A stretch of DNA of 34,538 nucleotides. Source: a virus. The DNA is taken from IMG/VR virus record IMGVR_UViG_3300042922_001431, positions 1 through 34,538 of that record; one strand, given 5' to 3'. Positions 1-34,538 of this stretch are shown here, piece after piece. A program made the translations under genes and the position numbers. The notes below the pieces were generated by a model. That model saw nothing but the letters and a program-made list of their open reading frames with translations, was not told the DNA's origin and searched no databases. Numbering within the stretch: the stretch's first letter is position 1; each line of letters opens with the position of its first letter.

Positions 1-186
1 CTAATCTCTCCAACCGTCTATTTCAATATAATCTTCTTCGTCTCTTACTTCTTTAACTTCAAATATAATTAATCTGTCACCATCATCCGTATGTAGTAAT
101 TCTTTCAAGTTTTTAACCATGTTTATTCTTACTTTTGCACCTGCCGGCATTTTTGCCAGCTCATTCATTACCTCATATACTTTCAT
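1..186 (-). CDS. Small early phage protein, unknown
   Basis: This 61-residue protein is not one I recognise. It starts at an ATG preceded by AAAGGATGG about 7 nt upstream. It has a mixed alpha/beta look with an acidic C-terminus (RDEEDYIEIDGWRD) and no cysteines or membrane segment. It is the last gene of the leftward early operon inside the window, 16 nt after a 55-residue gene. Its TAG stop is formed by the first three bases of the window. The last codons contain GGAGAG, which would serve as the ribosome site of the gene starting at 34538 if the molecule is circular. Confidence 0.6.
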   Translation of the reverse strand: MKVYEVMNELAKMPAGAKVRINMVKNLKELLHTDDGDRLIIFEVKEVRDEEDYIEIDGWRD

Positions 187-202
187 CCTTCACACCATCC
201 TT

Positions 203-370
203 TCAAACTAAAACAATCGGTTCATGATTCTTAATTGGGTACTGCTGCAATACGGCACTTGCTATATCTGCCTTTGAATGGTTTGCGAAGTACGGTTCCC
301 ATGGCACCCAATCCTTAATCGTGTATGTAATCCTTGATTTATCTTTGAATACTATTTTTAATTTCTTCAT
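203..370 (-). CDS. 55-residue early phage protein
   Basis: This short gene begins MKKLKIVFKDKSRITYTIKD and ends PIVLV. Its ATG overlaps the TGA stop of the MazG-like gene (ATGA at 367-370), so translation is probably coupled. The sequence has a beta-rich start and a conserved-looking tryptophan/proline patch (DWVPWEPYF). Function is unknown. The ATGA overlap and the tight fit between two other early genes are the main reasons to call it real. Confidence 0.6.
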   Translation of the reverse strand: MKKLKIVFKDKSRITYTIKDWVPWEPYFANHSKADIASAVLQQYPIKNHEPIVLV

Positions 371-756
371 ATTACCTTACCCCCGTGCCTGTATGGCCTT
401 GATTTGTTGTATTCATGCTTAATTCGAATAACTTCATCAATATCAATTCCTTCTTTACCGCAATAGTCCAGTATTCGGATTATGCAGTCAGCAAGTTCAA
501 CTGATATCCCCTCTGGCTTTCGGTTTTCGCAACCTTGACACATATATGCCTGTTTTTTAATAGTGTCACAGTCTTTGGTTTTCTTGCTGCATGAAAAATA
601 TGTTTCCATCGGTTTATAACCATTTCTATGCTCTTCCAATGCCTCAGACAATTCGCTGTGGCAGAGTGCAATTATTTCTCCGAAACTCCGTTCTTCTTCC
701 CACCATCCATGCTTAACTGCGTTTTGGTGTACTTCTTTCGCTAATTCATTTAACAC
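367..756 (-). CDS. MazG-like NTP pyrophosphohydrolase with Cys insert
   Basis: This 129-residue protein looks like the all-alpha NTP-PPase (MazG/dUTPase-2) superfamily, which hydrolyses nucleoside triphosphates to monophosphates and is thought to adjust nucleotide pools during phage growth. The visible signature is an E-rich helix (CHSELSEALEEHR) followed after an insertion by a second metal-binding helix (VELADCIIRILD), the usual ExxE plus ExxD arrangement. The insertion between the halves carries four cysteines (CSKKTKDC, then CQGC), suggesting a small zinc-binding loop. It starts at a GTG; AAAGGAG lies about 11 nt upstream, just past the YopX stop. The family is clear from the motifs; the substrate is not. 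Confidence 0.75.
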   Translation of the reverse strand: MLNELAKEVHQNAVKHGWWEEERSFGEIIALCHSELSEALEEHRNGYKPMETYFSCSKKTKDCDTIKKQAYMCQGCENRKPEGISVELADCIIRILDYCGKEGIDIDEVIRIKHEYNKSRPYRHGGKVI

Positions 757-762
757 GCTTAA

Positions 763-1110
763 TCACGCTCCTTTCAGCAAATCTGGATTCTCGTATATGT
801 TGCCGATAACTTCGATTCTGTCTCTCCAGTACTGCAAACCTGCATAACTGGAGATTCTCATTTGTTTTCCAATGAGTCCGGTATCGTGCCACACAACTAT
901 ATACTTAATGTCTTTATCCCCTTGATGGTAAATATCCCCCTCGTAAATCTCCCTGCCGTTTTTGTCCTTCAGTCCGGTGTATTTCAGAATTTCAACCTGG
1001 CTCATATCTGTAAGCCCTTCGGCATCCATGATCTGTATATCAAAGATGCTGCAATCTGGTGACATACCATGTTGTTTACTCCAAACTCTGAATTTAATCT
1101 CTCTCGTCAT
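763..1110 (-). CDS. YopX family phage protein
   Basis: The protein begins MTREIKFRVW, has the central block YTGLKDKNGREIYEGDI and ends with IEVIGNIYENPDLL. These are the hallmarks of the YopX family (PF09643), beta-rich proteins of unknown function common in Firmicutes phages. An in-frame ATG ten codons further upstream (1140) exists, but the start at 1110 has AAAGGAG at the right distance and begins at the family's usual N-terminus. It sits in the early operon and its 5' end overlaps a 56-residue gene by 17 nt. Confidence 0.85.
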   Translation of the reverse strand: MTREIKFRVWSKQHGMSPDCSIFDIQIMDAEGLTDMSQVEILKYTGLKDKNGREIYEGDIYHQGDKDIKYIVVWHDTGLIGKQMRISSYAGLQYWRDRIEVIGNIYENPDLLKGA

Positions 1111-1264
1111 CGCCCTCACTCCTTTGCTCTTTTTCTGCATTGTTCCGCGTTATTCGCATGCAGCTGTTCACAAGTGGGCAACTGCAAATTGATTCTTTCG
1201 GTACATCATCCTCTGGATACTTTAATATCCAATCCATTTTCCCATAGCAATGTATTTTACTCAT
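1094..1264 (-). CDS. 56-residue cysteine-containing early protein
   Basis: This short reading frame begins MSKIHCYGKMDWILKYPEDD and has four cysteines, three of them clustered (CSCPLVNSC), which could bind zinc. It has a GGAAGGGTGAG ribosome site just upstream of the ATG and overlaps the start of the YopX gene by 17 nt, as is usual in tightly packed phage operons. The C-terminus is highly charged. I do not recognise the family; the call rests on the ribosome site, the packing and the cysteine pattern. Confidence 0.5.
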   Translation of the reverse strand: MSKIHCYGKMDWILKYPEDDVPKESICSCPLVNSCMRITRNNAEKEQRSEGDDERD

Positions 1265-1314
1265 TCATTCTCACCCTTCCTTTTACGTCCGATAACCGCT
1301 AAATAGCGACGTAA

Positions 1315-1560
1315 CTATCCGGCTTCTTCCCTGTCACTGTTTTCATCAAACCATATATCCAATTGCCTATCAGAGAATTCCTGTTCTCTCACTTTTTTTC
1401 TCTGAAGTTCAAACACTCCGTTAATCTTCTTGTCAATTTCTAACCTATCAGAAAAGTAAGCTTCAAATGATTTCTTACTGTCGGCATATTCTTTGTCGTT
1501 TTTCTCGGACTGTTTAATAAATCTATCTAACCGTTTTTGTAGTTGTGGTATCAGCTTCAT
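1315..1560 (-). CDS. Charged coiled-coil early protein
   Basis: The product has 81 residues, is rich in Lys, Glu, Asp and Arg and is predicted to be almost entirely helical, with heptad-like spacing around FIKQSEKNDKEYADSKKSFE. An ATG with GAAGGTG upstream defines the start, 15 nt after the stop of the cytosine methyltransferase gene. No domain is recognised. A small structural or DNA-associated helper is possible, but nothing in the sequence shows it. Confidence 0.6.
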   Translation of the reverse strand: MKLIPQLQKRLDRFIKQSEKNDKEYADSKKSFEAYFSDRLEIDKKINGVFELQRKKVREQEFSDRQLDIWFDENSDREEAG

Positions 1561-1575
1561 ACTTTCACCTTCTTC

Positions 1576-2148
1576 CTATCCCCACTGTTGAGCCATTGCA
1601 TCAGCTATGCCCTGATATGTACGACTTCTTTCTTTCCACCTGTCCGGCCCCGGTGCCATGTGATGAACTTTTGGTTCTCTGTCATCAACAATATTTGTAG
1701 GCTGTAATTCAGGAAGATTTTTTAACCATAGGCAAGTCGCTTTTGTTTCACCGTGTCCAAACTGCCAAGGTTGTATTATTTGAGAGTATTTAACTCCAAT
1801 CCCCCCCACTGCATATTTGTGCTGTATTGGGTTTTCAACAGCCACCCGGAAAATATCAAGGTTAAGACAAAATTTAAAGAATTCAATTGCCTCCTGCATC
1901 TTATCCCAGCGTCCAGGCTGAGTATGTAACCATCTAACACCGCTATTTGTAAGGTAAGTGCAAGGCGGGTGACATATGGCAAGATCAAACTGTTTCCAAT
2001 ATTCTGCCGGAAAACTCAAAACATCCCTTTGTTCATGTGGCCCCGGCTTTTCAGTAGGCAATATGTCTATGCTTATAGCATCATGGCCCTGCCTAATAAA
2101 TGCATCCCTTACGGTTCCTGAGAATTCACAAATTACTGCTACTTTCAT
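1576..2148 (-). CDS. Orphan C5-cytosine methyltransferase-like protein
   Basis: This 190-residue protein looks like a compact phage DNA methyltransferase of the cytosine-C5 type. It starts with an AdoMet-binding strand and loop (VAVICEFSGTVRDAF, then ISIDIL), carries the catalytic-type motif HPPCTYLTNSG with the PPC cysteine near residue 63, and has VENP in the position of the ENV motif. A large target-recognition domain is absent, so it is much shorter than restriction-system enzymes. The start at 2148 has a perfect GGAGGT site; an upstream in-frame start (2181) would run through it. No restriction nuclease lies nearby, so its likely role is self-protection of phage DNA. Its ribosome site is inside a hairpin (separate entry). 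Confidence 0.75.
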   Translation of the reverse strand: MKVAVICEFSGTVRDAFIRQGHDAISIDILPTEKPGPHEQRDVLSFPAEYWKQFDLAICHPPCTYLTNSGVRWLHTQPGRWDKMQEAIEFFKFCLNLDIFRVAVENPIQHKYAVGGIGVKYSQIIQPWQFGHGETKATCLWLKNLPELQPTNIVDDREPKVHHMAPGPDRWKERSRTYQGIADAMAQQWG

Positions 2149-2155
2149 CTTTTTG

Positions 2156-2173
2156 ACCTCCACGTCTGGAGGT
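2156..2173 (-). promoter_or_regulatory. Hairpin closing the methyltransferase ribosome site
   Basis: In the minus-strand mRNA, ACCTCCA pairs perfectly with TGGAGGT across a four-base loop. The second arm is the ribosome-binding site of the methyltransferase gene, 7 nt from its ATG. Directly upstream is a 12-bp perfect palindrome (GTGTGCGCACAC, 2172-2183). This could limit translation or form a binding site for the product itself. Confidence 0.6.
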
Positions 2174-2215
2174 GTGCGCACACTTAATTAACTAGTATTA
2201 CTCCGATATTTTTAA

Positions 2216-2719
2216 TTAACTTACTTTTCTTTCAACTGTAACTATAGTGTCGTTATGCCATCCACCATGAGCTACAATAAGTATTTCTATGATCTCAAAT
2301 CCGTATTTTTTACCAATGCCCCCACTATTCCAACCACAGGTTATACATATTCCGTTATACTCAGTAATCCTTGAAATTTGTTGTTTGTGTTTGCCCCAAT
2401 AGCTTGCTGACGTAGTTTGTTTATTAACTGATTTCCCTAATTTGGTGTAGCATTCTGATATTTGTCTCGGGCTATAAGGTGGATCGTAAAGAATTAAAGA
2501 GATAGTTTCATTTGCGAATAGTTTTAAAAAATCCAGGGCATCCATATGGTAATCAGTATCGTATTGCGTGTCTATGTCATTGGTAACCTCTGCAAGCTTA
2601 TTTTTATTTGCAAAAGGGTCAATGCTGTTTTTGCGTATGTATTTATTAATTAATTCTCTAATAGGTTTAATCTCAAAAGTGTTGCTATTTGGCATAGCCC
2701 ACACTCTGTTTATATTCAA
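2216..2719 (-). CDS. Phage adenine-type DNA methyltransferase (DPPY)
   Basis: The protein has 167 residues from a TTG start with AAGGTGGG upstream (ATG at 2695 is an alternative without a good site). It carries the DPPY catalytic motif of amino-methyltransferases at about residues 79-82 (ISLILYDPPYSP) and a glycine-rich ICITCGWNSGGIG stretch. Known phage relatives methylate adenine (N6) or cytosine (N4); the specificity cannot be read here. It lies just upstream of the C5-type enzyme in the same operon, with no restriction enzyme, so both are orphan enzymes, most likely anti-restriction. Confidence 0.75.
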   Translation of the reverse strand: MNINRVWAMPNSNTFEIKPIRELINKYIRKNSIDPFANKNKLAEVTNDIDTQYDTDYHMDALDFLKLFANETISLILYDPPYSPRQISECYTKLGKSVNKQTTSASYWGKHKQQISRITEYNGICITCGWNSGGIGKKYGFEIIEILIVAHGGWHNDTIVTVERKVS

Positions 2720-2777
2720 AATCCCACCTTCTTTCCGTCGCTATCTTTTGCTTTCCTGTCGTAACGTCATGTTGTCT

Positions 2778-3095
2778 TTAATAGTCATAATCTAATTTTC
2801 TTCCGCATCCTGGGCAATATCTGAATTGGCTTTCATTAACCTTTATTACATCTTTCTCGATTGTATCGCCAATTATTAAATCAATAAGCTTTTCGCCTTT
2901 GCAGTAAGCGCAAGGTGCTGTGTTACCAGATGACTTATATCTATTGCTAGAGCATAAATCCTGTGTTTTTATCAATGGAGTGATCTCCTGCAGCAATTCG
3001 TCATTGCTTTTAGGATTATTTGTACATAGCACACACGGATAATCAAACCATCCTTTACCTGTGCTACATACATCACATTTGCTATAATTCTTCAT
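2778..3095 (-). CDS. Zinc-ribbon-like early protein
   Basis: This 105-residue protein carries several paired cysteines: CDVC, CVLC, CAYC and a C-terminal CPGCGRKLDYDY that looks like the knuckle of a zinc ribbon. Its start overlaps the end of the excisionase-like gene by 14 nt. Proteins of this layout are common in Firmicutes phage early operons and have no assigned function. Binding of zinc is a safe guess; binding of nucleic acid is only an inference. Confidence 0.65.
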   Translation of the reverse strand: MKNYSKCDVCSTGKGWFDYPCVLCTNNPKSNDELLQEITPLIKTQDLCSSNRYKSSGNTAPCAYCKGEKLIDLIIGDTIEKDVIKVNESQFRYCPGCGRKLDYDY

Positions 3096-3276
3096 CCTTT
3101 GAACCTCCCGCCAAAAATTTATCCAGCTCAGCTTTTGCTATAAAAGTCCGTCCCCCATACTGTACACACCGAATAACACCATCTTTTAACATTTTGCGGA
3201 CTGTTTTATCCGATATTCCCAGGTACTGAGCCGCTTCTAGCTGATTAAATGCAGCCTGTTCAATTTCTCTTGACAT
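3082..3276 (-). CDS. Excisionase-like helix-turn-helix protein
   Basis: This 64-residue protein is a single winged-helix domain of the excisionase/MerR type: AAQYLGISDKTVRKMLKDG is the helix-turn-helix and RTFIAKAELDKFL the wing and last helix. Such proteins act as recombination directionality factors or small repressors. GGAAAGGAAGGG lies upstream of the ATG, and further upstream are three 10-bp-spaced repeats that could be its binding sites. Its position inside the early operon fits a gene expressed on induction, but control of the serine integrase is not shown. Confidence 0.7.
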   Translation of the reverse strand: MSREIEQAAFNQLEAAQYLGISDKTVRKMLKDGVIRCVQYGGRTFIAKAELDKFLAGGSKDEEL

Positions 3277-3301
3277 TTTACTTCCCTTCCTTTCCTCTGT
3301 G

Positions 3302-3328
3302 TTCCGTTCTATTCCGTTTCATTCCGTT
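3302..3328. repeat. Three direct repeats at exact 10-bp spacing
   Basis: TTCCGTT occurs at 3302, 3312 and 3322, exactly one helical turn apart, in the leader of the excisionase-like gene. Ten-base spacing puts all copies on one face of the helix, as in a cooperative protein-binding site. A further shared block, CGTCGCTATCTTTT, follows at 3334-3347 and recurs at 2736-2749. Confidence 0.6.
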
Positions 3329-3358
3329 AGTTGCGTCGCTATCTTTTTCTTTTGCGAC

Positions 3359-3904
3359 TCATATTCTCATAGGCATCAAGTATTTTATTCCAGTTCCGGT
3401 CCTTAAAATAAATGGTTGATTTTCTCCCTTAAATTCAATAGTTACAGCATCATTTACATACCTTTTTTCGATGCTTTTAAGTACTTCACTGAATTTATCC
3501 TTGTCAACTCCTATTTTGAAAACCGTTTCTATTTTTTCATGCTTTTCCAGAATATCTTTTTCATTAAATGGTTTGCAGTCAGGCTGCTTAAAACCAACAA
3601 TATTACCATCAATGTTTATGTAGCAGATATCTCCGTTTAACTCTACTTCAGCAACCTTATTATTCGTTGCTCCTAGCGGCAGTGAAGGTTTTATATACAC
3701 ACTGAAGTTTTCATCACATTTTATTACTGTTCCATTTTCTACTGACAACATAAATCCATTTAAAGCAACAGCTTTTACCTTGTTTCCCTTTAAGAAGTCT
3801 AGCCTTATATACTGAAGAACAACTCTGTTCTCATCTTGTGATATAAATTTTCTTGTTGCTCTAATTAAACTTTTTAACTCCCTAACTTCAATTATCGCTT
3901 TCAT
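3359..3904 (-). CDS. Half-length sliding-clamp-like protein
   Basis: This 181-residue protein resembles the bacterial DNA polymerase III beta clamp (DnaN), the ring that tethers polymerase to DNA. The strongest sign is the C-terminus YLMPMRI, matching the MPMRL-type ending of DnaN, preceded by a segment like the last clamp domain (FKIGVDKDKFSEVLKSIEK, then PFILRTG). The first half (KAVALNGFMLSVENG) resembles the strand with the conserved Asp-Gly turn of a clamp domain. Host DnaN has three domains and about 370 residues; here there is room for two, as in T4-type or PCNA clamps. The start at 3904 has AAAGGAAAC upstream; the longer frame reaching 3988 overlaps the neighbouring gene. It sits beside SSB and the replisome organiser, which fits a replication role. 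Confidence 0.6.
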   Translation of the reverse strand: MKAIIEVRELKSLIRATRKFISQDENRVVLQYIRLDFLKGNKVKAVALNGFMLSVENGTVIKCDENFSVYIKPSLPLGATNNKVAEVELNGDICYINIDGNIVGFKQPDCKPFNEKDILEKHEKIETVFKIGVDKDKFSEVLKSIEKRYVNDAVTIEFKGENQPFILRTGTGIKYLMPMRI

Positions 3905-3935
3905 ATGGTTTCCTTTCTGCACCCTTAGTGCTATC

Positions 3936-4220
3936 TCATGCGCAAATATCCATCCAGATATGTTTCTCTTCCTCAACAGCGTAGTCATATTCCATTCTTG
4001 CTCCTACACTTTCTTTCCAGTTAGGCAAAAATGATACAGCTTCTGCAACGTCAATCATGCTTCTACAAATATGCATATACTCATGATGTTCAAGTCCCAG
4101 AGGAAGTCTGGCAGGATTTAAGACTGTATGCCCTTCTGATTCAAGAATCATTTGCCTAAGATCAAATTCTGCTCTATAATCTTCATTTCCGGTTATTTTG
4201 CCAGCTATATATACCTTCAT
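3936..4220 (-). CDS. DUF4406-like (nucleoside deoxyribosyltransferase fold)
   Basis: This 94-residue protein starts MKVYIAGKITG, followed by GHTVLNPARLP and a helix MIDVAEAVSFLPNWKESVGA. This pattern is typical of DUF4406 and related nucleoside 2-deoxyribosyltransferase-like proteins, which have a Rossmann-like fold with an N-terminal glycine motif. Related enzymes cleave or transfer nucleoside bases. The product lies directly downstream of SSB in the replication cluster, so a link to nucleotide metabolism is plausible but unproven. Confidence 0.7.
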   Translation of the reverse strand: MKVYIAGKITGNEDYRAEFDLRQMILESEGHTVLNPARLPLGLEHHEYMHICRSMIDVAEAVSFLPNWKESVGARMEYDYAVEEEKHIWMDICA

Positions 4221-4231
4221 TTTGATACCTC

Positions 4232-4648
4232 CTAAAACGGTAATTCATCATCTTCAGCCATTGGGTAGAATCCATCACCGTCATATTGTTGTTCATAAGC
4301 ATTTGGTTTGCAGTCCCTTGACGTTTCTCTCTTGCTATCTGCAAAGTATGTTTCATCTGCAACGACCTCAGTAACGTAATGGATATTACCCTCGTTATCT
4401 TCCCATTTCCTTGTTTGAAGTCTGCCTACAATAGCAACCTTCATACCCTTTGTGAGGTACTTTTGGCAAAACTCTGCTGTTTTGTTCCATGCAATAATAT
4501 TAAAAAAATCTGCTTGTGGCTTACCATCTTTGGAAGTACCACGTCTATCTACTGCAATTGGAAAACATGCTACCGCAGCATTATTTACTCTTGTATATCT
4601 TAGTTCAGGGTGCTTAGTTAATCGCCCCATTAAAACAACTTTATTCAA
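4232..4648 (-). CDS. ssb: Single-stranded DNA-binding protein
   Basis: This 138-residue protein begins (M)NKVVLMGRLTKHPELRYT and shows the OB-fold landmarks of bacterial SSB (FFNIIAWNKTAEFCQKYLTKG, VAIVGRLQTRKW). It ends in the acidic tip EDDELPF, which in SSB binds partner proteins. It coats single-stranded DNA during phage replication. Translation starts at a TTG with AAAGGGGG upstream, overlapping the end of the replisome-organiser gene by 8 nt; a longer in-frame extension to 4783 lies inside that gene and is not needed. Confidence 0.93.
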   Translation of the reverse strand: MNKVVLMGRLTKHPELRYTRVNNAAVACFPIAVDRRGTSKDGKPQADFFNIIAWNKTAEFCQKYLTKGMKVAIVGRLQTRKWEDNEGNIHYVTEVVADETYFADSKRETSRDCKPNAYEQQYDGDGFYPMAEDDELPF

Positions 4649-5618
4649 TACTAATTCCCCCTTTTGTATTGCTAAAAAAATCTGAATAGTATTCTTTTTG
4701 ATACTCCCTTTGTTCAAAGTTGCCTCGGTTTGATTTTTCTGACTTAGGTGGGCTAGTTGGTGTAGTGGGAGAATCATTATCATAATTGCCTTCTAAAACT
4801 TTTACATAGTTGCTGTCATTCTCAATAAGCCAATCGAATGTCGCTTTCCACTTTGTGCTGACACCTGTAAGAAATGAACTTGATTGAGATTTTTCAAATA
4901 ATTGCTTAAATCCATTTAGTTCCTTAATATCATTCCATCTAGCCTTGATTTTCTTTTTCCGCCCTTCAGACAACTGTTTAACCTTTGGCAGGCTTGTACA
5001 TATGGAGTTAAATAGTTTTACAATTTCTTCATAAGGATAGTGAGCGATCGTGTCAACGTCAGTTGACGATATAGTGTTTATAGGTAATAGGGAATCAGGA
5101 ATCAATAAGAGGGAATCAGCGTGGCTAGTAGTATGCAATTCTCGTTCTTGCTCTGTGCCTGTATCGGGCAAGGTTATTTCTGTTTCTGTACTAGCACTAT
5201 TCGTGTAGTGTTCTTCTTCTGTATTTTCAACATCCTTGTTTGATTCTTGTACTGTTCTAGCATGGTGCTTGTATAGTGCTGAGTCGGGTTTATACTCTGG
5301 TATAGTGCTTGCAACCTCTTTTTTATGCGGATTTTGGTGCTTTGAAAAGTTGATAATTTGTATGTATTTGTTGCCCTCAACTTCATATCTTTTAATGAAA
5401 TCCCCCCGAGATTTTTGTAAATCATCAAGCAGTATGTCAACATCGCAGTTGTCATATGGGAGAATATCAATTTTTAATCTTTTAGGACGATCTTGCAATC
5501 GTCCTTCTCTATCAGCTTGGCACCATAAACCAATAAAAAGTAATCGTGCTAGCGGACTAAGTTCAGCTAAATATTCATTAGTGAAAAATGTTGGCTTTAT
5601 GTTTCTTGAACGAGCCAC
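4641..5618 (-). CDS. Replisome organiser / replication initiation protein
   Basis: The 325-residue product starts at a GTG with AAGGCAGGTGA upstream, 4 nt after the preceding gene. The N-terminal ~95 residues form a winged-helix domain typical of phage replication proteins (SRNIKPTFFTNEYLAELSP, then LARLLFIGLWCQADREGRL). A long low-complexity linker follows (residues ~110-190). The C-terminal part, around YEEIVKLFNSICTSLPKVKQ to WLIENDSNYVKVLEG, matches the replisome-organiser/DnaD-like domain that recruits the host helicase. It is next to SSB. The linker-coding DNA carries tandem 11-bp repeats that look like an origin, as in other phages whose initiator gene contains its own ori. Confidence 0.82.
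   Translation of the reverse strand: MARSRNIKPTFFTNEYLAELSPLARLLFIGLWCQADREGRLQDRPKRLKIDILPYDNCDVDILLDDLQKSRGDFIKRYEVEGNKYIQIINFSKHQNPHKKEVASTIPEYKPDSALYKHHARTVQESNKDVENTEEEHYTNSASTETEITLPDTGTEQERELHTTSHADSLLLIPDSLLPINTISSTDVDTIAHYPYEEIVKLFNSICTSLPKVKQLSEGRKKKIKARWNDIKELNGFKQLFEKSQSSSFLTGVSTKWKATFDWLIENDSNYVKVLEGNYDNDSPTTPTSPPKSEKSNRGNFEQREYQKEYYSDFFSNTKGGISIE
5193..5310. repeat. Candidate phage replication origin (11-bp iterons)
   Basis: Four units lie head to tail with exact 11-bp spacing at 5238, 5249, 5260 and 5271 (GTTTGATTCTT, GTACTGTTCTA, GCATGGTGCTT, GTATAGTGCTG). Another GTATAGTGCTT is at 5300-5310, a related GTGTAGTGTTC at 5203-5213, and an inverted AGCACTAT at 5193-5200. Eleven is not a multiple of three, so the protein sequence does not explain the periodicity. 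The location inside the replisome-organiser gene is a classic place for an iteron-type phage origin. Confidence 0.55.
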
Positions 5619-5622
5619 AATG

Positions 5623-5994
5623 TCACCTGCCTTTCCAATGTGCTTTGTGTCTTTCGTAAATTCTTCGATCAGCTTCAGTTTCAATCAGAAATGTCTCTTC
5701 TAATACCTTGGGCATTAGCTCGTAATACTCTGGAATAGCGCCGTAATATAGTTCTATAAAATCGGTATGGCATGTCTCCAAAGATCCGAAATAAAAAGGC
5801 CAACGTTCAAAATTATTGAAAGTATAGAATATTGCTCGTTGCCCAGGGTACTTGATACAGGCTATTATTTTTACAACTACAACATTACAGGCACCTGGAA
5901 GAATCTTTTCAATTTGACCTATGTAATTGCCATTATGACCGGCGAATATTTCAACAATTTTGCCTATTGATTCTGAAGCTAACTTCTTATTCAT
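5623..5994 (-). CDS. Early phage protein, unknown
   Basis: The protein has 123 residues. The first third (SIGKIVEIFAGHNGNYIGQIEKILPG) resembles a small beta-barrel (SH3/KOW-like) and the rest is mixed. CAAGGAG lies upstream of the ATG, and a short inverted repeat (CTACAG/CTGTAG) lies in the leader at about 6013-6033. It directly precedes the replisome organiser, 4 nt away, so the two are probably translated together. I cannot assign a family. Confidence 0.6.
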   Translation of the reverse strand: MNKKLASESIGKIVEIFAGHNGNYIGQIEKILPGACNVVVVKIIACIKYPGQRAIFYTFNNFERWPFYFGSLETCHTDFIELYYGAIPEYYELMPKVLEETFLIETEADRRIYERHKAHWKGR

Positions 5995-6057
5995 AACTGC
6001 TCCTTGACCTACAGTAATAAAACCTGTAGAATATAAGTAACTTAATTGTTTAGCGCC

Positions 6058-6189
6058 TTATTTTAGGTGCTTTTTCTTTTTTATGGGTATTACTTCTGTG
6101 TACCATATGTAGCAAGCTGCCCACCCGAGAGTAAAAATTATAGTGAATAAAAATATAATGCTTAAAAATATTTGTAAATTGCTTGCCAT
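6058..6189 (-). CDS. 43-residue single-pass membrane protein
   Basis: This very short gene encodes MASNLQIFLSIIFLFTIIFT and continues to KKKKHLK. Residues 5-30 form one hydrophobic membrane segment and the C-terminus is a run of lysines, so it probably lies in the membrane with the tail inside. The ribosome site AAAGGAGGA, 7 nt from the ATG, is one of the strongest in the window. It is divergent from the plus-strand gene at 6254. Function is unknown; superinfection exclusion or membrane anchoring are only guesses. Confidence 0.6.
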   Translation of the reverse strand: MASNLQIFLSIIFLFTIIFTLGWAACYIWYTEVIPIKKKKHLK

Positions 6190-6219
6190 GATTAATTCCT
6201 CCTTTCCTGTCAAAATTTG

Positions 6220-6247
6220 TGGTATAATTTCCCGTAGAAGGGAGGTG
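6220..6247 (+). promoter_or_regulatory. Extended -10 promoter and ribosome site of the 6254 gene
   Basis: TGGTATAAT (6220-6228) is a perfect extended -10 element, followed at 6238-6247 by GAAGGGAGGTGAT-type ribosome-binding bases 5 nt before the TTG start. No good -35 is visible, as expected for an extended -10 promoter. This gives the 6254 gene its own transcription, opposite to the early operon. Confidence 0.6.
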
Positions 6248-6253
6248 ATTTAA

Positions 6254-6628
6254 TTGAACATTTCATCAAAGTATTTAAATTTACATGCCTTATCAACTCT
6301 AATTGAAGCATCCAATGAATTAGACGGTGTTATTTTACTTACACCATTTGGTCTAGTAGCTGGAAAACTACTTATCCCTGTTGCTAACCCAAACATATCC
6401 TCTGTTGCTGAAGCTATTGGTACAATAAAAGACAATCTTATATCAAATTATGAGGATAATGGTGAATCTGTAAGTCTTGTTGGAGATGGAAGTATAATTG
6501 TCGTTAAAGATGCAACTATTAAATATGGCAATAACTCTACTATCAAATGCAATGATTTATCTTTGCATTGCTCCGATATAATAGGCTTTTCTCCAATAAA
6601 GATGCAAGACTTTTTGAATCAAGCGTAG
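6254..6628 (+). CDS. Plus-strand protein embedded in the early operon
   Basis: The 124-residue product starts at a TTG with the near-perfect site GGGAGGTGAT. It is an alpha/beta protein with a hydrophobic strand pair (GVILLTPFGLVAGKLLIPV) and a C-terminal strand-rich half (SLVGDGSIIVVKDATIKYGN). It has no signal peptide or known motif that I recognise. It is the only plus-strand gene inside the early operon and has its own extended -10 promoter, the usual sign of a moron (a cargo gene expressed in the prophage state). Its 3' end overlaps a minus-strand frame by 86 bp. A lysogen-expressed immunity or exclusion role is an inference. Confidence 0.65.
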   Translation: MNISSKYLNLHALSTLIEASNELDGVILLTPFGLVAGKLLIPVANPNISSVAEAIGTIKDNLISNYEDNGESVSLVGDGSIIVVKDATIKYGNNSTIKCNDLSLHCSDIIGFSPIKMQDFLNQA

Positions 6629-6755
6629 GAACTTGAATATATATTTCAGTATTTTTAATCGGCTGGACTTCTTCCACAAGTACGGCCATTTTCTTTTCTA
6701 ATGCTAAATCAGCGCTTTCTACTCTTACAGTTACAACAATCTTGTTACCTAACAT
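6543..6755 (-). CDS. Short protein with antisense-derived C-terminus
   Basis: The first ~45 residues (MLGNKIVVTVRVESADLALE and on) look like a real small phage protein with a beta strand and a helix. The last ~25 are read from the opposite strand of the 6254-6628 gene. AAGGGAGGT lies about 14 nt upstream of the ATG, a little far. One reading is an early gene whose 3' end was replaced when the plus-strand cassette was inserted; another is that it is not translated. Confidence 0.4.
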   Translation of the reverse strand: MLGNKIVVTVRVESADLALEKKMAVLVEEVQPIKNTEIYIQVPTLDSKSLASLLEKSLLYRSNAKINHCI

Positions 6756-6809
6756 AGTTTTATTCCCTACCTCCCTTCTTTCTTCACATTAGAATTCCTT
6801 ATTTACTAC

Positions 6810-7007
6810 CTATTCCTCAATAATTTTAACCTGTGAATCTAGTTCATAAGCCCAATGGTTTGGGTGTTCTTCTATTTCTGCTGAAACAAATATTTCGTCA
6901 CCATCCCAAAGATCTGGATGGTTTGTTGATTCTAAAACTTCCTCAGGGGTTAAGTCCTTGAACCTTTTTGCTTCAACAATTTTCCCAGAGTGTAACCGTA
7001 CCTTCAT
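6810..7007 (-). CDS. 65-residue acidic early protein
   Basis: This protein begins MKVRLHSGKIVEAKRFKDLT and is strongly acidic in its second half (EIFVSAEIEEHPNHWAYELD). It has AGAAAGGAGA upstream of the ATG. The layout suggests a compact beta-rich fold. No family is recognised. It belongs to the early operon downstream of the Cro-like gene. Confidence 0.6.
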   Translation of the reverse strand: MKVRLHSGKIVEAKRFKDLTPEEVLESTNHPDLWDGDEIFVSAEIEEHPNHWAYELDSQVKIIEE

Positions 7008-7032
7008 GATTAATCTCCTTTCTGTTTATTTT

Positions 7033-7137
7033 TTAAAATTCTTTATTCTTTCGCATTAGAGCAATAGTATGTATGCTTTCATCTAATGCTTGTCCGCCAA
7101 ATGATAACAATGTTGTCAAAAAGATTATCCTTCTCAT
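7033..7137 (-). CDS. 34-residue frame overlapping upstream stop
   Basis: The frame MRRIIFLTTLLSFGGQALDE continues to RKNKEF. Its ATG overlaps the TGA of the gene at 7134-7307 (ATGA), which is the main support. No clear ribosome site is present, so it would rely on coupled translation. The N-terminus is hydrophobic. It may well be non-functional. Confidence 0.3.
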   Translation of the reverse strand: MRRIIFLTTLLSFGGQALDESIHTIALMRKNKEF

Positions 7138-7307
7138 TTGTCTTTAAAAACTTGAGAATCGTTAATTATATCCAAATCGCTTTCGTTCTCGAAATAAACT
7201 CTGCATTCACAATTTAAAATATCTTCTGCTACTAACTTAAAATTTTGTAACCTTTCGTTTAACATTTCCCGTGTTAATTTTGGTCTAATAAATATTACAT
7301 TTGGCAT
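7134..7307 (-). CDS. 57-residue early protein, unknown
   Basis: The protein begins MPNVIFIRPKLTREMLNERL. The start at 7307 has AAGGGGTGATT upstream; the longer in-frame extension to 7403 overlaps the Cro-like gene and lacks such a site. It has a short strand followed by helices and an acidic end (ESDLDIINDSQVF). It is the second gene of the early operon. No family is recognised. Confidence 0.55.
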   Translation of the reverse strand: MPNVIFIRPKLTREMLNERLQNFKLVAEDILNCECRVYFENESDLDIINDSQVFKDK

Positions 7308-7360
7308 ATAATCACCCCTTATGTTATTTTTATTAGGAAATGCTTGGACTATATGCCTTA

Positions 7361-7552
7361 CTATTTTGATATTAAGCTTGGCGGAAGATTTAAATACGCA
7401 CATACCTTTCCTTTCAGTTCTTTTGCCTTTCTATTCCCTTTAAAGACGTCATATAGGTAAGGGGTTGAAATACCAATAGATTTACAAAGTTCAGGAATAG
7501 ACATTTCTAAATCAATTAGCTTCTTTCTTACCTCCTTTTCAAAATCTGCCAT
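7361..7552 (-). CDS. Cro-like helix-turn-helix regulator
   Basis: This 63-residue protein contains one HTH: MSIPELCKSIGISTPYLYDVFKGNRKAKELKGKVCAYL read as helices 1-5 of a lambda-repressor-like DNA-binding domain. AAGGAGGTA precedes the ATG. It is the first gene after the leftward early promoter and faces the plus-strand repressor, the position of Cro in phage switches. It probably represses the repressor promoter and/or tempers early transcription. Confidence 0.75.
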   Translation of the reverse strand: MADFEKEVRKKLIDLEMSIPELCKSIGISTPYLYDVFKGNRKAKELKGKVCAYLNLPPSLISK

Positions 7553-7588
7553 AAATACCTCCTTATGTATAAAAATTTCAGCTTAATA

Positions 7589-7617
7589 TTGACAGCAGAA
7601 TATATTAATGTTAATAT
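7589..7617 (+). promoter_or_regulatory. Rightward promoter toward repressor/integrase
   Basis: TTGACA (7589-7594) and TAATAT (7612-7617) are separated by 17 bp, a good vegetative promoter pointing at the repressor. Transcription from it would cross the leftward early promoter head-on, giving a ~195-nt leader that includes a short hairpin (around 7662-7682). Confidence 0.55.
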
Positions 7618-7735
7618 ACATTGTAGTAGAAAATTTTCGTACGTAATGGCATAAATTAATAAACCGTTGGGGAACGGGTTTGGTCCATTTCGTTTAATAT
7701 ATGTCTGCCGGGTAAATTTATTTAAGCTTAAATTT

Positions 7736-7764
7736 ATTATAGACGAGAATATTCGTCTTGTCAA
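7736..7764 (-). promoter_or_regulatory. Consensus early promoter with operator in spacer
   Basis: On the minus strand TTGACA (7764-7759) and TATAAT (7741-7736) are separated by exactly 17 bp, the full consensus. The spacer carries an inverted repeat, AGACGA-6-TCGTCT (7741-7758), an ideal place for repressor to block RNA polymerase. Just downstream are AAATTTATT repeats (7714 and 7730) and a 14-bp palindrome centred on AAGCTT (7720-7733). This is the lytic early promoter. Confidence 0.75.
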
Positions 7765-7817
7765 TGGCATATACTATTTTTTTCTGCTATTTATTTTATT
7801 ATATCGGAGTGTATGTT

Positions 7818-8159
7818 ATGACAATAGTAAGTAGACTGAAAGATTTATGTACTGAAAAAGGCACAACTATGACTGCTGTTGAAAGAGAACTGGGTTTTGG
7901 TAAAGGATTGTTGAGGACTTGGGATAGTTCATCTCCTTCAGGTGAAAAATTAAAAAAAATAGCACTATATTTTAATGTTACTACTGACTATCTATTAGGA
8001 GTTGATAGTAATGACAAGCTTTTAGCTAAAAATGTACTGGAACAAAAATTCTTAAAATTTGCGAGAATTATTGCAACAATGCCTGATGACCAGCGAATAT
8101 TAATAATAAAACACTTTGAAGATACAATTAATGTATATACCAAGTCTAGTAACAATTAA
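7818..8159 (+). CDS. XRE-family prophage repressor
   Basis: The 113-residue product starts at the ATG at 7818 (GGAG upstream); the longer frame from 7758 begins inside the promoter. The N-terminal domain is a lambda-repressor-type HTH (TAVERELGFGKGLLRTWDSS) followed by the family ending LKKIALYFNVTTDYLLGVD. The C-terminal ~45 residues are helical and lack the Ser/Lys protease domain of LexA/CI-type repressors, so induction must work differently, for example through an antirepressor or another protein. It lies 14 bp upstream of the integrase gene on the same transcript. Confidence 0.82.
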   Translation: MTIVSRLKDLCTEKGTTMTAVERELGFGKGLLRTWDSSSPSGEKLKKIALYFNVTTDYLLGVDSNDKLLAKNVLEQKFLKFARIIATMPDDQRILIIKHFEDTINVYTKSSNN

Positions 8160-8173
8160 GAGGGAGATAAAAA

Positions 8174-9691
8174 GTGAAAAATGTTGCTATATATCTCAGA
8201 AAATCAAGAGAAGACGAAAAACTTGAAAAAGAATTAGGGAAAGGAGAAACTCTTTCTTTCCATAGGAGAGATTTATTAAAATTCGCTAAAGAGAATAATT
8301 TCAATGTTGTAAAGATTTTTGAAGAACTTGTTTCTGGAGAGAGCCTTTTATACAGACCACAAATGCTAGACTGTCTTAAAGAAGTTGAACAAGGTTTATA
8401 CTATGGAATTCTTTGCATGGATCAACAAAGATTAGGTCGTGGTGACATGGAAGAACAAGGGATAATCTTGAAAACTTTTAAAAAAACCGGTACCAAGATA
8501 ATCACTCCCAATAAGACTTATGACTTAGATGACGAATTCGACGAGGAATACAGTGAATTTGAAGCTTTCATGAGCCGTAAAGAGTACAAAATGATAAAAA
8601 AGAGACTGCAACGTGGAATTAAGCGATCTGTTGAAGATGGAAATTATAATAGTCCCAGAAGACCATTTGGCTATGAAATAGTGGAATTGAAAAACGGGAG
8701 AACTTTAAGCATTAATGAGAATGAAGCCAATATTGTTAAGACGATATATAATTGGTACCTATATGAACATGTTGGCAGCCAGATTATTGCTGATAGATTA
8801 AATGGTATAGGGATTAAAACCACGCTTGGTAACCAATGGTCAAGCCATGCAGTCGCCGAATTAATAAAAAATCCATTATATGCAGGCAAAATAGCAACTA
8901 ATAGACGTTATGGATATAGAACTTCAACTAAAAAGAAGTCTGCAAAAAATAGACCTGTAGATGAATGGGTTATGTTTGAAGGAAAGCATGAAGCATTAAT
9001 TTCAGATGAACTATATAATTCGGCGATGAATATTATGAAAACACACCGGAAATCGCCAATTAATCCAAGCCTTGAATTTGTTAATCCATTATCCGGGCTT
9101 GTTGTATGTGGTGTTTGTGGATCAAAACTAACATATAGAACATATTCAAAATCGGGAGTTCAGCCACATTTAATGTGTAGGAACAAATGCGGAAATAAAA
9201 GTTCTAAATTTATTCATATTGAAAATACAATCCTTAACGAATTGAGATTAAAATTACAATTACTTAAAGCAGAAAGCCTAAATAAGCCTGAAAACAATAA
9301 TAAAGCTGAAGACAAAAAGTATGAAGAAATAAACACTTACGAACAACAATTAACCGAAGTAAATAAGCAAAGAGAAAATGCTTATGATTTACTTGAGAAA
9401 GGTATTTATACTGTTGAGGTTTTTACAGAAAGACTAAAAGTTTTAGGTGACAGAATTGAAACACTTAATCAAAGTATAAGTATTTTGAAAAAAGAAATTA
9501 GTAATTTGAATAATAAACAAACAGTTGATATGGAAATCAATGCGATACAAGATGTTTTGACCCTCTACGATAAAGCTACTACAACTCAAAAAAATATGCT
9601 CTTAAAAAGCGTCATTGAAAAGGCTGTATATAACAAAGAGAAGACCGCAAGGGAAGATAATTTTACAATCGAGCTATATAGCATGTTTTAG
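8174..9691 (+). CDS. int: Large serine recombinase (phage integrase)
   Basis: This 505-residue protein is a large serine integrase. The N-terminal resolvase domain (about 1-150) carries the catalytic serine in YLRKSRED (Ser11) and the arginine-containing block MDQQRLGRGDMEEQG. A recombinase domain follows (about 165-265, RRPFGYEIVE to NPLYAGKIA), then a zinc ribbon (CGVCG with a second pair in CRNKCG) and a long coiled coil (about 365-445) that controls synapsis. It starts at a GTG with AGGGAGA upstream. Such enzymes integrate phage DNA between short attP and attB sites and need a directionality factor to excise. A perfect inverted repeat lies immediately after the stop codon. Confidence 0.93.
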   Translation: MKNVAIYLRKSREDEKLEKELGKGETLSFHRRDLLKFAKENNFNVVKIFEELVSGESLLYRPQMLDCLKEVEQGLYYGILCMDQQRLGRGDMEEQGIILKTFKKTGTKIITPNKTYDLDDEFDEEYSEFEAFMSRKEYKMIKKRLQRGIKRSVEDGNYNSPRRPFGYEIVELKNGRTLSINENEANIVKTIYNWYLYEHVGSQIIADRLNGIGIKTTLGNQWSSHAVAELIKNPLYAGKIATNRRYGYRTSTKKKSAKNRPVDEWVMFEGKHEALISDELYNSAMNIMKTHRKSPINPSLEFVNPLSGLVVCGVCGSKLTYRTYSKSGVQPHLMCRNKCGNKSSKFIHIENTILNELRLKLQLLKAESLNKPENNNKAEDKKYEEINTYEQQLTEVNKQRENAYDLLEKGIYTVEVFTERLKVLGDRIETLNQSISILKKEISNLNNKQTVDMEINAIQDVLTLYDKATTTQKNMLLKSVIEKAVYNKEKTAREDNFTIELYSMF

Positions 9692-9694
9692 AAT

Positions 9695-9742
9695 ATGTCC
9701 ATATGAGTACATACCTTTCATGTTATGTACTCATATGGACAT
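9695..9742. repeat. Perfect 19-bp inverted repeat after the integrase
   Basis: ATGTCCATATGAGTACATA (9695-9713) is repeated as its exact complement at 9724-9742, with a 10-bp loop. It separates the convergent integrase and 9742-9933 genes. It may be a two-way terminator (T-rich DNA follows on the plus strand). Its total size of 48 bp and place next to the integrase also fit a serine-integrase attP, although known attP arms are usually imperfect. Confidence 0.7.
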
Positions 9743-9933
9743 CATTTTCTTTTATGTCTTTCTTGCCTCTTCCCTGCAATAAATCCATAGTTATAAACAT
9801 ATGAAGCAGCCATTATAAAATTGTCTTGGGAATTATAAATTCTGCTTATAGTTTCAATTAGAGCAACATCTATTGGTTGTTTTTCCAGGAGTACTATTAA
9901 CGACTCAAATACCTCGTTCTCATTGTCTTTCAT
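9742..9933 (-). CDS. 63-residue protein next to integrase, unknown
   Basis: This protein begins MKDNENEVFESLIVLLEKQP and ends with a basic tail (AGKRQERHKRK). It is predicted all-helical. GAGGTGA lies upstream of the ATG at 9933; an in-frame extension to 9978 lacks a site. It is convergent with the integrase and overlaps the last base of the inverted repeat. The LexA-boxed promoter at 10.3 kb points toward it from ~340 bp upstream, so it could be SOS-controlled. The family is unknown. Confidence 0.55.
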   Translation of the reverse strand: MKDNENEVFESLIVLLEKQPIDVALIETISRIYNSQDNFIMAASYVYNYGFIAGKRQERHKRK

Positions 9934-10042
9934 GTTATTCACCTCTGTAAGAATAAATTTATTCATTAGAGGTATCACTTAATTAAAATATAATTATTTA
10001 GCTTTACATGCATAAAAATTTATATTACTATTATGTTGTATA

Positions 10043-10170
10043 TTGTACGTATATACATGAAAAATATAATTATATTATTTAATACAGCTAACCTCTTTTG
10101 GGGTTTTGCACTAAGGGATCTCTATTCTGTCACCGACCAAAGATCAAGAATAGGCTCTCTTTTATTTTTT
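10043..10170 (+). ncRNA. Candidate ~90-nt small RNA with promoter and terminator
   Basis: A promoter-like pair TTGTAC (10043-10048) and TATAAT (10065-10070), spaced 16 bp, is followed about 50 bp later by a hairpin (CTATTCT at 10122-10128 with AGAATAG at 10147-10153) and a T-rich tract to 10170. The predicted transcript runs from about 10077 to 10166 and holds no ORF with a ribosome site. It is antisense to the leftward transcript from the LexA-controlled promoter at 10.3 kb. The opposite strand of the loop contains UUGG, a U-turn-like motif common in antisense RNA pairs. Confidence 0.4.
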
Positions 10171-10259
10171 ATTTATTACAAGCAAATTCCATCCCTCCTC
10201 TGATTACCATTATAAGGTATATGAATTTATATTCAATCTTATTTTTTTCAACGCTATTT

Positions 10260-10308
10260 CGAACATATGTTCTCATCCTATTATATACTCGTTCTATTTT
10301 CTTTACAA
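10260..10308 (-). promoter_or_regulatory. LexA-controlled leftward promoter
   Basis: TTGTAA (10308-10303) and TATAAT (10285-10280) with 17-bp spacing form a minus-strand promoter, and CGAACATATGTTCT (10260-10273) overlaps the expected start site. This differs from the Bacillus-type LexA consensus only at the last base. Downstream it has no gene until 9933, apart from short frames and the antisense RNA candidate. Confidence 0.65.
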
Positions 10309-10409
10309 TGATCTTGAAATTTTTGACCACTTTATACCATGTCCTTTCTCTTGCGCATATTATACCTGCCATACTCATTCAGAGTCAAAACTTAAAATGG
10401 CTCTTTTAG

Positions 10410-11064
10410 TCTTTTTACATAAATTATTAGTTGTGACACAATTGTTTAAAAATGCGTCTCAAAATTCAAATAACCACCTCCTTTTTTTAGTTTGGGAATT
10501 AGAAAAAGCAAAGTCAACACATTTTTTAAATATTTTTATAGTTTAGGTCGCAATCTCTTTATATCCCGCTTGTAATCTCAATTAACATAATATTTTATAC
10601 TTCTGTTATCTTCATTTTTCTCAATAACTCTCGTATTTACAGAATTTTATTTATATTTCAATCAATACAAGAAATCCACGCAAAATAACCTCACAAGTCG
10701 CTCTGTTCTAATGTTCCAGCCGTACAGCAACCTATGAGGTAATTGTATATCAGCTTTATAAGTTTGTAAATAGATCAAACCTCTCCCATATAATCCTATA
10801 TTTGAAATGGTTACCCAGACAAAATCCTCGTAATTACCGAAACTCTGTCACAAATTTAGATATTTAAGTAAGACATAGAAAAAAATAGTGGTAAAAAAAT
10901 ATTTTTTTCATGTTTATTACATATCAGGGTAACCTTTACAAACCCCGTAACCCTTGGTATCAGCGGTTTTACATAAAATGGCATATCTAGTATGGTTACC
11001 CACACCCAGAATGCTGTGGAACCAAGTATTACAGACTTTTGAAATGGTTACCCAGAAATGTGGT
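10410..11064. other. Non-coding stretch with GGTTACCC repeats and a hairpin
   Basis: No convincing gene lies here. A 19-bp exact direct repeat, TTTGAAATGGTTACCCAGA, occurs at 10801-10819 and 11038-11056. A third copy of the core (ATGGTTACCCA) is at 10992-11002, and an inverted copy (GGGTAACC) at 10928-10935. At 10688-10740, ACCTCA and TGAGGT close a structure with an inner, bulged stem. A strong ribosome-site-like AAGGAGGTG on the minus strand (about 10475-10488) is followed only by a 7-codon frame. The role is unknown; protein-binding iterons are the best guess. Confidence 0.55.
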
Positions 11065-11823
11065 TTATTTACTTTCTTTCTTTTCTATTTCTGATCTTAC
11101 AAATAATAGGATTTCTTTTACATTTAAATCCATATTAAGTAAGCCTAAATTAGATTTTCCGAATGCCTTTTTAAATTTATCAGGAGTTGAATGTTTGTAA
11201 ATGGTTTCTATCGTACTTCTGATTTTGCGATGAACAAAATTCCAGCTTGTCCCCTCATCTGCTGCTATTATATTGCATAATTTTTTTACACTTATATTCT
11301 CATCTGCAATTAAGAGCATCATAGCTTTTTTTATATATCTGCTACCAGGAGGCTGTATATTAAATTCTTTTAACATTTTATCAATTTCTATAGGTATGTC
11401 TATTTTGTCCATTCTTTCTTCATTCATAGTAGCAATAGGGATTTCTTTATTATCGTGTGCAATTTTAATTCGATCTATAAATACATCGAAGTTAAAGGGC
11501 TTCATAAAGTACGTTACATCTTCAAATCCACCATGAGCAAATTTCCGTTGTTTCTCAATTCGCTCACTTGATATTACTATTTTTGTCATAAAGTCATTAC
11601 CATCTTGCTTCAGCTTGTTTAATACTTCTATTCCATCCATTTCGGGCATTACTATGTCTAGTATTATAATGTCTGGTTTTAACTCACATATTGCATTGTA
11701 TGCCGTTTTCCCGTCCATGAAAGCCCCTATAACCTCCATATCTGGTTGACCGTTAATTAGCTCTACCATTACATATAAAGCTTCTCTATTGTCTTCTGCA
11801 ATGATTACTTTAATTCTGTCCAT
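11065..11823 (-). CDS. Spo0A-like sporulation response regulator
   Basis: This 252-residue protein has the two-domain layout of Spo0A, the master regulator of sporulation entry. The receiver domain (1-120) keeps the acidic pocket (Glu10, Asp11), phosphoacceptor Asp56 in ILDIVMPEMDG, Ser85 in VISS and Lys108 in YFMKPF, so it should be phosphorylatable. After a linker, the C-terminal domain (about 145-245) matches the Spo0A effector, with the recognition helix FVHRKIRSTIE and the FKKAFG motif near the end. Host Spo0A has about 267 residues, so this is near full length but diverged. The start at 11823 has AAGGGGG upstream. A candidate promoter (TTGAAA, then TAAGAT) precedes it. Spo0A-like genes are known in phages of spore formers; a role in steering host sporulation is inferred. 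Confidence 0.8.
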   Translation of the reverse strand: MDRIKVIIAEDNREALYVMVELINGQPDMEVIGAFMDGKTAYNAICELKPDIIILDIVMPEMDGIEVLNKLKQDGNDFMTKIVISSERIEKQRKFAHGGFEDVTYFMKPFNFDVFIDRIKIAHDNKEIPIATMNEERMDKIDIPIEIDKMLKEFNIQPPGSRYIKKAMMLLIADENISVKKLCNIIAADEGTSWNFVHRKIRSTIETIYKHSTPDKFKKAFGKSNLGLLNMDLNVKEILLFVRSEIEKKESK

Positions 11824-11968
11824 GACTAGCCCCCTTAAATAACAATGTTTACATAATATCTTATAATATCTATTTATGGATTTCAATAGCATGTTCTACT
11901 CCACGCGTCATTTTCCAAAAAAAATCGAAATCTCATGATAGAATTTTAAGTTATGAGGTGGCTTTATA

Positions 11969-12178
11969 ATGATAAAATATAAACTATCGGACATTCTAAT
12001 AGACAAAAATATATCTCAAAATTGGTTGAGTATTGAAACTGGGATTCGTCCTGGAACAATAAATAAGTATACTTACGGTACTATACAGCGAATTATCCCT
12101 GGTCATTTAGATAAGATATGCAAAGCTTTAAATTGTACAATTTCAGATTTAATTGAATATGTTCCTGATAAAAAATAA
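11969..12178 (+). CDS. Small XRE-type transcriptional regulator
   Basis: The 69-residue protein is a single Cro/C1-type HTH domain: ISQNWLSIETGIRPGTINKYTYGT forms the HTH and HLDKICKALNCTISDLIEYVP the typical family ending. GAGGTGG precedes the ATG, and TGATAGAAT just upstream is an extended -10. It is divergent from the Spo0A-like gene, with 145 bp between their starts, so it could regulate that gene as well as itself. A strong terminator follows directly. Confidence 0.75.
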   Translation: MIKYKLSDILIDKNISQNWLSIETGIRPGTINKYTYGTIQRIIPGHLDKICKALNCTISDLIEYVPDKK

Positions 12179-12210
12179 ACTCCCCTGTGTAATTTTAGGG
12201 GAGTTGTTTT
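12179..12210 (+). terminator. Intrinsic terminator of the XRE gene
   Basis: ACTCCCC (12179-12185) pairs with GGGGAGT (12198-12204) and is followed by TGTTTTGTTTT. The T-rich tract overlaps the -35 region of the next promoter, whose TGGTATAAT extended -10 is at 12225-12233. Confidence 0.8.
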
Positions 12211-12255
12211 GTTTTGTAAGTTAATGGTATAATTTTATAGTTAGGAGGTATCTCA

Positions 12256-12648
12256 ATGTCCAAGAAAAATAAAACAAACCTTGAAATAAATAATGATAAG
12301 TTAATTATTTTACAATATATTTCTGGACCAATAGCTTTGATATTGGGAACGATTATAATTTTTACAATCATAGCTGCTTTAATAATTGTACCCTCAAAAA
12401 TTCAAGCTAATAAAGAAGAAAAGGAGCAAGCAGCTCTTCTTGAAATCAGGCAAACAAAAGCTCAATCTTTTATTGATTATAATGAAAAAACTTTTGGAAA
12501 TGTAATAAATGGTTATTGGTCTGAAAATGTATATATTGTAGAAAGTGATAAAGGGAAATTTTATATCCGATTTGTTGATAAAGATATCTTTAATATTGAA
12601 TTAACCAATAAGTCAAACCAAACTGCTGAAATCTATAGTAAAAAATAA
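12256..12648 (+). CDS. Single-pass membrane protein, unknown
   Basis: This 130-residue protein has a short lysine-rich N-terminus, one long hydrophobic segment (about residues 22-46, ISGPIALILGTIIIFTIIAA) and a soluble C-terminal part of ~80 residues that begins as a charged helix and ends in strands (VYIVESDKGKFYIRFV). The likely topology is N-terminus inside and the domain outside. AGGAGGTAT lies upstream and an extended -10 (TGGTATAAT) drives it alone. Being a plus-strand gene with its own promoter and terminators, it fits a lysogenic-conversion or exclusion cargo gene. No family is recognised. Confidence 0.6.
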   Translation: MSKKNKTNLEINNDKLIILQYISGPIALILGTIIIFTIIAALIIVPSKIQANKEEKEQAALLEIRQTKAQSFIDYNEKTFGNVINGYWSENVYIVESDKGKFYIRFVDKDIFNIELTNKSNQTAEIYSKK

Positions 12649-12665
12649 TTACATGTACTATTAGC

Positions 12666-12707
12666 GACAAAAAAAAGTGAAGCAGTATCTTCACTTTTTT
12701 TGTTGTC
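12666..12707. terminator. Bidirectional terminator
   Basis: AAAAGTGAAG and CTTCACTTTT form a stem (within 12671-12700) with a 6-base loop, flanked by A-tract and T-tract so that it works in both directions. It separates the convergent membrane-protein and tyrosine-recombinase genes. Confidence 0.85.
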
Positions 12708-12711
12708 CTAT

Positions 12712-13704
12712 TTATGAAACGTATTTTTTGTGATTCATTTGTACTTCCTCAGTATTGAGGTCAGCATATATTTGTGTTGTGGCCGGATCTGTATGCCCCA
12801 ACATTTTTTGTACAGCTTGAATACTTGCCCCTGCATTAACCGCTGTCGTAGCTGTGGTATGTCTCATTAAGTGTGGATGGACTGATTTTGTTATTCCTGC
12901 CCTCCCTCCAAGTTTGTTAAATGTTCTTTGATATCCCCGGTGTCCTAATCGTTTAAAAGGTAATTTTGAGCCTACAAATAGGGCTTCGCTTTTGTCTTTT
13001 CTGGACTCAATATAGTTCCAGAGATGAACCTTTGCTTTAGCATTGAGAAATACTGGCCTTTCTTTATCGCCTTTACCAATAACATTGACCATGCCCTTAT
13101 TCCAGTCTATGTCTAGTCTATTTAACTTATAAACCTCATCAAGGCGGGCCCCGGTACTATAAAAAAATTCTAGAATGGCTTTTTCTCTTTTCGTCCAGCA
13201 GGCCATGCGCAGCATTTCCAATTCTTCCCCTGACAATGCTTTTCGGATTCTTTTTGGTTTCTTAGTAGGTTTGATTTTGCGCATAGGACTTTTAATTATG
13301 TAGTCTTCAGCTTCGAGCCAGTTAAAAAAGCTTCTGAGGATACTCATTTCTGTATCCAGTGTAGAATTCTTTACCCCTAAACTTGAATATTGAGCGAGAT
13401 ACCTCCGGATATCAATTACATTAATATCCTCAATTCGTTTCTGCATGATCCGCGCAAATCTGTTTAAGTGTAGAGTATAACTTCTTAGTGTCCTGGGCGA
13501 AAGGCCTTCTAATTTTTTCGTTGTTAGAAATAAGATAAGTTTTTCTGGTATTCCTTCGTAAGGAATGATAGAAAACTCGGCCGGCTGCAGATCATAATTA
13601 TAGAGTTCTTCTTCTATTATGATTCTAAGCTGAACGGCAGTTTCCTGAGTAAGGAAATCAATCGCCTTACTCAGGATTCGGATAATTACATCTTCTTTTA
13701 ACAT
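12712..13704 (-). CDS. LexA-controlled tyrosine recombinase (XerC/D-like)
   Basis: The 330-residue protein has an N-terminal SAM-like core-binding domain (about 48-140) and a C-terminal catalytic domain with the complete set of active residues: Arg187 (STGARLDEV), Lys211 (GKGDKERP), His278 and Arg281 (HPHLMRH), His304 (LGHTD) and Tyr313. It begins at the ATG at 13704 (AGAGGGG upstream); the longer frame to 13761 enters the leader hairpin. It has a LexA box inside its promoter spacer and a long leader hairpin. With a serine integrase also present, this enzyme may serve a second site: multimer resolution, an inversion, or mobility of the accessory cassette. The target site is not visible. Confidence 0.88.
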   Translation of the reverse strand: MLKEDVIIRILSKAIDFLTQETAVQLRIIIEEELYNYDLQPAEFSIIPYEGIPEKLILFLTTKKLEGLSPRTLRSYTLHLNRFARIMQKRIEDINVIDIRRYLAQYSSLGVKNSTLDTEMSILRSFFNWLEAEDYIIKSPMRKIKPTKKPKRIRKALSGEELEMLRMACWTKREKAILEFFYSTGARLDEVYKLNRLDIDWNKGMVNVIGKGDKERPVFLNAKAKVHLWNYIESRKDKSEALFVGSKLPFKRLGHRGYQRTFNKLGGRAGITKSVHPHLMRHTTATTAVNAGASIQAVQKMLGHTDPATTQIYADLNTEEVQMNHKKYVS

Positions 13705-13775
13705 ACTATACCCCTCTCTTGCACGAAGGAATAAGACAATGATATAATTATCTTGTTCCATTCGTGGGACGTGTT

Positions 13776-13816
13776 GGGAGTTGGTGACTTTTCTTCGCGG
13801 GATAGCACCAACTCCC
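13776..13816 (-). promoter_or_regulatory. Leader hairpin of the recombinase transcript
   Basis: GGGAGTTGGTG (13776-13786) has its exact complement at 13806-13816, giving an 11-bp stem with a 19-base loop in the 5' leader between the LexA promoter and the gene. The loop includes GATAG, complementary to CTATC at 13816-13820, so a competing fold is possible. No T-tract follows, so it is not a plain terminator. Confidence 0.55.
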
Positions 13817-13847
13817 TATCTATGTCCAAATATTTTATTTTGTATAT

Positions 13848-13876
13848 ATTATATCGAACATATGTTCCAAAATCAA
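13848..13876 (-). promoter_or_regulatory. SOS promoter with LexA box in the spacer
   Basis: TTGATT (13876-13871) and TATAAT (13853-13848), spaced 17 bp, flank CGAACATATGTTCC (13855-13868), a perfect match to the Bacillus-type LexA consensus. LexA bound here would block polymerase between -35 and -10, so the tyrosine recombinase should be produced on DNA damage. Confidence 0.8.
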
Positions 13877-13943
13877 TATATTTTGTATAATTATAGTAAA
13901 AAGTTATGTCGGGATACAAGCAGATTGCGAGCTATTTTTGTCC

Positions 13944-13974
13944 AAAAAAAATATAGACCTTTTATAAGGTCTAT
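13944..13974 (-). terminator. Terminator of the DUF488 cassette
   Basis: On the minus strand a perfect 9-bp stem (ATAGACCTT with AAGGTCTAT, 13953-13974) with a four-base loop is followed by eight Ts. It ends the two-gene HTH-DUF488 operon just before the LexA-controlled recombinase promoter. Confidence 0.88.
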
Positions 13975-13984
13975 TAAGATGTTG

Positions 13985-14806
13985 TTAAAATAGCGGTAAT
14001 TGTCCATCTATAATTTTTTTATTAGTTTTATTATTAATGTCTTTTAAATATGTAAAGATTCCAATTATTATAAAAGTGGGGTGTGGGTGAACAGTACCAA
14101 CAATAATATAAGAATCTCTTCTTTCATCATTAAAAAATCCTAAATATTTTTCCTTTAGTTTTTCATGAGCCACTTCATCACTCTTATAAATACGTCTAAA
14201 ATTTCGAAATGCTTGGCAGAATTCCCAATCTGTAATTTTCATTTTATGACCTTTACAGTCTGGATTGTCACATTCAAATTGAAACGAAAACTCCCAAGGT
14301 ATTTTTTCAAGTGGCTTAGTTTCGGTATCTAAAAACGAAAGTTGATTCATTTTATTTTTTTGTTCTTGTGTCCATTCTTCAGAATCAGATACTATTTTTA
14401 TGTCTTTTACTATTTTGGGTTTAAAAATGCCTAAAGATTTTTTGCTAATATCATATTCGCTTTTAATGTACTCCATTGAAGGTGAAACTAGCGGTAACAT
14501 AAAATTTTTTCTTTCCTCTAAATCGACTTTTGAATCCAATTTTCTTATTATCTTAAGAGAGTCCGCGTTTGCCTTGAAGCTTTCTGGCCTAAAATCACTT
14601 GTATTTTTAATAGTGTCAATTTCTATCCAGCAAAACTTTTCAAATTTTTGTTCAGGGTTAAGGTTCCTAAATTTGACGGGATATAGGCGTATCCATTGTC
14701 CATCCTCAGTAATACCAGCTGTACAAACTGTTTCTTGGTATTTGGTACTCGGAGTAGGATAAGTTTTAACAACCATAAGAACATTTTTCTTTTGCCAATT
14801 ATCCAC
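13985..14806 (-). CDS. Uncharacterised partner of HTH-DUF488
   Basis: This 273-residue protein starts at a GTG with AAGGGGGAC upstream, 20 nt after the DUF488 gene. Conserved-looking blocks are VLMVVKTYPTPSTKYQETVC and GQWIRLYPVKFR at the N-terminus, a central FECDNPDCKGHKMKITDWEF with a cysteine pair and a histidine that could bind metal, and IIVGTVHPHPTFIIIGIF near the end. I recognise it only as a hypothetical protein that tends to accompany DUF488 proteins; no enzyme motif is certain. Its operon is self-contained, with three upstream operators and a terminator, which suggests cargo, perhaps defence or stress-related. That role is an inference. Confidence 0.7.
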   Translation of the reverse strand: MDNWQKKNVLMVVKTYPTPSTKYQETVCTAGITEDGQWIRLYPVKFRNLNPEQKFEKFCWIEIDTIKNTSDFRPESFKANADSLKIIRKLDSKVDLEERKNFMLPLVSPSMEYIKSEYDISKKSLGIFKPKIVKDIKIVSDSEEWTQEQKNKMNQLSFLDTETKPLEKIPWEFSFQFECDNPDCKGHKMKITDWEFCQAFRNFRRIYKSDEVAHEKLKEKYLGFFNDERRDSYIIVGTVHPHPTFIIIGIFTYLKDINNKTNKKIIDGQLPLF

Positions 14807-14826
14807 GGACAGTCCCCCTTATTCCA

Positions 14827-15456
14827 TTATAAATCTATTATTTTTACCCCTAACTCAAGTGATTTTGATATTGTGTCAGCAATAACACTTCTATGACACG
14901 TTTTTGGGTCCTTCTCAAAACATAATAAACAAAAATTAGTATCTTTATTAGATAAAATAGCTGTATTTACAATATCCATTGTTTCAGCCTGAGTTTCTAA
15001 ATATTTACGGTACCCACTAAAAAATTCATCATAATTATGATCGCTGTGAAGCTTTTCTCTTATATTTTTGGGACTTCCTAATTCTTTAAAGTGAGCGTAC
15101 TTTATGCCATTTTCATTTAGTATCTCGGAAAGACTTGTTTTCGAAAACCCTTTTTTCCTACTCATTGGAATTTCTCTTACATCTACAATAATATTAACTT
15201 TGTTTTCCTTTAAAGTGTTAATAAAAGTTTCAATAGTTTTACCTTCGTACCCAGTAGTAAACAAATTAATAAACTTAACTTTGGGTCCATATAATCTAAT
15301 CATTGCAGAATTTAATACTAACCAGGTGTTTGCACTTTTCCGAACCTCATCCGTTTTAAACTTGTTCTTCTTAATTGCATGTCTTAAGGTAGAATCGTCA
15401 ATGTTCCATTCTGCTGCTGCTTCTTGAATTGTCATAATATCATTTAATATACTCAT
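14827..15456 (-). CDS. HTH-DUF488 fusion protein
   Basis: This 209-residue protein fuses an N-terminal HTH (about 7-55, TIQEAAAEWNIDDSTLRHAI) to a DUF488 domain (about 63-205). The DUF488 signature is visible as LFTTGYEGKTIETFINTL, VDVREIP, the YAHFKELGSP block, and CLLCFEKDPKTCHRS with the conserved Cys-His-Arg. DUF488 has no proven biochemical role. The ATG has GAGGTGT upstream. The promoter region contains three copies of one palindrome, so the HTH half probably represses its own operon, with DUF488 as a possible sensing part. The next gene is its uncharacterised partner. Confidence 0.8.
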   Translation of the reverse strand: MSILNDIMTIQEAAAEWNIDDSTLRHAIKKNKFKTDEVRKSANTWLVLNSAMIRLYGPKVKFINLFTTGYEGKTIETFINTLKENKVNIIVDVREIPMSRKKGFSKTSLSEILNENGIKYAHFKELGSPKNIREKLHSDHNYDEFFSGYRKYLETQAETMDIVNTAILSNKDTNFCLLCFEKDPKTCHRSVIADTISKSLELGVKIIDL

Positions 15457-15491
15457 GGCTTACACCTCATAAATTATTTTTTACAATTATA

Positions 15492-15555
15492 TTCACGAAC
15501 TCGTGAATTATATACATTTTCACGAACTCGTGAACAAAATTCACGAACTCGTGAT
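15492..15555. promoter_or_regulatory. Three identical operators before the HTH-DUF488 gene
   Basis: TTCACGAACTCGTGAA occurs at 15492-15507 and 15519-15534, and with one changed end base at 15540-15555. Each is a near-perfect palindrome, TCACGA-2-TCGTGA, with centres 27 and 21 bp apart. A TATAAT (minus strand, 15512-15507) sits at the edge of the first copy, so bound regulator would cover the promoter. No other copy was noticed in the window. Confidence 0.82.
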
Positions 15556-15687
15556 TACTTTAATTGTATCACTAATGCCTGAGATGTAAATATACTTTAG
15601 CCATGAATTATTATTTATAGTAACACCTAGTTTTGTTAAAGTAAAGAATATTTGTAAAAAATAATCATTTATTGTAACTTTATGGAC

Positions 15688-15720
15688 AAAAAAATAAGCC
15701 CTCCCGTTTAAAGGAGGGCT
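15688..15720 (-). terminator. Terminator of the lysis genes
   Basis: On the minus strand a perfect 8-bp GC-rich stem (AGCCCTCC with GGAGGGCT, 15697-15720) is followed by a run of Ts just after the holin gene. It marks the end of the phage late region and the border with the accessory region. Confidence 0.9.
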
Positions 15721-15731
15721 ATAAAGTAAAA

Positions 15732-16226
15732 TTAAAAATTATTAGGAGGTTTGAGTTGTTGAGTATTGTCAGTTATCTTATTCCCTGCTGCATCAACAGT
15801 CCCTTTAAATAATGATATTGCAGATTTTAAAAAATCTGGTATTGGAGCTCCCATTTTTGCAGCATTTTCTACTATGCTCCCTAACTCGGTTAATATATAC
15901 CAAACAACAATTATGGGACATAGTAAAACAGTATAGGTAAAAGGTAAAGATATACTTGGAATATTATTTATTATTGAACCAATGACTCCGTCTAATACCG
16001 CAGCCACAATGACAACTACAATGCAACCGGCTTTATGCCAAATCCCTTCCCTGCCCTTTTGAGAACTCCACTGCCCATTTTTTGCTGCAGCGGCTGAACC
16101 AGATATCCAATCTGCTACCAAACACGCTATGAATGCTACTATTAGCCATCCAAACCACCCAAGCATTGCAGACACTCCTGCAAATATTGCAGTTAGTGTT
16201 ACCTTAAAAGCATTAACATTTTCCAT
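15732..16226 (-). CDS. Phage holin
   Basis: This 164-residue protein resembles the clostridial phage_holin_4_1 (TcdE-like) family. Three hydrophobic segments are visible (about 10-38, 66-86 and 94-116), with ADWISGSAAAAKNGQWSSQK as the typical loop after the first and a charged C-terminal tail. Holins open the membrane so that the endolysin reaches the wall. The start at 16226 has GGAGGGAA upstream and comes directly after the amidase stop. An in-frame start five codons upstream is also possible. Endolysin before holin is a common Firmicutes order. Confidence 0.85.
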   Translation of the reverse strand: MENVNAFKVTLTAIFAGVSAMLGWFGWLIVAFIACLVADWISGSAAAAKNGQWSSQKGREGIWHKAGCIVVVIVAAVLDGVIGSIINNIPSISLPFTYTVLLCPIIVVWYILTELGSIVENAAKMGAPIPDFLKSAISLFKGTVDAAGNKITDNTQQLKPPNNF

Positions 16227-16227
16227 C

Positions 16228-16914
16228 CTATTTCCCTCCATAACTTTTAGCTATTTTTATTATTAAACCCTGAAAAGCCGGGTCTATATCCTTTCTTTTT
16301 AGCCAATATTTATAATTTGAATCTATCTTTTCTACAACAATCTTTAGAGCCTCTTCATAGGTCAAGGGTTCTTCCATTTCCAATTTAATCAGAGGAATAA
16401 AATTATTCTCTGCAGCTGCTTTAGTGTTTCCACCGAAATACTTCGTTCCCGGGCAAGATTTATTTTGCACCCAGCAATGGTATATAAGTGTTGATGTAGA
16501 AGGAACGATGTTAAACTTTTTGCACAGAAGGGCATTAAGCAATATAATACTATGCCTTTGTTCTTCTGTCATAATATCAGTATCGAAGTTTCCGACGTTC
16601 TCAATTGTGATTGAATCTCTGTTTCCAGGACTCAGGAACCCTCCACCATCTTTTGATAGTGGTCGGCCTACACAAATTGTTCCGTCCGGGAATGTACTGA
16701 AATGCTGTGCTATTTCACTCATTTTGAGTGTATTGACATGATAGTTTTCCATGCTTCGCATAAGAGCAAAATGGTTGTTTTTTACGTCTTTATATGCTGG
16801 ACTTGCAGTATGGTGTTGCTGTATAGTTTTAAACGTTTTAGCCCCTATTAGTCCTTCAATATACACCCGGAATTCTTCCCTGTTCATTAAAAGGAACTTT
16901 CCATCTTGTTTCAT
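16228..16914 (-). CDS. N-acetylmuramoyl-L-alanine amidase (endolysin)
   Basis: The 228-residue protein is an Amidase_2/PGRP-type zinc amidase, which cleaves between muramic acid and the peptide stem of peptidoglycan. The zinc ligands are visible in QHHTAS (His34/35), YHCWVQ (His146) and SCPG (Cys154), with the conserved ITIENVGNFD block between. The last ~50 residues (TYEEALKIVVEKI to IIKIAKSYGG) form a short helical tail that may help bind the wall. It lacks a signal peptide, so release depends on the holin. Its leader contains a terminator-like hairpin. Confidence 0.9.
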   Translation of the reverse strand: MKQDGKFLLMNREEFRVYIEGLIGAKTFKTIQQHHTASPAYKDVKNNHFALMRSMENYHVNTLKMSEIAQHFSTFPDGTICVGRPLSKDGGGFLSPGNRDSITIENVGNFDTDIMTEEQRHSIILLNALLCKKFNIVPSTSTLIYHCWVQNKSCPGTKYFGGNTKAAAENNFIPLIKLEMEEPLTYEEALKIVVEKIDSNYKYWLKRKDIDPAFQGLIIKIAKSYGGK

Positions 16915-16950
16915 TTTTCATCACTCACCTTCTTATTTTTTGAATATAAT

Positions 16951-16974
16951 AAAAAGAGAGCTGTTTCGCCCTCT
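16951..16974 (-). terminator. Terminator-like hairpin in the endolysin leader
   Basis: On the minus strand AGAGGGC and GCTCTCT pair around a six-base loop, followed by TTTTTATT, about 40 nt upstream of the amidase start. It closely resembles the terminator 65 bp further upstream, as if duplicated. It could act as an attenuator for the lysis genes. Confidence 0.7.
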
Positions 16975-17011
16975 TCAAATTGTAATATTTTTATCTTATT
17001 GTACCTTTGTA

Positions 17012-17039
17012 TAAAAAAGAGAGTCATTTTTGACCCTCT
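17012..17039 (-). terminator. Terminator of the LexA-controlled late gene
   Basis: AGAGGGTCA and TGACTCTCT (17039-17018 on the minus strand) form a 9-bp stem with one G-T pair and an AAAA loop, followed by TTTTTTAT. The stop codon of the gene lies inside the stem. Confidence 0.78.
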
Positions 17040-17341
17040 TTAGCTTCAACAAACCACTTAAATTCGCCATCATCAAAATATAAATAAGTTTGTTTGTTAA
17101 GAATACGAACAGTATATCGTATTCCGTTCCCACCAACCTTTAAACTGGCAGCCCTACGCATTTCTAAAACTTTATCAATTTCATACGAATGATAAGAATC
17201 AAAATGTATTTTCTTCGGTATCATCTTGCCATCTGCTGTTATGGTTGTATCTACAGTAACATATTGTTTCTTATAACCCCCAAATGACTTCTCTTGTTTC
17301 TTGCGTTCTTCCATTTCTCTGGCTTCATATCCAAAAGGCAT
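17024..17341 (-). CDS. LexA-controlled small protein, unknown
   Basis: This 105-residue protein begins MPFGYEAREMEERKKQEKSF and has a charged N-terminal helix and a strand-rich C-terminal domain (KVGGNGIRYTVRILNKQTYL to KWFVEAKEG). The start at 17341 has GAGGTG six bases upstream; the longer frame to 17359 begins within the LexA box. It has its own SOS promoter and its own terminator and so is transcribed apart from the structural genes. I do not recognise the family. A DNA-damage-linked role, for example an induction or lysis adjunct, is inferred only from control. Confidence 0.7.
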   Translation of the reverse strand: MPFGYEAREMEERKKQEKSFGGYKKQYVTVDTTITADGKMIPKKIHFDSYHSYEIDKVLEMRRAASLKVGGNGIRYTVRILNKQTYLYFDDGEFKWFVEAKEGQK

Positions 17342-17352
17342 CTTCATCACCT

Positions 17353-17400
17353 CGAACATATGTTTGTTTTTATTATATGCCCGGAAGATGATTTTAGCAA
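17353..17400 (-). promoter_or_regulatory. LexA-type promoter between tail and lysis genes
   Basis: TTGCTA (17400-17395) and TATAAT (17377-17372), spaced 17 bp, are followed by CGAACATATGTTTG (17353-17366) over the start site. The box differs from the consensus only at the last base. The layout is the same as at 10.3 kb. Confidence 0.68.
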
Positions 17401-17429
17401 TGGGATTTTAAAACAGTCGTGATATTATC

Positions 17430-18005
17430 CTATACTGACCAAACAATATCCTTCCAGGTATCATCCTCACAAGACAATATCTGTGCTTTTAGCTGATGAA
17501 AACGTATCCATTTACCCTCTAAATGATTACCAAATCCATCCTCATAAAGCTTTTTAAATTGCTCTGCGCTATACTCCTTCGGAAAGCCCCCTTTTTCCTT
17601 CCAGGACACTGTTGTTCTCAATCCAGCGTTTATACCGTTCATTGATGCATTCATATTACTTTGATCTTGCCAGTTAAAGCCATAAAACTTCATTTCTCCG
17701 TCTGCATCAGAGTAATATCCATTCAAAATGCTTTTAGTACACTCCTGGTCAAGTTCTGCGATCTTAGCAGCTTTTTGCTGTTCTATTGTTTTTGAAACAG
17801 CCTGAAGTGTTACATGTCCATCTTCCCACTTAAATTTATAAATGCCGTTTTCAAAAAGCACAGGATTAATTTTCCCATTAATTTCAAAATGCCTCTCACC
17901 TTTTTCGTTAATGCAAATATCAGTATCTGAGGGTTCTTCAAAATCATCTGAAAACCCTTTAACAATGTTATTGTTTAAATCGAGCCTTATGTAATGTTTA
18001 GCCAT
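17430..18005 (-). CDS. Tail-fibre-associated protein (DUF4376-like)
   Basis: The 191-residue protein starts MAKHYIRLDLNNNIVKGFSD, has a helical middle (KTIEQQKAAKIAELDQECTK) and a C-terminal part NWQDQSNMNASMNGINAGLR to WIRFHQLKAQILSC, a layout seen in DUF4376-type and other tail-fibre-linked phage proteins. ATAGGAGGGG precedes the ATG, 11 nt after the receptor-binding protein gene. It may help assemble or cap the fibre. The family name is tentative. Confidence 0.6.
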   Translation of the reverse strand: MAKHYIRLDLNNNIVKGFSDDFEEPSDTDICINEKGERHFEINGKINPVLFENGIYKFKWEDGHVTLQAVSKTIEQQKAAKIAELDQECTKSILNGYYSDADGEMKFYGFNWQDQSNMNASMNGINAGLRTTVSWKEKGGFPKEYSAEQFKKLYEDGFGNHLEGKWIRFHQLKAQILSCEDDTWKDIVWSV

Positions 18006-18016
18006 ACGTTCCCCTC

Positions 18017-19318
18017 CTATAGTTCTGCATCTGCAATTAATTTAGAGAATCTAGCATTTATATACCCTATCGGTGGTACAAATGCAATTTCAACAGCACT
18101 TAACGTACCTGTTGCATCACCATATAATGTTTTATTATTTTCTAATACATATGATGAAGTAGTATAAGTAATTTTATTTTCATTTCCTGCAAAATCATAA
18201 ACCTTGCAAGTAGGTATTACTCTCTTTGTCGTTTTGAAGTCAAAAATAAGCGTTCTTGGAGAGTTATCACAATAGATATAGCAATCATGAGTACCTATTA
18301 TCTCATAATACCTCTGACACGTTTGCAATTCATCAGCATAACTTTTCGGCAAAAATGGAAAAGGGTTGCCTCCAAAGTTTAGTACTACTTTCGACAGTGT
18401 TCCTATGCCAAACTCAATTGATAAATCTATACCTCCACCCACACTTCCTGTTACTCCTGAATTTCCGTAACTACCCGTGCCTATTTTACCTTGGGAAGTT
18501 CCAGTCCATGAAAGAGTGTAAGTTCCTGTGTATAGGTTCTTACCTTCAATTATTTGTTTCAATGAACCAGAGGTTATTGTAAGCGTTGTAACATTGTTTA
18601 CGGTTGTAAATGTATATGTACATCCAGCTGAACCTGCTTTCCATCTATCATGCCCATATTGCCCAGCAGATAAAGTGACTGTCCCAGATACTGCTCTTTG
18701 ATTTATAAGAAAATTATTATTTATAACCGCATTTCTTAAAATATCCCCATGAGCCGCTAAATCCGACAAATGCGACTGAACTGTGTCATAAGCGGCGACT
18801 CCACCGGCAATGCCTTTTTTCATTTCAGGAGCCATTTTTAAATTTGGGATTGAATTATCAGGTAATTGCAAATTTATTATACTTGCTTTTAAATTTTCTA
18901 CATCTGCAACTAATTGCTGCAATATAGGGAATTCGGATGTGCTTTCGACTGCATCTTTATCCGCTAAATCTCTTAGTACAGTAAACTGGAACCTTGCTGT
19001 ACTAAGTCTTTCGTTATTACTCCCAAACAGCTGGACACTTGCAGTAACTTCACCATAAGCGGCAATGGCATTCGTTCCGACTGTATATGTAAACCCAGTT
19101 GAGGTTTTAGTTAAATCTCCTTCGACATATGTATTATCTGGTTTTGCAAATACTACTGTTGCGTGGTGTATTGAAGGATAGCTTATCTCTGCTGCATTTT
19201 CATAAATCTTTATATTAAAAATATTCGTTAAATAGTCATTTGCTACCAACTTTATCCCTGACTTAATGTAGTCAGGCTCGGTTAATTGCAATACTATATC
19301 ATGTGTTTTTGTTATCAT
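18017..19318 (-). CDS. Baseplate/receptor-binding protein (BppU-type N-terminus)
   Basis: The 433-residue product begins with a BppU-like domain (about 1-115, KTHDIVLQLTEPDYIKSGIK to STARFQFTVLRD), which docks onto the baseplate in lactococcal-type phages. A short helical neck follows (about 125-175). The C-terminal half starts with INNNFLINQRAVSG and has GQYGHDRWKAG and a SYADELQTCQRYYE motif, typical of phage tail tip domains that bind cell-wall carbohydrates. It is therefore the likely host-range determinant. GGGAGGAC precedes the ATG. Confidence 0.8.
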   Translation of the reverse strand: MITKTHDIVLQLTEPDYIKSGIKLVANDYLTNIFNIKIYENAAEISYPSIHHATVVFAKPDNTYVEGDLTKTSTGFTYTVGTNAIAAYGEVTASVQLFGSNNERLSTARFQFTVLRDLADKDAVESTSEFPILQQLVADVENLKASIINLQLPDNSIPNLKMAPEMKKGIAGGVAAYDTVQSHLSDLAAHGDILRNAVINNNFLINQRAVSGTVTLSAGQYGHDRWKAGSAGCTYTFTTVNNVTTLTITSGSLKQIIEGKNLYTGTYTLSWTGTSQGKIGTGSYGNSGVTGSVGGGIDLSIEFGIGTLSKVVLNFGGNPFPFLPKSYADELQTCQRYYEIIGTHDCYIYCDNSPRTLIFDFKTTKRVIPTCKVYDFAGNENKITYTTSSYVLENNKTLYGDATGTLSAVEIAFVPPIGYINARFSKLIADAEL

Positions 19319-19328
19319 ACTGTCCTCC

Positions 19329-19880
19329 CTATCCTAAATTATACTGTTTTAACGCTGTTACAATACTATTTACTGAATTGTATATATCCTGCATGTCTGC
19401 TTTTAGGTGGTTGAGCATCCGCTGCTCTAATTCTCCATAGGTATTGTCGGCTGTTTCCCCGGTCACCATGCTTGATGGGGCAGTCACACTTTGTTTTCCA
19501 ACGGGTGTAGCATTGTAAAAAACCAAGCTCCCGACTACTTTTAAACTACCGTCCAGTGTTGTATTTCCGGTAGCATGTAAGGTTGTGAATTCTCCTGCTG
19601 TTGGCCCTGTAGTTTCACCGGGTGATACATTGTAATTTATTTTATCTAAAATTATATATGTACCAGATACTACAGCCAACAGAACCCTATCATTTATAAC
19701 AGGTTTGTATCCTGCCAAATACGCATATTGCTTTCCTGATGCCGTATCCTCTCCATCAAATTTAATTTTTGCGGTACCATTAGAAAACAACTCTGTTACC
19801 ATACCTAATTTAAAACTAGAGGCCTCTTCTCCCGCTGATGCATATCCCAAGAATTCTCTTGCACTTGGTATTCCGCTCAT
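19329..19880 (-). CDS. Baseplate/tail spike-associated protein
   Basis: The 183-residue product begins MSGIPSAREFLGYASAGEEA and contains a strand-rich segment that looks like an OB-type baseplate domain (LGMVTELFSNGTAKIKFDGE, then NDRVLLAVVSGTYIILDKI), a Gly/Thr-rich linker and a helical end. Its ATG overlaps the TGA of the tail hub gene (ATGA), which fixes the start; the longer frame to 19943 lies inside that gene. The position between hub and receptor-binding protein fits a spike or baseplate connector. Confidence 0.65.
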   Translation of the reverse strand: MSGIPSAREFLGYASAGEEASSFKLGMVTELFSNGTAKIKFDGEDTASGKQYAYLAGYKPVINDRVLLAVVSGTYIILDKINYNVSPGETTGPTAGEFTTLHATGNTTLDGSLKVVGSLVFYNATPVGKQSVTAPSSMVTGETADNTYGELEQRMLNHLKADMQDIYNSVNSIVTALKQYNLG

Positions 19881-20992
19881 ATTACAACCACTCTCCTTGT
19901 ATTGTGTCTCATTTTCCCACCTGCTTGCAAATCCATTTCCCATTCTGTTTCAGTAAACTTTGATGATATATCAAGATTTTCATATTCAATAAATAATGTA
20001 TCCATATAACTATGATGAGGCATTAGGGCCGTTTCAAACTGAAACTTCTCGTAAACATTAGAGGCATTATAAGCTATTCTTTTTGTGTATGCATCTAATG
20101 TAGCCTGATCTGCTATATCGTCTATCTGCCTGTAATCAACAATTGTTCTGCCCCTATTAACTGTTGAGGGTTTGGAGGTTGCGGAGTCATTTACATAGAT
20201 ACTGGTAAGGGATGTTTTTTCAGGGTTCGAAGCTGTTATAATCCACTTATTTGGAACATTGAATAAATCAAGCTCATTTACGGCCCCTTCATATACAACA
20301 CTTATGTTATTAGTCTTATATTCATAATCAATTGTTTTACTGGAGGGTAATATATATGGTTTGCTCACAAAATAACCATTAGCATCTACCCAAATTGATG
20401 TGTAATTTATTTCCTCCAACAATTGGTTGACTGCTTCTAATTTACTTGTACCAATCTCAAACTCTTTGTCGGTAACAATTACGTTGTCTTTGGTAGGTAT
20501 ATCAATCTTTCTTATTCCGGCATTGTTTATTATACTGGCAATTGCATCTGTGTACCTTGTTCCGGCTGGTATCCTATACCTGTTGTCAAATTTATCCTCT
20601 GTCAGTATTAGGCTTGCATCATAGGCCTCTATTTCTCTCCAAATACCAGCATTATCCTTTCGGGTAGGTGATGATAGTAAAAATACACCCAGGGGCCATT
20701 CAATATAGTTCCCGTCAGGCATTTTCAAAATAAAAACTGGCTGAACTCTATCATTCAGCCAGTCTATGTCTTGTAATTCTGTTTCTTTAAAGGTAAAGTT
20801 TGCAGTCCTTTTTATATCAACCAAACCATTAAAACTTATTGAGTTTCCAGATGTTCCTGATAGTTCTCCAATTTTTTGATCATATCTGTTTAGTAAGTCA
20901 TACCTGAAATTTATCTCCCTTACTCCGTTTCGAGCGTGCAATTGGTTAATAACCGATTCTCTACTGTATCCTTCTATTGCTAAATCAAGCAT
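19877..20992 (-). CDS. Tail hub / tail-associated protein
   Basis: This 371-residue protein fits the tail hub (Tal or gp27-like) of siphophages. It contains AYDASLILTEDKFDNRYRIP, ITASNPEKTSLTSIYVND and a C-terminal DTLFIEYENLDISSKFTETE that resemble prophage tail endopeptidase-family hubs. No C-terminal lytic domain is fused. It starts 4 nt after the preceding baseplate gene with GAGGTTT upstream, and overlaps the next gene by 4 nt. It should form the ring that closes the tail tip and opens for DNA. Confidence 0.75.
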   Translation of the reverse strand: MLDLAIEGYSRESVINQLHARNGVREINFRYDLLNRYDQKIGELSGTSGNSISFNGLVDIKRTANFTFKETELQDIDWLNDRVQPVFILKMPDGNYIEWPLGVFLLSSPTRKDNAGIWREIEAYDASLILTEDKFDNRYRIPAGTRYTDAIASIINNAGIRKIDIPTKDNVIVTDKEFEIGTSKLEAVNQLLEEINYTSIWVDANGYFVSKPYILPSSKTIDYEYKTNNISVVYEGAVNELDLFNVPNKWIITASNPEKTSLTSIYVNDSATSKPSTVNRGRTIVDYRQIDDIADQATLDAYTKRIAYNASNVYEKFQFETALMPHHSYMDTLFIEYENLDISSKFTETEWEMDLQAGGKMRHNTRRVVVI

Positions 20993-20996
20993 CTTT

Positions 20997-22817
20997 TTAA
21001 ACCTCCAGTTCCTCAGTATAATCAGTCTGGCTGATAGTCAAACTGATTATATACCCTGCATAATGATCGGTTATATTTAATCCGGATATATTTCCATATA
21101 GTTTACGCCTGCTGTCCCTATACAGTACAATTCCTTTAAGGTATATAATTTCCAGCAATTGTTGATAGTCTTTATCATCCTGTATAAAAAAGGATAATGA
21201 AACCCCTTTGCTGAAATGTTCCGAATATTCAATGACAGGATATTTACGACCACTAAAATAATTTGATGTGTTCGGCGTATTGATAGTAATATTTTTAGCC
21301 GGTCTATCATTTAGATTAACCTTTACCTCAAATATATTGCCTAAATATGATATTGGAGCAAATATTGATTTATCAATTTTCGGGCTGTAGGTCACTTTTA
21401 TGTCGCTATCATTATATGCCTCTAAACTATTCACAGTCCGAACAAAGTACTGGTACTGTTTATTACTCTCAATTGTATTATCAATTAATATATCTGTTAA
21501 GGATTTAGTAACACATTTGAAATCATTTGAGCTAATTTCTGATCTATATAAGAGTAAGTAACTGTTATTTAAAATATTACTCAAAGCTGTTATGCTGTAC
21601 TTATTCCTACTTAGTCCCACCTGCGGCTTATATGGTTTTGTTGTAGATATAGTAAAAAAGAATGAAGCCCAATCAGAGAATAAATCGTACTCATTTTTAA
21701 CTCTAATCCTTGCCGTATACCCACTGTCTGCCAGAAAATCAGTGATTTTATGCGTTTTAATCGTTGTACTTGCAACATTCCCTGTGTCGTAAATAATATT
21801 ATTGTCTTTTAGTATCTGTAACTGGTATATCTGTTGTGATGCCGCGCCCCATGTTATCACAGGTCTTGCAGTATTAGTAGTCACATTGATTATATTAGGA
21901 GCAATAGGAGCTCCAGTAACATAAAATACTGCAATATCACTTTCGGGACTTGCTTCATCGTTTGCGTTGTAGGTTTTTACTTTCCAATAAACATTACCAG
22001 GAGTTAATGTGTTTGCAGCCATGTCGTAATAATTGTTTGATGTAGTTTGTGAAACAGTATTCCATGTTGTACTGTTTGTTGACCACAGCAGATCAAACTT
22101 TTTTTGTGTACCTCCAACAGAGCTGTTATACTGCCAAGAAAATCTTATAGCTTTTGTGGAATCAAGATACATACCTACGGGGCTTGATACCGTGGGTTTA
22201 TCTGGCAAAGTATCCTCATAAGTAACTCTTATTAATGGAGGTTTTGTACTATTGCGTGCACTTATTTGCCAAACTGGGCCTTGTGAGTTATAAATAAGTT
22301 CTCCTGCTACCTCCCAGCCTACAGCTATACCTTTGTTTCTTACATCAGTACTGTTTAATAGAGCTATGAATTCTAAGTCTATGTATTGACCTGCTGGAGG
22401 GTCTATAGTACTTCTGACTCCGTTTTTGGTTATCCATTCATGGTATTCCCCCTCCAGCATATAACTGCTATAAGTTTCACTTTCAGTAAAATTCCTCCAC
22501 AACGGTTTTAAAACGAGAGGAAGTAATGGATACGTATCAGGATTTGTATTACTTACATGATTATTTGAATACAGCCTTAATTTTGCGGATGTTATAGTTT
22601 TGTTAGCAGGAAGGGCTGAATAATCAAATTTTAACATTGTTATATACCTTAAATCATAATGCTCTCCATTTGGGCCTTGTCCTCCACTTGATGCCCACCC
22701 TTCAAACGTCAATGCTCCAGCTTGCAACTCCAGGAGTGAACCAAAATTTGCCGAAGGATTATTCCTGTCAATATATGTATCTAAAATACAAGGTAAATCT
22801 ACTGTATACTGCGCCAT
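20997..22817 (-). CDS. Distal tail protein with DNRLRE-like and FnIII domains
   Basis: The 606-residue product is modular. Residues ~1-200 match the DNRLRE/CBM-like jelly roll found in secreted carbohydrate-binding proteins (ILDTYIDRNNPSANFGSLLE, LKFDYSALPANKTITSAKLR). Residues ~205-400 look like two or three fibronectin type III domains (PDKPTVSSPVGM, YWKVKTYNANDEASPES, YTARIRVKNEYDLFSDWA). The last ~120 residues (YFSGRKYPVIEYSEHF to ISLTISQTDYTEELEV) resemble distal tail proteins. It occupies the Dit position after the tape measure, so it is probably a Dit decorated with wall-binding domains. Confidence 0.75.
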   Translation of the reverse strand: MAQYTVDLPCILDTYIDRNNPSANFGSLLELQAGALTFEGWASSGGQGPNGEHYDLRYITMLKFDYSALPANKTITSAKLRLYSNNHVSNTNPDTYPLLPLVLKPLWRNFTESETYSSYMLEGEYHEWITKNGVRSTIDPPAGQYIDLEFIALLNSTDVRNKGIAVGWEVAGELIYNSQGPVWQISARNSTKPPLIRVTYEDTLPDKPTVSSPVGMYLDSTKAIRFSWQYNSSVGGTQKKFDLLWSTNSTTWNTVSQTTSNNYYDMAANTLTPGNVYWKVKTYNANDEASPESDIAVFYVTGAPIAPNIINVTTNTARPVITWGAASQQIYQLQILKDNNIIYDTGNVASTTIKTHKITDFLADSGYTARIRVKNEYDLFSDWASFFFTISTTKPYKPQVGLSRNKYSITALSNILNNSYLLLYRSEISSNDFKCVTKSLTDILIDNTIESNKQYQYFVRTVNSLEAYNDSDIKVTYSPKIDKSIFAPISYLGNIFEVKVNLNDRPAKNITINTPNTSNYFSGRKYPVIEYSEHFSKGVSLSFFIQDDKDYQQLLEIIYLKGIVLYRDSRRKLYGNISGLNITDHYAGYIISLTISQTDYTEELEV

Positions 22818-24911
22818 TTATCCCGTCACCACCTTAACTCTACTTGCCGGCCTTGTTTCTTTAATGAGGTTAGTAACATCATTAAATTCTCGAACATTCT
22901 TAGCATCAATAACTACACTGCCTTGCTGGAAAACATACATGTCACCCAGCGTTGTATTACCATCAGCGCTAAACGGCGTTGATACATCGGGTTTAGTGGC
23001 TCTTACACCACTTGTAAAGTTTGCTGCTTGCACAATATTACTTGATACTTTATCCATTTCATTCTCAAAACCTACACTAATACCCTGTGCCATGTATTTT
23101 CCAACCTCATCAGCTAATACTTTTGAAGGAGAGTGTATTCCAAATGCATTTTTAAACCCTCCTACTATATCACCTGCAAACCCTGTAATTTTATCTTTAA
23201 TCCATTTTACAGAACTTTTTATACCTTCCCATATCCCTTTTATTATGTTCTTCCCAATATCGACCATCTTGTCAGGAATATCCTTAAACCAGTCAATTAC
23301 CTCTTTAATAAAATTGGGTATAGTTTCTTTGAAGAATTTTATTATCCCCTCAACAAAACCATTTACAAAATTTCTAAATGCTTCACAGTTGTCATATAGC
23401 AATTTGAATGCACCGGCAAAAGGATTTACAATCATGAGGAGTAACGATTGCCAATTGTCCTTTATGAAGTCTATTACTTTCCAAAATACTTTTGTTATTG
23501 CTTCGATAGCTTTACCAACCATATCTTTAATGGCTTCCCATACTAATGTTACAGCATTTCTAAAATCCTCATTTGTATTCCATAGAATTATTATGGCAGC
23601 TACTAAGGCGGCAATTAATGTGACAATTAGCATTATCGGATTAGCGTTCTGTGCTGCATTTAGAGCCAATTGCGCTGTCGCTGCACCTTCGTCGGCTGCT
23701 TTAAAGGCTTTTATCGCTGTAACAACCCCATTAATCATTGTGGCTACATTCCAAGCTACCATTCCTGCCGCTATACCAGCAACAATGCTTATTATCGTAC
23801 TGCCGTTATTCATTATAAAACTCAGGATATTAACAAGAGCCGTTGCAAACGACTGTATGCTAGCCTTAACCTTTTCCATATCTATATTTGCTATTAATTC
23901 CTGAATTTTAGGTATTAACTGTCCAAGTGCTTCTCCAAAAGCGCCCATGATAGAGTTTTTGATATTGTCAAGAGTGTCACCAAAAGTGTCAAGCCCAGCT
24001 ACAGCTTCATTTGACATTACTGCGCCGCTATCTCGAGCCTCTTGTGCTAGTCTATTTAATTCATCTCCCCCGGCTTTTATTAGAGGGTTTAATTCCATTG
24101 CTGATTTTCCAAATATCTGCATGGCGAGGGCATCCCGTTCCGTTTCATTACCCACACCTTTCAATGCTGTAAATGCCTCGGACATGACTGTCTCAGCACT
24201 TTTCAATTGCCCGCTACTGTCTGTTACCGATATATGCAATTTTTTAAATGCTTCGGCTTGTGCTCCGGTTCCATCTTGTGCTGCTGCCATAGATTTTGTC
24301 AGCTTGGCCTGTGCTCCTGTTACAGTATCCAATTCGACTCCAAGGTTATTTCCTGCATACTGTAGCTCTTGTAAGCGTTCAGCCGATAATCCGGTAACAT
24401 CGGACTGCCTTTGTAATTCATCAGCATTTTCCATTACAGCACTTGCCATTCCAGCAAAGGCCGCCCCCGCTGCTGCTACAGCTGCGCCTGCTGCTATACC
24501 AATATTTTTCAAGTTATTCAAAGGCTTTTCATCCGATAACGCTTCATTGGTCTGTTTCCCCTGGTTTTCAAGCTTATTCATCTTTATTTCAGTGGATGCA
24601 ACTTCACGCTGGAAAGCGCGGTATTGTTCTTCTGATATTTTACCCTCTTTAAATTGCTGCTGTACCTGTTTTTCAGCATCTTTTAGAGTATTTAATTTAT
24701 TTTTTGTATTGTCTACAGAATCAGCAAGCAACTTTTGCTTTTGCGCCAACAACTCTGTATTAGTTGGATCGAGTTTCAATAGTTTCTCAACCTGCTTCAA
24801 TTCGCTTTGTAAGTCCCTACTGGTTTTGTTTGATCCTTCTAAAGCCTTGTTGAGAGGGGCGGTGTCGCCACCTATTTCAATCGTTATGCCTTTTATATTT
24901 CCACTAGCCAT
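22818..24911 (-). CDS. Tail tape measure protein
   Basis: The 697-residue protein has a long N-terminal coiled coil (about 25-130), a Gly/Ala hydrophobic patch (IGIAAGAAVAAAGAAFAGMA), the TMP-type domain around DELQRQSDVTGLSAERLQEL, further hydrophobic stretches (about 350-445) and repeated amphipathic Trp/Lys helices (VIDFIKDNWQ, VIDWFKDIPDKM, GIWEGIKSSVKWIKD). The NAFGIHSPSKVLADEVGKY motif near the end is typical. It sets tail length; at the usual ~0.15 nm per residue a tail near 105 nm is expected. AAGGAAGGAGGG precedes the ATG. Confidence 0.92.
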   Translation of the reverse strand: MASGNIKGITIEIGGDTAPLNKALEGSNKTSRDLQSELKQVEKLLKLDPTNTELLAQKQKLLADSVDNTKNKLNTLKDAEKQVQQQFKEGKISEEQYRAFQREVASTEIKMNKLENQGKQTNEALSDEKPLNNLKNIGIAAGAAVAAAGAAFAGMASAVMENADELQRQSDVTGLSAERLQELQYAGNNLGVELDTVTGAQAKLTKSMAAAQDGTGAQAEAFKKLHISVTDSSGQLKSAETVMSEAFTALKGVGNETERDALAMQIFGKSAMELNPLIKAGGDELNRLAQEARDSGAVMSNEAVAGLDTFGDTLDNIKNSIMGAFGEALGQLIPKIQELIANIDMEKVKASIQSFATALVNILSFIMNNGSTIISIVAGIAAGMVAWNVATMINGVVTAIKAFKAADEGAATAQLALNAAQNANPIMLIVTLIAALVAAIIILWNTNEDFRNAVTLVWEAIKDMVGKAIEAITKVFWKVIDFIKDNWQSLLLMIVNPFAGAFKLLYDNCEAFRNFVNGFVEGIIKFFKETIPNFIKEVIDWFKDIPDKMVDIGKNIIKGIWEGIKSSVKWIKDKITGFAGDIVGGFKNAFGIHSPSKVLADEVGKYMAQGISVGFENEMDKVSSNIVQAANFTSGVRATKPDVSTPFSADGNTTLGDMYVFQQGSVVIDAKNVREFNDVTNLIKETRPASRVKVVTG

Positions 24912-24912
24912 A

Positions 24913-25137
24913 TTAACCCTCCTTCCTTAATTTTTCTCTTAATTTCTTTCTATCTGGCTCTTTTTGCTCTAAAATCCAACATCTTTCTAAATACTTTTGC
25001 CCTTCTTCAGTTTTCATGTATTTATAAATAACAGCATCCCTTAGTATTACGTGATAAGTAAAAACATCAAGTTCGTAAACCTTGGCAAAATTAAAGCCGG
25101 TATATTCTGATACCAACTTTTCTTCAAGATAATTCAA
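24913..25137 (-). CDS. Tail assembly chaperone, downstream (-1) frame
   Basis: This 74-residue frame (LNYLEEKLVSEYTGFNFAKV and on) has only a TTG without a ribosome site. It lies in the -1 frame relative to the upstream chaperone gene and is open from the slippery site at 25185. It is therefore made as the tail of a fusion, about 188 residues in all (25478-24913), like lambda gpGT. The helical, Trp/Glu-rich sequence fits a tape-measure-binding chaperone segment. Confidence 0.85.
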   Translation of the reverse strand: MNYLEEKLVSEYTGFNFAKVYELDVFTYHVILRDAVIYKYMKTEEGQKYLERCWILEQKEPDRKKLREKLRKEG

Positions 25138-25146
25138 CTGATAATG

Positions 25147-25191
25147 TCCCTCGTCTGCATCATCAGGACAGCGAGGGATTTTTAGTTTGGG
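25147..25191 (-). promoter_or_regulatory. Programmed -1 ribosomal frameshift signal
   Basis: On the minus strand the heptamer CCCAAAC (25191-25185) sits in the correct frame (C CCA AAC) directly before the TAA stop. Six bases further a perfect 7-bp stem follows (TCCCTCG with CGAGGGA, 25178-25147) with an 18-base loop. Slipping back one base joins the upstream frame exactly to the frame of 24913-25137. Confidence 0.88.
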
Positions 25192-25478
25192 CTGTTTCTA
25201 ACCTCACCTATCCATTTGAAATATGCAGTTAATATTTCAAGTAATTGGTCAAAATCCAATTCATCAATAAGTTCGTCTTGAACTTGATACCCAGATTTAT
25301 TTTTATTAAGCATAATTTTTACTGCTTCTACCAAATCTTCAATAGCATCTTCGTTTTTTGCTTTTGCTAATGAGGTTATTTTCTTTAAAACCTTAAGCTT
25401 TGGTGGTTCAACATCAATTTCAATATTGTTGATTTTAATCTTAAAATATCGCTTACTTATTGAATCTATATCAAACAT
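25182..25478 (-). CDS. Tail assembly chaperone (gpG-like)
   Basis: This 98-residue protein begins MFDIDSISKRYFKIKINNIE and is otherwise helical (LKVLKKITSLAKAKNEDAIE). Its place between major tail protein and tape measure is that of lambda gpG. AAGGAGTGA precedes the ATG. Most ribosomes stop at TAA; a minority slip at CCCAAAC to make the longer form. Confidence 0.85.
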   Translation of the reverse strand: MFDIDSISKRYFKIKINNIEIDVEPPKLKVLKKITSLAKAKNEDAIEDLVEAVKIMLNKNKSGYQVQDELIDELDFDQLLEILTAYFKWIGEVRNSPN

Positions 25479-25503
25479 ATTATTCTCACTCCTTAAAATA
25501 GAA

Positions 25504-25519
25504 GGGGCATTTCTGCCCC
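25504..25519 (-). terminator. GAAA-loop hairpin after the major tail gene
   Basis: On the minus strand GGGGCA and TGCCCC form a stem closed by the stable tetraloop GAAA, followed by TTCTATTTT. It may be a partial terminator or a 3' stabiliser that keeps tail-tube mRNA above chaperone mRNA. Confidence 0.6.
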
Positions 25520-25524
25520 CATAA

Positions 25525-26070
25525 TTATACTGTTGGTATTTCTTCTGTAAATTTTATCAAAGTACCTTCATCATCCTGTGGCTGTGCCTTGAATTCGGCA
25601 TCAATTACTGTTTCCTTATTCTTAGCAAACGCTAAAGTAAATCCTGCCTGGTTCTGTCCAACAATTGTCACCCGAATATCACCATCTTGGGGGTCTTTAT
25701 GGACAAAGTGCAGAACATACTTTTTCCCATTGTCATTTCCTACACCGCCAATTTTCACAGTCCTTATACCTGCTGCTTCACTTACCCTGGCTGTGCTACT
25801 GAGTTTTTGAAGTGTTTTCCCGCACCATGTCATTATTCCACTTTTAAGCTTTGCTTCTTCATCACTTATAATGACTTTTGATACCTTTCCCATATCGTCT
25901 TTGGCTTCATAATATGTCGGTTTGTACTCCAGACTTGCCCCTCCCTGTATTGCTCCAAGTTGGTTAGCCTCTGTTTCAATTGTTACATTGTCAGGAATGG
26001 TTCCGGTAAACTCCATGCAGTATAAATTTCCGCTACCCAATACTATTTTTTCTTTTCCATCTATAGACAT
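25525..26070 (-). CDS. Major tail (tube) protein
   Basis: The 181-residue product starts MSIDGKEKIVLGSGNLYCME and is beta-rich, with GGASLEYKPTYYEAKDDMGK and VLHFVHKDPQDGDIRVTIVG segments typical of siphophage tail tube proteins. It lies just before the tail chaperones and after the terminator-type head-tail gene, in the standard order. AGAAAGGAGC precedes the ATG. It assembles into hexameric rings around the tape measure. Confidence 0.85.
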   Translation of the reverse strand: MSIDGKEKIVLGSGNLYCMEFTGTIPDNVTIETEANQLGAIQGGASLEYKPTYYEAKDDMGKVSKVIISDEEAKLKSGIMTWCGKTLQKLSSTARVSEAAGIRTVKIGGVGNDNGKKYVLHFVHKDPQDGDIRVTIVGQNQAGFTLAFAKNKETVIDAEFKAQPQDDEGTLIKFTEEIPTV

Positions 26071-26074
26071 TGTT

Positions 26075-26413
26075 TTAGCTCCTTTCTATTACCTTAATTT
26101 GATAGACTACCTGATATAACTCCTCTGATTCAATCCAAGTTTCAGAGGTAAAATAGCCGGTGTCTATATTCTCCAAAACCGTTTCAATTTGCTGTTCGAT
26201 TTCAGAATCTTTTTTTACAAAATAAAGTTCAATTTGATAATTTCTGAATTTGCCATGAACTTTCACATCTGATGATATGTTAGTATCATCAGATCTAAAA
26301 TACACTATATAGGGCGGCTCTGGAGGAGGGTTTTTCTTATCAACCTTGAACTGTCTGTAAGTAACAGGAAACCCTGTAGTTTTAAGTGAATTTTCAAGTT
26401 CTAACTGCGTCAC
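26075..26413 (-). CDS. Tail terminator / minor tail component
   Basis: The 112-residue product starts at a GTG that overlaps the stop of the preceding gene. EPPYIVYFRSDDTNISSDVK and YQIELYFVKKDSEIEQQIET are typical of the phage tail-completion (gpU/DUF3168-like) fold, in which a strand-rich sheet packs on helices. Its position just before the major tail protein is the usual one. It should cap the tail tube and join it to the head. Confidence 0.72.
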   Translation of the reverse strand: MTQLELENSLKTTGFPVTYRQFKVDKKNPPPEPPYIVYFRSDDTNISSDVKVHGKFRNYQIELYFVKKDSEIEQQIETVLENIDTGYFTSETWIESEELYQVVYQIKVIERS

Positions 26414-26790
26414 CTTTCTATCGCCCCCCTTGTCAATTCCTCCATTCTCTTAATTGCCAACTCCTCTCCATACCGAATATGAGGATATTCCTTTACCCTT
26501 CCACCGTTACGTTTTGCGTGACCATGTTCAAGTAAGTGCGTAAGCCTATGTTGACCATTAACAACATGCCAAACACTCTTTTTTCCATTGTTGTTCTCAT
26601 ATACTGTTTTGACTCGAAACGCCTTAACATATTTCCCAGTGTGCTGATTGAACGGTATCTTATTTTTTATTTCTGAATTTACTTCCCGTGACACAGTATC
26701 AACAGCTTGCTTGACTTTTTCCGTTACTTCCTCTGAATAATTTATTAACTCGGTTATTATTAAACTTGATAAATCATTAACCTGAGCCAT
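26410..26790 (-). CDS. HK97 gp10-like head-tail protein
   Basis: The protein has 126 residues from the ATG at 26790 (a GTG three codons upstream is also possible). The family landmark is HRLTHLLEHGHAKRNGGRV, followed by PHIRYGEEL, as in HK97 gp10/tail-component proteins. The N-terminal half is a long helix. It overlaps both neighbours by a few bases, showing tight coupling. Confidence 0.82.
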   Translation of the reverse strand: MAQVNDLSSLIITELINYSEEVTEKVKQAVDTVSREVNSEIKNKIPFNQHTGKYVKAFRVKTVYENNNGKKSVWHVVNGQHRLTHLLEHGHAKRNGGRVKEYPHIRYGEELAIKRMEELTRGAIER

Positions 26791-27061
26791 GATGAACACC
26801 AGCCTTTAAAGTCAAATATAGTTCAATGTGTTCGTCATTACGTAAGAAAGTACGATAAATCGCAAATACTTGCGAATTGTATCTTGCAATTGTTTCATTC
26901 TCGTAATCATACTCGCTAATGACAATTTTATATTGGGGTTTTAAGCCACTTTGTGAGGCTTGAAAGTACTCAGTCTGAGAAACACTCTCAATATTGCCAA
27001 AAACTTCTTTCCCTATGTTATCCTCTTTATCATCAAAAAGCTTAATTACATCATCCTTCAC
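26777..27061 (-). CDS. Phage head closure / head-tail adaptor
   Basis: This 94-residue protein begins with a GTG start; AAGGGG lies upstream. It has a strand-rich core (YKIVISEYDYENETIARYNS, FAIYRTFLRNDEHIELYLTL) typical of the SPP1 gp16-like head closure fold. It overlaps the connector gene by 11 bp and the gp10-like gene by 14 bp. It should plug the portal once DNA is packaged. Confidence 0.75.
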   Translation of the reverse strand: MKDDVIKLFDDKEDNIGKEVFGNIESVSQTEYFQASQSGLKPQYKIVISEYDYENETIARYNSQVFAIYRTFLRNDEHIELYLTLKAGVHHGSG

Positions 27062-27308
27062 TTATTTTCAACCCCTTTAATTTCGTAAGATACATGTTAT
27101 AGCTCTCCATAAGCTTATCTCTGTCCGGATTATTACCGAAATTAGCTTTGACATAGCAAAGTACCGCCCCCTCAGTAAGAGGGGTAACGGTACTTGTGTC
27201 AATGCCAATACGCTTTATATCGTCCAAAGCTTCATCAATAAGCTGCTGAATGTCTGAGTCTAAAGAAGTTGTTGTTATTCTAAGTCTTTTACGAGCTTTT
27301 TCTAACAT
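27051..27308 (-). CDS. Head-tail connector (gp6/gp15-like)
   Basis: The 85-residue, all-helical product has the family pattern of phage connector proteins (TSLDSDIQQLIDEALDDIKR, EGAVLCYVKANFG, DRDKLMESYNMYLTKLKGL). TTAAGGAGTT precedes the ATG, 12 nt after the capsid gene. It binds beneath the portal as the first ring of the neck. Confidence 0.82.
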   Translation of the reverse strand: MLEKARKRLRITTTSLDSDIQQLIDEALDDIKRIGIDTSTVTPLTEGAVLCYVKANFGNNPDRDKLMESYNMYLTKLKGLKISEG

Positions 27309-27320
27309 TTGACCAACTCC

Positions 27321-28478
27321 TTAAGCTCCTTTTTTGACCCTTAAGAATCCATTATAAGCTGCAACATTTCCTCCTGCAAATATGCTGCCTTTAAATGCAA
27401 TCTGCCCCTGCTTAAACTTGTAATCTGTACTTCTCTGAGTTTCAATGTCAGAAAAAATAGGAAGTTCATAATTTGACAGCGGGCCATAGGCCATGCAATA
27501 GCTGTTAGCGGTTGTTGTTGCGTCTGATAGGGCTTTGCAAGCACTATTGATAATGTAAGGAACACCATCAATAGTGCCAGTGTTCCCGTGGTTAATTATG
27601 GTATAAACTTTCTTTTTGTCTGTTCCTCTTACTTTTGTAAAAGCTTTGAGATCCTTTTTATTGAGTATAAGAACCGCAGTGTCCTCAACGTCTTCTTCAC
27701 CGCCATAGCTGTATATGATTTCGTCAAGTGTATTTTCATCAATAGCGGTAATAGCAATATCTGTATCAGGATCAATAACCTGTTCCGCAGATTCAGTTGG
27801 GTTGAAGAATATGCCTCTAAACTTCCCAGCTCCACCATTCCCAATAAGTATCTGCCTTGACATATATTTCTTCATAGCCACCGTAGTCCCATTTTCAATT
27901 GTACTGTCATAGTCCGCATTTGGAAGTTTTACAATTTCTTCTGTTTCTTCTGCATAAGCAGTAATTTTAGTTTTTACCATGGCAGCATAACCAAAGACAG
28001 GTTCTGCTGGATTATAGTCGGCTCCCTCCTCAGTGTACCCACCTTCACCATAGTTCTTAACATATGCTCTTTCATAGCTTTCTCCACCAATCAATGGAAC
28101 TGTCCTAACTCTATCCACTAGACTAGATACTTCGTTGAAGGTTGGCTTAATGTCGGAAGCGGTGTGCTTAGGCAGCACGGTTGATGACGAAGAAACAAGG
28201 TTCTTAAATGAATATGTAGCCTTATTTCCAGCCTTAAGAGCTTTTGCTCTTGCTTCTACCCATGAATTTCCTTCTCCTTTTTCTCCGGCTTCCTGAGATT
28301 CAGGATCATCTTTAACCATATCTGCCATAGCTGAGAGTTTAGCCCTATTTGCTGCTGCTTCAATTTTAGTGTTTATATCCTGAGCTTCATTCATCAGGGT
28401 ATCAAGTTTCTCTCCCTCTGCTGTTTTTGCCTCTTCAGCAATTGCTTTCAATCTTGCTTTCATTTCCTTAATATTCAT
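27321..28478 (-). CDS. Major capsid protein (HK97 fold)
   Basis: The 385-residue protein has a helical N-terminal scaffold-like (delta) domain of ~90 residues (MKARLKAIAEEAKTAEGEKL) and then the HK97 capsid core: ASDIKPTFNEVSSLVDRVRT, KITAYAEETEEIVKLPNADY, RQILIGNGGAGKFRGIF and the end block FKQGQIAFKGSIFAGGNVAA. The N-terminal domain is normally removed by the prohead protease encoded next door; a site near residues 90-110 is likely but not readable. No separate scaffold gene is present, as in HK97. Confidence 0.92.
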   Translation of the reverse strand: MNIKEMKARLKAIAEEAKTAEGEKLDTLMNEAQDINTKIEAAANRAKLSAMADMVKDDPESQEAGEKGEGNSWVEARAKALKAGNKATYSFKNLVSSSSTVLPKHTASDIKPTFNEVSSLVDRVRTVPLIGGESYERAYVKNYGEGGYTEEGADYNPAEPVFGYAAMVKTKITAYAEETEEIVKLPNADYDSTIENGTTVAMKKYMSRQILIGNGGAGKFRGIFFNPTESAEQVIDPDTDIAITAIDENTLDEIIYSYGGEEDVEDTAVLILNKKDLKAFTKVRGTDKKKVYTIINHGNTGTIDGVPYIINSACKALSDATTTANSYCMAYGPLSNYELPIFSDIETQRSTDYKFKQGQIAFKGSIFAGGNVAAYNGFLRVKKGA

Positions 28479-28481
28479 GTT

Positions 28482-29192
28482 TTATTCTCCCTTCGATAGT
28501 CCGTCTATGACGGTTATTTTTAGTTTATTTAACTTCTCTGAATCAGCCTGTTTCATTTGAACTAATTTATCAGGTATATTTTTATATCTGCCAAACAACT
28601 CGCCAGTATATTTGGCTGCTACCTGTTTTGATGTGGCTACTTCATCACATAACCCATAATCAAAACATTCTTGAGCTGTGAGCCAAGACTCAGCATCAAG
28701 TAACTTTATAAGTTCTGTTTCTTCAATTTTGCCGTTTGTTTTTTCAAGATAAGTCTGTCTCACGGATTCTGCAGCTTTATCAAGCCGATCAGCTATATCT
28801 CTAAAATCTTTTGCAAAGCCTTCTCCTGAAGTCCATGGATTATGGATCATCATCATAGTATTTGAAGGCATGATAATTTTATCTCCTGCCATAGCTACTA
28901 CACTTGCAGCACTAGCTGCCAATCCATCTACATATACATTCTTTATGTATTTTTTTCTCTTTAGCATATTGTGAATTGCAAGAGCTTCAAATACATCACC
29001 ACCCGGACTGTTTATGTATATGTTTAATATCTGGATTTCTCCAAGCGCGTCCAATTCAGCTTTAAAACTTTGAGCACTATGTGCAGCATAACCAGCTCCC
29101 CACCAAGCAATCTCTATATAAAGATATAGGTCAGCTTCTGTTGAGGTTTGGTTTTTAAACTCCCAATATTTTTTGTTTAACAAATTTGGCAC
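28482..29192 (-). CDS. ClpP-like prohead protease
   Basis: This ~236-residue protein is an S14 (ClpP-type) serine protease. Visible are the oxyanion loop INSPGGDV, the nucleophile serine in GLAASAAS, and the histidine in MMIHNPWTS. It matures the capsid by cutting off the delta domain. A GTG at 29192 has AGGGGG eight bases upstream; a GTG at 29201 is an alternative. It overlaps the portal gene by 38-47 bp and sits just before the capsid gene, the standard order for this type. Confidence 0.9.
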   Translation of the reverse strand: MPNLLNKKYWEFKNQTSTEADLYLYIEIAWWGAGYAAHSAQSFKAELDALGEIQILNIYINSPGGDVFEALAIHNMLKRKKYIKNVYVDGLAASAASVVAMAGDKIIMPSNTMMMIHNPWTSGEGFAKDFRDIADRLDKAAESVRQTYLEKTNGKIEETELIKLLDAESWLTAQECFDYGLCDEVATSKQVAAKYTGELFGRYKNIPDKLVQMKQADSEKLNKLKITVIDGLSKGE

Positions 29193-30366
29193 TGCTTCCA
29201 CCCCCTTTCCCTACTTGGTAGATATCTTGATTATCAACATTGACGTAGTTTAAACTGATCATTCTTACATCTCCGTCCTCAACTGGCGGTAAATACATAA
29301 TGTCTCTGCCTTCGTTAATTGTCATTAACCCTCTGTCAAATAAGGCCTCTATCATTTTTAACCTGGTATCAATACTTGCATATTGAAGCCTGTTGGCTGT
29401 AAAAATGATTTTATTTCCGAAGCCCCTCTCTCTTTCGGTTAGGCACTTGAACATGAACTCAAGGCTGAGTTGTATGGCAATTGGTTCAATAACATTCTCA
29501 TAAAAGGCATTCCATTCTTCAGCATTTGCAGTGGAAGTAAGAATTTTTTCATTCAAGTTGTAATATCTGTAAATGTTTTCTCTGAAGAACTGCATTTGTA
29601 GTGTTTGAATCGTAGCAGGTCTTTGTGTTATTTCTTTGAACTCCATAGCATTGTCAAGACCACCAATGCCACCCTCATTGCTTGCAGACATATATGCTGT
29701 CTGAAATTCATTTACTTTTTGTTGTAATGTTTTATCATCTATAAAGTTGTTATACTTCAGATACCCTCTAAGCGTTGCAGAGTTTTTAACAGAGTTTTTT
29801 ATCCCTTGATATGTTGTTTCTAAAAGATCAAGAGTACTTTGTAAATCCAAATCCGGCGGCGTACCCATAAACCTCTTTTTGTTATAACGTCCCTTGATAT
29901 GAATTACTGATTGATATGGTACTGTATATTCCTTGTTGTCATAGTCCCAGGTAAACTTAAAGAATATGTTTCCTTGGGCATCTTCAAAGATGTTATACCT
30001 TGTCACCGTTACAGGTTGTATTGAGGTTATATTAAGGAAGCTTTCATCATAAAACAAAATAGCAAACGCATTAGATGTGTACACTAAGTCGCTTGCTATT
30101 CTATATAAAAAATCATATGTTGACATTTCCAGACACGGTCTTATATTCAGAAGCTTTGAAAGAGGATCATTTTTTATGGTCATCCCCTTTGAATCTTTTC
30201 TGATGACCTGCGGTGAAAGTTTCCCAACATTAGTTGCTATTGCATTTGCTATTGAACCAATTAACTCATTCTCTCTTAGATTACCAGGGACGGAATTACC
30301 ATTGGTAAATACGAAGGGAATTATTCTGGTTTTAAACTTGTCAAGTAACTTTGATACTACTATCAA
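29155..30366 (-). CDS. Portal protein (HK97 type)
   Basis: The 403-residue protein starts at a TTG with AGAGGAGGTG upstream. Family features include IGSIANAIATNVGKLSPQVI, LLNIRPCLEMSTYDFLYRIA, SVIHIKGRYNKKRFMGTPPD and the C-terminal FDRGLMTINEGRDIMYLPPV with the NEGR motif common in HK97-type portals. Twelve copies form the ring through which DNA is packaged. Confidence 0.93.
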   Translation of the reverse strand: MIVVSKLLDKFKTRIIPFVFTNGNSVPGNLRENELIGSIANAIATNVGKLSPQVIRKDSKGMTIKNDPLSKLLNIRPCLEMSTYDFLYRIASDLVYTSNAFAILFYDESFLNITSIQPVTVTRYNIFEDAQGNIFFKFTWDYDNKEYTVPYQSVIHIKGRYNKKRFMGTPPDLDLQSTLDLLETTYQGIKNSVKNSATLRGYLKYNNFIDDKTLQQKVNEFQTAYMSASNEGGIGGLDNAMEFKEITQRPATIQTLQMQFFRENIYRYYNLNEKILTSTANAEEWNAFYENVIEPIAIQLSLEFMFKCLTERERGFGNKIIFTANRLQYASIDTRLKMIEALFDRGLMTINEGRDIMYLPPVEDGDVRMISLNYVNVDNQDIYQVGKGGGSSAKFVKQKILGV

Positions 30367-30383
30367 ATAGTTTCACCTCCTCT

Positions 30384-32045
30384 CTATGCGGCATTTTTAA
30401 GCATCACCCCTATTTCGCTATAATATTTTTGTCTTACGGTCATTGCATCAATTACCGAAACAAACCCGTCAATTCTGCATCTGCTTTCTATTTTTATTGG
30501 TTTGAACTTTCTAGTCTCGGAGTTATGCTTTAATGCAACATTTAAGAAATGGGCCTTTAGTAGGTTGTTTTGCCCAATTTCCAATCTACCGTCCTTAATT
30601 TCACCTTCAAATTCTTTTATTACAGGAGTCAAGTTCTCTCCCTGGTAAACATCATCCATATGGAAACCAAATTTCTTCAAATCATCAATAAGATATTGAG
30701 CACTATACCGGTCATATCCAACCTTAAGACATCGAATTTGGTATTCCTTTAGCAGCATAACAAACCAATCAAATACATCTTTGTAGTCAACATGATTATC
30801 CCCACTTAACTGTAAGTATCCCTGTTTAACAAATATTTCGTAAGGTACACCATCAGTTGCCTGCGCCGTTTCGAGTCTGTTTTTAGGCATAAAGAACTGA
30901 GTAAATAAAAACAACTTACCGTCCTTTTCGATTACTATACTTGCAGCTGTTAAATCAGTTGTTTGTGATAAATCAATCCCGCCGACTGCATAGCATCCTC
31001 TAAACTGTTCTAAAATAAAATGTCTTTGGCTTGCCTGATCTACCACTGGATAATCAAGCCAAGCTATGGAGCTGTTTTGTTTGATGTTACAGTACTTCGT
31101 TAAAAACTCAGCACGTTTGCTCAAAGACATTTCAGCAATAGCAGCCTCTTCAATTAAAAAATCGGGCTGTACTGAAACACCTAAATTTGGATTGCTCTTT
31201 TTTAACTCTTCGATATCATTCCACTTATCTATATCATCAATCATATATAACAAAGGAAGTAATCTTTTCTCTTTGCTGTTGCCTTTTAAGAAGGCAGTGG
31301 AACGTTTCATTAATTCATCGTAAATACCATCATTAATGTATCCGGCAGTTGATATACTTAAAATTAATGGCTGCCGTCTTGCACCGAGAGCTGACTTCAT
31401 AACTTCATATTGTTTGAGTCCCTGATCTCCGACCCAAGCATGAACTTCATCGTTAACAACTAAATGAGGATTAAAGCCATCTGATTTTTTAGCATTAAAG
31501 GCAATTGGTTTTACAGTGGTATTAGTTTCAGTAATATAGATATCACTCCTGCGTTTCTTTGCTAATTCTCCAAGTTCATCTTCTTGCTGTATCATCTGGT
31601 AAAAGTTATCATAAACAATATTTGCCTGCTCAAGTTTAGGAGCTAAACAATAAATCTTCGCGCCATATTCTCCATCAAGATATGTCATATATGCAATAAT
31701 TGCACTAGCAAATAATGTCTTCCCGTTTTTTCGGGCCATTATGATGAATACTTCTCTAAATATACGGATATCGTCACTATCAACAATACCGAATATTATT
31801 GAGACACAGGCTTTTTGCCAAAGCTCTAGTTTTAATAAATCATTTCTTCCTTCACAGTGATGGCAGAAATTCTCAATAAACTTTATAGCTTTATTTGCTT
31901 TTTTGGCATTAAAAAAGTAAGTGCTATTCTGAAGGTCACTTACTATTATTTGATATATTAATTTTATCCACTTGCCAACTGTAATTTCACCATTTTCAAT
32001 TTTGCTCCAATATTCCAGAATGTAATTTGAATATGGTATTGTCAT
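30384..32045 (-). CDS. terL: Terminase large subunit
   Basis: The 553-residue protein has an ATPase domain with Walker A (MARKNGKT, residues ~104-110), Walker B (LVVNDEVHAW) and a coupling-type STAGYINDG motif. The nuclease domain carries aspartates in GGIDLSQTTDLTAAS, in VGYDRYSAQYLIDDL and near the C-terminus (VSVIDAMTVRQKYY). It drives DNA packaging and cuts the concatemer. Its ATG overlaps the small-subunit stop (ATGA). The set HNH, TerS, TerL, portal is typical of cos-type HK97-like phages. Confidence 0.95.
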   Translation of the reverse strand: MTIPYSNYILEYWSKIENGEITVGKWIKLIYQIIVSDLQNSTYFFNAKKANKAIKFIENFCHHCEGRNDLLKLELWQKACVSIIFGIVDSDDIRIFREVFIIMARKNGKTLFASAIIAYMTYLDGEYGAKIYCLAPKLEQANIVYDNFYQMIQQEDELGELAKKRRSDIYITETNTTVKPIAFNAKKSDGFNPHLVVNDEVHAWVGDQGLKQYEVMKSALGARRQPLILSISTAGYINDGIYDELMKRSTAFLKGNSKEKRLLPLLYMIDDIDKWNDIEELKKSNPNLGVSVQPDFLIEEAAIAEMSLSKRAEFLTKYCNIKQNSSIAWLDYPVVDQASQRHFILEQFRGCYAVGGIDLSQTTDLTAASIVIEKDGKLFLFTQFFMPKNRLETAQATDGVPYEIFVKQGYLQLSGDNHVDYKDVFDWFVMLLKEYQIRCLKVGYDRYSAQYLIDDLKKFGFHMDDVYQGENLTPVIKEFEGEIKDGRLEIGQNNLLKAHFLNVALKHNSETRKFKPIKIESRCRIDGFVSVIDAMTVRQKYYSEIGVMLKNAA

Positions 32046-32380
32046 TCTTTCATCAAAGCAGCTAACCTGCTCGCCTTTTTCTTTTCAGGTGGAATATGGT
32101 CAAGTAGAGTTTTGATTATACCGTTATATTTTGCAATACTATTTAAAAGAGTTCCGGCTGCAGGGTGTTCCTTCAAAAATGATTGTGTGGCATTAATGGT
32201 CTCAGTTAACACTCCTTCTTCTTGAAGAATTCTTCTACACTCATTTTGTAAGCATACCAGGAAGGCTGCTTCATTCAAAAGACCGTCAACCAAATTCTTT
32301 TTATTTTTTTCCATGTCCTTGAATATCTTTTTAAGTTTGGCTTTCTCTTTGTAAATTTCCACTTCTTGTAATAATTCCAT
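32042..32380 (-). CDS. terS: Terminase small subunit (P27-like)
   Basis: This 112-residue protein is helical and has SFLKEHPAAGTLLNSIAKYN near its C-terminus, a typical block of P27-family small terminases. It lies between the HNH and TerL genes and shares ATGA with TerL. AGGGGGTGA precedes the ATG. It should recognise the packaging site. Confidence 0.82.
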   Translation of the reverse strand: MELLQEVEIYKEKAKLKKIFKDMEKNKKNLVDGLLNEAAFLVCLQNECRRILQEEGVLTETINATQSFLKEHPAAGTLLNSIAKYNGIIKTLLDHIPPEKKKASRLAALMKE

Positions 32381-32408
32381 CTAAAAATCACCCCCTATAT
32401 TCAAATTT

Positions 32409-32762
32409 TTATTGCAGGGTTTTTTTGACCTCCTCTACTCGGTCTCCAAATGTACCCCCTGTTTTTCTTGATGGGGGGAGTACATTCCCTTCACCATCAA
32501 ATATATATCTTTTCTTTTTGCCAGTATGTTCGCCAAATTTATCTTTATTATGGCAATCAAGACAAACATACTCAAGGTTGCTCCAATTCAGAGTTACACT
32601 CGGATCATTAATGTTTTGTGGCGTAAGCTTATTCTTATGATGAACAATGTATCCTGGCTTTCCGCATATTTCACATAACCCAAACACTGATTTAATATAA
32701 GCCGCCCTACATTCTAACCATGCCTTTGAAATATAAAACCATTTAGAAAACTTTTGTGCCAT
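32409..32762 (-). CDS. HNH endonuclease
   Basis: The 117-residue protein has the full HNH pattern with zinc knuckles: CEICGKPGYIVHHKNKLTP, NWSNLEYVCLDCHNKDKFGE. HNH proteins next to TerL are needed for cos cutting and head assembly in HK97-type phages, so a cos mechanism is favoured for this phage. The ribosome site is weak. It is the first gene of the packaging cluster. Confidence 0.9.
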   Translation of the reverse strand: MAQKFSKWFYISKAWLECRAAYIKSVFGLCEICGKPGYIVHHKNKLTPQNINDPSVTLNWSNLEYVCLDCHNKDKFGEHTGKKKRYIFDGEGNVLPPSRKTGGTFGDRVEEVKKTLQ

Positions 32763-32897
32763 AAATTATATCAATCCATTCTTTAAATTACATACATTAT
32801 AGTAGAAAAAGTTTTTTCACTTTAACATATCTTATATTCTGTTAAACTCGCTTATTCCTTCTAAAGCCTTATATTAATGCAAGTCAAGTAACTACTT

Positions 32898-32924
32898 ATA
32901 ATGAGTTTTACACAATCTCATTAT
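32898..32924. repeat. 8-bp inverted repeat upstream of the packaging genes
   Basis: ATAATGAG (32898-32905) and CTCATTAT (32917-32924) form an inverted repeat with an 11-bp spacer in the gap between mini-recombinase and HNH genes. No T-tract follows on either strand, so an operator is more likely than a terminator; a cos site also often lies in this position. Confidence 0.45.
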
Positions 32925-32936
32925 GTTAATGTCATA

Positions 32937-33485
32937 TCAAAATAAACGGAAGTTTTTCATGTTTTTATTTATGTCTTCCTGTTCTATTCCAATGTATCTT
33001 AAGGTAATGGCTTGGCTTGAATGATTAAATATTGTCATCAATAAAGCTGCATCTTTAAACTGTTTATAGTTATGATATCCAAATGTTTTCCGAAGTGTAT
33101 GTGTTCCAAGGTCAGGTATATCAAATAGACTTCCGACCTCTTTCATTATCTGGTATGCTCTTACCCGGCTTAATGGATTATTCTTCCCTTGCCTACTCGG
33201 TATGAGATATTCATTAAGGTTTTTCCCTTCACAGTATTTCTTTAGTTCTCTTTTTAATTCAGGATTAATTTCAAATTTCTTTTCCTTTTTTGTCTTTTGT
33301 TCACGGATGCGAATTATATCTTTGTTTTTAACATCACATATCCTTAGCTTAAGAATGTCTGATATTCGCAGACCAGAATAAAACCCCGTATAAACCATTA
33401 TGAAATCCCTTATATTATTTTTCTTCAAATATGTACATATCAACTTCAGCTTTTCTGGATCTCTTATCGGGTCAACTGTGTTCAT
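32937..33485 (-). CDS. Catalytic-domain-only tyrosine recombinase
   Basis: This 182-residue protein is a tyrosine recombinase lacking the N-terminal core-binding domain. All catalytic residues seem present: Arg40 (SGLRISD), Lys64 (REQKTKK), His129 and Arg132 (THTLRKTFG), His155 (FNHSSQ) and Tyr164 (LRYIGI). Full-size family members have 300 residues or more. Short integrase-like genes next to the terminase and late regulator are seen in several Firmicutes phages; their role is unclear. AAGGTGAT precedes the ATG. It might resolve multimers or act as a DNA-binding regulator. Confidence 0.82.
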   Translation of the reverse strand: MNTVDPIRDPEKLKLICTYLKKNNIRDFIMVYTGFYSGLRISDILKLRICDVKNKDIIRIREQKTKKEKKFEINPELKRELKKYCEGKNLNEYLIPSRQGKNNPLSRVRAYQIMKEVGSLFDIPDLGTHTLRKTFGYHNYKQFKDAALLMTIFNHSSQAITLRYIGIEQEDINKNMKNFRLF

Positions 33486-33500
33486 TCTGGATCACCTTCT

Positions 33501-33614
33501 CTACTTTTTAAGTCTTTTCCTTGCACATTCAGGGAACATACAAAACCACTTGCCTTCTCTAAATGTACCCCAGACGCATGTTGCACACTTAAATTTATAC
33601 TTTGGTCTAGCCAT
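33501..33614 (-). CDS. 37-residue Cys4 zinc-finger peptide
   Basis: This very short gene encodes MARPKYKFKCATCVWGTFRE and on to CARKRLKK, with four cysteines at residues 10, 13, 25 and 30 that form a plausible zinc finger with basic ends. AAAGGATG is at a proper distance from the ATG. It lies between the late regulator's terminator and the mini-recombinase gene, 15 nt upstream of the latter. Confidence 0.65.
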   Translation of the reverse strand: MARPKYKFKCATCVWGTFREGKWFCMFPECARKRLKK

Positions 33615-33635
33615 CTTGAGCACATCCTTTCGGAC

Positions 33636-33675
33636 AAAACAAAAACGAGGCAAGGTATCCGTCCCTGTCTCGTTT
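33636..33675 (-). terminator. Terminator after the late regulator
   Basis: On the minus strand AAACGAG and CTCGTTT (33675-33643) form the base of a stem extended by further pairs with one mismatch, followed by TTTTTGTTTTG. It should end the early/regulator transcript, so the packaging genes need antitermination or their own promoter nearby. Confidence 0.75.
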
Positions 33676-33757
33676 CGTTTGTTGAATATTAAACATACTT
33701 TTCACAATACAATTCTATCACTTCCAAAAGCTTCATTCAGCACCATTTCAATAATTT

Positions 33758-34207
33758 TTATTCGTGTTTTTCTTTTTCTCTCCAAAATTTTATTTTTCTT
33801 TGAACGGTGCTGCGGCTTATGCCCATTTCTTCTGCAATTTGTTCCTCTGACATATTATCTATAAATTTATGTATCAATATCAGCCTTGTAGTTCTGTCCG
33901 GTATAGTATCAAAATACCCATATGCTTTGTTAAGTAGTAAAATAAACTGTTCCATTTTTTTATTAAGCTTTTCAGCCAAATCATTTCTCTTTTGAATACA
34001 TTCATCCGACATCTTTTCAAAACCTTCAATTCTGAATGATCTGGCGCTATATGGAAAACAAGTAGAACTGCCGGTTACTTTATCACTTACATATTTATCA
34101 CCTGGAGCAGCATCACCATTGTATAAGTCTTGAATCCTATTTCTATAATCCTTAATATCCATTCCAATGGTTTTAATCTTTCTTAATTCCTCTTTAGTCA
34201 TAGGCAC
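33758..34207 (-). CDS. Late-gene regulator (DUF1492/ArpU/RinA-like)
   Basis: The 149-residue protein has helices in its N-terminal part (KEELRKIKTIGMDIKDYRNR) and a C-terminal sigma-70 region 4-like HTH (MSEEQIAEEMGISRSTVQRK). This layout and the place just upstream of the packaging genes match the ArpU/RinA/DUF1492 family of phage late activators. GGGGGTG precedes the ATG. A 9-bp inverted repeat lies in its leader. Confidence 0.82.
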   Translation of the reverse strand: MPMTKEELRKIKTIGMDIKDYRNRIQDLYNGDAAPGDKYVSDKVTGSSTCFPYSARSFRIEGFEKMSDECIQKRNDLAEKLNKKMEQFILLLNKAYGYFDTIPDRTTRLILIHKFIDNMSEEQIAEEMGISRSTVQRKIKFWREKEKHE

Positions 34208-34224
34208 CCCCTATTCTTTAGTTT

Positions 34225-34251
34225 CGTTCTATGTTTTCCCGTCATAGAACG
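34225..34251. promoter_or_regulatory. 9-bp inverted repeat before the late regulator
   Basis: CGTTCTATG (34225-34233) and CATAGAACG (34243-34251) are exact complements with a 9-bp spacer, 18 bp upstream of the regulator's start codon. It may be an operator for autoregulation or an mRNA hairpin. Confidence 0.6.
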
Positions 34252-34325
34252 TTTTGTTCTTCAACTATATCACACTAGTTTTAGAAAATAAATACCTTTA
34301 TGCCGTACTTTTCTTAAATGGCGTC

Positions 34326-34538
34326 TTAAATCCTGCTACCGCATTGAGAACAAAAATTATTCTGAGCATATTCACCTACGAAAAATATGTTTCCGCTTTC
34401 AGACATATATGGAACCTCCACTATGGGACCACCACTTACTGAAACATTTTCTTTTTGTAAATCAAGATTTTTATTCATGTCAATAACCCTTTTCAAAATA
34501 TCTTGTTTGCAACTCTCACATAAGCAACTATTTTTCAT
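34326..34538 (-). CDS. Zinc-binding early protein at the window edge
   Basis: This 70-residue protein begins MKNSCLCESCKQDILKRVID and ends FCSQCGSRI, with one pair of cysteines at each end that could form one zinc site. The ATG is formed by the last three bases of the window, so its ribosome site lies outside or, if the molecule is circular, in the first bases of the window (GGAGAG on the minus strand at 12-7). The frame appears complete. Function is unknown. Confidence 0.6.
   Translation of the reverse strand: MKNSCLCESCKQDILKRVIDMNKNLDLQKENVSVSGGPIVEVPYMSESGNIFFVGEYAQNNFCSQCGSRI

Follow-up and report, generated by a model that had tools for sequence, protein, structure and literature searches.

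What does a phage carry between its lysis genes and a recombinase when the gene placed there joins an HTH to a DUF488 body and stands behind an array of palindromes? An earlier note had read the locus as a compact, self-regulated cargo unit of two genes without known function. We analysed the whole stretch of DNA available, 34,538 nt (hereafter the window), together with its relatives. The pair proved to be an existing candidate system, PDC-M19, and the most likely reading of the module is an autoregulated nucleic-acid-processing conflict module.

The first gene (gene A) does fuse the two domains, both well above their gathering cut-offs: HTH_59 (PF20038) scored 68.4 bits against 27 over residues 1-59, and DUF488 (PF04343) 118.4 bits against 22.2 over residues 74-195. 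The earlier note was right that a second gene follows, but the interval it gave for the unit, 14827-15555, leaves gene B outside. The perfect terminator that it described does close the operon, and together with a promoter of its own (TTTACA-N16-TGxTACAAT, common to the window and its nearest relative in an alignment of the leaders) this predicts that the A-B unit is transcribed autonomously (Table 1). The phage version is thus a minimal unit of 1.6 kb.

Table 1. Features of the A-B operon and of its surroundings in the window
Feature	Coordinates	Strand	Remarks
Large serine integrase	8174-9691		
Cro/CI-type HTH	11969-12178		
XerA-type tyrosine recombinase	12712..13761	-	other slot border
Intrinsic terminator, end of A-B operon	13953..13974	-	9-bp stem, then ATTTTTTTT; from sequence
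Gene B, 273 aa	13985..14806	-	GTG start, GGGGGA-type ribosome site; PADLOC PDC-M19B, phrog_25907
Gene A, 209 aa	14827..15456	-	HTH_59 + DUF488; PADLOC PDC-M19A
O4, predicted operator TTCACGAGTTCGTGAA	15492..15507	-	exact copy; absent from L106
O3, predicted operator TTCACGAGTTCGTGAA	15519..15534	-	exact copy
O2, predicted operator ATCACGAGTTCGTGAA	15540..15555	-	about at predicted transcription start
Promoter TTTACA-N16-TACAAT (predicted)	15563..15590	-	TG ahead of -10 (extended -10); positions conserved in L106
O1, degenerate operator CTCAGGCATTAGTGAT	15568..15583	-	5/14 mismatches; in promoter spacer; positional homologue of L106 O1
Intrinsic terminator, upstream of operon	15697..15720	-	parts operon from holin / lysis genes
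Holin	15732-16241	-	lysis gene, slot border
Amidase endolysin	16228-16914	-	lysis gene; lysis border spans 15732..16914

Three palindromes stand 36-99 bp before gene A (the sites of the array being TTCACGANNTCGTGAA, with the repeat also written TTCACG-N4-CGTGAA), with perfectly matched 7-bp arms around a 2-bp centre. They had been described as identical, which holds for two of them, the exact copies of TTCACGAACTCGTGAA at O3 and O4; the third, TTCACGAACTCGTGAT at O2, differs by one end base. That none had been noticed elsewhere agrees with our scans: the window contained no further site at up to three mismatches, the 6 matches obtained were reached in 0 of 100 shuffles of the window, and the whole 5.5-Mb assembly held no site at up to one mismatch beyond these three. 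In 2.9 million viral contigs the exact 16-mer gave 19 matches, a count that is uninformative alone because it is about the chance number. A fourth, degenerate site (O1), overlooked in the first reading, lies within the promoter spacer, 28 bp from the next site. A match as good or better is found at 0.2% of positions (2 per 1000), and homology to a spacer site in the nearest relative predicted its place.

That relative is a viral contig (L106) whose proteins are 68% and 58% identical to those of the window, and its three sites are arranged around the conserved promoter with the same 28- and 21-bp spacing. They lie at -102, -74 and -53, against -99, -78 and -51 in the window, plus the degenerate site at -127 (spacings 28, 21 and 27). 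Comparison of the two leaders suggests that the ancestral array probably consisted of a promoter-spacer site (O1), a site at the start (O2) and one further downstream (O3), and that the lineage of the window has probably since weakened O1 and gained O4. The latter abuts a second promoter-like site, TTCACG-N16-TATAAT (15534-15507). We also considered an SOS box and rejected it, as the centre of the palindrome is unlike the Gram-positive LexA consensus.

The palindrome recurs with the HTH. An exact TCACG-N4-CGTGA was present upstream of other HTH_59 genes at 10 of 24 loci, in a modest sample with many related members in which DUF2442-HTH_59 fusions make up 8 of the 10 exact matches. The same motif was found 0 times in 33.8 kb downstream of the 24 loci, 0 times upstream in 300 Markov shuffles and 0 times in 925 kb of control loci that had been selected on account of other genes. 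The upstream limit of 310 bp had been widened from 300 after a first look, because some sites lay at the edge, a change without effect on the control counts. TCAC was invariant in all 16 of the HTH_59-family sites compared. The palindrome sits at about -45 of DUF4160 / DUF2442-HTH_59 operons (L140, L175-L177, L179, L180), forms arrays with 31-bp spacing ahead of another type of regulator (L137, L139, L189) and precedes a third type at L188. These operons share the HTH family and the promoter palindrome with the window, whereas their partner domains are unrelated to DUF488. Written with its flanks as (A/T)TCACG-N4-CGTGA(A/T), the motif is seen upstream of unrelated HTH_59 operons at L137, L139, L140, L175-L181, L188 and L189.

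By contrast, of 89 co-directional PDC-M19 loci considered, only L106 had repeated palindromes upstream of the operon; the array therefore goes with HTH_59 and not with the pair generally. The palindrome thus appears to be the predicted operator of a whole family of HTH_59 DNA-binding heads. In the literature that we searched, we found no HTH_59 operator code common to unrelated accessory operons. For the HTH_59 family this amounts to a predicted operator with which a single sequence search could locate its regulons. For the locus itself, the array conserved in L106 and the family-wide palindrome argue strongly for the self-regulation that the earlier note had proposed, and we consider it highly probable that gene A represses its own operon by binding at the promoter.

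Both genes match PDC-M19 of PADLOC and are adjacent in the window, the GTG start of gene B lying 20 nt beyond the stop of gene A. The PDC-M19B profile matched gene B over its full length (5.1e-71), and PDC-M19A matched gene A in the DUF488 part only (1.8e-43; profile positions 142-292); the N-terminal 140 or so positions of the profile found no match in gene A, where HTH_59 stands instead. A typical PDC-M19A has another N-terminal domain of about 150 aa or none, unlike the protein of the window with its HTH_59 and multi-site operator. The description of the pair as being without known function is correct experimentally, in that we found no experimental work on PDC-M19, on DUF488 function or on HTH_59 in the literature searched; the pair had, however, already been catalogued, and both folds can now be read from predicted models. 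PDC entries in PADLOC denote candidate phage-defence systems that are unpublished (PMC11811056), and tests of other PDC candidates have been negative (PMC12409345).

The DUF488 body of gene A is predicted to be a PTP/RapZ-like Cys enzyme whose predicted catalytic residues are intact. Across 47 sequences C179 and E181 were invariant and C187-H188-R189 were kept in at least 90%. In the model of gene A (pLDDT 88), strand 175-179 precedes the C..E.....CHR loop, with C179 at the end of the strand. Foldseek matched the model to PTP-fold phosphatases and RapZ, all at E > 0.01; it aligns with the RapZ C-terminal domain at low similarity (E about 0.1), and RapZ is a chromosomal RNA adaptor, unlike the phage protein. 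A PDB sequence search with gene A gave no meaningful match. The 2023 rhodanese-phosphatase survey of Burroughs and Aravind reportedly groups DUF488 with RapZ-C and DUF4326, and is said to predict nucleic-acid (DNA)-end processing in conflict systems for the DUF488 clade. DUF4326 has been proposed to act on ribose-linked phosphates (PMC9503650).

Gene B matched no Pfam family above cut-off, and a PDB sequence search returned none. Its score against DuOB (PF22557), 13.5 bits, is below the 27-bit gathering cut-off; profile comparison by hhalign nevertheless gave a probability of 76% (P=2.4e-5), against 0.7% for an unrelated DUF488 control, and the two proteins share the motif order CxAG / W(I/V)R / SL..(I/F)KP / ITD. 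The model of gene B (pLDDT 91) matched RPA, telomere end-binding protein (TEBP), HIN-200 and LEF-3 in Foldseek at E about 2e-4 and probabilities of 0.9-0.99, with low TM-scores of about 0.3. We predict from these comparisons that gene B has a tandem-OB fold and is a distant relative of DuOB. The arrangement resembles that of DUF488-N3a/DUF488-N3i with DuOB (PF22751, PF22752, PF22557), in which a DUF488 Cys enzyme likewise lies beside an OB-type partner; there, unlike in the window, DuOB is preceded by a tandem of two DUF488 genes, and the locus lacks an HTH. The possible metal site suggested for gene B (C179, C184, H187) did not survive as a family feature, being kept in a subset of relatives only.

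The earlier note had proposed that the pair be sought in other genomes. A DUF488 gene adjoined the gene B homologue in 100 of 105 loci, spread over bacteria, archaea, plasmids and phages; the layout was DUF488-then-B in 56, B-then-DUF488 in 33 and convergent in 11. From this linkage we regard it as practically certain that A and B act together. Homologues of gene B were found in Gordonia phages, in bacterial and archaeal plasmids and in many phyla, and mobile carriage amounted to 7 phage records, 24 plasmids and 11 viral contigs; among cellular genomes the pair is patchy. Single-protein queries with A and B gave no match in the viral contigs. The broad gene B alignment offered no usable conserved stretch, and a three-sequence profile was used for these contigs. 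What varies is the head of the DUF488 protein: HTH_59 (in the window and L106), an XRE-type HTH (L010), ParB_N + HTH_ParB (L015), a 150-aa head that matches no Pfam family above cut-off, or none at all. Among the relatives searched, L106 alone shares the HTH_59 head on the pair.

On Haloquadratum plasmid PL100 (L015, 7088-8170), a fusion of ParB_N, HTH_ParB and DUF488 is annotated as a partition protein. Archaeal ParB-CTPase-HTH-DUF488 fusions have been described (PMC12704722) and likewise place a DNA-binding head on DUF488 with B adjoining, although that head is ParB_N + HTH_ParB and the one in the window is HTH_59. The L015 fusion adjoins a gene B homologue and so probably belongs to PDC-M19, rather than serving in partition. 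Gene 42 of Gordonia phage Nymphadora (L008, 6828-7280), annotated as a HipA toxin, is actually a DUF488 protein; it is convergent with a gene B homologue and adjoins the immunity repressor. Near an IS-type transposase in a congeneric genome (L007, 1495-1692), about 65 aa of a gene B homologue persist as a remnant at 68-73% identity; judged by its sequence, this is a decayed copy of the A-B module.

The neighbours of the pair include scattered defence genes, among them a type IIG RM enzyme, a Type I methyltransferase and kinase-like matches, seen without a matched control. At many loci the surroundings are ordinary, for example beside copper-resistance genes on plasmids. At L103, a type IIG restriction-methyltransferase gene (1328-4045) lies 20 nt upstream of the pair (4066-5828) on the same strand.

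The window makes up nearly the whole of a 35,158-bp contig from a 356-contig assembly. An exact 99 bp is repeated at both ends of this contig, as expected of a circular assembly; at about 35.06 kb the genome of the phage is therefore probably complete, and the phage was probably extrachromosomal, induced or circularly permuted. Its siphophage-type gene set is full (terminase, portal, protease, tape measure, tail, replication and lysis genes). The placement of the operon in a cargo slot between lysis genes and recombinase was well founded: behind orthologous amidase and holin genes, other phages hold a KAP NTPase and GIY-YIG nuclease (L195), a D12 (Dam-type) DNA adenine methyltransferase (L196) or FtsK-like and replication-relaxation genes (L194, whose recombinase is orthologous to that of the window at 76%). 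As different genes fill the slot in sibling phages, the position of A-B is a cargo position. In L106 the operon, read by eye, likewise comes after lysis-type genes. The variable slot behind orthologous lysis cassettes is worth mining for defence genes.

These results suggest how the module might work. The HTH_59 head would bind the four-site array, probably as dimers, covering promoter spacer, start site and leader, where bound repressor would block RNA polymerase. Gene B would be the nucleic-acid-binding partner, probably supplying the Cys site with DNA or RNA (ends). Phage or foreign nucleic acid engaging the A-B complex might titrate A off its operators and derepress the operon, a guess that fits the anatomy; the derepressed complex would then modify or cut back the target nucleic acid and, in a lysogen, might serve a superinfection or anti-MGE function. 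That the A-B complex acts on nucleic acid we consider rather likely, and for the reading as a whole (a phage-borne PDC-M19 module, self-repressed by its HTH_59 head, with a Cys enzyme and OB partner, derepressed by titration and directed against superinfection or MGEs) we judge the chances to be even. A benefit against competing phages or MGEs is put forward tentatively, at slightly less than even chances; a defence role of the pair is plausible, given its mobile spread, the cargo slot, the PADLOC listing and the type IIG enzyme at L103. PDC-M19, a candidate defence pair, is thereby tied to a concrete hypothesis, namely that a Cys enzyme works together with a tandem-OB partner on nucleic acid. 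Extending this to the family, HTH_59 might be a portable head for sensing and autoregulation whose operator code is fixed and which has been shuffled onto accessory conflict modules (DUF488 + tandem-OB, DUF4160/DUF2442 and others); here it would couple a nucleic-acid-end-processing enzyme to its own expression, with invading nucleic acid titrating the repressor off four operators and setting off a burst of a new type of superinfection defence. We regard this extension as doubtful.

A predicted autoregulated two-gene operon with an operator array, kept linked on plasmids and phages, could also be a TA-like addiction or maintenance cassette, in which the HTH-bearing, first-encoded A is the regulator or antitoxin-like partner, the A-B complex represses the operon, and toxicity of DUF488 or B, released once the phage is lost, stabilises the element. 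The same HTH_59 operator code is found at DUF4160/DUF2442-HTH_59 operons, and DUF4160/DUF2442 is listed as the TA pair dhiTA (PMC8198452). However, neither the large, conserved tandem-OB protein B nor the conserved DUF488 enzyme resembles a small labile antitoxin, and many relatives are convergent or in reverse order, with a DUF488 that has no HTH. We consider this explanation unlikely, and give the same low weight to an autoregulated repair or maintenance module that serves the phage itself through DNA-end processing in replication or recombination. The adjoining recombinase, the OB-fold partner and carriage in phages and replicating plasmids are what such a module would have, and the end-processing prediction mentioned above suits repair and defence alike; yet the unit brings a promoter and a terminator of its own, is missing from siblings with orthologous lysis genes and is patchy in cellular genomes, and is therefore accessory and not core.

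The remaining two alternatives concern the repeats. They might be operators of another phage regulator, such as the Cro/CI-type HTH that the phage encodes, the pair then being a lysogeny-controlled moron; as no such site occurs near the Cro/CI-type gene or elsewhere in the phage, and the palindrome accompanies HTH_59 genes in other genomes and other settings, this is very improbable. That the palindromes work at the RNA level, as leader hairpins for attenuation or as a protein-binding riboregulator, is more improbable still: the 100-nt leader does fold far better than shuffles (z = -5.8), but it is the sequence that is conserved and not pairing alone, as in the invariant TCAC, and one L106 site is placed ahead of the start, within the promoter spacer.

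Two further features of the phage fall outside the A-B module. Besides its large serine integrase, it has a XerA-type tyrosine recombinase. It also encodes, at 11065-11892 on the minus strand, a Spo0A-like response regulator (receiver + Spo0A_C) that matches phrog_37855 and possibly interferes with host sporulation control.
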